From Mycobacterium sp. DL440 (GTDB lineage: Bacteria > Actinomycetota > Actinomycetes > Mycobacteriales > Mycobacteriaceae): a DNA stretch of 64,000 nucleotides. Numbering within the stretch: the stretch's first letter is position 1; each line of letters opens with the position of its first letter. Made by a program: the position numbers and the translations under genes. A model generated the notes under the pieces. The model did not search any database. It worked only from the letters and a program-made list of their open reading frames with translations, and was not told the origin of the DNA. Location of the stretch: NCBI RefSeq assembly GCF_011745145.1, contig NZ_CP050191.1, positions 647,991-711,990 of the forward strand. Reading direction: 5' to 3'. Positions 1 through 64,000 of the stretch are shown piece by piece.

Positions 1-126
1 GTGTTGCGGGGTGTGCGGATCGGCGACGGCGCCACAATCGCCGCGACCGCGCTTGTCTCCCAGGATGTTCCGGCCGGCGGCACCGTGTTTCCGCCGCGGT
101 CGACGAAGGGGGCCGCATGCGGGTGA
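1..126 (+). CDS. Hexapeptide-repeat acyltransferase, C-terminal fragment
   Basis: An open frame runs from the window edge to a TGA at 124-126 and gives the last 41 residues of a protein whose start lies outside. The fragment has the isoleucine-patch rhythm of a left-handed beta-helix (RIGDGATI, then ATALVSQDVPAG) and the PAGGTVFPPR tail usual at the end of WbbJ/WcaF-type O-acetyltransferases. It overlaps the next gene by 10 bp, so it belongs to the same operon and probably decorates the same polysaccharide. The substrate is unknown. Identification rests on a short fragment only. Confidence 0.6.
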   Translation: MLRGVRIGDGATIAATALVSQDVPAGGTVFPPRSTKGAACG

Positions 127-1349
127 CGATCATCGGCATCAACTACACGCCCGAAGTGACCGGAATAGCCCCGTACACCACCGGGATTGCTGAAGGCCTG
201 GCCGAGCGTGGGCATGACGTCACGGTGATCACCGGGTTGCCGCACTACCCCCAGTGGCGTGTCACCGAACAGTACCGCGGCGTGCGGCGCTGTACCGAGG
301 TAGTACGTGGCGTGACCGTGCACCGCGTCGGCCACTATGTGCCCGGCGAGCACAGTGCACTGGGGCGAATCCGGATGGAGGCCAGCTTCGGATCTGCTGC
401 GGCCGCCCACAAGTGGGATGATCCCGATGTCGTCATCACGGTGAGTCCGGCGCTGCTGTCGGCCGCGCAGGCGGTGGCGCGGGCCCGGTTGTCGAAGACC
501 CCGGTCGGGATCATCGTGCAGGACGTCTACAGCAAGGGCGTGGTGGAAACCGGGGCGGTCGGAGGGCGCCGCTCTGCCGCGGCGGCCGCACGGCTGGAAT
601 CGACGGTCCTTCGGTTGGCGACCGGCGTCGCGGTAATTCACCCCCGCTTTGCCGATTCTCTGGCCGAGATCGGCGTGAACAGTGACGATCTGACCGTCAT
701 CCGAAATTGGACCCATATCGACGGTGCTGCTCCGGTGAGCGGATCGTCGGCAGTGCGAGAGAAGTACGGGTGGCAGCCGAACGAAACCATCGTGATGCAC
801 ACCGGAAATATGGGTGTGAAGCAAGGCCTTGAAAACGTCGTTGAGGCAGGGAAACTCGTCGGCGGACCGGACGACGACGGTCGGGACATTCGGTTTGTCC
901 TGATCGGTGACGGTAACCAGCGTCGCATGCTCGACAACGCCGCCCGAGACGCCCCGGCGGTGCAACTGATCGACCCGTTGCCGGACGACGAGTTTCGCGC
1001 GGCGCTGGCCGCCGCCGACATCCTGCTCGTCAACGAGCGTCCCGGAGTGGGCGAGATGGCCGTTCCGAGCAAGCTGACGTCGTACTTCGTTGCAGCCAAG
1101 CCGATTCTCGCCGCCACCGACCGGACCAGCGGAAGTGCCGAAGAGCTGCGCGCGTCCGGAGCTGGACTTGTCATTCCGCCGGGCGACCCGACGGCCCTCG
1201 TCGAGTCGGTGCGACAGCTGGCTGCCGACGAACAGAGCCGGCAGCGATTCGGCTCCTGCGGCGCACGGTATGCCCGCGAGCGCCTCGATGGGGCCAACGC
1301 GGTTGCGGAGTACGAGAAGTGGGTCAGCGATCTGGTATCCGGCAGGTGA
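117..1349 (+). CDS. WcaI-like GT4 glycosyltransferase
   Basis: 410 residues, GT-B fold. The N-terminal acceptor domain starts with a Rossmann-like strand (TIIGINYTPEVTG) and resembles the colanic-acid enzyme WcaI. The C-terminal donor domain carries HTGNMGVKQG (about 224-233), FVLIGDG, and a PSKLTSY segment near 316 in the place of the usual E-x7-E nucleotide-sugar loop. It should transfer a sugar from a nucleotide donor to a lipid-linked acceptor at the inner face of the membrane. The ATG at 117 overlaps the upstream stop. The next gene starts 11 bp downstream, so this is a coupled surface-glycan operon. The sugar is not predictable. Confidence 0.85.
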   Translation: MRVTIIGINYTPEVTGIAPYTTGIAEGLAERGHDVTVITGLPHYPQWRVTEQYRGVRRCTEVVRGVTVHRVGHYVPGEHSALGRIRMEASFGSAAAAHKWDDPDVVITVSPALLSAAQAVARARLSKTPVGIIVQDVYSKGVVETGAVGGRRSAAAAARLESTVLRLATGVAVIHPRFADSLAEIGVNSDDLTVIRNWTHIDGAAPVSGSSAVREKYGWQPNETIVMHTGNMGVKQGLENVVEAGKLVGGPDDDGRDIRFVLIGDGNQRRMLDNAARDAPAVQLIDPLPDDEFRAALAAADILLVNERPGVGEMAVPSKLTSYFVAAKPILAATDRTSGSAEELRASGAGLVIPPGDPTALVESVRQLAADEQSRQRFGSCGARYARERLDGANAVAEYEKWVSDLVSGR

Positions 1350-1360
1350 GGGCTACCGGG

Positions 1361-2608
1361 ATGAATACGCAGGTAAGTCGCAACGACTGCTTCTACGCCG
1401 GACAGCCGGCCACCTATCTGGTCGGCCCGTTGGAGCGGGTGCTCCCCGTGCCGCTGCTCAGAACGCGGCTGCAGACCATCGCGGCGGCGGGACCGCAGAA
1501 CCGCCTCGGTTTGCGCCCGAGCCGCACGTCGCGCCACTGGGAATTCGACCCGGAGTGCGACAGGGTGGTGCTGACCAGCGGCCCGGCCCCGGATATGACC
1601 GACCCCGGCCGGGCGCTAATGGACCTGTTGGCCGATGGTCCGGCGATTCCGCCGGCTACCCTGCATGTCCACATCGCCGACGGCTGGCTGTTCTTGAATT
1701 TCGACCACGGTCTCGGTGGCGGACGGCTGTTCAGCGAGGTGATCGCGGCGGCCGGCGCGGAAGGTCACGGATTCAGTGAACCTGCACCCGTCGCGGGGAC
1801 CCGCAACCCCGGCCTGCGTGCGTTGGCACATACCGTGCGCAAACAGCCGATGCGGCTGCTGCGGGCCCTGGATGAACCGCTGCGCCGCAGTGCCGCAGTG
1901 GTTCCCACCGGGAAATTCGATGAGCGAGAAGCGTTGGCATACGTCCGAAGCCGACCCGGCTTCCTCGAAACGGTACGGGCGAGCCGCGACAAATGTCTGC
2001 CACGCGCACCGCTGGCGGCGCTCATCCTCTCGGCCTTCATGGACGGACTGCACAGCCACGGAATAACACCGGAGGACGAAGTCGGCCTCCTGGTCGATCT
2101 GGGCCGGTACCTTCCGCCCGGGGCGGGCACCTTGGCGAACTTCGTCGGCATCGCGCCCATACAGATCGCGCCGCCGTACGATCCGGCCGGGGTAGCCCGT
2201 GCGATGAACGACTACACGCACGGAGGCCGAGCCCTTATCCGGTACGGCATGGCATATGCGGCGCGGCTCCGGGCCCGCCCGGCTGAGCTTCCCCGTTGGC
2301 AGACGAACAGCCGAAAGGCCCGGATCGTCGTGACGGACCACGCCAACTCGGCGGCAGGCAGCAAGATTTCCTGGGCGGCAACGCCGGACGGTCATCACTT
2401 CGTCCGTAAGGCCCCGGTGCGTTACGCCAACCAAATCTCGTTGGCGATCAACCGCGTCGGCTCCGAGCTGCATCTCACCGCGTCGTACTACGCCGGCACC
2501 TTCGACCCGGGGAAGATCACGGCCGTCCTTGACCGGATCGTGGCAGCGGATTCGCCTCTGATGCGCATGGAACAGATTGCGACACCGAGCAGTCGGGCGG
2601 TGCGGTGA
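1361..2608 (+). CDS. Condensation-fold (CAT/PapA-like) acyltransferase with altered active-site motif
   Basis: 415 residues from the ATG at 1361; an in-frame start at 1319 would overlap the upstream gene. The layout fits the CoA-dependent acyltransferase/condensation superfamily: a central FDHGLGGGRLF segment at about 114-124 where HHxxxDG is expected, a bridging LLVDLGRYLPPG region near 244-255 followed by GTLANFVG, and a final beta-strand region typical of these proteins. The second His is present, but the structural Asp of HHxxxDG is Gly and the first His is Asp. It may O-acylate the glycan or glycolipid made by its neighbours, or be a non-catalytic relative. Family call is moderate; substrate is unknown. 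Confidence 0.6.
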   Translation: MNTQVSRNDCFYAGQPATYLVGPLERVLPVPLLRTRLQTIAAAGPQNRLGLRPSRTSRHWEFDPECDRVVLTSGPAPDMTDPGRALMDLLADGPAIPPATLHVHIADGWLFLNFDHGLGGGRLFSEVIAAAGAEGHGFSEPAPVAGTRNPGLRALAHTVRKQPMRLLRALDEPLRRSAAVVPTGKFDEREALAYVRSRPGFLETVRASRDKCLPRAPLAALILSAFMDGLHSHGITPEDEVGLLVDLGRYLPPGAGTLANFVGIAPIQIAPPYDPAGVARAMNDYTHGGRALIRYGMAYAARLRARPAELPRWQTNSRKARIVVTDHANSAAGSKISWAATPDGHHFVRKAPVRYANQISLAINRVGSELHLTASYYAGTFDPGKITAVLDRIVAADSPLMRMEQIATPSSRAVR

Positions 2609-2609
2609 G

Positions 2610-4055
2610 ATGGCTCGGATACCCATACCGTCGAGTCAGAGCGGCCCCCAGGGACGCTCGATAGGGGTCATCACCACTGCCGACCAGGTGTTGTCGAGTG
2701 CCAGCAACGCGCTGATGGTCTTTGCGGTGGCACAAGTTTCACCGGCCGAGCAGTTCGGGATCGTCGCCCTGCTCGTCACGGTGGCCACCACCTGGATCGG
2801 CTTCAATCGGGGTGCGCTGGGCACCGCGCTGCTGCTGACCAGCAACATGCACCGGCGCGAGGTATCGGCCGAAGGTGGGTACGCGACCAGCTGGTCGCTG
2901 GTGACATCGGTTGTCGCGGGCGCAGTATTGCTGGTCCTGTCCTGCGTTTTCGGTCAACTCTGGATCGGTGTGGCGTTTGCCGTGAGCGTGGTCGCCGTGC
3001 TGGCGCAGGATGTGCTGCGATTTGTCGCCATCGCGCAAGCCAGGCCGCTCGTCGCGGCCGTCTGCGATGGGTTGTGGGTGGCGTGGATCTTGGCCATCTA
3101 CCTGATCAACCTGATCGGCTCTGGGATGTCGGCCGCGGGCACTGTGTATCTGTGGGGCGCGGGGGGACTCGTTTCGGCGCTGGTGCTGATGCGGGTGCTG
3201 CGGACCAGGCCACGGGGCCATCGCCTCGTCGGGTGGTGGCGCACGTACGATCGTGCTCGGCTGAGATTCGGAATTGTTTACGCGCTCAACCAGGTTGGTG
3301 CCACCCTCGTGACGCTGACCGTCACGGTTGTCATCAGCGGCACGGCGGCGGCCGGTCTGCGCGGCGCCGCGACACTGTTCGGGCCGATTGCGATGCTGGT
3401 GTCGGCGTTGCCGTTGGTGTTCGTGCCGCATGTCCGCCGCGCTGCGTCGTCGGCCGGTGAGCAGTGGCGGGTACTGGTCAAGACATCCATGGCGACATCC
3501 GGGTTGACCGTGGCGGCCGGCGTGTGCCTGGCCGTCGTCCCAAGCCGGCTGGGCTCGGCCATCCTGGGGGACACCTGGACATACGCGTCCGCGCTCGTCG
3601 TCTATCTCGGGATCGAGTGCGCGGCGATGTGCTGGATGGTCAGTGTCTACAGCTTCTTCCAGGCGCACGGCATGAGCAGGACAGTGTTACGGGTCAAGCT
3701 GTTCCAGATCGGTCTGCAACTCGGCCTGTGCGTGTGTGCCGGACTGGCCATCGGCACGGCGGTCGCCATCGCCATCTCCCTGGCTGTGTCTGGCATCCTC
3801 GCCGCCGTGGTCGGTGTTGGGCTGGCCTGGCGCGTCGTGCGGCGCGAAGCGACCGAGCATCCCCCTCCTGCCGAGGAGGCGACGGAGACGATCGAAAGCC
3901 CCGCCGGCGGCGGTGCTGTCAGCGTGGCGCAACGACAGCGGTCGCGGTACGGCGATACCGTCGAGCTGCAAAAACCGTTGGAACAGAACGGGTTTGCGTG
4001 GCCCACGGTTGATGTCCTCGAAGCGGAGATGAGAGGCCACAGATCTGATGAGTGA
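2610..4055 (+). CDS. Wzx-like oligosaccharide flippase (MATE/MOP superfamily)
   Basis: 481 residues with about 12 hydrophobic helices from residue 20 to 415, then a roughly 60-residue charged cytoplasmic tail. The pattern fits polysaccharide transporters of the MOP superfamily, which flip undecaprenyl- or decaprenyl-linked oligosaccharides across the membrane. The ATG at 2610 abuts the preceding stop. An upstream TTG in frame at 2577 would add only arginine-rich, non-membrane sequence. The 3' end overlaps the next glycosyltransferase by 8 bp. Being inside a GT cluster makes a Wzx role more likely than drug export. The long hydrophilic C-terminus is unusual. Confidence 0.75.
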   Translation: MARIPIPSSQSGPQGRSIGVITTADQVLSSASNALMVFAVAQVSPAEQFGIVALLVTVATTWIGFNRGALGTALLLTSNMHRREVSAEGGYATSWSLVTSVVAGAVLLVLSCVFGQLWIGVAFAVSVVAVLAQDVLRFVAIAQARPLVAAVCDGLWVAWILAIYLINLIGSGMSAAGTVYLWGAGGLVSALVLMRVLRTRPRGHRLVGWWRTYDRARLRFGIVYALNQVGATLVTLTVTVVISGTAAAGLRGAATLFGPIAMLVSALPLVFVPHVRRAASSAGEQWRVLVKTSMATSGLTVAAGVCLAVVPSRLGSAILGDTWTYASALVVYLGIECAAMCWMVSVYSFFQAHGMSRTVLRVKLFQIGLQLGLCVCAGLAIGTAVAIAISLAVSGILAAVVGVGLAWRVVRREATEHPPPAEEATETIESPAGGGAVSVAQRQRSRYGDTVELQKPLEQNGFAWPTVDVLEAEMRGHRSDE

Positions 4056-5247
4056 CGAGTTCAGCGGGACGGGCCACCCGCAACCGGCGGTGCTGCAGGT
4101 GGTAACGCTGATCACGCCGGATGGCGCCTACGGCGGTCCGGTCAGAGTGGCGTTCAACCAGTCCCGACAACTGCGTGCGGCCGGTCATCGCACCATGGTC
4201 GCGGGCGGGGTACGCGGCTATCGGAAGATCCCCACCGCGCTCGACGGGATTCCGGTCCGACTCGCGAAGGCGCGCAGCATCATTCCCATGCTGGGGTTCT
4301 CCGGCATGATCGCTCCCGCACTGCTCGGCTGGATGGTGTTGAACCGCAGGTCCTTCGACGTGATCCACGTACACCTGGCGCGCGATCTGATCACGCTGCC
4401 GGCGGCCGTGATGGCGCTGATATTGCGGAAACGGCTGGTCGTGCAGACACACGGAATGATCGCCGACAGCAGCCATCCGATCGCGCCGCTCCTGGACCGC
4501 GTTCTGACCAGGCCGATCCTCCGCCGAGCAGCCGCTGTCCTGTACCTGACCGTCGAGGAGCGGGTCGCCTTGTCGCGGGTGCAACCCGAGGCCGCGGTGC
4601 AACATCTTCCCAACGGTGTGCCCGGGTACGACGGGACCAGCACGGTGGGTAGTGGCGACCGGACGTCCGACCAGGTCGAGGTGCTGTACTTGGCGCGGCT
4701 GCAGTCACGCAAACGTCCCGTGCTCTTCGCGAAAACCGCCGCACGCCTTGTGGCCGAGGGGTGCGATGCGCGCTTCACCCTGGTCGGGCCTGACGAAGGC
4801 GAGGCGGCCCAGGTTCTCGAAACGATCATGCGATCAGGTACCCGGACCGACGAGATCCGTTGGGAGGGAGCGTTGCCACCCGACCGTACCGTGGCGCGGA
4901 TGGCTGCTGCGTCCATCTACGTACTGCCGTCGGTCGACGAGCCCTTCCCGATGTCGGTGCTCGAGGCGATGTCTGTCGGATTGCCTGTGGTGATCACCGA
5001 GAGCTGTGGACTCGCGGAAACGGTGCGTGCATCCGGTAGCGGAATGGTGGTCGACGAATCGGAGGATTCCCTGATCGAGGCGATACGCATGTTGATCACC
5101 GACCAGCGGCTGCGCGAGCAGATGAGCGCTGCCGCGCGGCAGACGGCAGCTGCGGCCTTCAGCATGGAAGCCGTCGCGCGCGATCTGACTGCGGTCTACG
5201 ATGGTCGCCGCCCGGTGGCGAATTCATGGGCTCGAGCCGAAAGTTGA
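4048..5247 (+). CDS. GT4 glycosyltransferase
   Basis: 399 residues, GT-B fold. The start is VVTLITPDGAYGGPVRVAFNQ, the typical N-terminal glycine-rich loop of group 1 transferases. The second half has VLYLARLQSRKRP, FTLVGPDEGE and the donor-site segment PSVDEPFPMSVLEAMSVGLPVV, with a recognisable E-x7-E (EPFPMSVLE). It probably adds one sugar to the lipid-linked repeat unit. The ATG lies 8 bp inside the flippase gene, so the two are translationally coupled. Donor and linkage are unknown. Confidence 0.85.
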   Translation: MSDEFSGTGHPQPAVLQVVTLITPDGAYGGPVRVAFNQSRQLRAAGHRTMVAGGVRGYRKIPTALDGIPVRLAKARSIIPMLGFSGMIAPALLGWMVLNRRSFDVIHVHLARDLITLPAAVMALILRKRLVVQTHGMIADSSHPIAPLLDRVLTRPILRRAAAVLYLTVEERVALSRVQPEAAVQHLPNGVPGYDGTSTVGSGDRTSDQVEVLYLARLQSRKRPVLFAKTAARLVAEGCDARFTLVGPDEGEAAQVLETIMRSGTRTDEIRWEGALPPDRTVARMAAASIYVLPSVDEPFPMSVLEAMSVGLPVVITESCGLAETVRASGSGMVVDESEDSLIEAIRMLITDQRLREQMSAAARQTAAAAFSMEAVARDLTAVYDGRRPVANSWARAES

Positions 5248-5834
5248 TGGGAGGACGATTGACTCGACGTGTACGCACCGCCGTGACCATCGTCGCCACT
5301 GCTGTCGTGGTGGTGCTGCTTCTCGTGGCGGCCGTCGGCACGATCGTGTTCCGCTACGCACCGGAAGACAACTTGCGTAAAGCCGATGCGGTGTTCGTGC
5401 TGGGCGGTGAGCACGATGGCCGTGAAGACTATGGCTTTCAGCTCGTTCGCGACGGCGTCGCCCCCGTGTTGGTGCTGTCCAACCCATACCGGTCGTCGGA
5501 CCCGGTGATGAAAAAAGCGTGCAACCGGCATCCGCGAGGTGTCGAAGTGCTGTGCGTGCCGCCGAAACCTTCCACCACCCTCGGTGAGGCGAAGTTGATT
5601 CGGCAGTTGGCCCGCGAAAGAGGTTGGACCACTGTGGTGGTTGCCTCCTGGCAGTACCACCTTCCCCGGGCCCGCTTCATCTTCGAGCACTGTTTCTCAT
5701 CCGCGGCAGACTCCACCGTGATGCGCGCAGTACCGCGGGAGTACCGCCTGTCTGCCGGCTCGTGGGAGTACACCTACCTGTACCAGTTCTTCGCGTTGGG
5801 CAAGGCAGTCATGGAGTCGAAGAAGTGTGACTGA
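5247..5834 (+). CDS. YdcF/SanA-like DUF218 membrane protein
   Basis: About 195 residues with one N-terminal membrane anchor (from TAVTIVATAV to VAAVGTIV) and a DUF218 domain outside. It shows ADAVFVLGGEHDGR, the conserved strand-loop of the family, then PSTTLGEA and WQYHLPRARFIF. DUF218 proteins occur in envelope and polysaccharide loci; their biochemical role is not settled. Three starts are possible: ATG 5226, ATG 5247 overlapping the upstream stop, and TTG 5259 just after GGGAGG at 5249-5254. The middle one is used here. It closes the plus-strand run of this operon and converges on the next gene. Confidence 0.7.
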   Translation: MGGRLTRRVRTAVTIVATAVVVVLLLVAAVGTIVFRYAPEDNLRKADAVFVLGGEHDGREDYGFQLVRDGVAPVLVLSNPYRSSDPVMKKACNRHPRGVEVLCVPPKPSTTLGEAKLIRQLARERGWTTVVVASWQYHLPRARFIFEHCFSSAADSTVMRAVPREYRLSAGSWEYTYLYQFFALGKAVMESKKCD

Positions 5835-5843
5835 CGCGGCGAG

Positions 5844-6233
5844 TCACCACTTCAACTTGTACTGGACGCCCGCGAATACATAGACACTGAGATATCCGAG
5901 CATGGCAAATGCGCTGCAGTACATGGCGGTTAGCGCAAGTGTGCGTGCAGCCCGACGGATCGCCTGCCAGATGTGCTCGCGAGGTTCGATCGCGGCCAGG
6001 GGGAACAACACGGTGGTGAGGGGAGCCGCGGTTACCAACAATCCCTCGCCGACGAGCAGGACCGGCGGCGGCGAATCCATGGTTGTCTGCAGGGCAGTGA
6101 GACAACCCAGCAGGGCGCACACCACAGAGTTGATCGCAATGATGCGCCAGCGGTCGGCATTTCGATACAGGAAGGCCGCGGCCGGGGCGCCTACCGCGCC
6201 CCCCGCCGCGACCAGCAGCAGATCCGTGGTCAC
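5844..6233 (-). CDS. CrcB/Fluc-like 4-TM protein, second of pair
   Basis: 129 residues from GTG at 6233, with a 4-bp GTGA overlap on the upstream partner. The size, four predicted helices, an N-terminal GGAVGAPAAAFLYR, and a second helix with INSVVCALLG resemble the fluoride-channel family CrcB/Fluc, whose genes often come in tandem in actinobacteria. The third helix has TAAPLTTVLF where Fluc proteins carry a TTFS-type break with pore phenylalanines, so the pore motif is altered. It could be a channel, a dual-topology scaffold, or an unrelated four-helix protein. Its place inside a polysaccharide locus is unexplained. Confidence 0.5.
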   Translation of the reverse strand: MTTDLLLVAAGGAVGAPAAAFLYRNADRWRIIAINSVVCALLGCLTALQTTMDSPPPVLLVGEGLLVTAAPLTTVLFPLAAIEPREHIWQAIRRAARTLALTAMYCSAFAMLGYLSVYVFAGVQYKLKW

Positions 6234-6622
6234 GGCAGGGTGCCCTCGCCTCGCGTAGTGGCGAATCTCGACCCCACCGCTGCTCCGCCGCACAGCCCGG
6301 CCAACGTGCACGCGGGTGCCAGCAGCAGCATTGCGAGTGCACCCAGCGCAGGCTGGTCGATGGCGAGCGCGTTATAGCCGCTGAGGCTGGCCGCGGCTCC
6401 GGCCATGCCCCAGATCAAGGACCGAAACTGTTGGCGCACCGGCCACGTGAGGACGGCACCCACCGCGCAACCGGAGATCGTCATTACGATCAGAGTGCTC
6501 AAAAGCAGATGGGCGGGCTTGTCCCATATCTCGATTATGAGATGGCGCACAACGGCTCCGGCTACGGCGCCCACAACGATCCACCGCAGCTGCCAACTGC
6601 CGGCAGAACTCGAGGTCATCAT
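6230..6622 (-). CDS. CrcB/Fluc-like 4-TM protein, first of pair
   Basis: 130 residues, four hydrophobic helices. The first helix reads GAVAGAVVRHLI, matching the GxxxGAxxR opening of Fluc/CrcB proteins, and the second reads STLIVMTISGCAVG, where Fluc has a TL-VN--GS pattern; the conserved Asn is Met here. The third helix has AGAAASLSGYNAL in place of the usual GGFTTFST. It is divergently transcribed from the WcaJ-like gene across a 308-bp spacer and is the leader gene of a two-gene unit. Fluoride export is possible but doubtful given the lost residues. Confidence 0.5.
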   Translation of the reverse strand: MMTSSSAGSWQLRWIVVGAVAGAVVRHLIIEIWDKPAHLLLSTLIVMTISGCAVGAVLTWPVRQQFRSLIWGMAGAAASLSGYNALAIDQPALGALAMLLLAPACTLAGLCGGAAVGSRFATTRGEGTLP

Positions 6623-6930
6623 CGCTGATCAGGTTAACCGCCGTTGGCCGAACGTCGCGGTGTGGGTTGTCACAGCACCCGTTGTCACTGATTGCGTTGT
6701 CGCAGCGTGCGATCGGAAAAGCGAGCGGATCCGGGTCGTTTTGGGCCGGTCTGGCCGGAACCTGCCCGGCTGACGACGACGGCGAACTGTTAGATTGCAG
6801 ACAGACCGCATAATCGATGTACGACGCCCAAGGTCGCGCGGTTTTGTTGTAAAGATTGTCGCAATTGCCGCGTTGAGTGGATTGCGAGGCATTTCCGCCG
6901 GCCATGGGCCGGGGAGGTGCACGATAAAAA
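6623..6930. promoter_or_regulatory. Divergent intergenic region with 15-bp-phased GTTGTC repeats
   Basis: This 308-bp spacer separates the CrcB-like pair (minus) from the WcaJ-like gene (plus) and must hold promoters for both. It contains three copies of the 10-mer GTTGTCRCWG starting at 6666, 6681 and 6696, plus a degenerate copy AACGTCGC at 6651, all exactly 15 bp apart. A GGTTAACC palindrome sits at 6632-6639. A GGGGAGG likely acting as ribosome site lies about 13 bases before the ATG at 6931. No open frame of note is present on either strand. Confidence 0.6.
6651..6705. repeat. Iteron-like direct repeats, 15-bp period
   Basis: Successive units begin at 6651 (degenerate), 6666, 6681 and 6696, with core GTTGTC(A/G)C(A/T)G. 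They lie about 30-85 bp upstream of the minus-strand CrcB-like start. Phased direct repeats of this type are typical of OmpR-family response regulator sites; the GTCACAGC part resembles, from memory, motifs given for MtrA and PhoP, though those are spaced near 11 bp. The regulator is inferred only. Confidence 0.55.
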
Positions 6931-8391
6931 ATGACCGTCGTGACGATGCCGCGCGAAGTGTTCAAGCGCACTCGATGGCAACGGCAGTACCTGGTCAACA
7001 TACTGATCACTGACGTCCTCGTGGTAGGCGCGGCGGTGGTGCTGGCACAATACGTTCGTTTCGGGCAAGCCCCGGATCTGTCTGGTACCGACGGATACAT
7101 CACGTTCGTCTCGATTCTGTTCGGTGTCATCTGGCTGGGCGCGCTCTCGCTGTGTCGCACCAGGTCGGCGCGGGTCATCGGGGCTGGTGCCGAGGAGTAC
7201 AAGCGTGTTGCATCCGCGTCGTTCTGGACCTTCGGGGGCATCGCGATCATCACGTTCCTACTTCAGCTTGAGATTGCGCGCGGCTACCTTGCGGTAGCGC
7301 TGCCCACCGGCACCGTGGCCTTGTGCCTGACCAGATGGCTGTGGCGTCGGTATCTCGCCAAGAAGCGGGCGGAGGGGCATTATCAGACGGCGGTGATGGC
7401 GATCGGTGACGCCGACGCGGTCACCTACCTCGCGCAGGAGCTGACCCGCGATCCACGCGCCGGATACGACGTTGTGGCAGTGGGGATTCCGGGGTACGGG
7501 GCGCCCGCGGGCGAGCGCCTCACCGTGGGCGACCGGGACATCCCGATCATGGGCGGCGAGGAGCATGTCCTGGACGCCATCCGAGAGTGCGGCGCTGACA
7601 CGGTCGCCGTCACGGGCGTCGAAAACTTCGGCTACGACGGAATCCGGAAACTCATGTGGGACCTGGAGGCGATGGGAGTCGATCTCGTGGTGTCGCCGGG
7701 TGTGATGGATGTATCTGGCGCACGGTTGGAGATGCGGCCGGTAGCCGGGTTCCCGCTGGTACATGTCGAGAAGCCGCAGTACGACGGCGCAAAGCGATTC
7801 GAGAAACGGGCCTTTGACTTCGTTTTCGCGGCGTTCGCACTCGTTGTCGCCTCCCCGATCCTGCTGATCGCTGCGATCGCCATCAAGCTCGACAGTCGGG
7901 GATCGGTGTTCTACACGGCGGAACGCATCGGCATCGACGGTCGGCCGTTCGCCATGCTGAAATTCCGTACGATGGTTTCGGATGCCGATCGTCAACTGGA
8001 GAGTTTGCAAAACCTCAACGAGAGCTCCGGCGGCGTTCTCTTCAAGATCAAAGACGACCCGCGCGTCACGTCGGTGGGCAAGGTTCTCCGCCGGTTCAGC
8101 ATCGATGAGCTGCCACAGTTCGTCAACGTGCTCAGGCAGGAGATGAGCGTCGTCGGTCCCCGCCCACCGCTGCGACAGGAGGTCGAAACCTACGATGGCG
8201 ACGTCCAGCGCAGATTGCTGGTCAAGCCCGGTATCACCGGCCTGTGGCAGGTCAGCGGACGGGCGGACCTGTCTTGGCGGGAATCGGTGCGGTTAGACCT
8301 TTCCTATGTCGAGAACTGGTCGATGGTGGCCGACCTTGTCATCATCGCCAAGACCGTGCGGGCAGTGCTGCTCAGCCAAGGGGCGTACTGA
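6931..8391 (+). CDS. Polyprenyl-phosphate sugar-1-phosphate transferase (WcaJ/CpsE family)
   Basis: 486 residues. The N-terminal half has about four to five membrane helices plus a Rossmann-like cytoplasmic domain (residues about 150-280). The C-terminal half is the bacterial sugar transferase domain: KRAFDFVFAAF, then LKFRTM, DELPQFVNVLRQEMSVVGPRP and the final LSYVENWS. The Asp-Glu pair in SIDELPQ and the KFRTM basic loop fit the catalytic core. It should transfer hexose-1-phosphate from a nucleotide sugar to polyprenyl phosphate and so start repeat-unit assembly. It is followed 59 bp later by gmd. The exact sugar is unknown. Confidence 0.88.
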   Translation: MTVVTMPREVFKRTRWQRQYLVNILITDVLVVGAAVVLAQYVRFGQAPDLSGTDGYITFVSILFGVIWLGALSLCRTRSARVIGAGAEEYKRVASASFWTFGGIAIITFLLQLEIARGYLAVALPTGTVALCLTRWLWRRYLAKKRAEGHYQTAVMAIGDADAVTYLAQELTRDPRAGYDVVAVGIPGYGAPAGERLTVGDRDIPIMGGEEHVLDAIRECGADTVAVTGVENFGYDGIRKLMWDLEAMGVDLVVSPGVMDVSGARLEMRPVAGFPLVHVEKPQYDGAKRFEKRAFDFVFAAFALVVASPILLIAAIAIKLDSRGSVFYTAERIGIDGRPFAMLKFRTMVSDADRQLESLQNLNESSGGVLFKIKDDPRVTSVGKVLRRFSIDELPQFVNVLRQEMSVVGPRPPLRQEVETYDGDVQRRLLVKPGITGLWQVSGRADLSWRESVRLDLSYVENWSMVADLVIIAKTVRAVLLSQGAY

Positions 8392-8450
8392 TCTCCAAAA
8401 GCAAATCCACCCAATGCGTTACGGGTGTACGAGATTAAGGAGAACACGCA

Positions 8451-9485
8451 GTGAAGCAGGCCAAGAAGAAAGCCCTGATCACCGGAATCACCGGTCAGGA
8501 CGGTTCTTACCTGACCGAGTTCCTGCTCAACAAGGGTTACGAGGTACATGGACTGATTCGCCGGTCCTCGTCCTTCAACACCGCTCGGATCGATCATCTG
8601 TATGTCGACCCACACGATCCACACGCGCAACTGTTTTTGCACTACGGCGATCTCAGCGATGGGGCACGTCTGGTGACCCTGCTCAGCACCATCGAGCCGG
8701 ACGAGGTGTACAACCTGGCCGCGCAATCGCATGTGCGGGTCAGCTTCGACGAACCCGAACACACCGGTGACACCACTGGTATCGGCTCCGCGCGACTGCT
8801 GGAGGCAGTGCGGATCTCGAAGGTCCCCTGCCGCTTCTATCAGGCCTCCAGTTCGGAGATGTTCGGTGGCTCACCCCCTCCGCAGAACGAGCAGACAAGT
8901 TTCTATCCGCGCTCGCCGTACGGCGCAGCCAAGGTGTACTCGTACTGGATGACCCGGAATTACCGCGAGGCTTATGGGATGTTCGCCGTCAACGGCATCT
9001 TGTTCAACCACGAATCACCGCGCCGCGGAGAGACTTTCGTGACGAGGAAGATCACCCGAGCCGCCGCGCGGATCAAAGCCGGCATCGATGAGCACCTCTA
9101 CCTCGGCAACCTGGACGCGGTTCGCGACTGGGGTTACGCACCGGAATACGTCGAGGGGATGTGGCGGACGCTGCAGGCCGACGAGCCCGAAGACTACGTG
9201 CTGGCGACCGGCGACAACTACACCGTGCGCGACTTTCTCGTCGCCACATTCGAACATGCGGGCCTGGACTGGGAACGCCATGTGCGATTCGACGAGCGCT
9301 ACCTGCGTCCCACCGAAGTCGACGCGCTGGTCGGCGACGCCACCAGGGCCGAGCAGTTGCTGGGCTGGCGGCCGTCCGTCCGCACACCGCAACTCGCGCA
9401 GATCATGGTGGAGGCCGATATCGCGCAGCTGGAATGCCAGGGCAAGCCATGGATCGATACGCCGGCCTTGGCGGGGTGGAGCTGA
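8451..9485 (+). CDS. gmd: GDP-mannose 4,6-dehydratase
   Basis: 344 residues from GTG at 8451, with AAGGAGAA 8 bp upstream. It is an extended short-chain dehydrogenase: the NADP loop [11 protein letters not shown], the RRSSSFNT segment, the S-S-E triad of ASSSEMFG, the Y-x3-K in YGAAKVY, and [16 protein letters not shown], which is diagnostic for Gmd. It converts GDP-D-mannose to GDP-4-keto-6-deoxymannose in the cytosol. The next gene completes GDP-L-fucose synthesis. GDP-mannose would come from manA, pmmA and manC elsewhere in this window. Confidence 0.96.
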
Positions 9486-9486
9486 A

Positions 9487-10476
9487 TTGCCGCCGAATGA
9501 CAGCGTGACCACGACACCCCCGCTCGACCCCGCGGCGCCGACGTACATCGCCGGCCATCGGGGCATGGTCGGGTCGGCGATTCACCGGAAGTTGCGATCG
9601 GAGGGGTTTACCGATCTCATCGGCCGGTCGCACAGCGAGTTGGATCTGACCGACCGGGCGGCGACATTCGAGTTCTTCGCGAAAACTCAACCACCGGTGG
9701 TGGTTTTGGCGGCGGCTCGGGTCGGTGGAATCCTGGCGAACAAGACCTACCCGGTGGACTTCCTCTCCGAGAATCTGCGGATACAGACCAACGTGATGGA
9801 CGCGGCGCTCAAGTACGGCACCCAGCGTCTGCTCTTTCTCGGATCGTCATGCATCTACCCGAAGCTGGCAGCACAGCCGATTACCGAAGATGCATTGCTG
9901 ACCGGTTCCCTCGAGGAGACCAACGATGCCTACGCGATCGCGAAGATCGCCGGAATCGTGGCGGTCCAGGCGGTGCGACGGCAGTACGGCTTGCCGTGGA
10001 TATCGGCGATGCCGACGAATCTGTACGGGCCCGGAGACAACTTCTCCCCGACGACCTCGCACGTCCTACCGGCCTTGATCCACCGGTACGAACAAGCGAA
10101 CGAGAAGGGTGAGCCCCAGGTGACGAACTGGGGCACCGGCACCGTGCGCCGTGAGTTCATGCACGTCGACGACATGGCGTCGGCCTGTCTACATCTGCTG
10201 CAGCGGTTCGATGGGCCCCAACAGGTCAACGTGGGCACCGGGATAGACCACTCGATCCAAGAAACGGCGCAGATCGTCGCGGCCGCAGTGGGATACGAGG
10301 GGGAGACGGCCTGGGACACGAGCAAGCCCGACGGCACGCCACGCAAGCTGCTGGACATCAGCACCTTGCGGGACAGCGGCTGGCAACCGTCGATTTCGCT
10401 GCATGACGGGATCGAGCAGACCCTGGCGTGGTACCGGCAGAATCGGGCGGACGTCCGACGGGTAGCACTCGCGTGA
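9487..10476 (+). CDS. fcl: GDP-L-fucose synthase
   Basis: 329 residues from TTG 9487, which follows GGTGGAG at a good distance; GTG 9505 is an alternative that trims six residues. It is an SDR with GHRGMVGSAI as NADP loop, AARVGGI, the GSSCIYPK motif (active-site Ser and Cys), Y-x3-K in DAYAIAKIAG, and NLYGPGDNF. It epimerises at C3 and C5 and reduces GDP-4-keto-6-deoxymannose to GDP-L-fucose. Coupled to gmd by a 1-bp gap. This predicts a fucosylated (or 6-deoxyhexose) surface glycan. Confidence 0.94.
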   Translation: MPPNDSVTTTPPLDPAAPTYIAGHRGMVGSAIHRKLRSEGFTDLIGRSHSELDLTDRAATFEFFAKTQPPVVVLAAARVGGILANKTYPVDFLSENLRIQTNVMDAALKYGTQRLLFLGSSCIYPKLAAQPITEDALLTGSLEETNDAYAIAKIAGIVAVQAVRRQYGLPWISAMPTNLYGPGDNFSPTTSHVLPALIHRYEQANEKGEPQVTNWGTGTVRREFMHVDDMASACLHLLQRFDGPQQVNVGTGIDHSIQETAQIVAAAVGYEGETAWDTSKPDGTPRKLLDISTLRDSGWQPSISLHDGIEQTLAWYRQNRADVRRVALA

Positions 10477-10500
10477 GAGCCCGACGAAACCGGGCCGAGC

Positions 10501-10547
10501 GGCCACTTATGACACGCAATACCGCGATCCGCATGTCATAAGTGGCC
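10501..10547. terminator. Large inverted repeat after fcl
   Basis: Arms at 10501-10517 and 10531-10547 (GGCCACTTATGACA...) pair over 17 positions with one G-T pair and a 13-base loop. It follows the polysaccharide operon and precedes the fadD operon on the same strand. There is no U-tract, which is common for mycobacterial terminators. A dimeric-protein operator for the fadD operon is the other reading. Confidence 0.55.
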
Positions 10548-10633
10548 ACCCGACGAGCGTCGGGTGGACGATGATCTGGTGATGACCGAAGGCTGGATGA
10601 AGATGATCTATCCGGGCGCCGCCGCCGAAGCTC

Positions 10634-12292
10634 ATGCCTGACGCTCGGACTGACATCGCGTCGCTGCTGCTCGACCGCGTCGGCGACCAACACCTCGGCC
10701 TGCGTACCCGCGATCGGGACTGGACCTGGGACGAGGTGGTCGCCGAGTCCGCCGCGCGTGGCGCGCTGGCACAGGCGATGCAGGTGGATGGCCCGTTGCA
10801 CATCGGCGTGCTGCTGGACAACGTGCCGGATTTCCTGTTCTGGCTGGGTGGTGCGGCTCTGGTCGGGGCCACCGTTGTCGGAATCAACCCGACCCGAGGT
10901 GCTACCGAGTTGGCAGCCGAAATCCGGCTTGCCGATTGCCAATTGATCGTCACCGACTCCGCAGGCGCAGCGCGGCTGCGCAGTCTGGACCTCGGCCTGG
11001 CGCCCGAGCGGTTCCTCGTGGTCGACGGCCGGGACTACACCGCGCAACTCGACGCGCATCGCGTCACCCCCGCGGTCTCACCCGGGGTCACCGACGACTC
11101 CCTGATGCTGCTGCTGTTCACCTCGGGAACGACGGGCGCCTCCAAGGCGGTCATCTGCAGTCAGGGCCGGCTGGCCCGGATCGCCTACACAGCCGCCGAG
11201 AAATTCGGCCACGTGCGCGAAGACGTGGAGTACTGCTGCATGCCGCTGTTCCACGGCAACGCCATCATGGCGTTGTGGGCGCCGGCGCTGTCGGTGGGTG
11301 CCACCGTCTGTCTGACGCCATCGTTCTCGGCGTCCGGATTCCTCCCGGACGTGCGGTATTTCGGTGCCACTTTCTTCACCTACGTCGGCAAGGCGCTCGG
11401 TTACCTGATGGTCACCGCAGAACAACCTGACGATGCCGAGAACCCGTTGATCCGGGGCTTCGGTACCGAGGCGTCACCCGACGACCAGAACGAGTTCCGG
11501 CGCCGCTTCGACGCCGAACTGTTCGAAGGCTACGGCTCCAGCGAAGGCGGTGGGGCCGTGGTGCTGGCCCCGGACATGCCGCCGGGCGCTCTCGGCCGCC
11601 CGGCACACGACGGGGTGGCGATCGTCGACCCGGAATCACTGAATGACTGTGTGCCGGCAGTTTTCGATGAGCACGGCCGGGTGCTCAACTCCGATGATGC
11701 GGTGGGGGAGATCGTCGACAAGTTCGGCACCCGCACCTTCGAGGGGTACTACAAGAACGACGCGGCTAATGCCGAACGCATCCGTAACGGCTGGTACTGG
11801 ACGGGTGATCTCGGCTATCTCGACGAGCAGGGGTTCATCTACTTCGCCGGCCGCCGTGGTGACTGGATCCGGGTGGACGGCGAGAACACCTCGGCGCTCA
11901 ACATCGAGCGGGTACTGCGGCGTCATCCCGACGTGGTGGCAGCCGGCGTCTACGCGGTGCCCGATCCGCGCTCGGGTGATCAGGTGATGGCCGCGATCGA
12001 GGTGTCCGACCCCACCGGCTTCGACGCCGCGGCGTTCGGGACCTACCTGACCGACCAGAATGACCTGGGTGCCAAGGCAATTCCGCGATTCCTGCGGGTG
12101 TCGAAGAACCTGCCGGTCACCGGGTCCAACAAGGTGCTCAAACGTGAACTGCAACAGGAACGCTGGCACACCGGCGAGGTGGTGTACCGGTGGACGGGAC
12201 GCGGCGAACCGGTGTATCGGGCCATGGGCGACGATGACAAGCAATCGTTGGACGCCGAGTTCAGGCAGTACGGGAGGCAGCGTTACATATGA
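10634..12292 (+). CDS. Acyl-CoA synthetase, FadD17-like
   Basis: 552 residues, ANL superfamily. The AMP-binding P-loop is LFTSGTTGASKA (about 156-167), followed by the YGSSEGG motif, the TGDLGY hinge and GRRGDWIRVDGENTS. It should activate a carboxylic acid to its CoA thioester. The closest family by look is the FadD17/FadD1 group linked to sterol side-chain breakdown. Downstream kstD and kshA homologues 10 bp away point to a steroid acid as substrate. A 19-codon frame just upstream overlaps its ATG. Family is certain; substrate is inferred. Confidence 0.85.
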   Translation: MPDARTDIASLLLDRVGDQHLGLRTRDRDWTWDEVVAESAARGALAQAMQVDGPLHIGVLLDNVPDFLFWLGGAALVGATVVGINPTRGATELAAEIRLADCQLIVTDSAGAARLRSLDLGLAPERFLVVDGRDYTAQLDAHRVTPAVSPGVTDDSLMLLLFTSGTTGASKAVICSQGRLARIAYTAAEKFGHVREDVEYCCMPLFHGNAIMALWAPALSVGATVCLTPSFSASGFLPDVRYFGATFFTYVGKALGYLMVTAEQPDDAENPLIRGFGTEASPDDQNEFRRRFDAELFEGYGSSEGGGAVVLAPDMPPGALGRPAHDGVAIVDPESLNDCVPAVFDEHGRVLNSDDAVGEIVDKFGTRTFEGYYKNDAANAERIRNGWYWTGDLGYLDEQGFIYFAGRRGDWIRVDGENTSALNIERVLRRHPDVVAAGVYAVPDPRSGDQVMAAIEVSDPTGFDAAAFGTYLTDQNDLGAKAIPRFLRVSKNLPVTGSNKVLKRELQQERWHTGEVVYRWTGRGEPVYRAMGDDDKQSLDAEFRQYGRQRYI

Positions 12293-12302
12293 GGCGGTTC
12301 GC

Positions 12303-13850
12303 ATGAAATGGGATGAAGCGTGTGACGTCCTGGTCGCCGGATCGGGCGGTGGCGGCGTGGCCGGCGCCTACACCGCGGCCCGTGAAGGGCTGTCGGTGAT
12401 CCTGGTGGAGGCCAGCGACAAATTCGGCGGCACCACAGCGTATTCCGGTGGCGGCGGGGTGTGGTTTCCGTGCAACCCGGTGCTCACCCGGGCCGGCACC
12501 GATGACACCATCGAGGACGCGCTGGAGTACTACCACGCCGTCGTGGGCGACCGTACCCCGCGGGAACTGCAGGACACCTACGTCCGCGGTGGCGCCGGAC
12601 TGATCGAGTACCTCGAAGCAGATGACAACCTGAAGTTCGCGCCAATGCCGTGGCCTGACTATTTCGGCAAGGCGCCCAAGGCCCGGACCGACGGGCAACG
12701 CCACATCGCGGCTCGGCCGCTCAAGGTGGAGAAGGCCCCGCACCTGCGCGAGCTGGTGCGGGGGCCGCTCGACGCCGACCGGCTCGGCACCGAACAGCCC
12801 GACGACTACTTCATCGGCGGCCGGGCATTGATTGCCCGGTTCCTGAAAGCGATCGGGCAGTACCCGAAAGCGTCGCTGCGGCTCAACACCCCGCTGGTGG
12901 AGTTGGTGGTCGAGGACGGGGCCGTGACCGGTGCGATCGTCGAATCCGACGGCGAGCGCCACGCGATCCGGGCCCGACGCGGCGTGCTGCTCGCCGCGGG
13001 CGGATTCGAAGGCAACGATGAGCTGCGCCGTGAATACGGCGTGCCGGGCGTCGCCCGCGACACCATGGGGCCGCCGGCCAACCTGGGCCAGGCGCATCAG
13101 GCGGCGATGGCCGTCGGCGCCGACGTCGACCTGATGGAGCAGGCCTGGTGGTCCCCGGGCCTGACGCACCCCGACGGTCGCTCGGCGTTCGCGCTGTGGT
13201 TCACCGGCGGCATCTTCGTCGACCAGAACGGACAGCGTTTCGTCAACGAATCTGCCGCCTACGACCGTATCGGCCGGGCGATCCTGCCGCGGCTGGCCGA
13301 TGGTTCGATGACGTTGCCGTACTGGATGATCTACGACGACCGGGAGGGGGAAGTCCCTCCGGTCAAGGCCACCAACGTCTCGATGGTCGACACGCAGCAC
13401 TACGTCGACGCCGGTTTGTGGCACACCGCCGACACCCTGGAAGAGCTGGCCATCAAGATCGGCGTCCCGGCCGAGAACCTGACCGCCACCGTGACGCGCT
13501 TCAACGGCTTCGTCGACGCCGGCTCGGACGAGGATTTCGGCCGCGGCGACGAGGCCTACGACCGGGCCTTCTCCGGCGGCGCATCCCCACTCGTCGCGAT
13601 CGAGAAGGGGCCTTTCCACGCCGCTGCCTTCGGTATCTCCGACCTCGGTACCAAGGGCGGGTTGCGTACCGACACCGCTGCCCGGGTACTCGACGTCGAC
13701 GGGCAGGCGATCGCCGGACTGTATGCCGCGGGTAACACCATGGCCGCTCCCAGTGGCACCGCATATCCGGGCGGCGGAAATCCGATCGGAACCAGCATGC
13801 TGTTCAGCCACCTGGCGGTCAAAGACATGTTAGGGAAGACGTATGAGTGA
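12303..13850 (+). CDS. KstD-like FAD-dependent 3-ketosteroid dehydrogenase
   Basis: 515 residues. The N-terminal FAD loop is VLVAGSGGGGVAGA with EASDKFGGTTAYSGG following, as in fumarate-reductase/KstD flavoproteins. The C-terminal AYPGGGNPIG carries the Tyr and Gly that in studied KstD proteins polarise the C3 ketone. It probably introduces a double bond in ring A of a 3-ketosteroid. The ATG at 12303 has GAGGCGG six bases upstream. It overlaps kshA by 8 bp. It could also be a related 3-oxo-5-alpha-steroid dehydrogenase. Confidence 0.82.
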   Translation: MKWDEACDVLVAGSGGGGVAGAYTAAREGLSVILVEASDKFGGTTAYSGGGGVWFPCNPVLTRAGTDDTIEDALEYYHAVVGDRTPRELQDTYVRGGAGLIEYLEADDNLKFAPMPWPDYFGKAPKARTDGQRHIAARPLKVEKAPHLRELVRGPLDADRLGTEQPDDYFIGGRALIARFLKAIGQYPKASLRLNTPLVELVVEDGAVTGAIVESDGERHAIRARRGVLLAAGGFEGNDELRREYGVPGVARDTMGPPANLGQAHQAAMAVGADVDLMEQAWWSPGLTHPDGRSAFALWFTGGIFVDQNGQRFVNESAAYDRIGRAILPRLADGSMTLPYWMIYDDREGEVPPVKATNVSMVDTQHYVDAGLWHTADTLEELAIKIGVPAENLTATVTRFNGFVDAGSDEDFGRGDEAYDRAFSGGASPLVAIEKGPFHAAAFGISDLGTKGGLRTDTAARVLDVDGQAIAGLYAAGNTMAAPSGTAYPGGGNPIGTSMLFSHLAVKDMLGKTYE

Positions 13851-14973
13851 CATCCGGGAAATCGACGCCGGCACTGCGATGACGCGGTTCGCGCGCGGCT
13901 GGCACTGCGTCGGGCTCGCTGAATCGTTCCGTGACGGGCAGCCGCACGGCATCGAAGCGTTCGGCACCAAGCTCGTCATCTATGCCGACTCCGCCGGTGA
14001 ACTGCATGTGCTCGACTCGTACTGCAGGCACATGGGCGGCGACCTGTCGATGGGGTCGGTCAAGGACGACAACCTGGCCTGCCCCTTCCATGACTGGCGT
14101 TGGGGCGGCGACGGAAAGTGCAAGCTGGTGCCGTATGCCAAGCGCACCCCGCGGCTGGCACGCACCCGTAAATGGCCCACGTCTGAGGTCAACGGTCAGC
14201 TGCTGGTCTGGCACGACCCGGAAGGTTCTGAGCCCGCTGCCGAGTTGATCCCGCCCACCATCGAGGGCTATGAGCAGGGCCTCTGGTCGCCGTGGCAATG
14301 GAATTCGCTCCTGATCGAAGGATCGCACTGCCGCGAGATCGTCGACAACAACGTCGACATGGCGCACTTCTTCTACATCCACCACGCCTACCCGACGTAC
14401 TTCAAGAACGTGATCGAAGGTCACACCGCGAGCCAGTTCATGGAGTCCAAGCCACGTCCGGACTACGCCACCAGAGAGCTCTGGGACGGCACCTACCTGC
14501 GTTCGGAAGCTACGTATTTCGGCCCGGCATACATGATCAACTGGTTGCACAACGACCTCGCCCCGGACTTCACCGTCGAGATCGCCCTGATCAACTGTCA
14601 CTACCCGGTGAGCCATGATTCGTTCGTGCTGCAGTGGGGTGTCGCGGTCCAGCAGAATCCCGCACTGCCGGCGGAGAAGGCCGAGAAACTCGCGGCGACG
14701 ATGAGCCGGAGTTTCGGAGACGGCTTCATGGAGGACGTCGAGATCTGGAAACACAAGGCTCGCATCGACAACCCGTTGCTCACCGAGGAGGACGGGCCGG
14801 TGTACCACCATCGCCGGTGGTACGAGCAGTTCTATGTCGATGTCGCCGATGTCACGCCCGACATGACCGACCGCTTTGAGCAGGAGGTCGACACCACGCA
14901 CGCCAACGAGCTCTGGCATCAGGAGGTCGCCGACAACCTGGCGGCCCTCAACACTGCGAAAGCCGCGCACTAG
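13843..14973 (+). CDS. KshA-like Rieske oxygenase (3-ketosteroid 9-alpha-hydroxylase oxygenase)
   Basis: 376 residues. The Rieske cluster ligands are C61-x-H63 and C80-x2-H83 (CRHM, CPFH). The mononuclear iron site follows in DNNVDMAHFFYIHH, near 171-184. Length and both motifs match KshA. With a reductase partner (KshB, not in this window) it would hydroxylate C9 and, together with the KstD step, open ring B. It is the last gene of the fadD-kstD-kshA operon and ends 23 bp before the birA start. Substrate range among KshA paralogues varies, so the sterol or bile-acid assignment is inference. Confidence 0.85.
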   Translation: MSDIREIDAGTAMTRFARGWHCVGLAESFRDGQPHGIEAFGTKLVIYADSAGELHVLDSYCRHMGGDLSMGSVKDDNLACPFHDWRWGGDGKCKLVPYAKRTPRLARTRKWPTSEVNGQLLVWHDPEGSEPAAELIPPTIEGYEQGLWSPWQWNSLLIEGSHCREIVDNNVDMAHFFYIHHAYPTYFKNVIEGHTASQFMESKPRPDYATRELWDGTYLRSEATYFGPAYMINWLHNDLAPDFTVEIALINCHYPVSHDSFVLQWGVAVQQNPALPAEKAEKLAATMSRSFGDGFMEDVEIWKHKARIDNPLLTEEDGPVYHHRRWYEQFYVDVADVTPDMTDRFEQEVDTTHANELWHQEVADNLAALNTAKAAH

Positions 14974-14983
14974 GCGCGCCCCG

Positions 14984-14989
14984 TAGGCT
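14984..14989 (+). promoter_or_regulatory. -10 element of birA (leaderless)
   Basis: TAGGCT ends seven bases before the birA ATG, the arrangement of a mycobacterial leaderless transcript. It means birA has its own promoter despite the close upstream operon. Confidence 0.5.
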
Positions 14990-14996
14990 GGCCGCG

Positions 14997-15797
14997 ATGA
15001 ACACAAGGCCAGCGTTGGACGTGACGACCTTGCGCGACGGGCTCGACGCCCTGTCGTGGCGGCGCGTCGACATTGTCGAGGAGACCGGATCCACCAACGC
15101 CGATCTGCTGGCGCGGGCGGCGGCGGGGGAGGACATCGTCGGCGCGGTGTTGTTCGCCGAACATCAGAACGCCGGCCGCGGCCGGCACGGCAGGCACTGG
15201 TCGGCGCCGCCGCGCTCACAGGTGATCGTGTCCTTCGGCGTCGACGGGTCGGCGGTGCCCCCGAACCGTTGGGGGTGGCTGCCATTGGCCACGGGACTGG
15301 CGATCGTCGATGCGGTCGCAGAGGTCGCCGGGACGCGGGTCGGCCTGAAATGGCCGAACGACGTCCTCGTCGGTCCTGGCGGCGGAAAACTGGCCGGTAT
15401 CCTCGCCGAGGTGGCCTCGCCCGCTCCGGTCATCGTTGTCGGCCTCGGCCTGAATGTGACGATGACTGCCGAGGAAGCGCCCGATCCTCGTGCTACCTCG
15501 CTCACTCAACTCGGCACGGCGACTGTGGACCGCGCGCCGCTGGCGCGGGCCCTGCTGCGGCATCTCGATGCCCGCATCACCAGCTGGCGCAACGATGATC
15601 CCTCGCTCGCCGCTGATTACCGGGCCCGCAGCGTCACCTTCGGCAGCCGGATCCGCGCGATCCTGCCCGGGGACAACACATTGGTGGGCACGGCCGTCGA
15701 CGTCGACGATCTCGGGCGCCTGATCATCGACACCGCGACCGAACAGGTCACGTTGTCGGCGGGCGACATCACGCATCTGCGCCCTGAGGAGTCGTAG
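14997..15797 (+). CDS. birA: Biotin--[acetyl-CoA carboxylase] ligase
   Basis: 266 residues, monofunctional BirA with no DNA-binding domain. It has ETGSTNADLL, the biotin-binding AEHQNAGRGRHGR loop (about 56-68), LKWPNDVLV and a C-terminal SH3-like domain ending near LSAGDIT. It makes biotinyl-AMP and attaches biotin to acyl-CoA carboxylase alpha subunits. In M. tuberculosis its divergent neighbour is accD5; here a steroid operon lies upstream instead. The next gene begins nine bases after its stop. Confidence 0.93.
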   Translation: MNTRPALDVTTLRDGLDALSWRRVDIVEETGSTNADLLARAAAGEDIVGAVLFAEHQNAGRGRHGRHWSAPPRSQVIVSFGVDGSAVPPNRWGWLPLATGLAIVDAVAEVAGTRVGLKWPNDVLVGPGGGKLAGILAEVASPAPVIVVGLGLNVTMTAEEAPDPRATSLTQLGTATVDRAPLARALLRHLDARITSWRNDDPSLAADYRARSVTFGSRIRAILPGDNTLVGTAVDVDDLGRLIIDTATEQVTLSAGDITHLRPEES

Positions 15798-15800
15798 AGT
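15795..15800 (+). promoter_or_regulatory. -10 element of PH-domain gene
   Basis: TAGAGT overlaps the birA stop codon and ends six bases before the GTG at 15807, again consistent with a leaderless start. Confidence 0.45.
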
Positions 15801-15806
15801 TCTGCC

Positions 15807-16325
15807 GTGGGTTACCCGGAGAATGTGCTGGCCAAGGACGAGCAGGTGGTGCTGCATCGGCACCCGCACTGGAAACGCCTTATCGGCGCGGCCCTCGTCC
15901 TGATCCTGGCCACCGCGGCCTCGTCGTTCGTCGCTGCCGTGGTCAACACCATGGACTGGCAGGCCACCGCGAAGAACGTCCTGTTCATCGTGATCGGCGC
16001 GATCTGGCTCATCGTGGTCGGTTGGCTGACGGTCTGGCCGTTCCTGAACTGGTGGACCACGCATTTTGTCATCACCGATCGGCGGGTGATGTTCCGGCAC
16101 GGCGTACTGACCCGCTCGGGCATCGACATTCCGCTCGCACGGATCAACAGTGTCGAGTTCCGCCACGGGCTGACCGACCGGCTCATGCGCACCGGCACTC
16201 TGATCATCGAATCGGCATCGCAGGATCCCCTGGAATTCCACGACATTCCGCGCGTGGAACAGGTGCATTCACTGCTGTATCACGAAGTTTTCGACACCCT
16301 GGGGTCCGAGGAGTCACCCAGCTGA
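15807..16325 (+). CDS. Bacterial PH-domain membrane protein (Rv3278c-like)
   Basis: 172 residues. Two adjacent helices (about 28-52 and 60-78) are followed by a YdbT/bPH2 domain with TTHFVITDRRVMFRHGVLTRSG and IPLARINSVE. Function in mycobacteria is not known. GTG 15807 is favoured by position after a -10 element. Its last 42 bp recur at 21287-21328 beside gtrA, with which it is normally convergent and adjacent, so the intervening 5 kb looks inserted. Confidence 0.85.
   Translation: MGYPENVLAKDEQVVLHRHPHWKRLIGAALVLILATAASSFVAAVVNTMDWQATAKNVLFIVIGAIWLIVVGWLTVWPFLNWWTTHFVITDRRVMFRHGVLTRSGIDIPLARINSVEFRHGLTDRLMRTGTLIIESASQDPLEFHDIPRVEQVHSLLYHEVFDTLGSEESPS
16284..16325 (+). repeat. 42-bp direct repeat, left copy (3' end of PH gene)
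   Basis: Positions 16284-16325 match 21287-21328 at 39 of 42 bases; the first 26 are identical. The left copy encodes the PH protein C-terminus and stop; the right copy is read on the other strand as the GtrA C-terminus. The pair brackets the GT2/PIG-L/DUF421 island. Confidence 0.9.
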
Positions 16326-16410
16326 TCGTGTTTTCGCTGGACGGCCCGGCCAGTTGCCGCCACTCGGGCCAGTGGGTGTGGAATCCAGTGGAAATGGCTA
16401 TCTATCAGCC

Positions 16411-17160
16411 ATGACCGCACGGCTGAACCACTTGGAGACCGCCTTCGATCAGGCCATAGTGGTGATACCGGCGCACAACGAAGCTGCACTGCTGCCTCGC
16501 TGTCTGCGCGGGATCACCACGGCCGCAGCATGTTGGCGGGGGCCGGTGCTGGTCGTTGTCGTCCTCGATTCCTGTGACGACAGCAGCGCCCAGTTGGCGG
16601 GCCAGTTCGGCTGCGACGTCCACTTCGTCAGTGTCACGGCGGGCAACGTCGGTGCGAGCCGGGCGGCCGGTTTCGCCTATGCGCGCTCGCTGAGCAACCA
16701 CGTCGACGACTCGCGCGTCTGGTACGCCACCACCGACGCCGACAGCCGAGTGGATCCCGACTGGCTGCTGCGTCAGACCGCGCCGGTTGCCGACATGGTG
16801 CTGGGCGTGGTGCGGGTGGCTGACTGGCGGCATCACCCCGCCGCACTGGTCCGGCGATACCTGCGTGCATACGAGTCCGACATGCGGGGCATCAACGGTC
16901 ACAACCACATCCACGGCGCCAATATGGGTTTCTGTGCCGACGCGTACTGGCGGGTTGGTGGCTTCCACCCGCTGACCACTGGCGAGGATGTCGAATTGGT
17001 CGAAAGGTTCGAGACCGCCTCCTATCGGATACGACGGGACCCGTCGCTGTCGGTCACCACGTCAGCGCGGCGGAACGGCCGGGCTCCCGGCGGCTTCGCC
17101 GGTTACCTCCGCGATTTGTCGCGATCGGTATTCCCTTCGGCCGAACGGGATTCCGCATGA
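16411..17160 (+). CDS. GT2 family glycosyltransferase
   Basis: 249 residues from ATG 16411. GT-A fold: VVIPAHNEAALLPRC at the start, a DSCDDSS turn, the metal-binding TTDADSRVDPDWL (about 107-119) and GANMGFCADAYWRVGGF. No membrane helix follows, so it should be soluble or peripheral. It opens a four-gene run in which every junction overlaps by 4 bp, with an acyl-CoA-dehydrogenase-like protein, a PIG-L deacetylase and a NodS-type methyltransferase. That set suggests synthesis of a modified amino-sugar conjugate. Product unknown. Confidence 0.82.
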   Translation: MTARLNHLETAFDQAIVVIPAHNEAALLPRCLRGITTAAACWRGPVLVVVVLDSCDDSSAQLAGQFGCDVHFVSVTAGNVGASRAAGFAYARSLSNHVDDSRVWYATTDADSRVDPDWLLRQTAPVADMVLGVVRVADWRHHPAALVRRYLRAYESDMRGINGHNHIHGANMGFCADAYWRVGGFHPLTTGEDVELVERFETASYRIRRDPSLSVTTSARRNGRAPGGFAGYLRDLSRSVFPSAERDSA

Positions 17161-18110
17161 CGGCGGGCTTGGTTCGGAGCTGGTTGGAGTCGGGCCGGCT
17201 GGAGTTGCCACTGCCGGGTTCCGGTGCGACGGCGCGGCGCTGGCAGCGGCTTGCGGAGCTGACGGAGATCGACGTCGTCGCTGGGCGACTCGCAGAAGCT
17301 CACGTCGACGCGGTCGCGATCCTCGACGAGCTCGGTGCAAAACCGCCTGCACCAGGCGAGCTGTGGGCGGTGTGGGCCGCCGAAGACCCGGAGGCTGTAC
17401 TCAACGCCCACACCACTGCAGACCGCGAAACAGACACAGTGAGACTGTCAGGAACCAAACCGTGGTGTTCGGGGGCGGGGCTCTGCACACACGCGTTGGT
17501 GACAGCTCGCCGAGACGACGGCCGACGCGCGCTGTACGTGGTGGCGACTGACAACGCCGGGGTACAGCCCCTGCCCAGTACCTGGAGGAATGCCGGCATG
17601 GCGGCCAGTGACACCCGCTCGGTCCAATTCGGTAACGCGCTGGGTGTACCCGTCGGTGGTCCCGGCGACTATCTGGATCGTCCCGGCTTCTGGCACGGCG
17701 CGATCGGCGTCGCGGCGTGTTGGCTCGGTGCCGCCCGCGCGGTCGCCGCACCCTTGTACGCCCGCGTCGCCCGCGGAGATGCCGACGAGCATGCGCTGGC
17801 CCACCTCGGCGCTGTCGACGCTGCGATCACGGCCGCCGAAGCGATGCTGGCTGCGGCGGCTGCGGCGACCGACGCCGACCCGTTCGACCGGTCCGGGTCT
17901 GCCCAATTGCTGGCCAGGCGAACCCGCGCCGTCATCGAAACCGCCGTCGACGCGGCGATTAACCGCACTGGCCGCGCACTCGGGCCCGCGCCGTTGTGTC
18001 GGGATGCCCAACACGCACGTCGCGTCGCGGATCTGACGATCTACGTGCGACAGAGCCACGCCGAGCGTGACCTCGCCGCGCTCGGAAGGCTGGCGGGGGA
18101 GCGCCGATGA
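17157..18110 (+). CDS. Acyl-CoA dehydrogenase-like protein (short, unusual)
   Basis: 317 residues, shorter than the usual 380-400. It keeps the mid-domain beta-barrel signature (LSGTKPWCSGAGLCTHALVTAR, in the place where FadE proteins read G-x-K-x-W-I-T) and a C-terminal helical bundle ending YVRQSHAERDLAALG. The usual catalytic Glu segment near YEGTNQIQ is missing. It could oxidise a small substrate, or be a flavin-dependent oxidase or halogenase-like relative. It overlaps the GT2 and PIG-L genes by 4 bp each. Fold call is reasonable; reaction is unknown. Confidence 0.65.
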   Translation: MTAGLVRSWLESGRLELPLPGSGATARRWQRLAELTEIDVVAGRLAEAHVDAVAILDELGAKPPAPGELWAVWAAEDPEAVLNAHTTADRETDTVRLSGTKPWCSGAGLCTHALVTARRDDGRRALYVVATDNAGVQPLPSTWRNAGMAASDTRSVQFGNALGVPVGGPGDYLDRPGFWHGAIGVAACWLGAARAVAAPLYARVARGDADEHALAHLGAVDAAITAAEAMLAAAAAATDADPFDRSGSAQLLARRTRAVIETAVDAAINRTGRALGPAPLCRDAQHARRVADLTIYVRQSHAERDLAALGRLAGERR

Positions 18111-18886
18111 CTGCCGCGGAGTCCGCTGAATCGTGCGGCAACGCACCGCGGTTCGGGTCGCGGCCGCTGAGCTGCGGCGGCACCCCCGGTCACGTCTGGA
18201 CCAGCTGGGGTCGCTCCTTCGGAGAGTTGGACCTCGGGACATGTCCTGCGCTGGTGGTGGTCGCACCGCATCCCGACGACGAGACCCTCGGCTTCGGGGC
18301 GACCATGGCGCTGCTGGCGGCGCGGGGTATCGACGTCCAGGTGGTGTCGGTCAGTGACGGCGGGGCGGCCCAAGGCGATCTCACGCCGTTCGACAGATTC
18401 CGACTGGAACGCACCAGGAGCGCCGAGTTGGCAAAGGCAGCAAAGGTTCTCGGTGTGGACGAGCCGATCAGCCTCGCATTACCTGACGGCGAGCTTGCCG
18501 GCTACCAGGACTCGATCACCGATCTGCTGACCGGGATTCTCCAGGCCTGCCCGCCCGGCACCTGGTGCGCCACAACGTGGCGCGGTGACGGGCACCCCGA
18601 TCACGAGGCCGTCGGACGGGCCGCCGCCACGGCCGTGCAACGCACCGCGGCGGTCCTGCTCGAGTACCCGGTCTGGATGTGGCACTGGGCCAGACCCGGA
18701 GACTCCGCAGTGCCGTGGGATCGGGCGCTTACGGTGCCACTGACGGCCTCCGCCGTGGGGCTCAAGAAGGTTGCCGCACAATGCTTCCGCAGTCAGTTCC
18801 ACCCACTGGTGCCTGGTGCGGGCCCAGTGCTGCCGCCGTTCGTGTTGCCTCGGCTGCTCGCGGTCGGGGAGATGGTGTTCCGTTGA
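18107..18886 (+). CDS. PIG-L (LmbE) family zinc deacetylase
   Basis: 259 residues. The first motif is VVVAPHPDDETLGFGATM (about 47-64), giving the His-Pro-Asp-Asp zinc site, and the second is GHPDHEAVG near 165. The family hydrolyses N-acetyl groups of GlcNAc derivatives (MshB, Mca, PIG-L). Next to a GT2 and a methyltransferase it probably deacetylates a GlcNAc-type conjugate made by the GT2. It is distinct from MshB by context. It overlaps both neighbours by 4 bp. Confidence 0.85.
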   Translation: MTAAESAESCGNAPRFGSRPLSCGGTPGHVWTSWGRSFGELDLGTCPALVVVAPHPDDETLGFGATMALLAARGIDVQVVSVSDGGAAQGDLTPFDRFRLERTRSAELAKAAKVLGVDEPISLALPDGELAGYQDSITDLLTGILQACPPGTWCATTWRGDGHPDHEAVGRAAATAVQRTAAVLLEYPVWMWHWARPGDSAVPWDRALTVPLTASAVGLKKVAAQCFRSQFHPLVPGAGPVLPPFVLPRLLAVGEMVFR

Positions 18887-19533
18887 CGGCGCGCCTGCCC
18901 GACGCATACTTCGACCGCATGTACGCGACCTCGGCCGATCCGTGGCAGCTGGCGACCCGCTGGTATGAGCAACGCAAGTACGCGATCACTCTGTCGATGC
19001 TGCCGTACCGGCGCTATCGGCATGCCTTCGAGCCGGGTTGCTCGATCGGCACCCTCACCGCGTTGCTTGCCGGGCGCTGCGATCACGTCACCGCAATGGA
19101 TGTGGCGGCCGCCGCGCTGGAGATCGCCGACGTCCGACTGCGTGCCGATGGCTGCCGTGACGGGACGCGGGACCGCATCACCCTGACGCGTGGGTCTCTC
19201 GACGATCCTTGGCCGCCAGGGCCTTTCGACCTACTTGTGCTTTCTGAAGTGGCGTACTACCTAGACGAGGAATTGCTGGCTGAGCTGCTCCGCCGGGAGT
19301 GTCCGCAGTTGGTCCGCGGTGCGACGGTGGTAGCGGCGCACTGGCGTCACGAGGTGGCCGACTATCCGCTCAGCGGTGATCAGGCCAACCGGGTCATCGC
19401 GGCGACGCCGGGGCTCATTTCGATCGGCGGCTACCGCGACCGCGACGTGGTCATCGAAGTCTTCGACACCCACAGCGCTGCATCCGTCGCTGCGCGCAAT
19501 GGTGTCCCGGGAGCCGGTTCGTACGGCGAATAG
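18883..19533 (+). CDS. NodS-like SAM-dependent methyltransferase
   Basis: 216 residues from TTG 18883, overlapping the PIG-L stop as TTGA. The segment DPWQLATRWYEQRKYAITLSMLP near the start is the NodS family hallmark; the SAM site is HAFEPGCSIGTLT with DVAAAALEIA for the adenosine side. NodS N-methylates the freed amino group of a deacetylated chito-oligosaccharide, which fits a PIG-L enzyme just upstream. By analogy this protein may methylate the amine produced by its neighbour. The analogy is inference; the class is clear. Confidence 0.8.
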   Translation: MTARLPDAYFDRMYATSADPWQLATRWYEQRKYAITLSMLPYRRYRHAFEPGCSIGTLTALLAGRCDHVTAMDVAAAALEIADVRLRADGCRDGTRDRITLTRGSLDDPWPPGPFDLLVLSEVAYYLDEELLAELLRRECPQLVRGATVVAAHWRHEVADYPLSGDQANRVIAATPGLISIGGYRDRDVVIEVFDTHSAASVAARNGVPGAGSYGE

Positions 19534-19587
19534 GCCGGACCCATACAAGCCACGTTTGGCGGGCGCGCCGGCGGGGCAATCTCACCC

Positions 19588-20029
19588 ATGAGCACAGACC
19601 AGACAGCCGGACCCGCCGGCCGTATGGATCATCGTCGCGGTCGTCGTCATTGCGATCCTGGCACTGGTTACCTGGGCATTGGTCCGCAGGAGCACCGAAA
19701 ACCGCCGCGGTGAAGCAGCCGATATCCGGGACAAAGCCAGAGACACGTCATTCGAGGTCGGGCAGCGAGAGGCCTTGGCCGAGGAGACTGAGGCCAAAGC
19801 TCGGTTGGCTGCGGCGGAGGCCGATGTCAAGGCGGCCGAGGCCGCACGCCTGCAAGAACGCGCGGGCGCACACACCTCCGATGCGGCCGCGTCCCGCGAG
19901 GAGCTGAACAAGGATTGGGAACGCGCCGACGCGATCGACCCGGACTACAAGTCAAAGGAGGCGCAGCCCGACACCGACCGCCGGTCGAACCCGGACGAAC
20001 GTGTCTCTAGATCTCCTGAGAACGGTTAG
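19588..20029 (+). pseudogene. Small membrane-anchored coiled-coil protein with apparent 1-nt frameshift
   Basis: The clear coding part (19592-20029) reads as one transmembrane helix (WIIVAVVVIAILALVTWALV) followed by about 110 residues of Ala/Glu/Arg-rich helix with many ADVKAAEAARL-like heptads. No ATG or GTG opens this frame: the first candidate is a TTG at 19679, after the helix. An ATG at 19588 in the frame behind gives MSTDQT, and one extra base between 19605 and 19625 would join it to the helix. So the gene is either frameshifted, misread by one base, or uses a rare start. Confidence 0.55.
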
Positions 20030-20149
20030 ACCAGCTCCGGGATGGGTATGCAGGAGCTGACCGCGTGGCGAATGTCATTCCCACGCAGCGTCATTGTCGC
20101 GCCGCGAATCCGCGGCCGGATTAGTATTGCCAAGCCAAGGAGAAGTCAC

Positions 20150-20323
20150 ATGAGTGCTGTTGACAAGGCGAAGAACAAGGCCGAAGAGTTGGCTGGAAAG
20201 GCCAAGGAAAAGGTCGGCCAGGCAACCGGAGACAAGGACACCGAGGCGGAGGGTCACAAGGATCAGGCCAAGGGCAACCTGAAGCAGGCCGGCGAGAAGG
20301 TCAAGGACGTCTTCAAGAAGTGA
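20150..20323 (+). CDS. CsbD-family stress protein
   Basis: 57 residues, Lys/Glu/Gly-rich and hydrophilic: KAKNKAEELAGKAKEKVGQ then GNLKQAGEKVKDVFKK. This matches CsbD, a general-stress protein of unknown function in many bacteria. AAGGAG at 20137-20142 sets the ATG at 20150. It stands between the frameshifted coil protein and a tiny membrane protein, suggesting a stress-type module at the right side of the island. Confidence 0.88.
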   Translation: MSAVDKAKNKAEELAGKAKEKVGQATGDKDTEAEGHKDQAKGNLKQAGEKVKDVFKK

Positions 20324-20381
20324 CGCCCTGTCCGCACAGGCTCCCCCAGGGGTGCTGCACCGGTACTGGAAGGAGTCCGTC

Positions 20382-20531
20382 GTGATCGGTCTCATTGTTG
20401 CGCTGCTTGTGATTTGGTTGATCTTCATTCTGCTCGGGGTGTTCATCAAAGGGCTCTTCTGGCTGGTCGTGGTGGGTGCTGTGCTGTTCGTCGCAACAGC
20501 GATCGTGGGATGGGTCAAACGAAACGCCTGA
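20382..20531 (+). CDS. Two-helix small membrane protein (49 aa)
   Basis: GTG 20382 to TGA 20531 gives 49 residues, almost all hydrophobic: LIVALLVIWLIFILLGVFI, a KG turn, then FWLVVVGAVLFVATAIVGW and a basic end (KRNA). GGAAGGAG at 20368-20375 supports the start. Tiny two-helix proteins of this kind are common beside CsbD-type genes in mycobacteria and often marked as hydrophobic proteins; no function is known. Strong ribosome site and tidy composition support it being real. Confidence 0.75.
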   Translation: MIGLIVALLVIWLIFILLGVFIKGLFWLVVVGAVLFVATAIVGWVKRNA

Positions 20532-20629
20532 GCCCGAAGACCGCCTAACGGTGGCGGGCGTACCACGGCGAGTCCACCGGCCGGCAGGTGCGGGACCGTC
20601 GATGAACTGGCCCGCCACATCGCGGCGAG

Positions 20630-21205
20630 TCACCCCTGATCGGGCCGGCGGGCGATCGCCAATTGTCGGTCGATGTGATCGAGGCGGGCGAGTAGCAGGG
20701 CGAGGTCGCCGCGGGTTGCGGGCTGCGCATCGTGGGCGAGGGTGAGGACCAGCTGGCCGCTGGGCTCCAACAAGCCCAGCTCCACGTCATCGGTGCTGTC
20801 ACCGTCCTGGACGCGGACGGCGTGTTCCAACTCGGCGCGGCGCAGACCGAGCCGCCGCATCGCCCGCCGGTCCACCTCACCGTTTTCGATGACCGCCGTT
20901 GCGGTGCCCTCGAACACCCGGGACGCGGTGGGGCTGACGGCGATCAGCCGGTTCATCGCAGTGTTGACCGCGACCAGCGTCACGGCCCCGACCACCCCGC
21001 CGAGCAGGCTGTTGTCAGCGCCGATGATGGCGTTCTGCACAACATTGCTCAACAGGAAGATCACCACGAAGTCCAAGGTGTTGAGGCTGGCCAAGCCGCG
21101 TTTGCCGGTCAGGCGGAACAACACCATGATCACCGCATAGACCAGCACCGTGCGCAGAACCTTCTCCAGGATGGGTATCTGCATCACGAACATGTCGTTG
21201 ACCAC
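20630..21205 (-). CDS. DUF421 (YetF-like) membrane protein
   Basis: 191 residues with three N-terminal helices and a cytoplasmic domain. RTVLVYAVIMVLFRLTGKRGLASLNTLDFVVIFLLSNVVQNAI is spread over about 17-60 and is the DUF421 pattern (R-x-x-GKR--Q/S-x-N--D). The YetF family is linked to spore and stress phenotypes in Bacillus, but the activity is unknown. The GTG at 21205 has GAGGAGG (minus strand) just upstream. It is the only minus-strand gene within the island, next to the right 42-bp repeat. Confidence 0.85.
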   Translation of the reverse strand: MVNDMFVMQIPILEKVLRTVLVYAVIMVLFRLTGKRGLASLNTLDFVVIFLLSNVVQNAIIGADNSLLGGVVGAVTLVAVNTAMNRLIAVSPTASRVFEGTATAVIENGEVDRRAMRRLGLRRAELEHAVRVQDGDSTDDVELGLLEPSGQLVLTLAHDAQPATRGDLALLLARLDHIDRQLAIARRPDQG

Positions 21206-21282
21206 GGTGTCCTCCTCGGTAGGTTCCCACTTCTGCGGGTGCTACCGGGAGCATGACAGCGAATGGGGCGTTCACCGCTGAA

Positions 21283-21945
21283 TCAGGAAGTTTTCGACAC
21301 CCTGGGGTCCGACGGGTCACCGAGCTGACGCGCCTTCGCGCGGCGGCTCGGCCGGCGCAGCGGCGTCACGGTGGCCGACTTGTGCTCGGCATGGTCCTCG
21401 AAGGCTTCGGCGAAGCCACCGCCGGTGAGCGTGGATTCGAGTGCCAGGTCGGGCTTGTCGACGAACTCGTCGGGGAACACCCAGCGGCGGAACGCCCAGA
21501 ACCGGAACGCCATTTGCAGCAGATTGCCCAGGATGTAGGCCGAGACGAAGTCGGCGATGTTCTCCATCGTCAGCGACACCTCGGGAACCCGAAGGCCGAG
21601 CACGTAGCTGGAGAAGTACAGCGGCAGCATCGACAGCAGCACGCCCACGCCACTGAACGCGAAGAACAGCAAGGCCTCGTGGTGGCGCTCGCGGCCGCCG
21701 CGGTTCTGGAAGCTCCATTCCCGATTGAGGATGTAGGAAGCGATGACCGCGACGACGCCGGCGATGATCTTGGCGGTCACCGGCTTGGGTTCAAGGACCG
21801 TGAGCTTGAGGGTGAAGAAGATCGCCGAATCGATGACAAACGTCGTCGCGCCGACGATCGCGAACTTGATCAGTTCGTGATGCCGCTCGGCATAGGGACG
21901 GACGAATCGCGGCAATCGAGCGATTGTCGCATCGGCGAAGGACAC
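21283..21945 (-). CDS. GtrA-family membrane protein (Rv3277-like)
   Basis: 220 residues with four helices between about 25 and 160 (FAIVGATTFVIDSAIFF, ...AGVVAVIASYILNREWSF), the GtrA pattern. GtrA proteins are thought to move polyprenyl-linked sugars across the membrane; in mycobacteria the closest studied use is arabinan or linkage-unit export, not proven here. The last 13 or so residues are encoded by the reverse strand of the right 42-bp repeat, showing that this end was once paired with the PH gene 3' end. Confidence 0.88.
   Translation of the reverse strand: MSFADATIARLPRFVRPYAERHHELIKFAIVGATTFVIDSAIFFTLKLTVLEPKPVTAKIIAGVVAVIASYILNREWSFQNRGGRERHHEALLFFAFSGVGVLLSMLPLYFSSYVLGLRVPEVSLTMENIADFVSAYILGNLLQMAFRFWAFRRWVFPDEFVDKPDLALESTLTGGGFAEAFEDHAEHKSATVTPLRRPSRRAKARQLGDPSDPRVSKTS
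21287..21328 (+). repeat. 42-bp direct repeat, right copy
   Basis: Counterpart of 16284-16325 with three mismatches (repeat positions 27, 29 and 36). It lies inside the gtrA 3' end, read antisense, and still contains the PH gene's in-frame stop sequence, so it looks like a remnant of the original PH gene end. Confidence 0.9.
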
Positions 21946-22058
21946 AGCTAGGCAGTGTACGTAAATGCGCCGTTCGATGCCGAATCGTTGGGAAGCCCGA
22001 CCTTAACCGCAGGTCAATGCGCCGGTCACGACGAGGACATGAATCCACGCATGACACC

Positions 22059-23267
22059 ATGGAGTGCGTGCCGACAACTCCCAAGAATCCGCCTGTCGTG
22101 GTGATGATCGGCGGCGGTCAGCTCGCGAGGATGACACACCAGGCTGCCATCGCGTTGGGGCAGACCCTGCGGGTGCTGTCTGCCGAGCCGGATGAATCCG
22201 CCGCGCAGGTGACACCCGATGTCGTCATCGGTTCCCACACCGACCTCGAGGCGCTGAGGCGGGCGGCGGCCGGTGCATCGGTGCTGACGTTCGACCACGA
22301 GCATGTGCCGACCGAGCACCTCGAGACGCTCGTAGCCGAGGGCGTCACGGTCAACCCGCCGCCACAGGCCCTGGTGCATGCCCAGGACAAGCTACTGATG
22401 CGGCGCAAGCTGCACAGCCTGGGCGTCCCGGTGCCGCGCTTCGCCGAGATCACCTCGGTCGCCGACATCGAGGCGTTCGTGCGGCAGATCGACGGTCCGG
22501 TGGTGATCAAGACCGTGCGCGGCGGCTACGACGGCAAGGGCGTGGTGATGGCCGACGATCTGGCCTCCGCGCGCGAGACCGTGGCCGGTTACCTCGCGGA
22601 CGGGGTACCGGTACTGGCCGAGGAACGTGTCGCGATGCGTCGGGAACTCGCCGCGCTGGTGGCGCGCTCGCCCTTCGGTCAGGGGGCGGCGTGGCCCGTC
22701 GTCGAAACGGTGCAGCGAGACGGCATCTGCGTCGAGGTCTACGCACCGGCCCCCGGACTGTCCGACGAACTCGGCTCGGCCGCACAGGAACTCGGCCTGC
22801 GAGTGGCGAACGAGCTGGGCGTGGTCGGTACGCTGGCGGTCGAGTTGTTCGAGACTGTCGACGGCGCGCTGCTGGTCAACGAGTTGGCCATGCGTCCACA
22901 CAACTCGGGGCACTGGACCATGGACGGCGCGGTAACCAGCCAGTTCGAGCAGCATTTGCGGGCGGTCCTGGATTACCCGCTCGGGGACACCTCGGCCATC
23001 GCGCCTGCCGCTGTGATGGCCAATGTGCTCGGGGCGCCGCAGACGCCGACGATGTCCATGGACGAGCGATTGCACCATCTCTTCGCGCGGATCCCCGACG
23101 CGAAGGTGCACCTGTACGGCAAGGGTGAGCGGCCCGGGCGCAAACTGGGGCACGTCAACATCATCGGCGCGGACTTGGATGAACTTCGCGAGCGCGCGGT
23201 GCGGGCGGCGCACTGGTTGTCACACGGTGAGTGGACCGACGGATGGGATGAACATGCCGAGAAGTAG
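22059..23267 (+). CDS. purK: N5-carboxyaminoimidazole ribonucleotide synthase
   Basis: 402 residues from ATG 22059 (GTG 22068 is also possible). ATP-grasp enzyme: [15 protein letters not shown] at the N-terminus, [14 protein letters not shown] for ATP binding, and [18 protein letters not shown] for the metal/ATP site. It carboxylates AIR to N5-CAIR in purine synthesis. It overlaps purE by 14 bp, so the two steps are made together. Upstream there is a 113-bp gap to divergent gtrA. Confidence 0.96.
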
Positions 23268-23766
23268 TGCACGGGTCGGCCTCATCATGGGCAGCGACAG
23301 TGACTGGTCGGTGATGTCCGACGCGGCCGAGGCGCTGGCCGAGTTCGAGGTGCCGTTCGAGGTCGGTGTGGTCTCGGCCCACCGCACCCCGCAACGCATG
23401 CTCGACTACGCCGGGACCGCCGCGGACCGTGGGATCGAGGTGATCATCGCCGGAGCGGGAGGCGCCGCGCACCTGCCCGGCATGGTGGCTTCTGCCACAC
23501 CGCTTCCCGTCATCGGTGTTCCGGTGCCACTGGCCCGGCTGGACGGCATGGACTCGCTGCTGTCCATCGTGCAGATGCCCGCCGGAGTTCCGGTGGCCAC
23601 GGTTTCCATTGGTGGAGCGCGTAATGCGGGCTTGCTGGCTGTGCGGATCCTGGGCTCCGCCGACGACGGATTGCGGGCCCGGATGGTGAAATTCCAGGCC
23701 GACCTGGAAAACATGGTGTTGGCGAAAGACGCCGCCCTGCGCGATCGCCTGTTGGGCGAGCGCTGA
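23254..23766 (+). CDS. purE: N5-carboxyaminoimidazole ribonucleotide mutase
   Basis: 170 residues. Class I PurE with [13 protein letters not shown] (phosphate site), [10 protein letters not shown] and the [11 protein letters not shown] loop. It isomerises N5-CAIR to CAIR, the step after PurK. ATG at 23248 would add two residues; the start at 23254 is used. It converges on the following TetR gene with two bases between stops. Confidence 0.96.
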
Positions 23767-23768
23767 CG

Positions 23769-24425
23769 TCAATCCCCGATGAGCCCGCGAATGCGGGGCG
23801 TCAGGGACTCGATCGGTTCATCGGTCGACATCACCACAATCGCGGTGCGACCGACACCGCCCCGGTAGATCGGCCAGGTCGCGGCCAGCGCCTCAGCCAG
23901 GTCCGACCGCGGGTTGGTCACGTCGCCGCGCAGCCATCGGCGCAGAACATGGTTGTGGGCAGCGACCACGGCGTTGGCGAATAGTTCGGCGCGCAGGTCC
24001 GCCGTCCAATCCCCGGTCTGCGCGGCCCGCAGGTGTCGGGTGAACAGACGGACATACCGCGACACCACGGCCGTTTCGAAGTCGCGCAGGGCAGGTACCG
24101 AGCGGGTGAGCCGATACCGCGTCCGGGCCCGCTCGCCCTCGGCCAGATAGTTCTCGAATACCGAGGTTGTTGCCACCGCGATGACTTCGGCCGGGAGCGC
24201 TTCGGCCGGCACCGTCGACAACCTCTCGTCGGCGCGGCGCAGCAACGCCTCGTGATCGGGAAAGATCAACGCCTCTTTCGATCCGAACTGGCGAAACGCG
24301 GTGGTCCGTCCCACCTGCGCTCGTGCCGCGATGTCATCGACGCTGGTGGCCTCGTACCCGCGTTCTTCGAACAGGTCGAATGCCGCGCTCACCAGACGCT
24401 CACGGGTGCTTGGCAGGCCGGACAT
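23769..24425 (-). CDS. TetR-family regulator, divergent from fadE25
   Basis: 218 residues from ATG 24425. The N-terminal helix-turn-helix is clear (RERLVSAAFDLFEERGYEATSVDDIAARAQVGRTTAFRQFGSKEAL, spread over about 7-52). The C-terminal ligand domain is not assignable. It is divergent from fadE25, and the 127-bp spacer holds two related sites 21 bp apart, so it probably represses itself and fadE25. The ligand could be an acyl-CoA, by analogy with FadR-type TetR regulators; this is inference. Confidence 0.85.
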   Translation of the reverse strand: MSGLPSTRERLVSAAFDLFEERGYEATSVDDIAARAQVGRTTAFRQFGSKEALIFPDHEALLRRADERLSTVPAEALPAEVIAVATTSVFENYLAEGERARTRYRLTRSVPALRDFETAVVSRYVRLFTRHLRAAQTGDWTADLRAELFANAVVAAHNHVLRRWLRGDVTNPRSDLAEALAATWPIYRGGVGRTAIVVMSTDEPIESLTPRIRGLIGD

Positions 24426-24440
24426 GGGTGCACCTCCGTT

Positions 24441-24476
24441 GGGTACTGAGTGCCGATGGTATGGTACTGAGTACCA
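24441..24476. promoter_or_regulatory. Twin operator between TetR gene and fadE25
   Basis: TGGTACTGAGTACCA (24462-24476) is a perfect 7-bp dyad around one base. A second copy GGGTACTGAGTGCCG (24441-24455) lies exactly 21 bp away, two helical turns, on the same face. Both are just upstream of the TetR ATG at 24425 and about 80 bp before fadE25. Confidence 0.7.
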
Positions 24477-24552
24477 AAAGTAGCAGGGCGATGTACTCGA
24501 TGTGCAGTCCGGGCAACGATGGAACCAAGAGCTGAAAGCGAAGGAGAAGATC

Positions 24553-25722
24553 ATGGCTGGTTGGGCCGGTAACCCATCTTTTGATCTGTTTCAGCTGCCG
24601 GAGGAGCACCAGGAGCTTCGGGCGGCGATCAGGGCGCTGGCGGAGAAGGAAATCGCGCCGCACGCTGCCGACGTCGACGAGAATGCGCGGTTCCCGGAGG
24701 AAGCTCTGCAAGCACTGAATGCCTCGGGTTTCAACGCGGTTCACGTGCCCGAGGAGTACGGCGGTCAGGGTGCCGACTCGGTCGCGGCCTGCATCGTGAT
24801 CGAGGAAGTGGCCCGGGTCGATTGCTCGGCCTCGCTGATCCCGGCGGTCAACAAGCTGGGCACCATGGGCCTGATCCTGCGAGGCTCCGACGAGCTCAAG
24901 AAGCAGGTGCTGCCGTCGCTGGCCTCAGGTGAGGCGATGGCCTCCTATGCGCTGTCCGAGCGTGAGGCGGGTAGCGACGCGGCGGGCATGCGGACCCGCG
25001 CGAAGGCCGACGGTGACGGCTGGATCCTCAACGGCACCAAGTGTTGGATCACCAACGGCGGCAAGTCGACCTGGTACACCGTCATGGCGGTGACCGATCC
25101 CGACAAGGGCGCCAACGGCATTTCGGCGTTCATGGTCCACAAGGACGATGAGGGCTTCGTCGTCGGCCCCAAGGAGCGCAAGCTCGGCATCAAGGGCAGC
25201 CCGACCACCGAGTTGTATTTCGAGAACTGCCGCATTCCGGGGGACCGGATCATCGGCGATCCCGGCACCGGGTTCAAGACCGCGTTGGCGACGCTGGATC
25301 ACACCCGTCCGACGATCGGCGCGCAAGCCGTCGGTATCGCTCAGGGCGCGTTGGACGCCGCGATCGCCTACACCAAGGACCGCAAGCAGTTCGGCCGTCC
25401 GGTCAGTGACAACCAGGGCGTGCAGTTCATGCTCGCCGACATGGCGATGAAGGTGGAAGCCGCCCGGCTGATGGTGTACTCGGCGGCGGCGCGGGCCGAG
25501 CGTGGCGAGGGCAACCTCGGATTCATCTCGGCCGCGAGCAAGTGCCTGGCCTCGGATGTGGCCATGGAGGTCACCACCGATGCGGTGCAGCTGTTCGGCG
25601 GCGCCGGCTACACGGTGGACTTCCCGGTCGAGCGGATGATGCGTGACGCCAAGATCACCCAGATCTACGAGGGCACCAACCAGATTCAGCGTGTCGTCAT
25701 GTCGCGGGCGCTCCTGAAGTAA
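24553..25722 (+). CDS. fadE25: Acyl-CoA dehydrogenase
   Basis: 389 residues from ATG 24553 with AAGGAGAA seven bases before. It is a full-length FadE: ASYALSEREAGSDA and GTKCWITNGG for FAD, LGIKGSPT, and IYEGTNQIQR near the end with the catalytic Glu. Length and context (downstream of purE) match FadE25, which is conserved and likely essential across mycobacteria; branched or short acyl-CoA oxidation is proposed but not settled. It ends in a strong terminator shared with the convergent neighbour. Confidence 0.93.
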   Translation: MAGWAGNPSFDLFQLPEEHQELRAAIRALAEKEIAPHAADVDENARFPEEALQALNASGFNAVHVPEEYGGQGADSVAACIVIEEVARVDCSASLIPAVNKLGTMGLILRGSDELKKQVLPSLASGEAMASYALSEREAGSDAAGMRTRAKADGDGWILNGTKCWITNGGKSTWYTVMAVTDPDKGANGISAFMVHKDDEGFVVGPKERKLGIKGSPTTELYFENCRIPGDRIIGDPGTGFKTALATLDHTRPTIGAQAVGIAQGALDAAIAYTKDRKQFGRPVSDNQGVQFMLADMAMKVEAARLMVYSAAARAERGEGNLGFISAASKCLASDVAMEVTTDAVQLFGGAGYTVDFPVERMMRDAKITQIYEGTNQIQRVVMSRALLK

Positions 25723-25739
25723 TCCCCGCGAGCAGCCCC

Positions 25740-25775
25740 AAACCTGCCCGTTTTCACGTGAAATTGGGCAGGTTT
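25740..25775. terminator. Bidirectional terminator after fadE25
   Basis: AAACCTGCCC (25740-25749) pairs with GGGCAGGTTT (25766-25775), and the loop itself contains the palindrome TTTCACGTGAAA. It lies between convergent genes. Confidence 0.8.
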
Positions 25776-25821
25776 GTTGGGGGCCCCTCCCGCTTGCGGG
25801 GGACTGCTCGGCATGAGAACG

Positions 25822-26526
25822 CTAGCCGCGGGTGACCTTCTCCGTGGTGCGACGCCGTTCCTGCGCGCCCGCATCGGGGTTGGCCACCTGCACGAGTGAC
25901 GCACCGGCGGCGAACAGCGCGATGAGATTCGTGATCAGCTCGTCGGGAGTATCCCAGCCCGCGGTGGACAGCACCCGGTCGCCGGCGGTGAAACCCTGTG
26001 CGGCAGCGACATTCTGGGCGGCCTCCAACACCTCGGCGACCGATCGCCCTGCCAGCGCCGGGCCCGGAACGCGCTCGGGCACGATCTGGTCACCGTGCAC
26101 CCGCACCGCGGTCGCGTAGTCGGTGACCCCGATGGGAAGATCTGCGGCCGGCTTGCCGAACGGGTCCAGCGACAGCACCGCGACCTCGCCCCCGGACACC
26201 GCATCGTCGGCCTCGTCGAGTCGGTCCCGCGTGCACAGTGCCACGTCGGCTTCCCCGTCCAGAACTACTTCGGCGCCGATCCACCAGATCCCGAACAACA
26301 CCGCGGCGGTCTGCCAGTGCGCGGGCAGAAGCACCGTCACCCGCGTTCCCGGGCCGGCCCCCATCTCGTCCCGCAACAGATTGGCGGTCTTGGCGGCCCA
26401 GTTGGCCATGGTCACGGTGGACAACTCGATCCGCTCACCGGTGGCGTCGTCGTAATAGGTGATCCGCGGCCCGGCCGGGTCCGCGGCCAACAAAGGGTCC
26501 AGGACGGCAGCGCTGACTGTGCTCAT
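25822..26526 (-). CDS. TIGR03089-family protein (Rv3268-like)
   Basis: 234 residues. It resembles the N-terminal half of an ANL adenylate-forming enzyme (ITYYDDATGERIELS, NLLRDEMGAGPGTRVTVLLPAHWQTAAVLFG) but stops before the AMP-binding P-loop and C-terminal domain. This truncated form is a stand-alone actinobacterial family (TIGR03089) of unknown role. It shares the strand and locus of lcp1, 25 bp downstream of it, so the two may be co-transcribed. Confidence 0.85.
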   Translation of the reverse strand: MSTVSAAVLDPLLAADPAGPRITYYDDATGERIELSTVTMANWAAKTANLLRDEMGAGPGTRVTVLLPAHWQTAAVLFGIWWIGAEVVLDGEADVALCTRDRLDEADDAVSGGEVAVLSLDPFGKPAADLPIGVTDYATAVRVHGDQIVPERVPGPALAGRSVAEVLEAAQNVAAAQGFTAGDRVLSTAGWDTPDELITNLIALFAAGASLVQVANPDAGAQERRRTTEKVTRG

Positions 26527-26551
26527 AGCCTCTGGTTTTACTCGAGGACGA

Positions 26552-28033
26552 TCAGTTCACACACTTGGGATCGTCCGAACCCGCGTTGAGGATCGGAGAC
26601 GGCGGTGGTGGCGGGCTCTGTTCGCCGGTATCGCTGTAGGTGTCACCGGCGGCAGCCGGATCTACGATGCCCGCAGACGGGTCCATGCCGTCGGAGCCGG
26701 GCCCGGTGTAGTCGGCGGCCAGGACTACCCGCACCGCGCCGGGCGGCAGCGACGAATCCTCGTTCACCGGCAACCCACCGAGATCTTTGGCCACCGCCTG
26801 GGCGCCGAGGTCCTCGGACTTGGCGGCCAGCACCTGGCTGGACGCCGGCGGGGCGCCTTCGTGATTCCCGGTGGCACCGGGCACGAATCCCTTGTTACCG
26901 AGCACCTGCGACACCGCGGCGGCCAGGCCGTTGATGTCGGTGCCGTTGACCACCTCGACGGTGGTGTTTTCCGGTGAAAAGCTGAGTTGTTCGGTCTTAC
27001 CCGCGTCCTGGTCCTGCAGCAGGCCCGACACCCACTGGTGAACATCGTCGGGATCCACGCGAACCACGCTCTGCATGCCGTCGTCGCTCCACCCGTCCTC
27101 ACGCAGGATCGGGATGGTGGCGAATGCGACGCTCCCGGCGGCCAGCTTCTGCAGCTGTTCGACGAAATCCATGATGTCCCAGCCATCGGAGATCACCACC
27201 GAGCGCTGCACGGCCTGCTGCAGCCGCCCCAGGGTTCCTGGACTGGACAGCGTCTTGCTGGAGATCACCTCGTGAGCCAGCGACGCCATCACCGACTGCT
27301 GGCGGGTCACCCGGTCGAGGTCACCGCGCGGTAGGTCATGACGCTGCCGAACGAAGCTGAGTGCCTGCGGGCCGTTGAGCTTCTGCCAGCCCGACGGAAA
27401 ATCGGCACCCGAAAGGGGTTCGTAGACAGCATCTTTGAGGCACACATTGACGCCGCCCAAGGCGTCGGTGATCAACGCGAAGCCGAGCAGCCCGATCTCC
27501 GCGTAATGATCAACGGTGACGCCGGTCAGGCCGGCGACAGTCTGGATCAGCTCCTCGCGGGCGGCCTCGGTGGCCTTGGGCTCGGCGACGGTCGGATCCT
27601 CACCCTCGACCTCGACGAGTTGCTTCATCCGGTCCAGCTTCACATCGCCGAACACCCCGTTGATCTTCATCTTTCCCCAGCCCGGCGCTTCGACGTATGA
27701 ATCACGGGGGATGGAGATGGCGGTGGCCGACTTCCCGTTGTTGGGGATGCGGATCAGGATGATGGTGTCGGTGTTGGTCGAGACATCGTCACCGGCGCGC
27801 AAGGTATCCAGCTCTTCCTGCGACAGCGGGTTGCCGTGGGCATCGGTGCGGCTGTCCATACCGACCAGCAGGATGTCGATGGCCCCGTCCTCGCCGCCGC
27901 CGCCGAGTGCCGCCGAGCTGATGTGGTTGATGCCGGATTCGAACGAGCGGATCTGGGTCCAGGCCACCCCTGTTCCGAGCACCACGGCCGACGCCGTGGC
28001 GACAGCAAGGGAGCGAAGGAGGGGGATACGCAC
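26552..28033 (-). CDS. lcp1: LytR-CpsA-Psr ligase, arabinogalactan to peptidoglycan
   Basis: 493 residues from GTG 28033. An N-terminal anchor helix (8-27) is followed by the LCP domain (about 51-230): ILLVGMDSRTD, DTIILIRI, AISIPRDSYV with the catalytic Arg, KINGVFG, GGVNVCLKDAV and LSFVRQRHDLPRGDLDR. A C-terminal LytR_C domain (about 360-450, VEVVNGTDINGLA) follows. The M. tuberculosis counterpart Rv3267 joins arabinogalactan to peptidoglycan outside the membrane. It is divergent from rmlD, whose product supplies the rhamnose of the same linker. Confidence 0.93.
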   Translation of the reverse strand: MRIPLLRSLAVATASAVVLGTGVAWTQIRSFESGINHISSAALGGGGEDGAIDILLVGMDSRTDAHGNPLSQEELDTLRAGDDVSTNTDTIILIRIPNNGKSATAISIPRDSYVEAPGWGKMKINGVFGDVKLDRMKQLVEVEGEDPTVAEPKATEAAREELIQTVAGLTGVTVDHYAEIGLLGFALITDALGGVNVCLKDAVYEPLSGADFPSGWQKLNGPQALSFVRQRHDLPRGDLDRVTRQQSVMASLAHEVISSKTLSSPGTLGRLQQAVQRSVVISDGWDIMDFVEQLQKLAAGSVAFATIPILREDGWSDDGMQSVVRVDPDDVHQWVSGLLQDQDAGKTEQLSFSPENTTVEVVNGTDINGLAAAVSQVLGNKGFVPGATGNHEGAPPASSQVLAAKSEDLGAQAVAKDLGGLPVNEDSSLPPGAVRVVLAADYTGPGSDGMDPSAGIVDPAAAGDTYSDTGEQSPPPPPSPILNAGSDDPKCVN

Positions 28034-28099
28034 GTGCCCAGGCTACTTGCGGCCGGGACGTGAGCCGGGTAACGCCGACCGGCGTGCCAGACTCGGCGC

Positions 28100-28984
28100 A
28101 TGGCGCAACGGATTGTGATCACCGGGGCCGGAGGCATGGTCGGCCGGGTATTGGCTGATCAGGGCCGTCGTGAGGGCCGTGACGTGCTGGCCCTCACCTC
28201 TGCGGAATGTGACATCACCAACCGCGACTCGGTTCGGCAATTCGTCGAACCAGGCGATGTGGTGATCAACTGCGCGGCATATACGCAGGTGGACGCTGCC
28301 GAGACGGACCAGGCCAGGGCTAACGCCGTCAACGCCGTCGGCCCGGGCCACATCGCCACGGTGTGCGCGCAGGTCCGAGCGCGGCTGGTGCACATCTCCA
28401 CCGATTACGTATTCGGCGCGTCCCGTGAGCGTCGTACGCCGTACGAGGTCGACGACGTGACCGGCCCGGTCAACGTTTACGGCCAGACCAAGCTGGCGGG
28501 GGAACGCGCGGTGCTGGCCGCCAAGCCGGACGCGCATATCGTCCGCACCGCCTGGGTGTACCGGGGCGGCGACGGGAAAGATTTCGTGGCGACCATGCGC
28601 AGGCTGGCGGCCGGAGACGGCCCGGTCGATGTGGTCGCCGACCAGATCGGATCGCCGACCTACACCGGCGACCTGGTGACGGCCCTGCTGCAGATCGCCG
28701 ACGGCGGTGTGCGCCCCGGCGTGCTGCATGCCGTCAACACCGGACCGGCCAGCCGGTTTGAGCAGGCGCGGGAGACCTTCGCCGCCGTCGGTGCAGATCC
28801 GGAGAGGGTCCGCCCGGTCGGTAGTGACCGACATCCGCGGCCCGCGCCGCGTCCGGCTTACACCGTCCTGTCCGGGCTCCGATCCGCCGAGGCCGGCCTG
28901 GCCCCGCTGCGGGATTGGCGGGAAGCGCTGGTGGCGGCGGTTGGAAATGAGAACCCGTCCGGCCCGCTACCCTCTACGCCGTGA
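28100..28984 (+). CDS. rmlD: dTDP-4-dehydrorhamnose reductase
   Basis: 294 residues. SDR fold: ITGAGGMVGRVLADQ, CAAYTQVDAAE, the STDYVFGA motif, Y-x3-K in NVYGQTKLAGE and RTAWVYRG. It makes dTDP-L-rhamnose from the 4-keto sugar. The following wbbL1 overlaps by 4 bp and uses this donor. An essential step for the arabinogalactan linker. Only 66 bp separate it from divergent lcp1; a CAGACT sits six bases before the ATG. Confidence 0.95.
   Translation: MAQRIVITGAGGMVGRVLADQGRREGRDVLALTSAECDITNRDSVRQFVEPGDVVINCAAYTQVDAAETDQARANAVNAVGPGHIATVCAQVRARLVHISTDYVFGASRERRTPYEVDDVTGPVNVYGQTKLAGERAVLAAKPDAHIVRTAWVYRGGDGKDFVATMRRLAAGDGPVDVVADQIGSPTYTGDLVTALLQIADGGVRPGVLHAVNTGPASRFEQARETFAAVGADPERVRPVGSDRHPRPAPRPAYTVLSGLRSAEAGLAPLRDWREALVAAVGNENPSGPLPSTP
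28968..28973 (+). promoter_or_regulatory. Possible internal -10 before wbbL1
   Basis: TACCCT inside the 3' end of rmlD ends seven bases before the wbbL1 GTG, as in leaderless mycobacterial starts. It could give wbbL1-manC transcription separate from rmlD. Confidence 0.3.
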
Positions 28985-29871
28985 CTGAGGATGCGGCCCG
29001 CCCGCTCGTGGTGGTGACGGTGACGTACTCGCCGGGCCGACACCTTGACCGTTTCCTGGCGTCGCTCGCGTTGGCCACCGATCGGCCGGTGAAGGTCGTC
29101 ATGGCCGACAACGGCTCGACCGACGGCGCGCCTGAACGGGCCGAAAAGCACTACCCGAATGTGCAGCTGCTGCGCACCGGCGGCAATCTGGGTTATGGCA
29201 GTGCGGTCAACCGCGGTGCGGCCCAGATAACGGATGCGGAGTGCTCGGAATTTTTTGTCATCGCCAACCCCGACGTGCAGTGGGGGCCCCATTCGATCGA
29301 CCTGCTGCTCGACGCCGCCCAACGGTGGCCGCAGGCCGGGGCATTCGGACCGCTGATCCACGATCCCGATGGATCGGTGTACCCGTCGGCACGCCACCAA
29401 CCCAGCCTGATCCGCGGTGGCATGCATGCCGTGGTGGGCCCGTTCTGGAAATCGAATCCGTGGACCGCGGCCTACCGGCAGGACCGGCAACAGCCGAGTG
29501 AGCGTGAGGTGGGCTGGCTGTCCGGTTCGTGCCTGTTGATGCGCCGGGCCGCCTTCGATGCGGTCGGCGGTTTCGACGAGCGCTACTTCATGTATATGGA
29601 AGACGTCGACCTCGGTGACCGGGTCACCCGGGCCGGCTGGCAGAACGTCTACGTGCCGTCGGCGGAGGTGCTGCACCACAAGGGACACTCCACCGGCCGC
29701 GACCCGGCGCGCAACTTGGCCGCCCATCACCGCAGTACCTACACTTTCTTGGCTGATCGATACCCGGCAGCCTGGCAGGCGCCGTTACGGTGGACAATTC
29801 GGGGCGCGCTGGCAGCACGTGCCGGCCTGGTGGTCGGTAGTTCTCGACGTAAACAGGCGAAAGGGCACTGA
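28981..29871 (+). CDS. wbbL1: Rhamnosyltransferase of the arabinogalactan linker
   Basis: 296 residues from GTG 28981. GT2 fold with VVVTVTYSPGRHLDRF, MADNGSTDGAPE, GGNLGYGSAVNRG, the FVIANPDVQW metal segment and GWLSGSCLLMRRAAFDAVGGFDERYFMYMEDVDL spread over about 178-212 (ED pair near the end). It transfers L-rhamnose to decaprenyl-PP-GlcNAc, the second sugar of the linker between peptidoglycan and arabinogalactan. It lies between its donor gene rmlD and manC with overlapping or touching ends. Confidence 0.94.
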   Translation: MTEDAARPLVVVTVTYSPGRHLDRFLASLALATDRPVKVVMADNGSTDGAPERAEKHYPNVQLLRTGGNLGYGSAVNRGAAQITDAECSEFFVIANPDVQWGPHSIDLLLDAAQRWPQAGAFGPLIHDPDGSVYPSARHQPSLIRGGMHAVVGPFWKSNPWTAAYRQDRQQPSEREVGWLSGSCLLMRRAAFDAVGGFDERYFMYMEDVDLGDRVTRAGWQNVYVPSAEVLHHKGHSTGRDPARNLAAHHRSTYTFLADRYPAAWQAPLRWTIRGALAARAGLVVGSSRRKQAKGH

Positions 29872-29872
29872 C

Positions 29873-30952
29873 GTGATCAATCCCGCGGAGGTGGACGCTG
29901 TCGTCCTCGTCGGTGGACGAGGCACCCGGCTGCGGCCCCTGACCCTCTCGGCGCCCAAGCCGATGTTGCCGACGGCCGGCGTGCCGTTCCTGACCCACCT
30001 GCTGGCGCGGATCTCCGAGGCCGGGATCAAACACGTGGTGATGGGCACCTCGTACAAGGCCGAGGTATTCGAGGAGGCGTTCGGCAACGGCTCCGAGCTC
30101 GGGCTCGAGATCGAATACGTCACGGAGACAGAGGCACTCGGCACCGGCGGTGCCATCGCGAACGTGGCGGACAAGTTGCGCTATGACACGGCGATGGTGT
30201 TCAACGGTGACGTTCTGTCCGCGGCCGACCTCGGCGCGTTGTTGGAGTCACACGACACCCACCAGGCCGACCTCACGCTGCATCTGGTCCGCGTCAGCGA
30301 TCCGCGTGCGTTCGGCTGTGTGCCCACCGATGCCGACGGTCGCGTGACGGCTTTCCTGGAGAAGACCCAGGACCCGCCGACCGACCAGATCAACGCCGGC
30401 TGCTACGTGTTCAAAAAGCATGTCATCGACCAGATTCCGAAGGGCCGGCCAGTGTCGGTCGAACGCGAGGTGTTCCCCGGACTGCTCGCCGACGGGCTGA
30501 AGGTGTGCGGATATGTCGACGTCTCCTATTGGCGCGATATGGGTACACCCGAGGATTTCGTTCGCGGCTCCGCCGATCTGGTCCGTGGCATCGCACCGTC
30601 GCCGGCGCTGGGCGGTCAGCGCGGTGAGTCACTGGTCCACGAAGGCGCGGCGGTCGCTCCGGGCGCATTGCTGATCGGTGGCACTGTGGTGGGCCGCGGC
30701 GCCGAGATCGGTGCCGGCGCACGCCTCGACGGCGCGGTGATCTTCGACGGGGTGCGAGTGGAAGCCGGTGCGGTGATTGAACGTTCGATCATCGGCTTCG
30801 GCGCCCGCATCGGCCCGCGGGCGCTGATCCGCGACGGCGTGATCGGCGACGGTGCCGACATCGGTGCGCGCTGCGAACTGTTGCGCGGTGCCAGGGTGTG
30901 GCCCGGGGTGTCCATCCCGGATGGCGGTATCCGATACTCCACCGACGTTTGA
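29873..30952 (+). CDS. manC: Mannose-1-phosphate guanylyltransferase (called manB in some M. tuberculosis lists)
   Basis: 359 residues from GTG 29873, one base after the wbbL1 stop. The nucleotidyltransferase domain has VLVGGRGTRLRPLTLSAPKPMLP and VFNGDVLS; the C-terminal half is a left-handed beta-helix with GARIG/GADIG hexapeptide repeats. It matches in length the enzyme Rv3264c that makes GDP-mannose, the donor for mannans, PIMs, and here also GDP-fucose through Gmd and Fcl. An earlier label as glucose-1-phosphate thymidylyltransferase (rmlA2) exists in the literature. Confidence 0.92.
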   Translation: MINPAEVDAVVLVGGRGTRLRPLTLSAPKPMLPTAGVPFLTHLLARISEAGIKHVVMGTSYKAEVFEEAFGNGSELGLEIEYVTETEALGTGGAIANVADKLRYDTAMVFNGDVLSAADLGALLESHDTHQADLTLHLVRVSDPRAFGCVPTDADGRVTAFLEKTQDPPTDQINAGCYVFKKHVIDQIPKGRPVSVEREVFPGLLADGLKVCGYVDVSYWRDMGTPEDFVRGSADLVRGIAPSPALGGQRGESLVHEGAAVAPGALLIGGTVVGRGAEIGAGARLDGAVIFDGVRVEAGAVIERSIIGFGARIGPRALIRDGVIGDGADIGARCELLRGARVWPGVSIPDGGIRYSTDV

Positions 30953-31059
30953 GACTCGTGTGAGTTGCGCCGAAACTGCGGGTTTCGACGGGAATTGACG
31001 CTCAGTCTCAACGGGTCGGGTGCAGATCGGACTCGGCGGGTGAATATTCGGACCGGGTC

Positions 31060-32086
31060 GAATGTTCCTGAAGGCGTGGCATTTTCGATTGTGGTGGCCT
31101 CGTCCATCCCCTTCTCGGGATCCTCGACTGACGTGCCGGTGCCCAGCAGCGGGACCAGCAGCGGCGTCGTGAACATATTGTGGTCCACCACGGTGAAGAT
31201 CCTCAGTACCGGGTGGTCTGCGACCAGGTCCTCGATTGCGCCTTTAGCACCGAACTGAGTCCAGTGCACAGCGCTTTGCCGCCTGGCCAGTCGTGGAGAA
31301 CGTCTGCTTCATTCAAGTATCCGGAGATGTCTGCGTTGTAAGACTTCTTCGGCTCGTAGCAGGTGCGGGTCGAGGCGACCCTTTCGGCCGTCGCAGGTTC
31401 CTCCGGAATTCCAAACGGGTATGCCGCCACTCGCATCACGCCACCAGGTATGTCGACGGCGACCGAACTTCGGTTGTGCATGGTGAGTTTGGCCGAGAGG
31501 TGGATGATCGAGCCGGACGAACCCACTGGAGTCAGTTCGGCCTGCACATCGACCAAGGGGAGCGAACGCGCAGGCAGGTAGTCCGATTGCAGCCAGAACT
31601 GCACCAGGCCCAGCAGGGGGAAGAGCGCGACGACGGCAACGGCACCGCGGTTGACCGCTCCGTTGAACATCAGCGCGGTCCCGGTGACCCCGCCCAGTTG
31701 GTCGACCGGGCTGCGTTCGTCGACCAGCCACAAGTAGGCGGCCAGGCACACCACGAAGATTTGGCTCACCATCGCGGTGAGAACCGCGTTCGACGAGCGT
31801 CTGAGTATCCCCTCGGCAGCCAGCCCGCATGTGATGCCGATCCCGAAAGCAGTGCGGTACCTGATAGATCCCACGCCGTGCGCGTCAACGTGGCATCCCA
31901 GACGGCGAGCCACAGAAGAATCGCGGCATCGACGGTCAAACAGGTGACGAGCAGTAGCCGCATCCGTCTGGACAGGTTGCCGATGTTGAACTCGGAGGCG
32001 GGTTCTGGGCCGGTGACGACGGATTTGGCGGCGTGCTCGGCGTCGACCGCGGGTTCTCCGACCTGAGATCCGGTCTGCAGGCTCAT
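31060..32086 (-). pseudogene. Decayed membrane-protein gene with two frameshifts
   Basis: A good GGAGG leads to ATG 32086 and about 70 sensible residues with one helix (LLLVTCLTVDAAILLWLAVW). Near 31870 the coding sense jumps to the next frame (FGIGITCGLAAEG, further helices, then an outer domain with a C-rich part to about 31260), and jumps again near 31260 (EDLVADHPVLRIFTVVDHN...). Both jumps are in the same direction, as expected for single-base deletions. No full-length frame exists. The original product, a multi-helix protein with an external domain, is not recognised. The 3' limit is uncertain. Confidence 0.65.
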
Positions 32087-32256
32087 GGTGCCTCCTACAC
32101 GTATTTGCGTGGGTATCAACGGTATGGCGGCCGGGGACAGCAACGCTCTACCTGATCTGCGGGCGCTGATCTGCTGGCGCAGTCGACGCCTACCGAGAAA
32201 GTGTGTTTGCCCCGGCCCGTCAGGTCTTAGGCTTTGAGAGTCGAAAGGGGCGGGAT

Positions 32257-32613
32257 ATGTCGATGGGATTGCACATGGCGCGGGAGGTCGCTCGGCGCAG
32301 GGCGGTACCGCCGCTCGCGGCACTCATGGTGCTCGGAGCGGTTTTGGGGGCTACCGCGCCGGAGGCAGGCGCCTGGCCGATACCGCTGACCGCGCAGGAC
32401 ACCACCTATCTCAAGGCCACGCGCGGGGTGTTTCCCGGCGACGACGACCAGTTGCTGCTTGTTGGTCGGGAGATGTGTCGCCTGCTCTACACCGGTACGC
32501 CGGCGCAGGCGGTGATCGACCAGATGGCAGGCCAGTACGCCGCCACTCCGGATCAAACCGCGGTTGCGTTGCGCGCTGCCCGCCGGGCGTACTGCACGCA
32601 GGCGCCTGGTTAG
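32257..32613 (+). CDS. Secreted DUF732 protein
   Basis: 118 residues with a signal peptide (basic start MAREVARRR, hydrophobic core to about 38, cut near AGAWP) and a mature domain of about 75 residues with two Cys (CRLLYTG, YCTQ). This is the DUF732 layout: a small exported helical protein common in mycobacteria with no known activity. An AAAGGGG stretch precedes the ATG. It converges on the NUDIX gene with 4-bp overlapping ends. Confidence 0.85.
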   Translation: MSMGLHMAREVARRRAVPPLAALMVLGAVLGATAPEAGAWPIPLTAQDTTYLKATRGVFPGDDDQLLLVGREMCRLLYTGTPAQAVIDQMAGQYAATPDQTAVALRAARRAYCTQAPG

Positions 32614-33152
32614 ACGGTTACGGTTGCGGCCAGTTGGGTCAACCCGAAGTCGGTACCCTCGGGCAGCGCATCCAACGGCCACCACCGAAGATCCAAAGAC
32701 TCGTCACTGCAGGCGATCTCAGCACCTTGTGGTGCCCGCACCACGAACTGCATGTCGAGGTGCCGGGTCGGTACACCCAGTGAGCAGGTCACCGGATGCA
32801 CGTGGAGTGCGGCTAACTGCGGGTCGATGGTGAGCTCGTTGATGCCGGACTCCTCGGTGGCCTCGCGTAGTGCGGCCGAACGCACGTCGGAATCCGTTTC
32901 CTCACAGTGCCCGCCGAGCTGCAGCCACCGCCCGAAGCGGGGATGCAGGGTGAGCAACGTCTGAGTTCCGGTGTGGTCGACAACCAATGCCGAGGCGGTG
33001 ATGTGGCCGGGCACGCACGCCCGTAAACAGGCATCGGGACGGGCCGCCAGAAATGACAGCACCGCATGCCGCAGCGTGTCCTGACCGGGATCTGCTGTCT
33101 GCCAATGCGTCAGCACCTCGACTGCGGAAGCGTGCAGACTTTCGGCGCTCAC
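32610..33152 (-). CDS. NUDIX hydrolase
   Basis: 180 residues from GTG 33152, overlapping the fbiB stop as GTGA. The NUDIX helix is seen as [10 protein letters not shown]...LREATEESG (about 92-115). Compared with G-x5-E-x7-REUxEExGU it has one extra residue and Asp where the first Glu is expected, so the metal site may be shifted. Last gene of the fbiA-fbiB operon, which hints at clean-up of a nucleotide by-product, but this is only context. Confidence 0.85.
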
Positions 33153-34516
33153 TTCACCACCAGAAGGCCGTCGGTGGGCACCGGGTCGCGGGGCGGCTGC
33201 GGATCGGCGGGGTGGCCGATCGCGATGGCCCCCAAGGGCTCCCAATCCGACGGAAGGTCGAGCTCGGTACGCACCAGATCGCCGGCGAAGATCGTGGAGC
33301 CGATCCAGCAGCTGCCCACCTCACGCACCGCCAGCGCCACCAGCAGGGCTTGCACCGCGGCGCCGACGGCGACCGTGAACATGGTGCGCTCGGCCTCGGT
33401 GCGGGCGTCGTCGGGATAGCTGTGCGCACCGTCGGGGACCATGAAGGGAATCACCAGTTCCGGAGCGTCGTACAAGATCTGGCCGCGGTTCAGGCGTCGC
33501 TCGACGGACTCAGGATCTCGACCGTCCCCGGTGAGATCGGCACGCCACTTGTCCTTCATCCGGCCCAGCAGTCGCACGCGGGTAGCACCGTCCTGCACCC
33601 AGACGAAGCGCACCGGGCGGGTGTGATGCGGTGCGGGCGCGGTGAGTGCCTCCCCGACGGCGGCTTCGATGAGTGCGTGATCGACCGGTTCATCGGAGAA
33701 GGTGCGCACCGAGCGACGCATCAGTTGAGCTTGGCCGCGCCCCATCTCGATTGCCTCGGCCGTACCGAGCCAGAACAGATCGTCCTCGCCGGCGCGCAGC
33801 AGCGTGCGGGCGTTCGACCCGTCATCGGTCAGATCCAGCCCGCGCACCACCGCGACGGGGATCGCGGTGAGTTTGCCCTTCACCAGATCGGCTGCTGCGG
33901 CGATCTCGTCGGCCACCGCGACCTCGGTGACCAGCAGTTCGTTGCCGTGCCGGTCGTGTGCGCCCGCGTAACCGTGCAGCACGGTGAGCCCGGATGCGCC
34001 GATCGCGAAATCGGCTTGGCCGTTGCGCCAGGCGCGGCCCATGGTGTCGGTGATCACGACGGCGACGGTGACGCCGAGTCGCGCGCGCAGGCCTTCGCGC
34101 AACGCCTCTGCGCTGCTGTCGGGATCGGTTGGCAGTAGCGCCAACTCGTTCGAGTCGACATTGGAGCCGTCGACTCCGGCGGCGGCCTGGACCAGTCCGA
34201 TGGCGTTCTCGGTGATCAGGGTCCGGCCCTTGCGTGCCAGCACGCGTATTGCCTCGCCGTCGATCAGCTTGCGCCGCATGGCGTCGCGCTCATCGGGATC
34301 AGAAGGGGCGGTGACGATGCGGCCTTCGCACTTGGAGACGATCTTGCTGGTGACCACCAGCACATCGCCGTCGCTCAACCATGGTGCGGCCTCGGCGAGG
34401 GCAGCGGCCAGATCATCTCCGGGTCGGAACTCCGGAAGCCCTGGTACGGGCAGAATCTCGACCCGGCCGGCGGATCCGTGCTCGGTGCTCACATCGCTGT
34501 CCACTCCAGAGCTCAC
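33149..34516 (-). CDS. fbiB: Coenzyme F420 gamma-glutamyl ligase / dehydro-F420 reductase
   Basis: 455 residues, two domains. The N-terminal half (about 1-245) is the F420-0:glutamate ligase ([45 protein letters not shown]). The C-terminal half is an FMN nitroreductase fold ([13 protein letters not shown], and [10 protein letters not shown] near the end). The mycobacterial fusion adds the glutamate tail and reduces the dehydro precursor. It overlaps fbiA by 4 bp (GTGA). F420 cofactor synthesis in the cytosol. Confidence 0.95.
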
Positions 34517-35508
34517 AGCGGAACGCCGGCCAGGTCCAGGCCGGCCCGCACCATCTCGGCGGTGGTCGGCGGATCTGTCATCAGCAGGGGCACCGCGCGC
34601 ACCTGAACGCCCTCGATCTCGGCGTCATCGCCCTCGTGCACCAGCCAGCCGTCCAGGATTCCGGTGCCCGAGCGAGCGCCGAAGTGCCGGCCGACGGCCT
34701 GTGAGGAGGATTGGACACCGATGATGGACAGGCACTCATCGGCCATGCCGCGCAACGGTTTTCCGTCGATGATGGGGGAGTAGCCGACCACCGGCGCCTT
34801 GGTCGAGCGCAGTGCGCCGCGGACACCGGGGATCTGCAGGATCGGGCCGATGCTCACGACGGGATTCGACGGTGCCAGCAACACCACGTCCGCATCGGCG
34901 ATCGCCTCGGTGACGCCCGGCGCCACGGTTGCCTGTTCTGCACCGACGAACGCGAAGCTGTGCGAGGGCACCTGGGCGCGGTAGCGCACCCACCACTCCT
35001 GGAAGTGGATCGCGTGACGAACACCGGCCTGATCACCCGGACCGGGGTCGGTGATCACCACGTGGGTCTCGCTGCGGTCGTCGGTGACGGGCAGCAGGCG
35101 CGCCCCCGGCGACCAGCGCTTGCACAACGCCTCGGTGACCTGCGACAGCGGGTAGCCGGCCCGCAGCATCTGGGTACGGACCAAATGGGTGGCCAGGTCC
35201 CGGTCGCCGAGGCCGAACCAGTCGGGTTGCACGCCGTAGGCGGCAAGTTCCTCCTTGGCGTGCCAGGTCTCGTCGCGGTGACCCCAGCCGCGTTCGGGAT
35301 CGATACCGCCGCCCAGGGTGTACATGCAGGTGTCGAGGTCCGGGCAGATCCGGACGCCATGCATCCAGGCGTCGTCACCAACGTTCACGATCGCGGTGAG
35401 TTCATGCTTGCTGTCGGTCTCCGCGAACTGGCCCAGGCCCAACAGGTGCTGAACTCCCAGCAAAAACCGGGCGCCTCCGACGCCGCCGACCAGAACGGTG
35501 ATCTTCAC
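34513..35508 (-). CDS. fbiA: F420 precursor transferase (EPPG/LPPG transferase)
   Basis: 331 residues from GTG 35508, exactly the usual length; a longer frame begins at 35559. It opens with [17 protein letters not shown] and has the [20 protein letters not shown] segment and [14 protein letters not shown]. It joins the Fo chromophore to the phosphoenolpyruvyl (or lactyl) guanosine diphosphate made by FbiD. On the minus strand a TAGGGT eight bases before the start suggests a leaderless promoter. First gene of fbiA-fbiB-NUDIX. Confidence 0.95.
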
Positions 35509-35802
35509 AACGTCCGACCCTAGGCGTTGAGAGCGTGCGGATGGAAACGACGTCGTCACGGGCAGGACACGCCGATGTCGCGACGCGCCGATTTGACATT
35601 ACGAGATGGTATGAATTCGCGCTCTGGCGCTTGACCCCGGCAGCTAACACGTGTGTAATCACAGTTGTGTCATTTCCCGGTTGGTGACCGATTCCGGTGT
35701 CGCGGACCGAGATTCGATCAACTGTTCGAATGGGGTGACCGCACATCGCAGTAGTGGGGCTCCACTTAGGATCTACGAGACCGAGTGAGGAGGCGGGGGA
35801 TA
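35509..35802. promoter_or_regulatory. Divergent spacer between fbiA and whiB2
   Basis: This 294-bp region has no gene. It must carry the whiB2 promoter and a leader ending in GAGGAGGCGGGGG before the ATG at 35803, and the fbiA promoter at its left end. A GTGTGTAATCACAG segment near 35650-35663 looks like part of a CRP-type site, but the half-site spacing is wrong. Confidence 0.5.
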
Positions 35803-36207
35803 ATGTCTTATGAGAGCGGCGATTTCGATCATGTGGTCCGGTTTGACGATCGGCTACTCGGCTCGGTAGACAACGCACCGCACATCAACACGGGAACGAC
35901 ACCGATGGGGGCGGCCGGACGTCCTCAACTGAGTCTGGTTCCGGTGAGTTCGGTTCCCGAACACATTGATGTTGATCCGGAATCCGAAGACGACCAATGG
36001 CAGGAACGTGCGCTGTGCGCACAGACCGACCCGGAGGCGTTCTTCCCGGAGAAGGGCGGGTCTACCCGCGAGGCCAAGCGCATCTGCTTGGGATGCGAAG
36101 TCAAGGATGCCTGCCTTGAGTACGCGCTCGCGCACGATGAACGCTTCGGCATCTGGGGAGGGCTGTCCGAACGGGAGCGTCGCCGGCTCAAACGCGGCAT
36201 CATCTGA
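35803..36207 (+). CDS. whiB2: WhiB2/WhmD iron-sulfur regulator of septation
   Basis: 134 residues from ATG 35803. The C-terminal 80 residues are the Wbl domain: four Cys (ALCAQ, CLGCEVKDAC), the FFPEKGGSTREAK run, the GIWGG turn and the basic tail RRRLKRGII. The longer, less conserved N-terminus (SYESGDFDHVV...) matches the M. smegmatis WhmD type rather than the short M. tuberculosis form. It is an [4Fe-4S] transcription factor needed for cell division. Convergent with the next gene. Confidence 0.96.
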   Translation: MSYESGDFDHVVRFDDRLLGSVDNAPHINTGTTPMGAAGRPQLSLVPVSSVPEHIDVDPESEDDQWQERALCAQTDPEAFFPEKGGSTREAKRICLGCEVKDACLEYALAHDERFGIWGGLSERERRRLKRGII

Positions 36208-36249
36208 CGCTCGTCGGCGGGTGCTCATCGCACGATGCAGCGCTCGACG

Positions 36250-36672
36250 TCAGTCGTCGTCGATCGTTGGGTCGATGACTGACGGTTCAACCCCCAGATA
36301 GGTGGCCACCTGCGCCACCAGGATTTCATGCAGCAGGTCAGCCAGCTCTTCGGATCCTTTGACCCGGCGCTCGATGGGCTTGCGGAACAAGACAATTCGA
36401 GCCCGGGTCGCATTCCCTCTGACGTCAACCCCAGCAGGTATCAGCCGTGCCAACGCGATCGGGCCATCGGCGATGACCTCGGGTGGCCATTGCACACTGT
36501 CGGGATCTTTCGGAGACATCCGCGGAATCTCATCGACGGCGACATCGAGTTCTTTGATCCGCGACGCCCACCGACGCTCGATCGGCTCATAGGCTTCCAG
36601 CACCGCCATGTCGAACCGCTCGGCGCGGCTACGCCAGCCGGGAACCGAACGCGGAAGCAGCGGTCCGCGCAT
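36250..36672 (-). CDS. DUF1025/metallopeptidase-family protein (Rv3259-like)
   Basis: 140 residues from ATG 36672. It matches the conserved mycobacterial Rv3259 family (FDMAVLEAYEPIERRW, DVRGNATRARIVLFRKPIERR, ending DPTIDDD). The helix with LLHEILVAQVATYLG stands where related minimal metalloproteases have HExxH; here only HE remains and the second His is absent. So it is probably not an active peptidase. Function unknown. It lies convergent to whiB2 and divergent from the DUF3499 gene. Confidence 0.85.
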   Translation of the reverse strand: MRGPLLPRSVPGWRSRAERFDMAVLEAYEPIERRWASRIKELDVAVDEIPRMSPKDPDSVQWPPEVIADGPIALARLIPAGVDVRGNATRARIVLFRKPIERRVKGSEELADLLHEILVAQVATYLGVEPSVIDPTIDDD

Positions 36673-36788
36673 ATCGCGGCCGCGACGCGATCGCCATGGG
36701 TTGCGCTGGGCCACGGCGATGATCGTAACGGTTCGGGATCGGGGACCCGACCCCTGCGTGTCCGGCACCGCACAGCGATCGTCCAAAG

Positions 36789-36794
36789 TAATCT
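36789..36794 (+). promoter_or_regulatory. -10 element of DUF3499 gene
   Basis: TAATCT ends seven bases before the GTG at 36802: a leaderless arrangement. No good ribosome site is present. Confidence 0.5.
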
Positions 36795-36801
36795 CTGTTG
36801 C

Positions 36802-37221
36802 GTGAATGTTCCCCGTCGCTGCTGCCGGCCCGGGTGCCCGCACTATGCCGTGGCGACGTTGACCTTTGTCTACTCCGACTCCACGGCGGTAGTCGGACCC
36901 CTGGCCACGGTGTCTGAACCCCACTCCTGGGACCTCTGTGTCGGCCACGCCGGCCGCATCACGGCGCCGCGAGGCTGGGAGCTGGTTCGTCATGCCGGTC
37001 CGTTGCCCACCCATCCCGACGAGGACGATCTGGTGGCCCTGGCCGACGCGGTCCGGGAAGGCCAGTCCGGTGCGGTTCCCCGCGGCGGGGTGGTAGCCGG
37101 ATTCTCCGATCCCTCCACCGGGGTGGGCGCCAGCGCGATGATGGCGCCGCAGGCACGTCCCGCCGAGACGAATGGTCGCCGTCGCGGGCACCTGCGGGTG
37201 TTGCCGGATCCCACCGATTAA
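36802..37221 (+). CDS. DUF3499 protein (Rv3258c-like)
   Basis: 139 residues. The N-terminus has a Cys/His cluster (RRCCRPGCPH and then LCVGHAGRI), likely a zinc site, followed by a disordered Gly/Pro/Arg-rich C-terminal half. It is a conserved actinobacterial family of unknown function that sits next to the phosphomannomutase gene. GTG 36802 is chosen from the -10 element just before it. Confidence 0.82.
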   Translation: MNVPRRCCRPGCPHYAVATLTFVYSDSTAVVGPLATVSEPHSWDLCVGHAGRITAPRGWELVRHAGPLPTHPDEDDLVALADAVREGQSGAVPRGGVVAGFSDPSTGVGASAMMAPQARPAETNGRRRGHLRVLPDPTD

Positions 37222-37280
37222 GACCTGATTAGACGACGACCGGCCCAAGAGTAGTGAACGTGTCGATGCCGCCCGGCGGT

Positions 37281-37286
37281 TAGGCT
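37281..37286 (+). promoter_or_regulatory. -10 element of pmmA
   Basis: TAGGCT 32 bases before the pmmA ATG, with AAGGAG at 37309-37314 in the short leader. It would drive pmmA-SIS-manA. Confidence 0.4.
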
Positions 37287-37318
37287 GGCGCCAACGATCC
37301 CGTTTCACAAGGAGCTAT

Positions 37319-38707
37319 ATGTCTAGGCCAGCGGCGGCTGTTCACGATGTCATCAAGGCCTATGACGTCCGTGGTCTGGTCGGTAGCCAAATCGATGAGG
37401 CGTTCGTGGCCGAGGTCGGCGGTGCGTTCGCTCGTCTGGTCCGCGCCGAAGGCGCCGCACAGGTGGTGATCGGCTATGACATGCGGGAGAGTTCGCCAAC
37501 GCTGGCAGCCGCATTCGCCGACGGTGTGACGGCCCAGGGCTTGGACGTGGTCCGAATCGGGCTGGCTTCCACCGATCAGCTGTACTTCGCCTCGGGCCTG
37601 TTGGACTGCCCCGGAGCGATGTTCACGGCCAGTCACAACCCGGCCGCCTACAACGGGATCAAACTGTGCCGCGCCGGGGCCAAGCCGGTGGGCAAGGAGA
37701 CCGGACTGTCCGTCATCTCGGACGAAGTGATCGCCGGGGTGCCGGCTCATGACGGCCCGGCCGGTGTGACCTCCGATCGCGACGTGCTGGCCGACTACGG
37801 CACCTTCCTCCGCTCGCTCGTCGATCTCAGCGCGCTGCGTCCCCTGCGCATCGCCGTCGACGCGGGCAACGGCATGGCCGGCCACACCACGCCCGCGGTT
37901 CTCGGGCCGATCCCGGGCGTCACCATTCTCCCGCTGTTCTTCGAACTGGACGGCAGCTTCCCCAATCACGAGGCCAACCCGCTGAATCCGGCCAACCTCG
38001 TCGACCTTCAGGCCCACGTACTGGCCAGCGGCGCTGATATCGGCCTTGCGTTCGACGGTGACGCCGACCGCTGTTTCGTGGTCGACGAACTCGGACGCCC
38101 GATATCGCCGTCGGCGGTAACCGCATTGGTGGCTGCCCGTGAGCTCAACCGGGAGATCGGCGCCACGGTGATCCACAACCTGATCACCTCGCGTGCGGTT
38201 CCCGAGTTGGTGATCGAGCGCGGCGGCACTCCGGTGCGGTCCCGCGTCGGGCATTCCTACATCAAGGGACTGATGGCCGAGACCGGCGCCATCTTCGGCG
38301 GCGAACACTCGGCGCACTACTACTTCCGTGACTTCTGGGGCGCCGATTCCGGCATGCTCGCAGCGCTGCACGTGCTGGCCGCACTGGGCGAGCAGGACCG
38401 CCCGCTCTCGGACTTCATGGCGGACTATCAGCGGTACGAGGCCTCCGGCGAGATCAACTTCACCGTCGGCGATGCGCCGGCATGTGTGGAGACCGTACTG
38501 AAATCGTTCGGCAGCTCGATCCAGTCCATCGACCACCTCGACGGCGTCACGGTCGACCTCGGCGACGGCAGTTGGTTCAACCTGCGTACGTCGAATACCG
38601 AACCGCTGCTGCGGCTGAACGTGGAAGCGCGCACTGCCGAGGACGTCGCCGCGCTCGTCGACAGAGTTTCGGCACAGATCCGTGGGGTGAGCGAGCCGGT
38701 GCCGTGA
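37319..38707 (+). CDS. pmmA: Phosphomannomutase
   Basis: 462 residues. Alpha-D-phosphohexomutase family: KAYDVRGLVG at the start, FTASHNPAAYNGIK with the catalytic phosphoserine (about 102-115), the metal loop GLAFDGDADRCF, the sugar loop GGEHSAHYYF, and the phosphate loop RTSNTEPLLRLNVEA. It converts mannose-6-phosphate to mannose-1-phosphate (called pmmA or manB). AAGGAG lies five bases before the ATG. It overlaps the following gene by 4 bp and forms an operon with manA. Confidence 0.95.
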   Translation: MSRPAAAVHDVIKAYDVRGLVGSQIDEAFVAEVGGAFARLVRAEGAAQVVIGYDMRESSPTLAAAFADGVTAQGLDVVRIGLASTDQLYFASGLLDCPGAMFTASHNPAAYNGIKLCRAGAKPVGKETGLSVISDEVIAGVPAHDGPAGVTSDRDVLADYGTFLRSLVDLSALRPLRIAVDAGNGMAGHTTPAVLGPIPGVTILPLFFELDGSFPNHEANPLNPANLVDLQAHVLASGADIGLAFDGDADRCFVVDELGRPISPSAVTALVAARELNREIGATVIHNLITSRAVPELVIERGGTPVRSRVGHSYIKGLMAETGAIFGGEHSAHYYFRDFWGADSGMLAALHVLAALGEQDRPLSDFMADYQRYEASGEINFTVGDAPACVETVLKSFGSSIQSIDHLDGVTVDLGDGSWFNLRTSNTEPLLRLNVEARTAEDVAALVDRVSAQIRGVSEPVP

Positions 38708-39774
38708 ACGCCGTGGACGCCACGGTCGACCTGGACGACAGCGACGGACTTCTCGCCGCCGATCGCAACGGTCTGCTGCGGGCGGCGGCCATGGCGGGTG
38801 CCCAGGTTCGTGCCACCGCCGCGGCCCTGGCGGAAGGCTTGCTCGACCCGCTGCGCGCCGATCATCCACCGCGCACAGTGATTTGGGTTGCCGGCCGCGG
38901 CACCGCCGAGAATGCGGGCGCCATGTTGGCCGGTGCACTCAGCGCATCGATCGCGGCCCCCATCGTGGTGGCCGCCGAGAGCCCGCCGTGGCTGGGCGCC
39001 CTCGACGTGGTGATCGTGGCCGGTGACGATCCGGGTGATCCGGCGCTGGTGAACGCGGCGGCCACCGCTGTGCACCGCGGTGCCCGGGTGTTGATCGTGG
39101 CACCGCACGAGGGTCCGTTGCGTGATGTGGCGGCTGGACGCGCGGTGGTGCTGGCACCCCGGCTGTGGGTTCCCGATGACTTCGGACTGACTCGATACCT
39201 GGCCGCCGGCCTGGCCGCGCTCCACGTGGTGGATCCCGGTATGCGAGTGGATCTGGCCGCGCTGGCAGACGAATTGGACGCCGAGGCGCTGCGCAACAGC
39301 GCGGGGCGGGATCTGTTCACCAACCCGGCCAAGACCCTGGCCGAACGGATGTCGGACAGCGCCGTCGTGCTGGCCGGCGACAATCCGGCCACCCTGGCGC
39401 TGGCCCGGCACGGGGCGACGGTGATGCTGCGCCTGGCCGGGGAAGTGGTGGCCGCCGCCGGACTGGGTGACGTCCTCGCCGCGATCGGCAGCGGAGCGAT
39501 CGGGCTGCCCGCGGCCCGATCGCTGTTCCACGACGAGGAGATCGACGGACCGCTGCCGCGCCGCATGCGTACGTTCGCCTTGATCACCGACACCGAACGA
39601 CAACTGGTGGGCGCCAAGGTCAGCGGCTTTGACGACATCGCGATGATCAGCGCCGAGGACGTGCCCGACCAGGCTGGAACGACCCTGCCGGTCGGGCGCC
39701 CGGAACAACAACTGGCGGTTCTGGCTGTCCGCATGGAGATGACGGCCGTATATTTGAAACTGGTTCGAGGATAA
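38704..39774 (+). CDS. SIS-domain protein (Rv3256c/TobH-like)
   Basis: 356 residues from GTG 38704 (GTGA overlap). It has the fold of a sugar isomerase domain: TVIWVAGRGTAENAGAML (about 59-76) as the sugar-phosphate loop, VVIVAGDDPGD and VLIVAPHEGP. It sits between phosphomannomutase and mannose-6-phosphate isomerase in all mycobacteria I know of. It may be a bifunctional phosphoglucose/mannose isomerase relative or a regulator of the pair; activity is not established. Ala-rich and without membrane segments. Confidence 0.82.
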   Translation: MNAVDATVDLDDSDGLLAADRNGLLRAAAMAGAQVRATAAALAEGLLDPLRADHPPRTVIWVAGRGTAENAGAMLAGALSASIAAPIVVAAESPPWLGALDVVIVAGDDPGDPALVNAAATAVHRGARVLIVAPHEGPLRDVAAGRAVVLAPRLWVPDDFGLTRYLAAGLAALHVVDPGMRVDLAALADELDAEALRNSAGRDLFTNPAKTLAERMSDSAVVLAGDNPATLALARHGATVMLRLAGEVVAAAGLGDVLAAIGSGAIGLPAARSLFHDEEIDGPLPRRMRTFALITDTERQLVGAKVSGFDDIAMISAEDVPDQAGTTLPVGRPEQQLAVLAVRMEMTAVYLKLVRG

Positions 39775-39777
39775 GAA

Positions 39778-41004
39778 GTGCATCTGCTACGGGGAGCGGT
39801 GCGGACCTATGCCTGGGGTTCGCGTACTGCAATCGCTGATTTCACCGGAAGGTCCAGTCCGACAATCCATCCGGAGGCTGAGCTGTGGCTCGGTGCGCAC
39901 CCGGGCGACCCGGCCTGGCTGCAGACCGAACACGGTGAAGAGTCGCTGCTGCAGGCGGTCCAGGACGACCCAGAGGGGCAATTGGGCAGCGTGGCGATCG
40001 GCAGATTCGGCGATGCGCTGCCCTTCCTCGTCAAGGTTCTGGCCGCCGATGAACCGTTGTCGTTGCAGGCCCATCCCAGTGCCGTGCAGGCGAGGGAGGG
40101 CTTCGACCGCGAGGACCGGCTCGACATCCCGGTGAATTCACCCATTCGCAATTACCGTGATCGCAGCCATAAGCCTGAATTGCTGGTTGCACTAGGACAA
40201 TTCGATGCGCTAGCCGGATTCCGCACGGTGGACCGCACGGTCGAGTTGATGCGGGCGCTGGCGGTCTCGGATCTTGACCCGTTCATCAACCTCCTGTCGG
40301 ACCAATCCGATGCCGACGGGTTGCGGGCCCTGTTCACTACCTGGATCACCGCGCCCCAACCCGATCTCGACGTGTTGGTGCCGGCCGTTCTTGATGGGGC
40401 GGTCCACTACATCCGTTCCGGGGCAAAGAAATTCGGTGCCGAGGTCAAGACGGTGCTGGAACTCGGCGAGCGATACCCCGGTGATGCCGGTGTGTTGGCC
40501 TCCCTGTTGCTCAACCGCATCAGCCTGCGGCCGGGGGAGGGCATCTACCTTCCCGCCGGAAACCTGCACGCGTATCTGCACGGTGTCGGCGTCGAGGTGA
40601 TGGCCAACTCCGACAATGTGCTGCGTGGTGGGCTGACCCCGAAGCACGTGGATGTTCCCGAACTCCTGCGGGTGCTGGACTTCACCCCGACTCCGGAAGA
40701 TCGGCTGCGCCCGGAAACCGTCACGGACGGAACGGAAACCATCTATCGGACGCCCGCGCAGGAATTCGCGGTGTCGGTGCTGACGGTCGACGGCGAACGC
40801 ATCGGCGACGAGATCGACGTGCACTCCCACCATGATGGTCCGCAGCTGCTGCTGTGCATCGAAGGCGCCGCCGTGATATATGCCGATGACGACAAGCTGA
40901 CCATAGAGCGCGGGGTGGCAGCCTGGGTGGCAGCCGAGGACGGCCCGATCCGGTTGACCGCCGCCGAGCCGACGAAACTGTTCCGCATCACCATCGGGAT
41001 CTAG
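39778..41004 (+). CDS. manA: Mannose-6-phosphate isomerase
   Basis: 408 residues from GTG 39778. Type I cupin isomerase: RTYAWGSRTAIADF at the start, ELWLGAHPGDPAWL, VLAADEPLSLQAHPS with zinc ligands, YRDRSHKPELLVAL, and GEGIYLPAGNLHAYLHGVGVE spread over about 252-272. It links fructose-6-phosphate and mannose-6-phosphate and so feeds PmmA and ManC. Last gene of the pmmA operon. A 403-bp spacer follows. Confidence 0.95.
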   Translation: MHLLRGAVRTYAWGSRTAIADFTGRSSPTIHPEAELWLGAHPGDPAWLQTEHGEESLLQAVQDDPEGQLGSVAIGRFGDALPFLVKVLAADEPLSLQAHPSAVQAREGFDREDRLDIPVNSPIRNYRDRSHKPELLVALGQFDALAGFRTVDRTVELMRALAVSDLDPFINLLSDQSDADGLRALFTTWITAPQPDLDVLVPAVLDGAVHYIRSGAKKFGAEVKTVLELGERYPGDAGVLASLLLNRISLRPGEGIYLPAGNLHAYLHGVGVEVMANSDNVLRGGLTPKHVDVPELLRVLDFTPTPEDRLRPETVTDGTETIYRTPAQEFAVSVLTVDGERIGDEIDVHSHHDGPQLLLCIEGAAVIYADDDKLTIERGVAAWVAAEDGPIRLTAAEPTKLFRITIGI

Positions 41005-41407
41005 CCGGCGATGCCCGGTGTCAGCAGCTCGTAGCGCTGGCCGGAATAAATTTACGCTGCCACCCATTTCGGTCCCGCGCACGGCGCGTTGCCAGTACGG
41101 TGTCCGTGAAATGAGAAGAATTCTTAAGACCTCGCCAGGGTACGTCGCTCACTTGCCGCGCGCCCAAAGCCGCGGGGGCCCAGGCAGTCAGGGGTTGCCA
41201 CGCCACTCGCGGCGTCGGGGTTTCGTACCCATTTACCTGCGGCCGGAGCGGCTACCGCGAACCGGCGGCGGGCTGCCTGAGTTTGCCTGATGCCGTACGT
41301 CTAACGAACATGCAACAACTCATGGCACAATGCCGTGGCTGGAGGCGTGATTCGGCTCTCAGGTTGCTACCCTCTGCAAGGAACCTCACAGATCAACGGA
41401 TAGGAAA
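41005..41407 (+). other. Long spacer with a possible structured RNA leader
   Basis: 403 bp between manA and the diiron oxygenase gene, with no credible gene. CAGGCAG (41181-41187) can pair with CTGCCTG (41273-41279) to close a domain that contains CGCC-ACTCGC-GGCG, GGGT-TTCG-TACCC-type and GCGG...CCGC hairpins. An AAGAATTCTT palindrome lies at 41117-41126. The fold could be an untranslated leader or small RNA. It does not match a riboswitch class that I can recognise. Confidence 0.35.
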
Positions 41408-42715
41408 ATGACAGCGGTCAGCGACGCGGACGACACGGAAACAGGGGACCTCTATTTCGACAGGGTGGAGGCCCTCTCTCGTGCGACGGTCCGGCGACGC
41501 TTCGATCCCTACGTCGACATCGACTGGGACGCACCCGAGAACGCGGTGGAGGACGACGACCCGCGGTGGCAGCTCGATCCAGAGAGCGCTCCTCTCGCGG
41601 CGACCGACTGGTATGCCCAACAGCCGTTGCAGCGCCGTATCGACATGGGCCGCTGGGTAACTGCGAACACCCTCAAGGTCACACTCCAGTTCGAGATGAT
41701 GCTGATCCGGGGTGTGGTGCATTACGCCGGAAAGATGCCGAATCGTTCGCCGGTGTTCCAGTACCTGCTCCACGAACTGATCGACGAATGCAATCACATC
41801 CAGATGTTCCAGGAGTTCATCAACCGCACCGGCGAGGATGTGCCAGGGATGCGGCGGGGCTCCCGGGTAATAGGGCCGATCCTGGGCTTCATCGGCGGTT
41901 ATGCCAACATCATCCTTTTCATCGGGGTGCTGTGCGGTGAACAGCCGCTGCACTTCCAACAGACCTTGCAGCATCGTGGAGCGGCCCACGTGCCGCCACT
42001 GCTCAACAAGATCACCTATATTCACTTGGCTGAGGAAGCCCGCCACATCTCGTTTGCCGACGATCTTCTGGCTGAACGGATGGGAGCGGTCACCCGCCTG
42101 AAGCGCGCGTGGTACGCAATTCTGTTCCCCTTCTTTCTGCGGTGGTTGATCGGCGAGATGGTGGGGCCGCCGCGGACCTTTGCCCGGCAATTCGGGGTTC
42201 CGCGACGGGTTTTCAAGGCTGCGTTCTGGCGGAGTGATCCGTCCCGCCAGATGATGGCGGAATCGGCCGCCGACGTCCGGCGGGTAGCCGAGGACCTGGG
42301 TCTGCGGACGGCATGGTCGCGTTGGATCTGGCGAATGTTGGGTATCGAGGGACGTCTACCGCGGTACCGCGGTGAGCCGGATCGGGGTTCTGCGGTCACC
42401 CGCGTGGGCAGGCTTCGCACTGCTCTGACGGCGCGCCTCGCGGGTGTGGCGATCATGGCGAGCGTGGCCCTGTTGGTTGCGCCGGACGGCCTGAAGATCA
42501 TCGCGTGTGCCGCTGCCGGAGCGGGGGTATGGGCGGCTTATCACACTCTCCGGGAACGCCGTGGTGGCGTGATGGGGGACCAGTCCTTTGAATGGCCGCG
42601 GCTGTTCGTGTGGGTCGTGGTGTGCGTGGCCATGATTCCCGCGGGCGGGCTGATCGGCCTCGCCTTGGTGGTGTTCATGATCCTGGCGCTTGCCGAATTC
42701 ATGCCCACCATCTGA
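41408..42715 (+). CDS. AurF-type diiron oxygenase with C-terminal membrane domain
   Basis: 435 residues. The N-terminal 300 form a diiron oxygenase: E96 (LQFEMML), E127 and H130 (DECNHI), E178 (CGEQP), and H206, E210, H213 (HLAEEARH). The spacing of the last three equals that of AurF, the p-aminobenzoate N-oxygenase. The last 100 residues add two to three helices (about 340-380 and 398-430), not seen in AurF itself. It may oxidise an amine or another lipid-soluble substrate at the membrane. A convergent methyltransferase follows. Confidence 0.72.
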   Translation: MTAVSDADDTETGDLYFDRVEALSRATVRRRFDPYVDIDWDAPENAVEDDDPRWQLDPESAPLAATDWYAQQPLQRRIDMGRWVTANTLKVTLQFEMMLIRGVVHYAGKMPNRSPVFQYLLHELIDECNHIQMFQEFINRTGEDVPGMRRGSRVIGPILGFIGGYANIILFIGVLCGEQPLHFQQTLQHRGAAHVPPLLNKITYIHLAEEARHISFADDLLAERMGAVTRLKRAWYAILFPFFLRWLIGEMVGPPRTFARQFGVPRRVFKAAFWRSDPSRQMMAESAADVRRVAEDLGLRTAWSRWIWRMLGIEGRLPRYRGEPDRGSAVTRVGRLRTALTARLAGVAIMASVALLVAPDGLKIIACAAAGAGVWAAYHTLRERRGGVMGDQSFEWPRLFVWVVVCVAMIPAGGLIGLALVVFMILALAEFMPTI

Positions 42716-42836
42716 CCGGACGCCAAGCCCTCGCGCCGGAAGCGGACACGCCGGCCCACATGGAGTCGGCAGCCCGATGACCGCGTCGGCGAGAAGCGCC
42801 GCGCGGGTACGGGGTTTCAGGTGGAGGCAGCTGCCG

Positions 42837-43670
42837 TCAGGCGGGCTTTTGGAATGTGTACACCCGGTACTGGATGAGGCCGACCTTGGACAGCCACTTC
42901 ATCCACCGGGTGCCGACGATCATCGTCTGCTGGGCATCCGCTGACCCCTGCTCACGGAAGAACTTGAGCAGGAAGGGATACGTCGGCAAGGTGTTCTTCC
43001 GGATGTTGCGTTTCGCCGCGAGCTGGAGGCCCGCACGCTTGCCCATGGACTTGTAACCCCGCAGGGGGACGTTTCCGAGTGTTCCGTAGGACTTTGCGAT
43101 CCGAGGACGGATCGCCATCCAGATCGGGGTCTTGCCGAAGAACATCAGGGTCGGCACGAAGTCGGACACCGCCAGGTAGCCGCCGGGCTTGAGCACCCGC
43201 GCCGCTTCCGCGAGGAACTTCTCGCGGGACGGGAAATGGAAGATGCATTCGACGGCCAGGACGCGGTCGAAGGAGTTGTCCTCGAATGGCAGCTGGCAGG
43301 CGTCGGCCTCGACCCAGCCGATCTTGTTGCCGTTGGTGGGCTTGGTCTGGGCCTCAGCCGCCGCGAGCTGGCGCGGGTCGATGTTCAGGCCGGTGAGGTC
43401 CATGTCCGAGTAGGTGCCGTTGATCTGCTGGATGGTTCCGCCGAACCCGCAGCCGGCATCCAGCAGCTTCTGTCTGTCAGCTACCTCTGCCGCCGCGAAC
43501 AGCACATGGTCCATCTGCTCCATGGCGGCGATGTAGTCAGCCCGGGTGCCCTTGGCGGCCTTGGGGTCTTCCCAGTAACCCCAATGCACCTGGTTTTCCC
43601 ACAGCTGGCCGGTTTCGCCACCGCCCTGCCGTTCATCGATCAGCAGGTCAAAGTAGGGGAGCTCAGCCAT
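42837..43670 (-). CDS. Class I SAM-dependent methyltransferase
   Basis: 277 residues. The SAM site is KLLDAGCGFGGTIQQI (about 68-83), followed by NIDPRQLAAAEAQ, DACQLPFEDNSFDRVLA and the ARVLKPGGYLAVSDF strand, as in UbiE/Coq5 and tocopherol-type methyltransferases. The C-terminal part (about 200-270) is helical and basic, like sterol or polyketide methyltransferases that act on lipids. It is convergent with the diiron oxygenase and divergent from the permease. Substrate unknown. Confidence 0.8.
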   Translation of the reverse strand: MAELPYFDLLIDERQGGGETGQLWENQVHWGYWEDPKAAKGTRADYIAAMEQMDHVLFAAAEVADRQKLLDAGCGFGGTIQQINGTYSDMDLTGLNIDPRQLAAAEAQTKPTNGNKIGWVEADACQLPFEDNSFDRVLAVECIFHFPSREKFLAEAARVLKPGGYLAVSDFVPTLMFFGKTPIWMAIRPRIAKSYGTLGNVPLRGYKSMGKRAGLQLAAKRNIRKNTLPTYPFLLKFFREQGSADAQQTMIVGTRWMKWLSKVGLIQYRVYTFQKPA

Positions 43671-43823
43671 GCGCGGACCGTATCACGATCCTTGCGAGGT
43701 GTGACGTAGGCCCCACTCCTGAGGACGGCACGGTTCGGCGGCAGTTTGAGAGTCCTACCCAATTGGCGGTCAACGTGATGGGAACATTGCGTGACCCCGG
43801 CCAGGATGAGAGGCAAACCGATT

Positions 43824-45296
43824 ATGTCTGCCCTTCGGCGAATCAAATCTGTCGAGCAGTCGATTGCCGACACCGATGAGCCGTCGACCCGGCTCCGCAA
43901 GGACCTCACGTGGTGGGACCTGACGGTTTTCGGTGTGTCGGTCGTGATCGGCGCAGGCATTTTCACCATCACCGCCTCCACAGCGGGCAATCTGACCGGA
44001 CCCGCGATCTCGATTGCCTTCCTTATCGCCGCCGTGGCGTGCGGTTTGGCCGCCTTGTGTTACGCCGAGTTCGCCTCCACCGTGCCGGTGGCCGGCAGCG
44101 CTTATACCTTTTCCTATGCGACGTTCGGTGAATTCGCGGCGTGGATCATCGGATGGGATCTGATCCTGGAGTTCGCCGTCGCATCCGCGGTGGTGGCCAA
44201 GGGGTGGTCGAGCTACCTCGGGACAGTGTTCGGATTCGGCGGCGGAATAGCGGATTTCGGCGGTCTTGCCGTCGACTGGGGTGCGCTGGTGATCATTGCG
44301 CTGGTGACGGTTCTGCTGGTGGTCGGCACCAAGCTGTCTGCGCACTTCAGTCTGGTGATCACGATCATCAAGGTGTCGGTCGTGCTGTTGGTGGTGATCG
44401 TCGGTGCCTTCTACATCAAGGCCGCGAACTACACCCCGTTCATCCCGCCGAACGAGGCCGGTGAGGGCGCCAGCGGGGCCGACCAGTCCCTGTTTTCGCT
44501 GTTGACCGGGGCAGCGGGCAGCCATTACGGCTGGTACGGCGTGCTGGCCGGCGCCTCGATTGTGTTCTTTGCGTTCATCGGCTTCGACGTTGTCGCGACC
44601 ACCGCCGAGGAGACCCGCGATCCGCAGCGCGATGTGCCCCGCGGCATCCTGGCCTCGCTCGGCATCGTCACCGTGCTGTACGTCGCGGTCTCTGTGGTGC
44701 TGTCGGGCATGGTCTCCTACACCGTGCTGCGCGATGCACCCGGTGGCCACGCCAACCTCGCCACGGCCTTCGACGCCAACGGCGTGCACTGGGCGGCGAC
44801 AGTCATCTCCATCGGCGCGCTTGCGGGGCTCACCACGGTGGTGATCGTGTTGATGCTGGGGCAGACCCGGGTGCTTTTCGCGATGTCGCGTGATGGCCTG
44901 CTGCCGCGGCGGTTGGCCGCTACGGGCAGCCACGGCACACCGGTCCGGATCACCATGATCGTGGGTGTTCTTGTAGCGATCGCTGCGTCGGTGTTCCCGA
45001 TGGGCCGCCTCGAAGAGATGGTCAACATCGGCACGCTGTTCGCCTTCGTGCTGGTTTCGGCCGGGGTGATCGTGCTGCGGCGGACCCGGCCTGACCTACC
45101 GCGCGGATTCCGCGTGCCGTGGGTGCCGGTGTTGCCGATCGCCGCGATCCTGGCGTGCCTGTGGTTGATGCTCAACCTGACCGGACTGACCTGGATCCGG
45201 TTCCTGCTCTGGATGGTGATCGGTGTAGTGGTGTACGCCGCCTACGGCCGCAGGCATTCGATGCTGGCCAACCGGGAAGCCGCCGCTACGGTCTGA
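43824..45296 (+). CDS. Amino acid permease, CAT type (Rv3253c-like)
   Basis: 490 residues from ATG 43824. APC-superfamily carrier with 12 or more helices: DLTVFGVSVVIGAGIFTITAS in helix 1, CYAEFASTVPVAGSAYTFSYA, and FAFIGFDVVATTAEETRDPQRDVPRG, the consensus amphipathic region, all within longer runs. The conserved start SVEQSIADTDEPSTRLRKDLTWWD fixes the N-terminus. It resembles cationic amino acid transporters; substrate is not proven. It ends in a 22-bp-stem terminator. Confidence 0.9.
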   Translation: MSALRRIKSVEQSIADTDEPSTRLRKDLTWWDLTVFGVSVVIGAGIFTITASTAGNLTGPAISIAFLIAAVACGLAALCYAEFASTVPVAGSAYTFSYATFGEFAAWIIGWDLILEFAVASAVVAKGWSSYLGTVFGFGGGIADFGGLAVDWGALVIIALVTVLLVVGTKLSAHFSLVITIIKVSVVLLVVIVGAFYIKAANYTPFIPPNEAGEGASGADQSLFSLLTGAAGSHYGWYGVLAGASIVFFAFIGFDVVATTAEETRDPQRDVPRGILASLGIVTVLYVAVSVVLSGMVSYTVLRDAPGGHANLATAFDANGVHWAATVISIGALAGLTTVVIVLMLGQTRVLFAMSRDGLLPRRLAATGSHGTPVRITMIVGVLVAIAASVFPMGRLEEMVNIGTLFAFVLVSAGVIVLRRTRPDLPRGFRVPWVPVLPIAAILACLWLMLNLTGLTWIRFLLWMVIGVVVYAAYGRRHSMLANREAAATV

Positions 45297-45335
45297 ACGT
45301 CACGGCGCCGTTGAGGCGGACGGCACGCGGGCCAT

Positions 45336-45391
45336 CGAAACTGAAGCCAGGGACAGATCAATCGCCGATTCTGTCCCTGGCTTCAGTTTCG
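45336..45391. terminator. Strong hairpin after the permease gene
   Basis: A perfect 22-bp stem (45336-45357 with 45370-45391) and a 12-base loop, starting CGAAACTGAAGCC. It ends permease transcription before the alkB promoter. Confidence 0.85.
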
Positions 45392-45460
45392 GTGTCGGCC
45401 CCGTGCCGGCACTGCCCGACCAGACTGTGATCCCGCACACCGAATGATTTTACAAATGAC

Positions 45461-45484
45461 TGTCGAATGTCTAGACAACGGACA
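45461..45484. promoter_or_regulatory. Operator of the alkB operon
   Basis: A 24-bp perfectly symmetric site: TGTC-N3-TGTC-N2-GACA-N3-GACA. It covers the -35 hexamer of the alkB promoter. The TetR gene at the end of the operon is the likely repressor. Confidence 0.75.
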
Positions 45485-45500
45485 TAACGATGCTTATAGT
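45472..45500 (+). promoter_or_regulatory. alkB promoter
   Basis: -35 TAGACA (45472-45477), 17-bp spacer, -10 TATAGT (45495-45500): a near-consensus SigA promoter. AAGGAGG at 45529-45535 precedes the GTG start. Confidence 0.7.
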
Positions 45501-45541
45501 CAAGTCATTGCAGTGATAGCACTCACATAAGGAGGCTCATC

Positions 45542-46786
45542 GTGGTGGCAGGACTTTCCGGCAGGCAGGACGTCGCAGACGTCGGGCAATGGCGGGACAA
45601 GAAGCGGCATCTCTGGCTCATGGGACTGATCGCCCCGACGGCGATCTTCGTGATGCTGCCGCTGGTCTGGGCGCTCAACCAGCTCGGCTGGCACACCGCC
45701 GCCCAGGCGCCGTTGTGGATCGGGCCGATCCTGCTCTACGTGCTACTGCCGCTGTTGGACCTGCGGTTCGGGCCGGACGGCCAGAACCCGCCCGATGAGG
45801 TGATGGAGCAGCTGGAGAACGACAAGTACTACCGCTACTGCACCTACGTCTACATCCCGTTCCAGTACGCGAGCGTCATCATGGGCGCCTACCTGTTCAC
45901 CGCGTCCGACCTCAGCTGGCTCGGGTTTGACGGCGGGCTGGGCTGGCCGGCCAAGATCGGCATCGCGCTGTCGGTGGGTGTGCTCGGCGGGGTGGGAATC
46001 AACACCGCCCACGAGATGGGGCACAAGCGTGACTCGCTGGAGCGCTGGCTGTCCAAGATCACCCTGGCCCAGACCTGGTACGGCCACTTCTACATCGAGC
46101 ACAACCGTGGTCACCACGTCCGCGTCGCCACTCCCGAGGATCCCGCGTCGGCCCGCTTCGGCGAAACGTTCTGGGAGTTCCTGCCGCGCAGCGTGTTCGG
46201 CAGCCTGCGCTCATCCTGGGAGTTGGAGGCCCAGCGGTTGCGCCGGCAGGACAAGTCGCCGTGGCACTGGTCCAACGATGTCCTCAACGCGTGGGCCATG
46301 TCGGTGGTGTTCTTCGGCATCCTGATCGCGGTGTTCGGACCCGCGCTGATCCCGTTCATCGTCATCCAGGCCATCTACGGCTTCAGCCTGCTGGAATCGG
46401 TGAACTACCTCGAGCACTACGGGCTGCTCCGGCAGAAGACCTCCAGCGGCCGCTACGAGCGTTGCGCGCCGGTGCACAGCTGGAACTCCGACCACATCGT
46501 GACCAACCTGTTCCTGTATCACCTGCAGCGCCACAGCGATCACCACGCCAACCCCACCCGCCGATACCAGACCCTCCGCAGCATTGACGGTGCGCCCAAC
46601 CTGCCCAGCGGGTACGCGTCGCTGATCGGGCTCACCTACCTGCCGCCGTTGTGGCGCAGGCTGATGGACCACCGGGTACTGGAGCACTACGACGGTGACA
46701 TCACCAAGGTGAACATCCAGCCGCGGCTGCGGGCCAAGATGCTGGCGCGCTACGGTGCCGGCGACCAGCAGGGGGCGGCGGCATGA
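45542..46786 (+). CDS. alkB: Alkane 1-monooxygenase
   Basis: 414 residues from GTG 45542 (a second GTG follows at once). Integral membrane diiron enzyme with about six helices and the His boxes HEMGHKRD, EHNRGHHVRVATPED and LQRHSDHHANPTRRYQ. It hydroxylates the end carbon of alkanes using electrons from rubredoxins, whose genes follow with 4-bp overlaps. The operon alkB-rubA-rubB-tetR is conserved in mycobacteria. Expression is probably induced by alkanes through release of the TetR repressor. Confidence 0.96.
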   Translation: MVAGLSGRQDVADVGQWRDKKRHLWLMGLIAPTAIFVMLPLVWALNQLGWHTAAQAPLWIGPILLYVLLPLLDLRFGPDGQNPPDEVMEQLENDKYYRYCTYVYIPFQYASVIMGAYLFTASDLSWLGFDGGLGWPAKIGIALSVGVLGGVGINTAHEMGHKRDSLERWLSKITLAQTWYGHFYIEHNRGHHVRVATPEDPASARFGETFWEFLPRSVFGSLRSSWELEAQRLRRQDKSPWHWSNDVLNAWAMSVVFFGILIAVFGPALIPFIVIQAIYGFSLLESVNYLEHYGLLRQKTSSGRYERCAPVHSWNSDHIVTNLFLYHLQRHSDHHANPTRRYQTLRSIDGAPNLPSGYASLIGLTYLPPLWRRLMDHRVLEHYDGDITKVNIQPRLRAKMLARYGAGDQQGAAA

Positions 46787-46962
46787 CCGTGAGCGCGTAC
46801 GAGTGCCCCGGATGCGGCTACGTGTACGACGAAGCGAAAGGTGCCCCGCGCGAGGGCTTTCCGGCCGGAACCCCGTGGAGTGAAGTGCCCGACGACTGGT
46901 GCTGCCCGGACTGTGCGGTGCGGGAGAAGGTCGATTTCGAGGCGATAGGAGTTCCGAAATGA
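46783..46962 (+). CDS. rubA: Rubredoxin A
   Basis: 59 residues. Two CxxC pairs ([12 protein letters not shown] and WCCPDCAV) bind one iron. The first of the tandem rubredoxins, joined to alkB by ATGA and to rubB by ATGA. AlkG1-like rubredoxins often do not support alkane oxidation in studied hosts, while the second type does; which one serves AlkB here is not shown. Confidence 0.95.
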
Positions 46963-47144
46963 GCGAGCCGTACAAGCTGTACATCTGCGTGCAGTGTGGA
47001 TTCGAATACGACGAGGCCAAGGGCTGGCCCGAGGACGGTATCGCCCCGGGCACCCGATGGGACGACATCCCCGAGGACTGGAGCTGCCCGGACTGCGGCG
47101 CGGCGAAGACCGATTTCGAGATGGTCGAGGTCGCACGGCCTTGA
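46959..47144 (+). CDS. rubB: Rubredoxin B
   Basis: 61 residues from ATG 46959. CxxC pairs in [12 protein letters not shown] and [10 protein letters not shown], with the standard DDIPEDW loop between. Electron carrier from a rubredoxin reductase to AlkB. It overlaps rubA and is followed directly by the TetR gene (an in-frame TTG overlaps its stop). Confidence 0.96.
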
Positions 47145-47197
47145 CCGCTTCGAGCGACGCGCTCGAAACCCGCCCGGAAAGCGATAGTGTCGCCCGT

Positions 47198-47821
47198 GTG
47201 AGTCGGCCGCGAGACAAACAGCGCATCCCGTATGCGGAGGCATCCAGGGTGCTGCTGCGCGATTCGATTCTCGATGGCATGCGGGAACTGCTGTTGACCC
47301 GCGACTGGTCGGCCATCACGCTCTCGCACGTGGCCCAGGTCGCGGGGATCAGCCGTCAGACCATCTACAACGAGTTCGGCTCTCGGCAGGGGCTGGCCGA
47401 GGGATATGCGATGCGCCTGGCTGACCGGCTCGTCGACGCGGTCGACGAGGCGATCAACCACAACGTCGGCGAGGTCCACGCGGCATTCCTGGAGGGGTTC
47501 CGGGCGTTCTTCCTCGAATCCGCCGCCGACCCTCTGGTGATCTCGTTGCTCACCGGCGCCTCCAAGCCCGACCTGCTGCAGATCATCACCACCGGCAGCG
47601 GGCCGATCATCTCCCGATGCTCGGCGCGGCTGACCGGAACCTTTCAGAACAGTTGGATGAAGGCCAGCGATGAGGACGCCGGCGTGCTGGCCCGGGCGAT
47701 CGTGCGGCTGGCGATGAGTTACGTGTCGATGCCGCCCGAGGCGGATCACGATGTGGCCGGTGACCTGGCCCAACTGATGACGCCATTCGCCGAGCGCTAC
47801 GGTGTCATAGATACCCCGTAG
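47198..47821 (+). CDS. TetR-family regulator of alkB operon (Rv3249c-like)
   Basis: 207 residues from GTG 47198, the start that matches the conserved SRPRDKQRIPYAEASR opening; TTG 47141 would add 19 residues. HTH: WSAITLSHVAQVAGISRQTIYNEFGSRQGLAEG, within about 32-65. The C-terminal domain is likely a fatty-acid or alkanol pocket. Last gene of the alkane operon, so its level rises with that of AlkB; it most likely binds the 24-bp operator at 45461-45484. AlkX in other actinobacteria plays this part. Confidence 0.88.
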   Translation: MSRPRDKQRIPYAEASRVLLRDSILDGMRELLLTRDWSAITLSHVAQVAGISRQTIYNEFGSRQGLAEGYAMRLADRLVDAVDEAINHNVGEVHAAFLEGFRAFFLESAADPLVISLLTGASKPDLLQIITTGSGPIISRCSARLTGTFQNSWMKASDEDAGVLARAIVRLAMSYVSMPPEADHDVAGDLAQLMTPFAERYGVIDTP

Positions 47822-47958
47822 CTGTCAGAGCGCCGCCGCCGTCACAACCGCATGAGCGCCTGTCCCGCGAGCCCGCAGGCTAGAGGTATCTGCGTGTGGC
47901 GTCGCCGTTCGGCGCACCTCTGCGCTTGCAAGCAATCACGACTGAAAGAGGGCTCTAC

Positions 47959-49419
<1,461 letters not shown>

Positions 49420-49440
49420 GTTAGCTTCCTCTGCGCGAGC

Positions 49441-49488
49441 AGACGGAAAATTGCCCCAAATCACTTGATTTGGGGCAATTTTCCGTCT
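49441..49488. terminator. Perfect 23-bp dyad after sahH
   Basis: Arms 49441-49463 and 49466-49488 are fully complementary with a two-base loop and an A/T-rich outer part on both sides, so it can stop transcription from sahH and from gjpA alike. Confidence 0.88.
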
Positions 49489-49502
49489 GTCGACCGGTTT
49501 GG

Positions 49503-51293
49503 TTACTTCTTGTTGTCGTGCTTGCTCTTGCTGCCGGCGTCCTTCTTGGCCGGCTTGGTGGATTCGGAACCGGAGTTGGACGCACCGGCACTCGAATCGC
49601 TTGAGCTGGAAGTGGATTCGCTGGACTTGCGGGTGCTGTTCGCGCCCAATCCGTTGCGAACGTTCTTCACCGCATCCTTGACACCCTTGACCAGATTGCT
49701 GCGCGGGGTCTTGTCCGTCGGGCCGGCGGTCCGGGTCGTCGGCGCATTCAGGCGGGTCTGAACCTTGGGCGTCGGCTTACCAGCGGTTGCGGCATCGTCG
49801 GCCGATTCCGTCGGTGCCGCGGTCTCGTCGGTGGTGCCTGCCTCGTCAGCGGTAGCGACCTTGGTGGCGGCCGGGGCCTTGGCGGCATCCGCGGTCGCGG
49901 ATACGGCGGTCGGCTTCTCCAGCGACACCGTGACGGTCTTGTTCGCGGTCGAGTAGGTCAGCTCGTTGGCCGCTGCGATGGCGTTCGCGGCCGAACTGTC
50001 GGCAGCCGAACCCTCGGCATCCGTGACCGGAGCGGCAGCCTCGTCGGTGGCCTCCTCGGTGCCGGTCGCGATGCCTTGCAGCTTCTTGACGATGTTCTCG
50101 ACAGCTGCACCCTTCAACGCGTCACGAAGTTTGGTGACGCCTGCGCTTTCGGCGGTGTCGCTCAGGATGTCGCCCGTAGCGAGCGGATGCAGTCCGAACA
50201 GTGGGGGCTTCGGGGCCGGAGCATTCCCCTTGCCGTCCCAATCGTCCCAGCCGCTGCCGAGCAGCACGCCGACCGTTTGCGACAGCCCCTGCAAGGCGCC
50301 GATCGGGCCGACGGCCTCGCCCTTGACCGAGATGCCGAGGGCACCGAGTTTGACGTCCAGACCGAGGCTGTTGAAGATCGAGCCGCCGACCGAGGGGATC
50401 GTTACCTTGTTGCCCTCTTCGTCGGTGTATTCGTAGGTGCTCCGATCGGTTGAGCCCGGGGTGAGCAGACCGCCGAACGCGATGTTGAGCCCGCCGATGG
50501 TGACGCTGTCCTTGATCAGGCCCGCATCGTTGATCATCGGCGCCAGCGCGTCGAGGTTCAGATTGGCGCCGTTCAGGAACGCGTCGACCATGCCGGCCGG
50601 CACCCCCAGCAGGCTGGAGAGTGCGGTTGTCGAGTCGCCGGCCTGGAGCGCGTCCGAAATCGCCACGGCACTGTTGAGGAGGGCCACCGCCGGGCTGATC
50701 ACCGGGCCGACCGATCCGATGAGGACGCCGCTCAGCGGCGAGGCCAGGACACTCATGACCGCGGAGAAGGAGTCGACGTCGACACCTTCCTCCAGGAACG
50801 AGGGAAACATGTCGAGCGCCAAGCCGTGCATACCGCCGAGGGTGTGCTTGAGCACCGCGTCCTTGGTGGCGTCGTCCGCACCGATCAGGGTGAGACCCGT
50901 CACCACCTTCATCGCATTGGCGGCGAACTGTTGCGACACGGCCTCGAAGCTCGACGGGTCATCGAAAAGCTGCTTGGCATAGCCGATCTGGTTGGCGATC
51001 GCCTGCTGCAGTCCGACGCCCGGGGCCAACAGGAAGTTGTCGCCCAGGATCGTGCCGTTGGCCTTCGCGGTGTCGAAGGCCGTTTGCAGTGGCGCGAAGG
51101 GGTCCCAACCAGCGGTGAGGCGCACGGCGTCGGCGTGAATGTCGTGCTGGGCACCGGCAGGGACGGGAGAGATTCCCGGCGTGGCGGCAATCATCCCGGC
51201 GGCGGCGACGACGATGCCCGCTGCGGTGAGCCAGTGACGGGTGGTTTCTTGCTTTGCGCCCACGGGGGGGTGGGGCTGAGCAACGAGATGCAC
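49503..51293 (-). CDS. gjpA: GjpA-family outer-membrane porin-like protein
   Basis: 596 residues from GTG 51293, with AAGGAG (minus strand) at a good distance; longer in-frame starts are less likely. N-terminal signal helix (about 18-40), then a domain of GDNFLLAPGVGLQQAIANQIGYAKQLF and VGPVISPAVALLNSAVAISDALQAG, the pattern of mycobacterial GjpA proteins. The C-terminal 200 residues are low complexity (Ala/Thr/Asp, then Ser-rich, then Lys-rich). Role in the mycomembrane is not well known. It and the upstream ligase gene sit on the strand opposite to their neighbours. Confidence 0.8.
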   Translation of the reverse strand: MHLVAQPHPPVGAKQETTRHWLTAAGIVVAAAGMIAATPGISPVPAGAQHDIHADAVRLTAGWDPFAPLQTAFDTAKANGTILGDNFLLAPGVGLQQAIANQIGYAKQLFDDPSSFEAVSQQFAANAMKVVTGLTLIGADDATKDAVLKHTLGGMHGLALDMFPSFLEEGVDVDSFSAVMSVLASPLSGVLIGSVGPVISPAVALLNSAVAISDALQAGDSTTALSSLLGVPAGMVDAFLNGANLNLDALAPMINDAGLIKDSVTIGGLNIAFGGLLTPGSTDRSTYEYTDEEGNKVTIPSVGGSIFNSLGLDVKLGALGISVKGEAVGPIGALQGLSQTVGVLLGSGWDDWDGKGNAPAPKPPLFGLHPLATGDILSDTAESAGVTKLRDALKGAAVENIVKKLQGIATGTEEATDEAAAPVTDAEGSAADSSAANAIAAANELTYSTANKTVTVSLEKPTAVSATADAAKAPAATKVATADEAGTTDETAAPTESADDAATAGKPTPKVQTRLNAPTTRTAGPTDKTPRSNLVKGVKDAVKNVRNGLGANSTRKSSESTSSSSDSSAGASNSGSESTKPAKKDAGSKSKHDNKK

Positions 51294-51800
51294 GGCATCT
51301 CCTTTCGCATCTGTAAATAATCGGACAGACCATAGCCCGGCGAAGTAGTTGCCGATGCAATATTTGGGCAACGAATGTAGCCAGTTTAAGGTTCGGCGCC
51401 GTCGAGCAACGCGGTGTTGCAGGAGAAGTGGCAGCTCGCTGGGCTTGAACCCGATTTGGGCTAATGATTAGACATTTTTTAATGTCGGGTTGCATCCATG
51501 GCTGCTTCAGGGCGCGTGCGACTGGACGGCTCTCGCGAGACCGTGATTTGTCTGTCAAAAAATTTGTCTGACAACATGATTCAGAGTTGTGCCATGCCCG
51601 CTGCTCCGGTGCGGCGAAGCGCCGTGTCCCCTGATGCCGATGTGCAGGGGCCCACTTTTATTTGTTGGGGAGTGCGCGGCAACCGCGGCTCGTGGTACCG
51701 GCAGTGCAGGGACCGCGCAGACCGGACCGGGGTGCGGCACTACCGCGGCGACCGTGCAGGCGGCCGCGATCAGCTAACAAATGCTGGCAGCTCCTGGGCG
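51294..51800. promoter_or_regulatory. gjpA upstream region
   Basis: 507 bp with no gene, unusually AT-rich for the window between 51460 and 51590. It contains TGTCTGTCA (51549-51557) and TGTCTGACA (51565-51573), 16 bp apart; the second is a perfect dyad around T. A GGGCTAATGATTAGAC stretch lies near 51456-51471. These probably form the gjpA control region (minus strand). No start point can be fixed. Confidence 0.45.
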
Positions 51801-53648
51801 TCAGTTCAGGCCTGGTGCCTGCTGACGGGCCGCCTCGGCCTTGATCAGCTCGGCGATGCGGATCGCGGCCTCGAGTTCCCTGGCCTTGGCGAGGTCGTCG
51901 AGCGCCGACGGCCTGAGCCAGTGCGCCACGGGCGCGATCTCGTCGTCGAGCAACTGTTGCCGGCACCGGCCCCGTTGGATCTTGCCGCTCGACGTCGTCG
52001 GAATCGACAGATGTTCCACCAGCAGAACCGCGTTCGGCTCTACGCCGTATCGCGCGGTCACCGCGGCCCGGACCGCATCGGCAACCGCGGAGAGGTCGAC
52101 CGATCCGTCTCGTTGGCGAGCCACCTCCTGCACGATCACCATCTGTTCGACCGCTCCCAGACCGGGAGTGATCGCGAAGACGGCGCCGCGCCCGGATACG
52201 AGTGCCGGATGGCTGTCCTGCACCGTCCGCTCGATGTCGCTGGGGTAGTAGTTGCCGCCGCGGATGACGACGAGATCCTTACAGCGTCCCGTGATGTACA
52301 GCTCGCCCGACCGGAGGAAACCCAGATCACCGGTGCGCAGGAATGGCCCGCCGGATACCTCGGCCGCAACAGCGGAAAACGTCTGCGCCGTCTCATCTGG
52401 CCTGGCCCAATATCCCCAACCGACGCTGGGGCCGGCGATCCAGATCTCGCCGACCTCATCCGCCCCGCACGGCCGGTGGGTCAACGGATCGATGACGACC
52501 ACGTGCTGGCCGCCTCGCGGGCGGCCGCACCCCACCAAAGCGACCGCGGACGGATGTCCCGGCTCGACGTCGACGACGCGATCTGCCTGAAGCCCGGTGC
52601 GATCGACGTGCGCAACGACCGGCAGCGCGGAGTCCGAACCGCCGGACACCAGCAAGGTCGCCTCGGCGAGTCCGTACACCGGACACAGTGCCTCCGGCCG
52701 GAACCCCGCCGGAGCGAACGCCTCGGCGAACTTCTCCAGCGTGGCGGCCTGTACCGGCTCGGCGCCGTTCATGGCGGTGGCGAGGCTGGACAGATCGAGC
52801 GCCGCGCGCTGCTCTGCAGTGCTCTCTTCGACACACCGGTCGTAGGCGAAGTTCGGTGCGGCGGTGAAGGTTGCGCGATGCCGGGATATCGCTTCCAGCC
52901 AGCCCATCGGCCGTTTGACGAAGGAGGACGGTGACATCAGATGGGTGGTGCACCCCACGTAGAGCATCGACAGAATCCCGCCGATCAGACCCATGTCGTG
53001 GTGGGACGGCAGCCAGAACACGCTGGTTGCGGTGTCGTCGCCGTCCCACACCTGGCGGATCGACTCCATGTTGTGGAGAAGGTTGCGGTGCGTCAGTGCG
53101 ACGCCCTTCGGCGTCGTGGTGGAGCCAGACGTGTACTGCACCATGGCGATCGCGTCCGGGTCGATCTCCGGTGCCGCCCAACTGCTGCCTTCGGCGGCGG
53201 GGGTGTCCACCTCATCGGCACGGACCCACCGCAGGTCGCGCCCCTCGGCCAACTCGTCGATCGCGGCCTTGATCTTCGCCTGCGTCTCGGCGGTGGCGAG
53301 CGCGAAGCGCGCATGTGCGTCGGGCACCACCGAGGACAGGCGTGGAGCCAGCCGCTCGTGCACCGGCACGGCGACAGCACCCGCGTAGACGCAGCCGAAG
53401 AACCCGGCGATGGAATCCAGGCCGGGCCGGCACAGCACCAGGACGCGTTCACCGACAGCCCCCAGGTCGTGCAGGGTGGACGCGATCGCGCGGGCCCGGC
53501 GATCCAGGTCGCGGTATGTCAGCTGGGTGCGGTTCTGGTCGTCGCCGTCATACGAGAAGCTGAACGCGACCTTGTCCTGATACGTCGCGGCCCGCTGCTG
53601 CAGCAGGTCCAGCAGGGTGGCTGCGGTGAGCGCTGTGTTCTGGTGCAT
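51801..53648 (-). CDS. Fatty-acyl-AMP ligase (FAAL)
   Basis: 615 residues from ATG 53648 with GAGGTAG upstream. ANL fold with FAAL traits: MVQYTSGSTTTPKGVALTHRNLLHNME, FWLPSHHDMGLIGGIL, CPVYGLAEATLLVSGG, and a TSSGKIQRGRCR end that keeps the late Lys. The SHHDMGL and LAEATL motifs separate FAALs from acyl-CoA ligases. It would load a fatty acid as acyl-AMP on a carrier protein or PKS, but no carrier, PKS or acyltransferase gene is nearby. It is divergent from tmk and 507 bp from gjpA. Confidence 0.88.
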   Translation of the reverse strand: MHQNTALTAATLLDLLQQRAATYQDKVAFSFSYDGDDQNRTQLTYRDLDRRARAIASTLHDLGAVGERVLVLCRPGLDSIAGFFGCVYAGAVAVPVHERLAPRLSSVVPDAHARFALATAETQAKIKAAIDELAEGRDLRWVRADEVDTPAAEGSSWAAPEIDPDAIAMVQYTSGSTTTPKGVALTHRNLLHNMESIRQVWDGDDTATSVFWLPSHHDMGLIGGILSMLYVGCTTHLMSPSSFVKRPMGWLEAISRHRATFTAAPNFAYDRCVEESTAEQRAALDLSSLATAMNGAEPVQAATLEKFAEAFAPAGFRPEALCPVYGLAEATLLVSGGSDSALPVVAHVDRTGLQADRVVDVEPGHPSAVALVGCGRPRGGQHVVVIDPLTHRPCGADEVGEIWIAGPSVGWGYWARPDETAQTFSAVAAEVSGGPFLRTGDLGFLRSGELYITGRCKDLVVIRGGNYYPSDIERTVQDSHPALVSGRGAVFAITPGLGAVEQMVIVQEVARQRDGSVDLSAVADAVRAAVTARYGVEPNAVLLVEHLSIPTTSSGKIQRGRCRQQLLDDEIAPVAHWLRPSALDDLAKARELEAAIRIAELIKAEAARQQAPGLN

Positions 53649-53807
53649 CCGCTACCTCATATGTCGGCGATTCCTGGGATCAGGCGACCGTACCGGACGC
53701 AAAAATAAGCCGGGCTATCTTGTGGGGCCTTCCCGGCTGTCTGATTTACCCGCGAGGCAGGGGTGCCACTCCAACGTGACATCGGCGGCGGCGCCCGGTC
53801 TCAGGGA

Positions 53808-53813
53808 TAGGCT
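53808..53813 (+). promoter_or_regulatory. -10 element of tmk (leaderless)
   Basis: TAGGCT ends six bases before the GTG at 53820. It would start the tmk-mtrA-mtrB-lpqB transcript without a leader. Confidence 0.5.
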
Positions 53814-53819
53814 CGCGGC

Positions 53820-54452
53820 GTGCTCATTGCGATCGAAGGTGTCGACGGTGCCGGCAAACGTACGTTGACCAACGGCCTGCGGGCGGCGTTCGAGGCCGAT
53901 CGCAAGTCCGTCGGCAGCCTGGCATTCCCGCGCTACCACCGGTCGGTGCCCGCCGACCTGGCCGCCGAGGCGCTGCACGGGGCGCACGGCGACCTGGCCG
54001 AATCGGTGTACGCGATGGCGGCCCTGTTCGCGCTCGACCGCGCCGGCGCCCGGGAGGAGATCGAACACCTGCAGGGCGCCTACGACGTCGTCATCCTGGA
54101 CCGCTACGTCGCCTCCAATGCCGCCTACAGTGCGGCGAGGCTGCACCAGGGCGCCGACGGCGAGGCGGTCGCCTGGGTGCGCGAGCTCGAGTTCGACCGC
54201 CTGAAACTCCCCAGCCCGGATTGGCAGGTACTGCTCGATGTCCCGACCGAGCTGGCCGCCCAGCGGGCCGAGCACCGCGCCAACACCGAGGCCGACCGCG
54301 CCAAGGACGCCTACGAACGCGACGGCGGGCTGCAACAGCGCACCGGCGAGGTCTATACCGCGCTGTCGGCCGCCGACTGGTGCGGTCGATGGGCCGTCGC
54401 GGGCCCAGACGTGGACGCAACTGTCCTTGCGGGTCGGCTAAGCAGCAGATAA
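53820..54452 (+). CDS. tmk: Thymidylate kinase
   Basis: 210 residues from GTG 53820. P-loop IAIEGVDGAGKRT, LDRYVASNAAYSAAR with the DR(Y) motif, and a short LID region after AEHRANTEADRAKD. It phosphorylates dTMP to dTDP. In mycobacteria it lies just before mtrA; here the gap is 52 bp. The upstream neighbour is not sahH as in M. tuberculosis but the inserted FAAL gene. Confidence 0.95.
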   Translation: MLIAIEGVDGAGKRTLTNGLRAAFEADRKSVGSLAFPRYHRSVPADLAAEALHGAHGDLAESVYAMAALFALDRAGAREEIEHLQGAYDVVILDRYVASNAAYSAARLHQGADGEAVAWVRELEFDRLKLPSPDWQVLLDVPTELAAQRAEHRANTEADRAKDAYERDGGLQQRTGEVYTALSAADWCGRWAVAGPDVDATVLAGRLSSR

Positions 54453-54504
54453 AGCCGAGAAACCCGCGTGTGGTACCCCGGTTTTATCGCGATCGGGTGA
54501 CACC

Positions 54505-55191
54505 ATGGACACCATGAGGCAAAGGATCCTTGTCGTCGATGACGACCCATCACTGGCCGAGATGCTCACCATCGTCTTGCGTGGTGAAGGATTCGACACC
54601 GCGGTCGTCGGCGATGGCAGCCAGGCGCTGACCGCCGTTCGTGAATTGCGCCCCGATCTGGTCCTGCTGGACCTGATGTTGCCCGGGATGAACGGGATCG
54701 ACGTGTGCCGGGTGCTCCGTGCCGACTCGGGTGTCCCGATCGTCATGCTGACCGCCAAGACCGACACCGTCGACGTGGTACTGGGCCTGGAATCCGGCGC
54801 CGACGACTATGTGATGAAGCCGTTCAAGCCCAAGGAGCTGGTGGCCCGGGTGCGCGCACGGCTGCGCCGCAACGAGGACGAGCCTGCCGAGCTGCTGTCG
54901 ATCAACGATGTCGAGATCGACGTGCCGGCCCACAAGGTGACCCGCCAGGGCGAGCAGATTTCGCTGACACCGCTGGAGTTCGACCTGCTGGTGGCGCTGG
55001 CACGCAAACCACGCCAGGTGTTTACTCGTGATGTGCTGCTCGAACAGGTGTGGGGATATCGCCACCCCGCTGACACCCGTTTGGTGAACGTGCATGTCCA
55101 GCGGTTGCGGGCCAAGGTTGAGAAAGACCCGGAGAACCCGCAGGTGGTGTTGACCGTTCGAGGAGTGGGATACAAGGCCGGACCCCCGTGA
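54505..55191 (+). CDS. mtrA: Response regulator MtrA
   Basis: 228 residues, nearly identical in look to known MtrA. Receiver domain with VVDDDPS and phospho-acceptor D56 (LLDLMLP), [13 protein letters not shown], the K of MKPFKPKEL; the OmpR-type winged helix ends [15 protein letters not shown]. It controls dnaA, rpf and cell-wall hydrolase genes with the sensor MtrB encoded next. It overlaps mtrB by 4 bp. Essential in M. tuberculosis. Confidence 0.98.
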
Positions 55192-56849
55192 TCTTCAGCT
55201 CCAGACGGCGCATTCGTGGTCGCTGGGGTGGTTCCGGCCCGCTGTTGCGCGGATTGGGGACGCTTGGTCGGGCGGTGAGCCTGGTGTGGCGTCGTTCGCT
55301 GCAACTGCGGGTCGTGACGCTGACTCTGGGGCTCTCGCTTGCCGTCATCCTGGTGCTCGGCTTCGTGCTCACCAGCCAGATCACGGACCGGATCCTTGAG
55401 GTCAAGGTCAAGGCCGCCACCGAGGAGGTGGAACGGGCCCGCATCACGGTCGGCGGCATCGTCGGCGGTGAAGAGAGCCGTTCGCTCGACAGCAGCCTGC
55501 AGTTGGCCCGGAACACCCTGATCGATCGCAAGGCCGACGCCCGCGCGGACGTGGCCGGAGCGTTCGACGCGGTACTCATGGCTCCCGGCGACGGGCCACG
55601 CGAAGCCGCTGCGGCCGGGCCGGTGCAACAGGTGCCGAAGGCCCTACGTGACTTCGTCAAGGCCGGACAGGTCAGTTACCAATACACCACGGTCGCCACC
55701 GATGGGTTCTCCGGTCCTGCGCTGATCGTCGGCAGCCCGGCGTCCTCGTCGGTGCCCAATCTTGAGCTGTACCTGATCTTTCCGCTGAACAACGAGGAGA
55801 GCACCATCTCCCTGGTGCGCGGCACCATGGCGACCGGCGGCGTGGTGCTGTTGGGCCTGCTGGCGGCGATCGCGCTGGTGGTGGCCCGTCAGATCGTGCA
55901 GCCGGTGCGGTCGGCCTCACGCATCGCCGAGCGGTTCGCCGAAGGTCACCTGACCGAGCGGATGCCGGTGCGCGGCGAGGACGACATGGCCCGGCTGGCG
56001 GTGTCGTTCAACGACATGGCCGAGAGCCTTTCGCGCCAGATCCAGCAGCTCGAGGAATTCGGTAACCTGCAGCGCCGCTTCACCTCTGACGTCAGCCATG
56101 AACTACGTACCCCGCTGACCACGGTGCGCATGGCTGCCGACCTGATCCACGATCACAGCGAGGATCTCGACCCTGCGCTGCGCCGGTCCACCGAGCTGAT
56201 GGTCAACGAACTGGACCGGTTCGAGACCCTGCTGGCCGATCTGCTGGAGATCTCCCGCCACGACGCCGGTGTGGCCGAGCTGTCGGTGGAGTCGGTGGAT
56301 CTGCGGACCACGGTGCAGAGCGCGCTGGACAATGTCGGGCACCTGGCGGCGGACGCCGAGGTCGAACTCGACGTCAACATGCCAGGCGACGGGGTGATCG
56401 CCGAGGTGGATCCGCGCCGCGTGGAACGCATCCTGCGCAACCTCATCGCCAACGCCATCGATCACGCCGAACGTAAACCGGTGCGCATCCGGATGGCCGC
56501 GGACGAGGACACCGTCGCCGTCACCGTGCGCGATTACGGTGTCGGCCTGCGCCCCGGTGAGGAAAAATTGGTGTTCAGCCGGTTCTGGCGGTCCGACCCG
56601 TCGCGGGTACGCCGCTCCGGCGGCACCGGCCTGGGCCTGGCCATCAGCATCGAGGACGCGCGCCTGCACCAGGGTCGGTTGGAGGCGTGGGGTGAACCCG
56701 GCAAGGGGGCCTGCTTCCGCCTGACGCTGCCGCTGGTGCGCGGTCACAAGGTGACCGCCAGCCCGCTGCCCCTCAAACCCATTGCGCCGCAGCAGAAACA
56801 GCGGCAGCATGCCAATCGCGACCGGGAGCATGCGGAGGAGAACGTGTGA
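55188..56849 (+). CDS. mtrB: Sensor histidine kinase MtrB
   Basis: 553 residues from GTG 55188. Helices near 47-67 and 208-230 flank an outer sensing region, then HAMP (about 231-285), the H-box with H304 ([13 protein letters not shown]), N-box [11 protein letters not shown], and the DYGVGL and [12 protein letters not shown] lids. The C-terminal tail is Pro/Gln/His/Arg-rich. It phosphorylates MtrA and localises to septa. It overlaps mtrA and lpqB. Confidence 0.97.
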
Positions 56850-58606
56850 AGCGCCTGCTGACGGTCGTGGTCGTCGGTCTGGTCGTTCTGGTGTCCGGGT
56901 GCGCGGGAATTCCGAATTCGTCCTCCCCGCAAGCAATCGGAACAGTCGACAGACCGGCACCGCCGAACCTGCCCAAACCCGCGCCGGGCATGGACCCCGA
57001 TGTGCTCCTGCGTGAATTCCTCAAGGCCACGGCCGATCCCGCGAACCGGCACCTGGCAGCCCGGCAGTTCCTCACCGAGTCGGCCTCCAGCTCATGGGAC
57101 GACGCCGGCAGTGCACTGCTGCTCGACCGGGTGGTGTTCGTCGAAACCCGTGGCGCGGACCGGGTTTCGGTGAGTATGCGGGCAGACATCCTGGGATCGC
57201 TGTCCGACATGGGGGTGTTCGAGACGGGGGAGGGCGCACTGCCCGACCCCGGCCCCATCGAGCTCGTCCAGACTCCGGGCGGTTGGCGCATCGACCGGCT
57301 GCCCAACGGGGTTTTCCTTGACTGGCAACAGTTTCAGGCCACCTACAAGCGCAACACGCTCTATTTCGTCGACCCGACCGGAGCCACGGTCGTGCCCGAC
57401 CCCCGTTACGTCGCGGTGTCCGATCCCGACCAGTTGGCCACCGAGCTGATCTCCAAACTGGTCTCCGGGCCACGCCCCGAAATTGCCAGGGCGGTACGTA
57501 ATCTGCTCGACGCACCCTTGCGGCTGCGCGGTCCGGTCACCCGGGCCGACGGCGGGAAGACCGGGGTGGGGCGCGGCTACGGTGGTGCCCGAATCGACCT
57601 CGAGAATCTCTCGACCACCGATCCGCACAGTCGGCAACTGCTTGCCGCACAGATCATCTGGACCCTGTCGCGGGCCGGGATCAGTGGGCCCTACGTGATC
57701 AACGTCGACGGTGCGCCGCTGGACGATCGGTTCGCCGACGGATGGGAGACCTCCGACGTCGCGGCCACGGACCCGGGGGCCGTGCCCGGCGCGGCCGCCG
57801 GTCTGCACGCGCTGGTCGGCGGTTCCCTGGTGGCGTTGGACGGGCAGCAGACCGCCCGCGTGCCGGGGGCGTTCGGTTCGGCGCCCAACCAGATATCGGC
57901 GGCGGTGTCGCGCAACGGTCAGGACGCGGCGTCGGTCGTGGTACTGCCCGACGCCCCGGAGGCCACTGCCGCCTCGCTGTGGATGGGGCCGTTGGGAGGG
58001 CCCACCGCCAAGGCCATCGAGGGCCGCACGCTCAGCCGGCCGAGCTGGTCGCTGGATCAGGCCGTATGGGTGGTAGTCGACGTCGCCAATGTGGTGCGCA
58101 CCATCCGCGACGCGTCCGGGGTGCCGGCCCGCATCCCCGTCGACGCGGCGGCGGTGACCACCCGCTATCCGGGCCCGATCACCGAACTGCAGCTGTCCCG
58201 GGACGGCACCCGCGCGGCGATGGTGATCGGTGGGCAGGTGATCCTGGCCGGGATCGAGCGGACTCCCGAGGGCCAGTTCCTGCTGACCTATCCGCGGCGT
58301 CTCGGCTTCGGCCTGGGCAACACGGTGGTGTCGCTGTCCTGGCGTACCGGCGACGACATCGTGGTCAGCCGGACCGATCCGGCGCACCCGGTGTCCTACG
58401 TCAACCTCGACGGCGTGAATTCGGACGGGCCCAGCCGCAATCTGCAGGTCCCGGTGGGCACGGTGGCCGCCAATCCGTCGACGGTCTACGTCGCCGACCA
58501 GCGCGGGGTGATGCAGCTGTCCGCTTCGGTCAGTGACGACAATCCCGGATGGGTCGAGGTCCGGCCGCTGATGGTTCCCGGTTCGTTGCCGGTGCTGCCC
58601 GGCTGA
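56846..58606 (+). CDS. lpqB: Lipoprotein LpqB
   Basis: 586 residues. Signal peptide with lipobox LVSGC, lipidated Cys19. The mature part has a GerMN-type domain (about 100-300) followed by a beta-propeller-like domain (LpqB C-terminal, about 320-580). It interacts with MtrB and tunes MtrA signalling and cell envelope state. Overlaps mtrB by 4 bp. A 187-bp GC-rich, gene-free spacer follows. Confidence 0.96.
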
Positions 58607-58793
58607 CTCTTCGGCGCGTGGTGTGGCGGTGCGCCGGCGGTGCGCCGATTTCCACGCCAGGGCTGCGCTACCCCCCCGGGATCGCGACCTCAGGTAGAAA
58701 CCGGCGGTGGTGCAGTCGCGGCGGTGCGGTGGCAGCGCGGCGGCCGTGCAGTGGCGGAGCGGCGATGTCACCCCCGGCGGGCAGACTGCCGGC

Positions 58794-59423
58794 ATGCTCG
58801 ACCTCATCCTGCCGCTGGAGTGCGGTGGCTGCGGGGCACCGTCGACCCGGTGGTGTGCGACGTGTGCCGCGCAGCTCGGTGTCGGTGACGACGAGCCGCA
58901 CCTGGTCACCCCGCGCACCGATCCGGGAGTTCCGGTGTTCGCCCTGGGGCGCCATGCGGGTATCCGTCGGCGCACCATCGTGGCGGCCAAGGAGCAGGGC
59001 CGCGCCGACCTGATCGTCCCGCTGGCCGGCGCGCTGAATGTCGGCCTGCAGCATCTGCTGACCTGGGGCGTCGTCGGTACTCCGCTGACGCTCGTTCCGG
59101 CGCCCACCCGCCGCGCCGCGGCACGGCGCCGCGGCGGTGATCCGGTCCGCCGGATCGCGACGGCAGCGGTTGCCGGGCTACCGGGTGTTCGCGTCGTGCC
59201 CGCGCTGCGCCTGCGGCCGTGGGTGCGTGATTCGGTGGGCCTGTCGGGCGCCGCCCGCCAGCGCAACATCGCCGGCCGGGTACGTCTGATCAGGCCGGTC
59301 GCGGGTGAAGTGGTGCTGGTCGACGACATCGTCACCACCGGAGCCACCGCGGCCGAATCGGTACGGATGCTCACGGCCGCCGGGGTCGACGTGTCTGCTG
59401 TACTGGCGATTTCGCACGCCTGA
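58794..59423 (+). CDS. ComF-like phosphoribosyltransferase
   Basis: 209 residues from ATG 58794. An N-terminal zinc ribbon (CGGCGAPSTRWCATC, about 10-24) is followed by a type I PRTase domain with VVLVDDIVTTGATAAE near 174-189. ComF-family proteins are linked to DNA uptake and recombination; the mycobacterial one is uncharacterised. It lies alone on its own between lpqB and hpf. Confidence 0.9.
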   Translation: MLDLILPLECGGCGAPSTRWCATCAAQLGVGDDEPHLVTPRTDPGVPVFALGRHAGIRRRTIVAAKEQGRADLIVPLAGALNVGLQHLLTWGVVGTPLTLVPAPTRRAAARRRGGDPVRRIATAAVAGLPGVRVVPALRLRPWVRDSVGLSGAARQRNIAGRVRLIRPVAGEVVLVDDIVTTGATAAESVRMLTAAGVDVSAVLAISHA

Positions 59424-59719
59424 CGCGCGCGTCATTTCGTCGAGATCAAACCCACGTGAAGAACTGAGAACACGTATCTGAAATTGGTGGCACGAGTGGG
59501 TGAACACGGACTACCGTCGGCAGCAACCACCCGTGAACGACTCACGGCGGCGCCCCCGAACGCGGCGCCACTTCACCGCCAAACGGTAGGAGGTGAGTAC
59601 CCGACACCTTTCGCCGATGGGTGGAGCAAACTATTCGGCCCATCGGCACCATCTCGATTCGTTGAGAAGTAGGGCACGCGTGAACGCGTGTGACAACTGA
59701 GAGAAACGAGTTGCCGAGT
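59424..59719 (+). promoter_or_regulatory. Leader and promoter of hpf
   Basis: 296 bp without a sure gene. GCCGATGGG (59613-59621) pairs with CCCATCGGC (59639-59647), giving a 9-bp hairpin with 17-base loop, 73 bases before the hpf ATG. A 62-codon frame (59484-59672) spans it and might be an upstream leader ORF. No consensus stress-sigma site was recognised. Confidence 0.4.
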
Positions 59720-60403
59720 ATGTCAACCCATTCCCCGGACACAAGCGCCACCATGGTGGTCGACCCCGACGAGCAGGTCGGCGACACCACCCCGGAGCCG
59801 AACGCAGAGGTCGTGGTCAAAGGTCGAAACGTCGAAGTTCCCGATCACTTCCGTATCTACGTCTCGGAGAAGTTGTCGCGCCTGGAGCGGTTCGACCGCA
59901 CCATCTACCTGTTCGACGTCGAACTCGACCACGAACGTAACCGCCGTCAGCGCAAAAACTGCCAGCACGTCGAGATCACGGCCCGCGGCCGTGGCCCGGT
60001 GGTGCGCGGCGAGGCCTGCGCAGACAGCTTCTATGCGGCCCTGGAATCAGCGGCCGGCAAACTCGAGAGCAGGCTCCGCAAGGGCAAGGACCGCCGCAAG
60101 ATCCACTATGGCGACAAGACCCCGGTCTCCCTGGCCGAAGCGACCGCGCACGAGACGCTGTTCGAGCAGCAGCCGATGGCTACGGCCGATGCCGGATTGT
60201 CGGATGGTCTCGACGATCATGAGCCAGGCCGGATCGTGCGGACCAAGGAACACCCCGCGAAACCGATGACAGTCGACGACGCCCTCTATGAGATGGAGCT
60301 GGTCGGCCACGATTTCTTCCTGTTCCACGACAAGGAGAGTGACCGCCCGTCGGTGGTGTACCGCCGACACGCCTACGACTACGGGCTGATCCGCCTGGCC
60401 TGA
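59720..60403 (+). CDS. hpf: Long-form ribosome hibernation promoting factor
   Basis: 227 residues from ATG 59720; GTG 59690 would add ten. The S30AE domain (about 30-130: VVVKGRNVEVPDHFRIYVSEKLSRLERFD) binds the decoding centre. The C-terminal domain (about 170-227, RIVRTKEHPAKPMTVDDALYEMELVGHDFFLFHD within it) dimerises to pair 70S particles. Long HPFs are induced in stress or hypoxia. It ends in a hairpin before secA1. Confidence 0.93.
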   Translation: MSTHSPDTSATMVVDPDEQVGDTTPEPNAEVVVKGRNVEVPDHFRIYVSEKLSRLERFDRTIYLFDVELDHERNRRQRKNCQHVEITARGRGPVVRGEACADSFYAALESAAGKLESRLRKGKDRRKIHYGDKTPVSLAEATAHETLFEQQPMATADAGLSDGLDDHEPGRIVRTKEHPAKPMTVDDALYEMELVGHDFFLFHDKESDRPSVVYRRHAYDYGLIRLA

Positions 60404-60441
60404 GCGCCGGCAGTCCCACGCACGTGGGAGGGGCCCAGCGG

Positions 60442-60473
60442 AATCGCACCTCGGAGCATTCCGGGGTGCGATT
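60442..60473. terminator. Terminator between hpf and secA1
   Basis: AATCGCACC (60442-60450) pairs with GGTGCGATT (60465-60473), with an inner CGGA/TCCG pair and a following TTTG. Confidence 0.75.
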
Positions 60474-60586
60474 TTGTGTGTTCGCGCCAGCAGAACCAGC
60501 GACTTCGACCGGTCACCTACGATGGACGTCAACTAAGCCCGTGCGATCCCGCCCACGGGATCCATCGAACCCACAGGGGAAATAGC

Positions 60587-63447
<2,861 letters not shown>

Positions 63448-63451
<4 letters not shown>

Positions 63452-63978
63452 CCGAGCTGTAGCGCAGTGAGTTGCCAACGGCCACTGCGTGTTTCGATAC
63501 GTCCGGCGATGGCGCGCACCCGCGGGCCGCGGGTGTAGGTGGCGAACAGCTCGGCGGCCTCGGGTGAGGCTGCCGGGCGTAACCCCACCCGGCGCAGGCT
63601 GGCGGTGGTGCCGTGGCGCGACGCGGTGGAGGCGATGACCGCGTCGAGCAGCAGTTGGCTCATCAACGATTTCAGCTGGGACGGTGGCCTGCGCCGATCG
63701 ACGACCTCAAGGACCCGGCGCAGGGCCATATCGGCGAACTGCGCGGCGCCGGGCTGCACTTGCCCGTCGGTCTCGGGGCTGACCAACCGCAACCGGCGCG
63801 GGTTGTGGCCGTGTAGCACGGTCGGTGCCGGGCAGGGCGCCGGCGGTGCCGGCAAGTCAGCCGGTGTGCCTCCCAGGGGCAGTGCGGGCGGCTCGCAGTC
63901 GATGACCGGGGCGGTCAGCGGCAGACGCCGGGAACCGTTCGCGGTGGCGGATTGCGCGGCAAGTTTCGGGGTGGGCAC
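63448..63978 (-). CDS. DUF6459 (Rv3235-like) protein
   Basis: 176 residues from GTG 63978, preceded by GGAGG at the right distance (minus strand); a TTG two codons earlier is possible. A Pro/Ala-rich N-terminal half is followed by a small conserved domain ([22 protein letters not shown], then [15 protein letters not shown]). The family is conserved next to secA in actinobacteria; its job is unknown. Ends overlap secA1 by 4 bp, which suggests antisense coupling of the two transcripts. Confidence 0.85.
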
Positions 63979-64000
63979 AGGCAACCTCCAGCGGTCGGCA

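Follow-up and report, generated by a model that had tools for sequence, protein, structure and literature searches.

Mycobacterium sp. DL440 encodes a four-gene operon, located within the window (the whole 64,000-nucleotide stretch of DNA that was analysed), which we interpret, with a probability of about one half, as an amino-sugar tailoring pathway. The GT2 glycosyltransferase would link an N-acetylated amino sugar and an acceptor; the PIG-L protein would strip off the N-acetyl, leaving a free amine for the NodS-like enzyme to methylate using SAM. An oxygenase-like flavoenzyme of the acyl-CoA dehydrogenase (ACAD) superfamily would oxidise this molecule too, and its target may be the amine, as it is for the amino-sugar N-oxygenase KijD3. 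The genome evidence points to the PIG-L and NodS-like pair as the best supported step, and the gene set appears to represent a genuine pathway, so far without a name, that leads to a methylated amino sugar.

Operon organization and distribution

The four genes form a single operon (Table 1). Direct reading of the open reading frames bears out the preliminary description of a 4 bp overlap at each of the three junctions (ATGA, ATGA and TTGA), the TTG start of the methyltransferase gene overlapping the PIG-L stop. Among named loci L017-L096 with both genes of a pair on the + strand of the locus, the 4 bp overlap is present at 50 of 54 for GT2/ACAD-like, 43 of 67 for ACAD-like/PIG-L and 44 of 52 for PIG-L/methyltransferase, with the non-overlapping cases including one, two and three non-adjacent pairs respectively. 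The CsbD-like gene is probably a stress-type neighbour outside the operon, and the DUF421/YetF gene also lies outside it. Each operon gene bears a generic or misleading name, such as 'acyl-CoA dehydrogenase'.

Table 1. Genes of the operon and its downstream neighbours, in window coordinates
Gene	Position	Strand	Protein	Pfam match (E-value)	Remark
GT2 glycosyltransferase	16411..17160	+	249 aa	PF00535 (4e-11)	
ACAD-superfamily flavoprotein	17157..18110	+	317 aa	PF02770 (8e-09)	
PIG-L (LmbE-like) zinc N-deacetylase	18107..18886	+	259 aa	PF02585 (4e-26)	
NodS-like SAM methyltransferase	18883..19533	+	216 aa	PF05401 NodS (1e-11)	TTG start
CsbD-like	20150..20323	+		PF05532 (2e-16)	Downstream of operon
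DUF421/YetF	20630..21205	-		PF04239 (4e-12)	Downstream, opposite strand

All four genes are present in 59 of the 148 genomes of the genus and none in 57; a further 25 carry the ACAD-like gene either without the other three (14 genomes) or with PIG-L only (11 genomes), and seven have other partial sets. A sample of 197 genomes of the phylum, counted after weaker rows were dropped, contains the ACAD-like family in 25 genomes and the methyltransferase family in 23, and the two genes adjoin in all 23. The best ten PIG-L matches in the phylum sample also all adjoin an ACAD-like gene, the next match scoring 106 bits against 126.5. Because the sampled genomes share kinship, Fisher values for co-occurrence overstate its significance. 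The set recurs in mycobacteria, Nocardia, Rhodococcus (complete in R. erythropolis, locus L088), Kitasatospora, Acinetobacter, Burkholderiales, Novosphingobium, Deinococcus and Nostoc, with a CE4 form in Rubrobacter; it is found in altered order in distant families (L104-L106) and on plasmids of Pseudomonadota, Deinococcota and Cyanobacteriota. The co-occurrence check thus finds the genes often together rather than rarely so, and the gene set is not specific to mycobacteria. It is scarcely credible that ordinary genes with generic roles, such as fatty-acid oxidation and xenobiotic deacetylation, have gathered here by chance: the family names are generic and the ACAD superfamily is large in this genome (107 PF00441 matches), but the overlaps are kept, the genes are co-inherited and in part fused, the set stays constant despite reordering and the flavoprotein lacks its catalytic Glu. 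We rejected chance assembly on the co-occurrence counts.

The ACAD-like gene is nonetheless separable, standing without the other three in the 14 genomes noted above, and a strict four-step pathway is not upheld. A phosphoesterase-like gene (PF03372) lies nearby at 17 of 21 named loci without GT2 and methyltransferase, versus 9 of 48 with all four genes; together with the standalone loci, this suggests that the ACAD-like gene may serve something else there. In genomes G301 and G030 a GT2 gene is beside the ACAD-like gene, with PIG-L and methyltransferase elsewhere and fused. The genomes with the ACAD-like gene by itself or with PIG-L as its only partner, often with the phosphoesterase-like gene nearby, and the 8 kb stretch L202, which has a fused PIG-L-methyltransferase gene and GT2 with no ACAD-like gene, speak for two modules on one transcript. 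In this reading GT2, PIG-L and methyltransferase would make an N-methylated amino-sugar glycoside, and the ACAD-like flavoenzyme would work independently on its own stress-related substrate. We regard this division as somewhat unlikely, given that the ACAD-like and methyltransferase genes adjoin in every methyltransferase-bearing genome of the phylum sample and that both remain together even where the deacetylase of the cluster is an unrelated one (see below).

Proposed glycosyl transfer, deacetylation and methylation

The first protein is a GT2 by its PF00535 score (43.5 bits, gathering score 23.3) and a DxD-type motif (DADS at residue 109), and it has EDV at residue 192. It is apparently soluble, with a highest mean hydropathy over 19 residues of 1.67, and it matches six NCBIfam models, all far below their cut-offs. 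Similarly, the third protein is a PIG-L zinc N-deacetylase by its PF02585 score (92.4 bits, gathering score 28.2) and the motifs HPDDE at residue 55 and HPDHE at residue 163, HPDDE/HPDH motifs being associated with the zinc. Its named PDB relatives are mostly deacetylases of N-acyl amino-sugar compounds. We rejected its identity as BshB or MshB proper, as its scores (BshB2 54.3, BshB1 53.5 and MshB 38 bits) are far below the NCBIfam thresholds, which range from 182.5 to 224.35 bits.

In Nod-factor synthesis, NodS places a methyl group on the nitrogen of a de-N-acetylated amino sugar. The operon methyltransferase matches 4isc (6e-28) and NodS 3ofj (2e-05) in the PDB, and its family profile ranks 4isc first, then NodS, followed by phosphoethanolamine N-methyltransferases, with the O-methylator DnrK also among the matches. 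NodS proper was rejected, the score against the NodS equivalog NF041650 being 50.5 bits with a cut-off of 300.

At least six genomes have the PIG-L and methyltransferase genes as a single fused gene (at least five of the 148 in the genus plus G140 from another family), and Pfam was run on three of the six fusions. NCBI names such fusions 'bifunctional PIG-L family deacetylase/class I SAM-dependent methyltransferase'; this is a name only, joining the same families as the third and fourth operon proteins, and we found no function for it in the open-licence PMC literature. In Rubrobacter-like clusters an unrelated CE4 deacetylase stands in for PIG-L, beside the ACAD-like gene, the methyltransferase gene and a reductase gene at all 16 loci examined (about 11 distinct genomes), and GT2 is present in all six loci long enough to reveal one. 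For the one CE4 protein tested the best NCBIfam model is NodB (108.7 bits, cut-off 240), and the reductase resembles the dioxygenase ferredoxin reductases HcaD/AndAa, below the cut-off. The fusions and the CE4 replacement support N-deacetylation followed by N-methylation of the freed amine. The pairing of deacetylase with N-methyltransferase (NodB/NodS logic) in the preliminary description gains independent support from co-inheritance, fusions and CE4 replacement.

An alternative is that the operon decorates the cell envelope or a lipid and that the methyl group goes onto oxygen or carbon in the acceptor instead of onto the freed amine. The low NodS equivalog score and a fold that includes O-methylators such as DnrK are consistent with this, as are the additional glycosyltransferases in some clusters (L013 and L015) and a UDP-galactopyranose mutase in L013. 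We consider it improbable, however, in light of the high ranking of NodS and the phosphoethanolamine N-methyltransferases, next after 4isc, and of the deacetylase fusions and the CE4 replacement.

The ACAD-like flavoprotein

The Pfam match of the ACAD-like protein covers the ACAD middle domain only. True acyl-CoA dehydrogenases have a catalytic Glu in an EGT motif, and a profile alignment to ACADs places Ser300 at this position. Glu is absent there from all 61 aligned rows, among them that of the operon protein itself (S 38, H 18, P 2, A 1, F 1, Q 1), while H49, R257, G276, D292 and Q299 are invariant in all 61. In an unrooted tree one 100/100 branch sets 17 ACADs apart and another does so for 13 operon proteins. 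The lack of the normal catalytic Glu noted in the preliminary description is thus confirmed, and we rejected a true acyl-CoA dehydrogenase identity on the missing Glu and the position outside true ACADs in the tree.

The protein is more probably an oxygenase-like flavoenzyme, perhaps acting on an amine; the tests lean away from the dehydrogenase first suggested, though not cleanly. Like DszC, MsuC, KijD3, ORF36 and DnmZ, the family is without the catalytic Glu, but the protein is shorter than these by about 80-140 residues. DszC (4e-22) and TdsC (9e-20) are the best PDB matches of its profile, yet the similarity is remote; MsuC (2e-17), KijD3 (3e-14) and SCAD (about 5e-13) also match, and the ACAD 2dvl (1e-15) ranks above KijD3. 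Against superfamily members of its own genome the best match is an ACAD (L149, 67 bits), the best oxygenase-like protein scoring 36 bits; in profile-profile comparison the scores differ little (119 vs 108). In the unrooted tree the family forms its own 100/100 group, not joined to the oxygenase-like rows. We dropped its filing as a group D (DszC/KijD3-type) monooxygenase because the own-genome comparison did not cleanly separate ACAD from oxygenase-like proteins.

The K..(W/F)CSGA motif of the family aligns with DszC K159 to A165. DszC His391 helps to protonate O2 (PMC11134501); its counterpart is Gln299 by eye (61 of 61 rows), whereas the hhalign gap would put His301 (44 of 61) there, and from these alignments the His does not appear to be clearly kept. 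A precedent is ChmG (PMC10849742), an ACAD-superfamily enzyme proposed as an N-oxygenase, with Met replacing the catalytic residue.

Relation to known systems and genomic context

The operon resembles Nod-factor clusters, in which NodB N-deacetylates, NodS N-methylates and the GT2 is NodC, in uniting a GT2, an amino-sugar-type N-deacetylase and a NodS-like methyltransferase, and the Rubrobacter-like clusters share the CE4 deacetylase as well. It differs in having PIG-L in the window in place of CE4, an extra flavoprotein and no acyltransferase, with scores far below the NodB and NodS cut-offs. Nod-factor biosynthesis clusters carry the acyltransferase NodA and the chitin synthase NodC; the NCBIfam models for NodA and NodC match none of the four operon proteins, the short GT2 included, and the operon was rejected as a Nod-factor biosynthesis cluster. 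Mycothiol and bacillithiol-type pathways combine a GT4 glycosyltransferase, a PIG-L deacetylase (MshB/BshB) and a Cys ligase. The operon likewise pairs glycosyl transfer with PIG-L deacetylation, and its PIG-L matches the BshB and MshB models, but it has a GT2 in place of GT4, a methyltransferase in place of the Cys ligase and an added flavoprotein. We found no description of the gene set in the open-licence PMC literature.

As there is no acyltransferase, polymerase or exporter among the four genes, a small glycoside or glycolipid is favoured as the product over a Nod-factor-like secreted oligosaccharide. A more specific version, which we offer as speculative and rather unlikely in its entirety, is an old, widespread pathway (at least four phyla, often on plasmids, near stress genes) leading to an undescribed N-methylated, N-oxidised amino-sugar metabolite, a hydroxylamine or nitrone-type glycoside, whose amine would be freed by two unrelated deacetylase folds, methylated by the NodS-like enzyme and oxygenated by a Glu-less ACAD-fold enzyme. 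If the product is a stress-linked amino-sugar metabolite, it is a conserved small molecule seemingly never looked for, and NodB/NodS-like chemistry would be employed outside symbiosis. An ACAD-fold enzyme without the Glu, next to a deacetylase and a methyltransferase, is also a case that lends itself to testing.

The 300 bases upstream of GT2 (or, in loci without GT2, of the ACAD-like gene) contain a weak SigF-like promoter signal. The SigF-like consensus, loosened to GTTT-N14-18-GGG[TA], occurs at 27 of 79 loci; by comparison, it occurs in 8 of 79 reverse complements and at 41 of 510 other genes in these loci. For the stricter form GTTT-N15-17-GGGTA the corresponding counts are 10 of 79, 4 of 79 and 33 of 510 (p 0.06). 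The GGWWT form is not enriched (2 of 88, shuffle mean 0.6), and the window's upstream sequence has no match by eye. A long catalase, topoisomerase IB, CsbD, DUF421 and trehalose genes are recurrent neighbours of the cluster, which suggests a stress-protective role for the operon product; Pandoraea (L011) likewise has CsbD close to its cluster, and Acinetobacter (L012) has DUF421.

Organization and conservation of the operon

The four open reading frames (Table) lie on the forward strand exactly where the preliminary description placed them, and every junction is, as it stated, a 4-bp overlap (ATGA, ATGA and TTGA). Pfam assigns their products to a GT2 glycosyltransferase, the middle domain only of an acyl-CoA dehydrogenase (ACAD), a PIG-L N-deacetylase, and a NodS-like methyltransferase (MT). 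The genome is a single contig of 6.38 Mb, and close named relatives of the ACAD-like protein are present in Mycolicibacterium lutetiense, porcinum, septicum and peregrinum. On its upstream side the operon is flanked here (locus L001) by a biotin ligase and a PH-domain gene, a pair that also adjoins it in loci L002, L003, L017 and L018; the other stretches compared, some of which are short, gave no such match. Downstream are a small ORF lacking a Pfam match, then CsbD, DUF421 and GtrA genes, and an ORF read from the sequence that we take to be purK-like. Further upstream of the biotin ligase an FAD-binding dehydrogenase-like ORF is followed by a Rieske-type oxygenase-like ORF, both of which, judged by eye, presumably resemble steroid-degradation enzymes.

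Coordinates of the operon genes and of other features discussed in the text
Sequence	Coordinates	Strand	Feature
Window	12060-14973		FAD-binding dehydrogenase-like and Rieske-type oxygenase-like ORFs
Window	16411-17160	+	GT2
Window	17157-18110	+	ACAD-like
Window	18107-18886	+	PIG-L
Window	18883-19533	+	MT
L013 (Deinococcus gobiensis)	3893-6241		ACAD-like, extended N-terminus
L024	9777-10541		PF03372 gene
L027	8985-9749		PF03372 gene
L031	8970-9731		PF03372 gene
L035	8945-9706		PF03372 gene

The operon is real, conserved and coupled, and a gene-neighborhood search finds that joint presence of the four families recurs. Profile searches of 148 genomes of the genus (E up to 1e-20 for ACAD-like, 1e-35 for PIG-L, 1e-30 for GT2 and 1e-20 for MT) gave matches in 87, 72, 63 and 62 genomes respectively; all four genes are present in 59 and none in 57, and the remainder comprise 14 in which the ACAD-like gene is alone, 11 where only PIG-L accompanies it, and seven with other partial sets. 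Gene starts are less than 6 kb apart for ACAD-like and MT in 59 genomes, for ACAD-like and GT2 in 61, and for all three in 58. MT occurs without the ACAD-like gene in genome G013, as does GT2 in G014 and G289. Exact 4-bp overlaps are kept in 50 of 54 GT2/ACAD-like, 43 of 67 ACAD-like/PIG-L and 44 of 52 PIG-L/MT pairs.

Among 197 genomes of the phylum, 56 have an ACAD-like match (E up to 0.001), 31 of which were dropped as ordinary ACADs (36.8 bits or less), leaving 24 at 69 bits or more together with G240, whose match is a fragment (31.7 bits) at the end of a contig. MT matches (E up to 1e-12) occur in 33 genomes, of which 23 above 140 bits were kept and ten at 84 bits or less dropped, and in all 23 MT adjoins the ACAD-like gene. 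PIG-L is common in general (106/197 at 1e-12), and the ten best matches (at least 126.5 bits) all lie beside an ACAD-like gene. Only two ACAD-like genomes, G017 and G068, are without MT. In G068 (L107, L133) the ACAD-like gene is split across frames and there is no MT match at E up to 1e-12, which looks like cluster decay. Because the genomes are related, Fisher values for co-occurrence (~1e-17 to 1e-35) cannot be read as true probabilities. Searches of an open-licence library gave no description of this gene set; one may exist elsewhere.

Inferred deacetylation and methylation steps

Sixteen loci, from ten genomes of one family and G115 of another, have a deacetylase of unrelated fold, CE4, in the order CE4, ACAD-like, MT, reductase, with GT2 next in the six whose stretch extends that far (L127-L131, L016). 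Five of the sixteen are duplicates: L109, L113, L117 and L119 coincide with L127, L129, L131 and L130, and L115 matches L016 (Rubrobacter indicoceani) at 100% across the CE4 gene. CE4 was identified by Pfam in two loci and by 44–64% similarity in the rest; PIG-L has no match in these stretches, and in L120 and L131 one gene is in two pieces. An unrelated deacetylase fold in an otherwise similar cluster gives good support to N-deacetylation as the step that is required. The reductase scores best (208 bits) against dioxygenase ferredoxin reductases, for which the cut-off is 450.

PIG-L and MT are moreover fused in a single ORF in at least five of the 148 genus genomes (G034, G307, G329, G301 and G030) and, in a different family, in G140. 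All three fused proteins run on Pfam contain both PIG-L and NodS domains, and NCBI gives some proteins of this kind the name bifunctional PIG-L deacetylase/SAM methyltransferase. These fusions are in turn good evidence that the same molecule is then methylated; the CE4 replacement and the fusions are independent lines of evidence behind the inferred deacetylation and methylation, respectively. The NodB/NodS-like logic proposed earlier finds support as chemistry on these grounds and not as family membership; NodB is the top NCBIfam model for the one CE4 protein tested, at 108.7 bits with a cut-off of 240. Five fusion relatives (P0182, P0183, P0185, P0187 and P0201), with 94–99% of the query aligned, lack a precomputed match to PF02585, which may reflect divergence or decay of the deacetylase half.

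The ACAD-like flavoprotein

The catalytic Glu noted as missing is absent from all 61 aligned ACAD-like rows. His49, Arg257, Gly276, Asp292 and Gln299 are present in 61/61, and a flavin-side stretch G-x-K-x-(W/F)-C-S-G-A is conserved, with Ser105 (60/61) aligned by HMMER to DszC Ser163 (chain numbering). A PDB search with the 61-row profile places the flavin monooxygenases DszC and TdsC on top, followed by an ACAD-type-2 protein (5gj7/5z8t), MsuC, caffeyl-CoA reductase, the ACAD 2dvl and then KijD3; ORF36 and DnmZ rank under several ACADs. Among proteins of the same genome the top profile score is that of an ACAD. An unrooted tree of the family with 17 dehydrogenase-type and six oxygenase-like rows from the same genome, the latter labeled by C-terminal motif and PF08028 score, recovers the family as a single 100/100 group, separate from the ACADs and unjoined to the oxygenase-like rows. 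From these comparisons the flavoenzyme is best read as an ACAD-fold protein that is probably oxygenase-like, with an oxygenase role predicted as likely. Of the dehydrogenase-like flavoprotein first described, the Glu-less character is retained; by the Glu and tree tests it does not qualify as a true ACAD.

Shuffled, separated and neighboring genes

ACAD-like, PIG-L and MT genes occur together on annotated plasmids of Kitasatospora, Pandoraea, Acinetobacter, Novosphingobium and Deinococcus. Nearby GT2-type genes, either annotated or located by tblastn, accompany the clusters, lying on the opposite strand in Deinococcus and Nostoc. All four are matched at 26–36% identity on an unannotated Nostoc plasmid, and Cupriavidus has ACAD-like, MT and GT genes together with a divergent PIG-L ~3 kb off. 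Distant actinobacterial families (L104-L106) have the same set in shuffled order, GT2 not being seen in the short L106 stretch. Persistence of the set through changes of gene order suggests that its members share a function. The Deinococcus gobiensis ACAD-like protein carries an N-terminal region of ~400 residues that matches nothing in Pfam; downstream are a GT4-type transferase and a UDP-galactopyranose mutase.

Several observations argue against a strict four-step pathway. The ACAD-like gene occurs without its three partners in 14 of the 148 genus genomes and with PIG-L alone in 11; its conserved residues are intact in L027 and L035, where it lacks the other three; a PF03372 phosphoesterase-like gene is nearby in 17 of 21 named loci without GT2 and MT versus 9 of 48 with all four (80 named loci); and in G301 and G030 GT2 remains beside the ACAD-like gene while MT is non-adjacent, within a PIG-L-MT fusion on a different contig, accompanied in G301 by a second GT2. 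The flavoenzyme may therefore also act on another substrate, or it may be separable from the glycan module. The PF03372 genes in the Table lie just downstream of an ACAD-like or PIG-L gene.

Neighbors were surveyed at 88 named or related loci, mostly mycobacterial, with an ACAD-like gene called in 79 and short flanks in L001-L008. An opposite-strand nucleotidyltransferase-like gene is near the cluster in 41, PF03372 in 35, topoisomerase IB in 28, an NAD(P)-binding protein in 28 and a long catalase in 19, families being assigned from one representative each (four for PF03372). These recurrent neighbors (catalase, topoisomerase IB, CsbD and others), taken as raw counts, suggest a possible stress role. 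In the Kitasatospora, Deinococcus and Rubrobacter plasmid stretches catalase, GlgE, topoisomerase IB, otsAB, DUF421 and CsbD were not seen. Three of the seven annotated plasmid stretches (Cupriavidus, Acinetobacter and Novosphingobium) have catalase close to the cluster, and GlgE with topoisomerase IB (Cupriavidus), otsAB with DUF421 (Acinetobacter) and CsbD (Pandoraea) occur once each among the seven.
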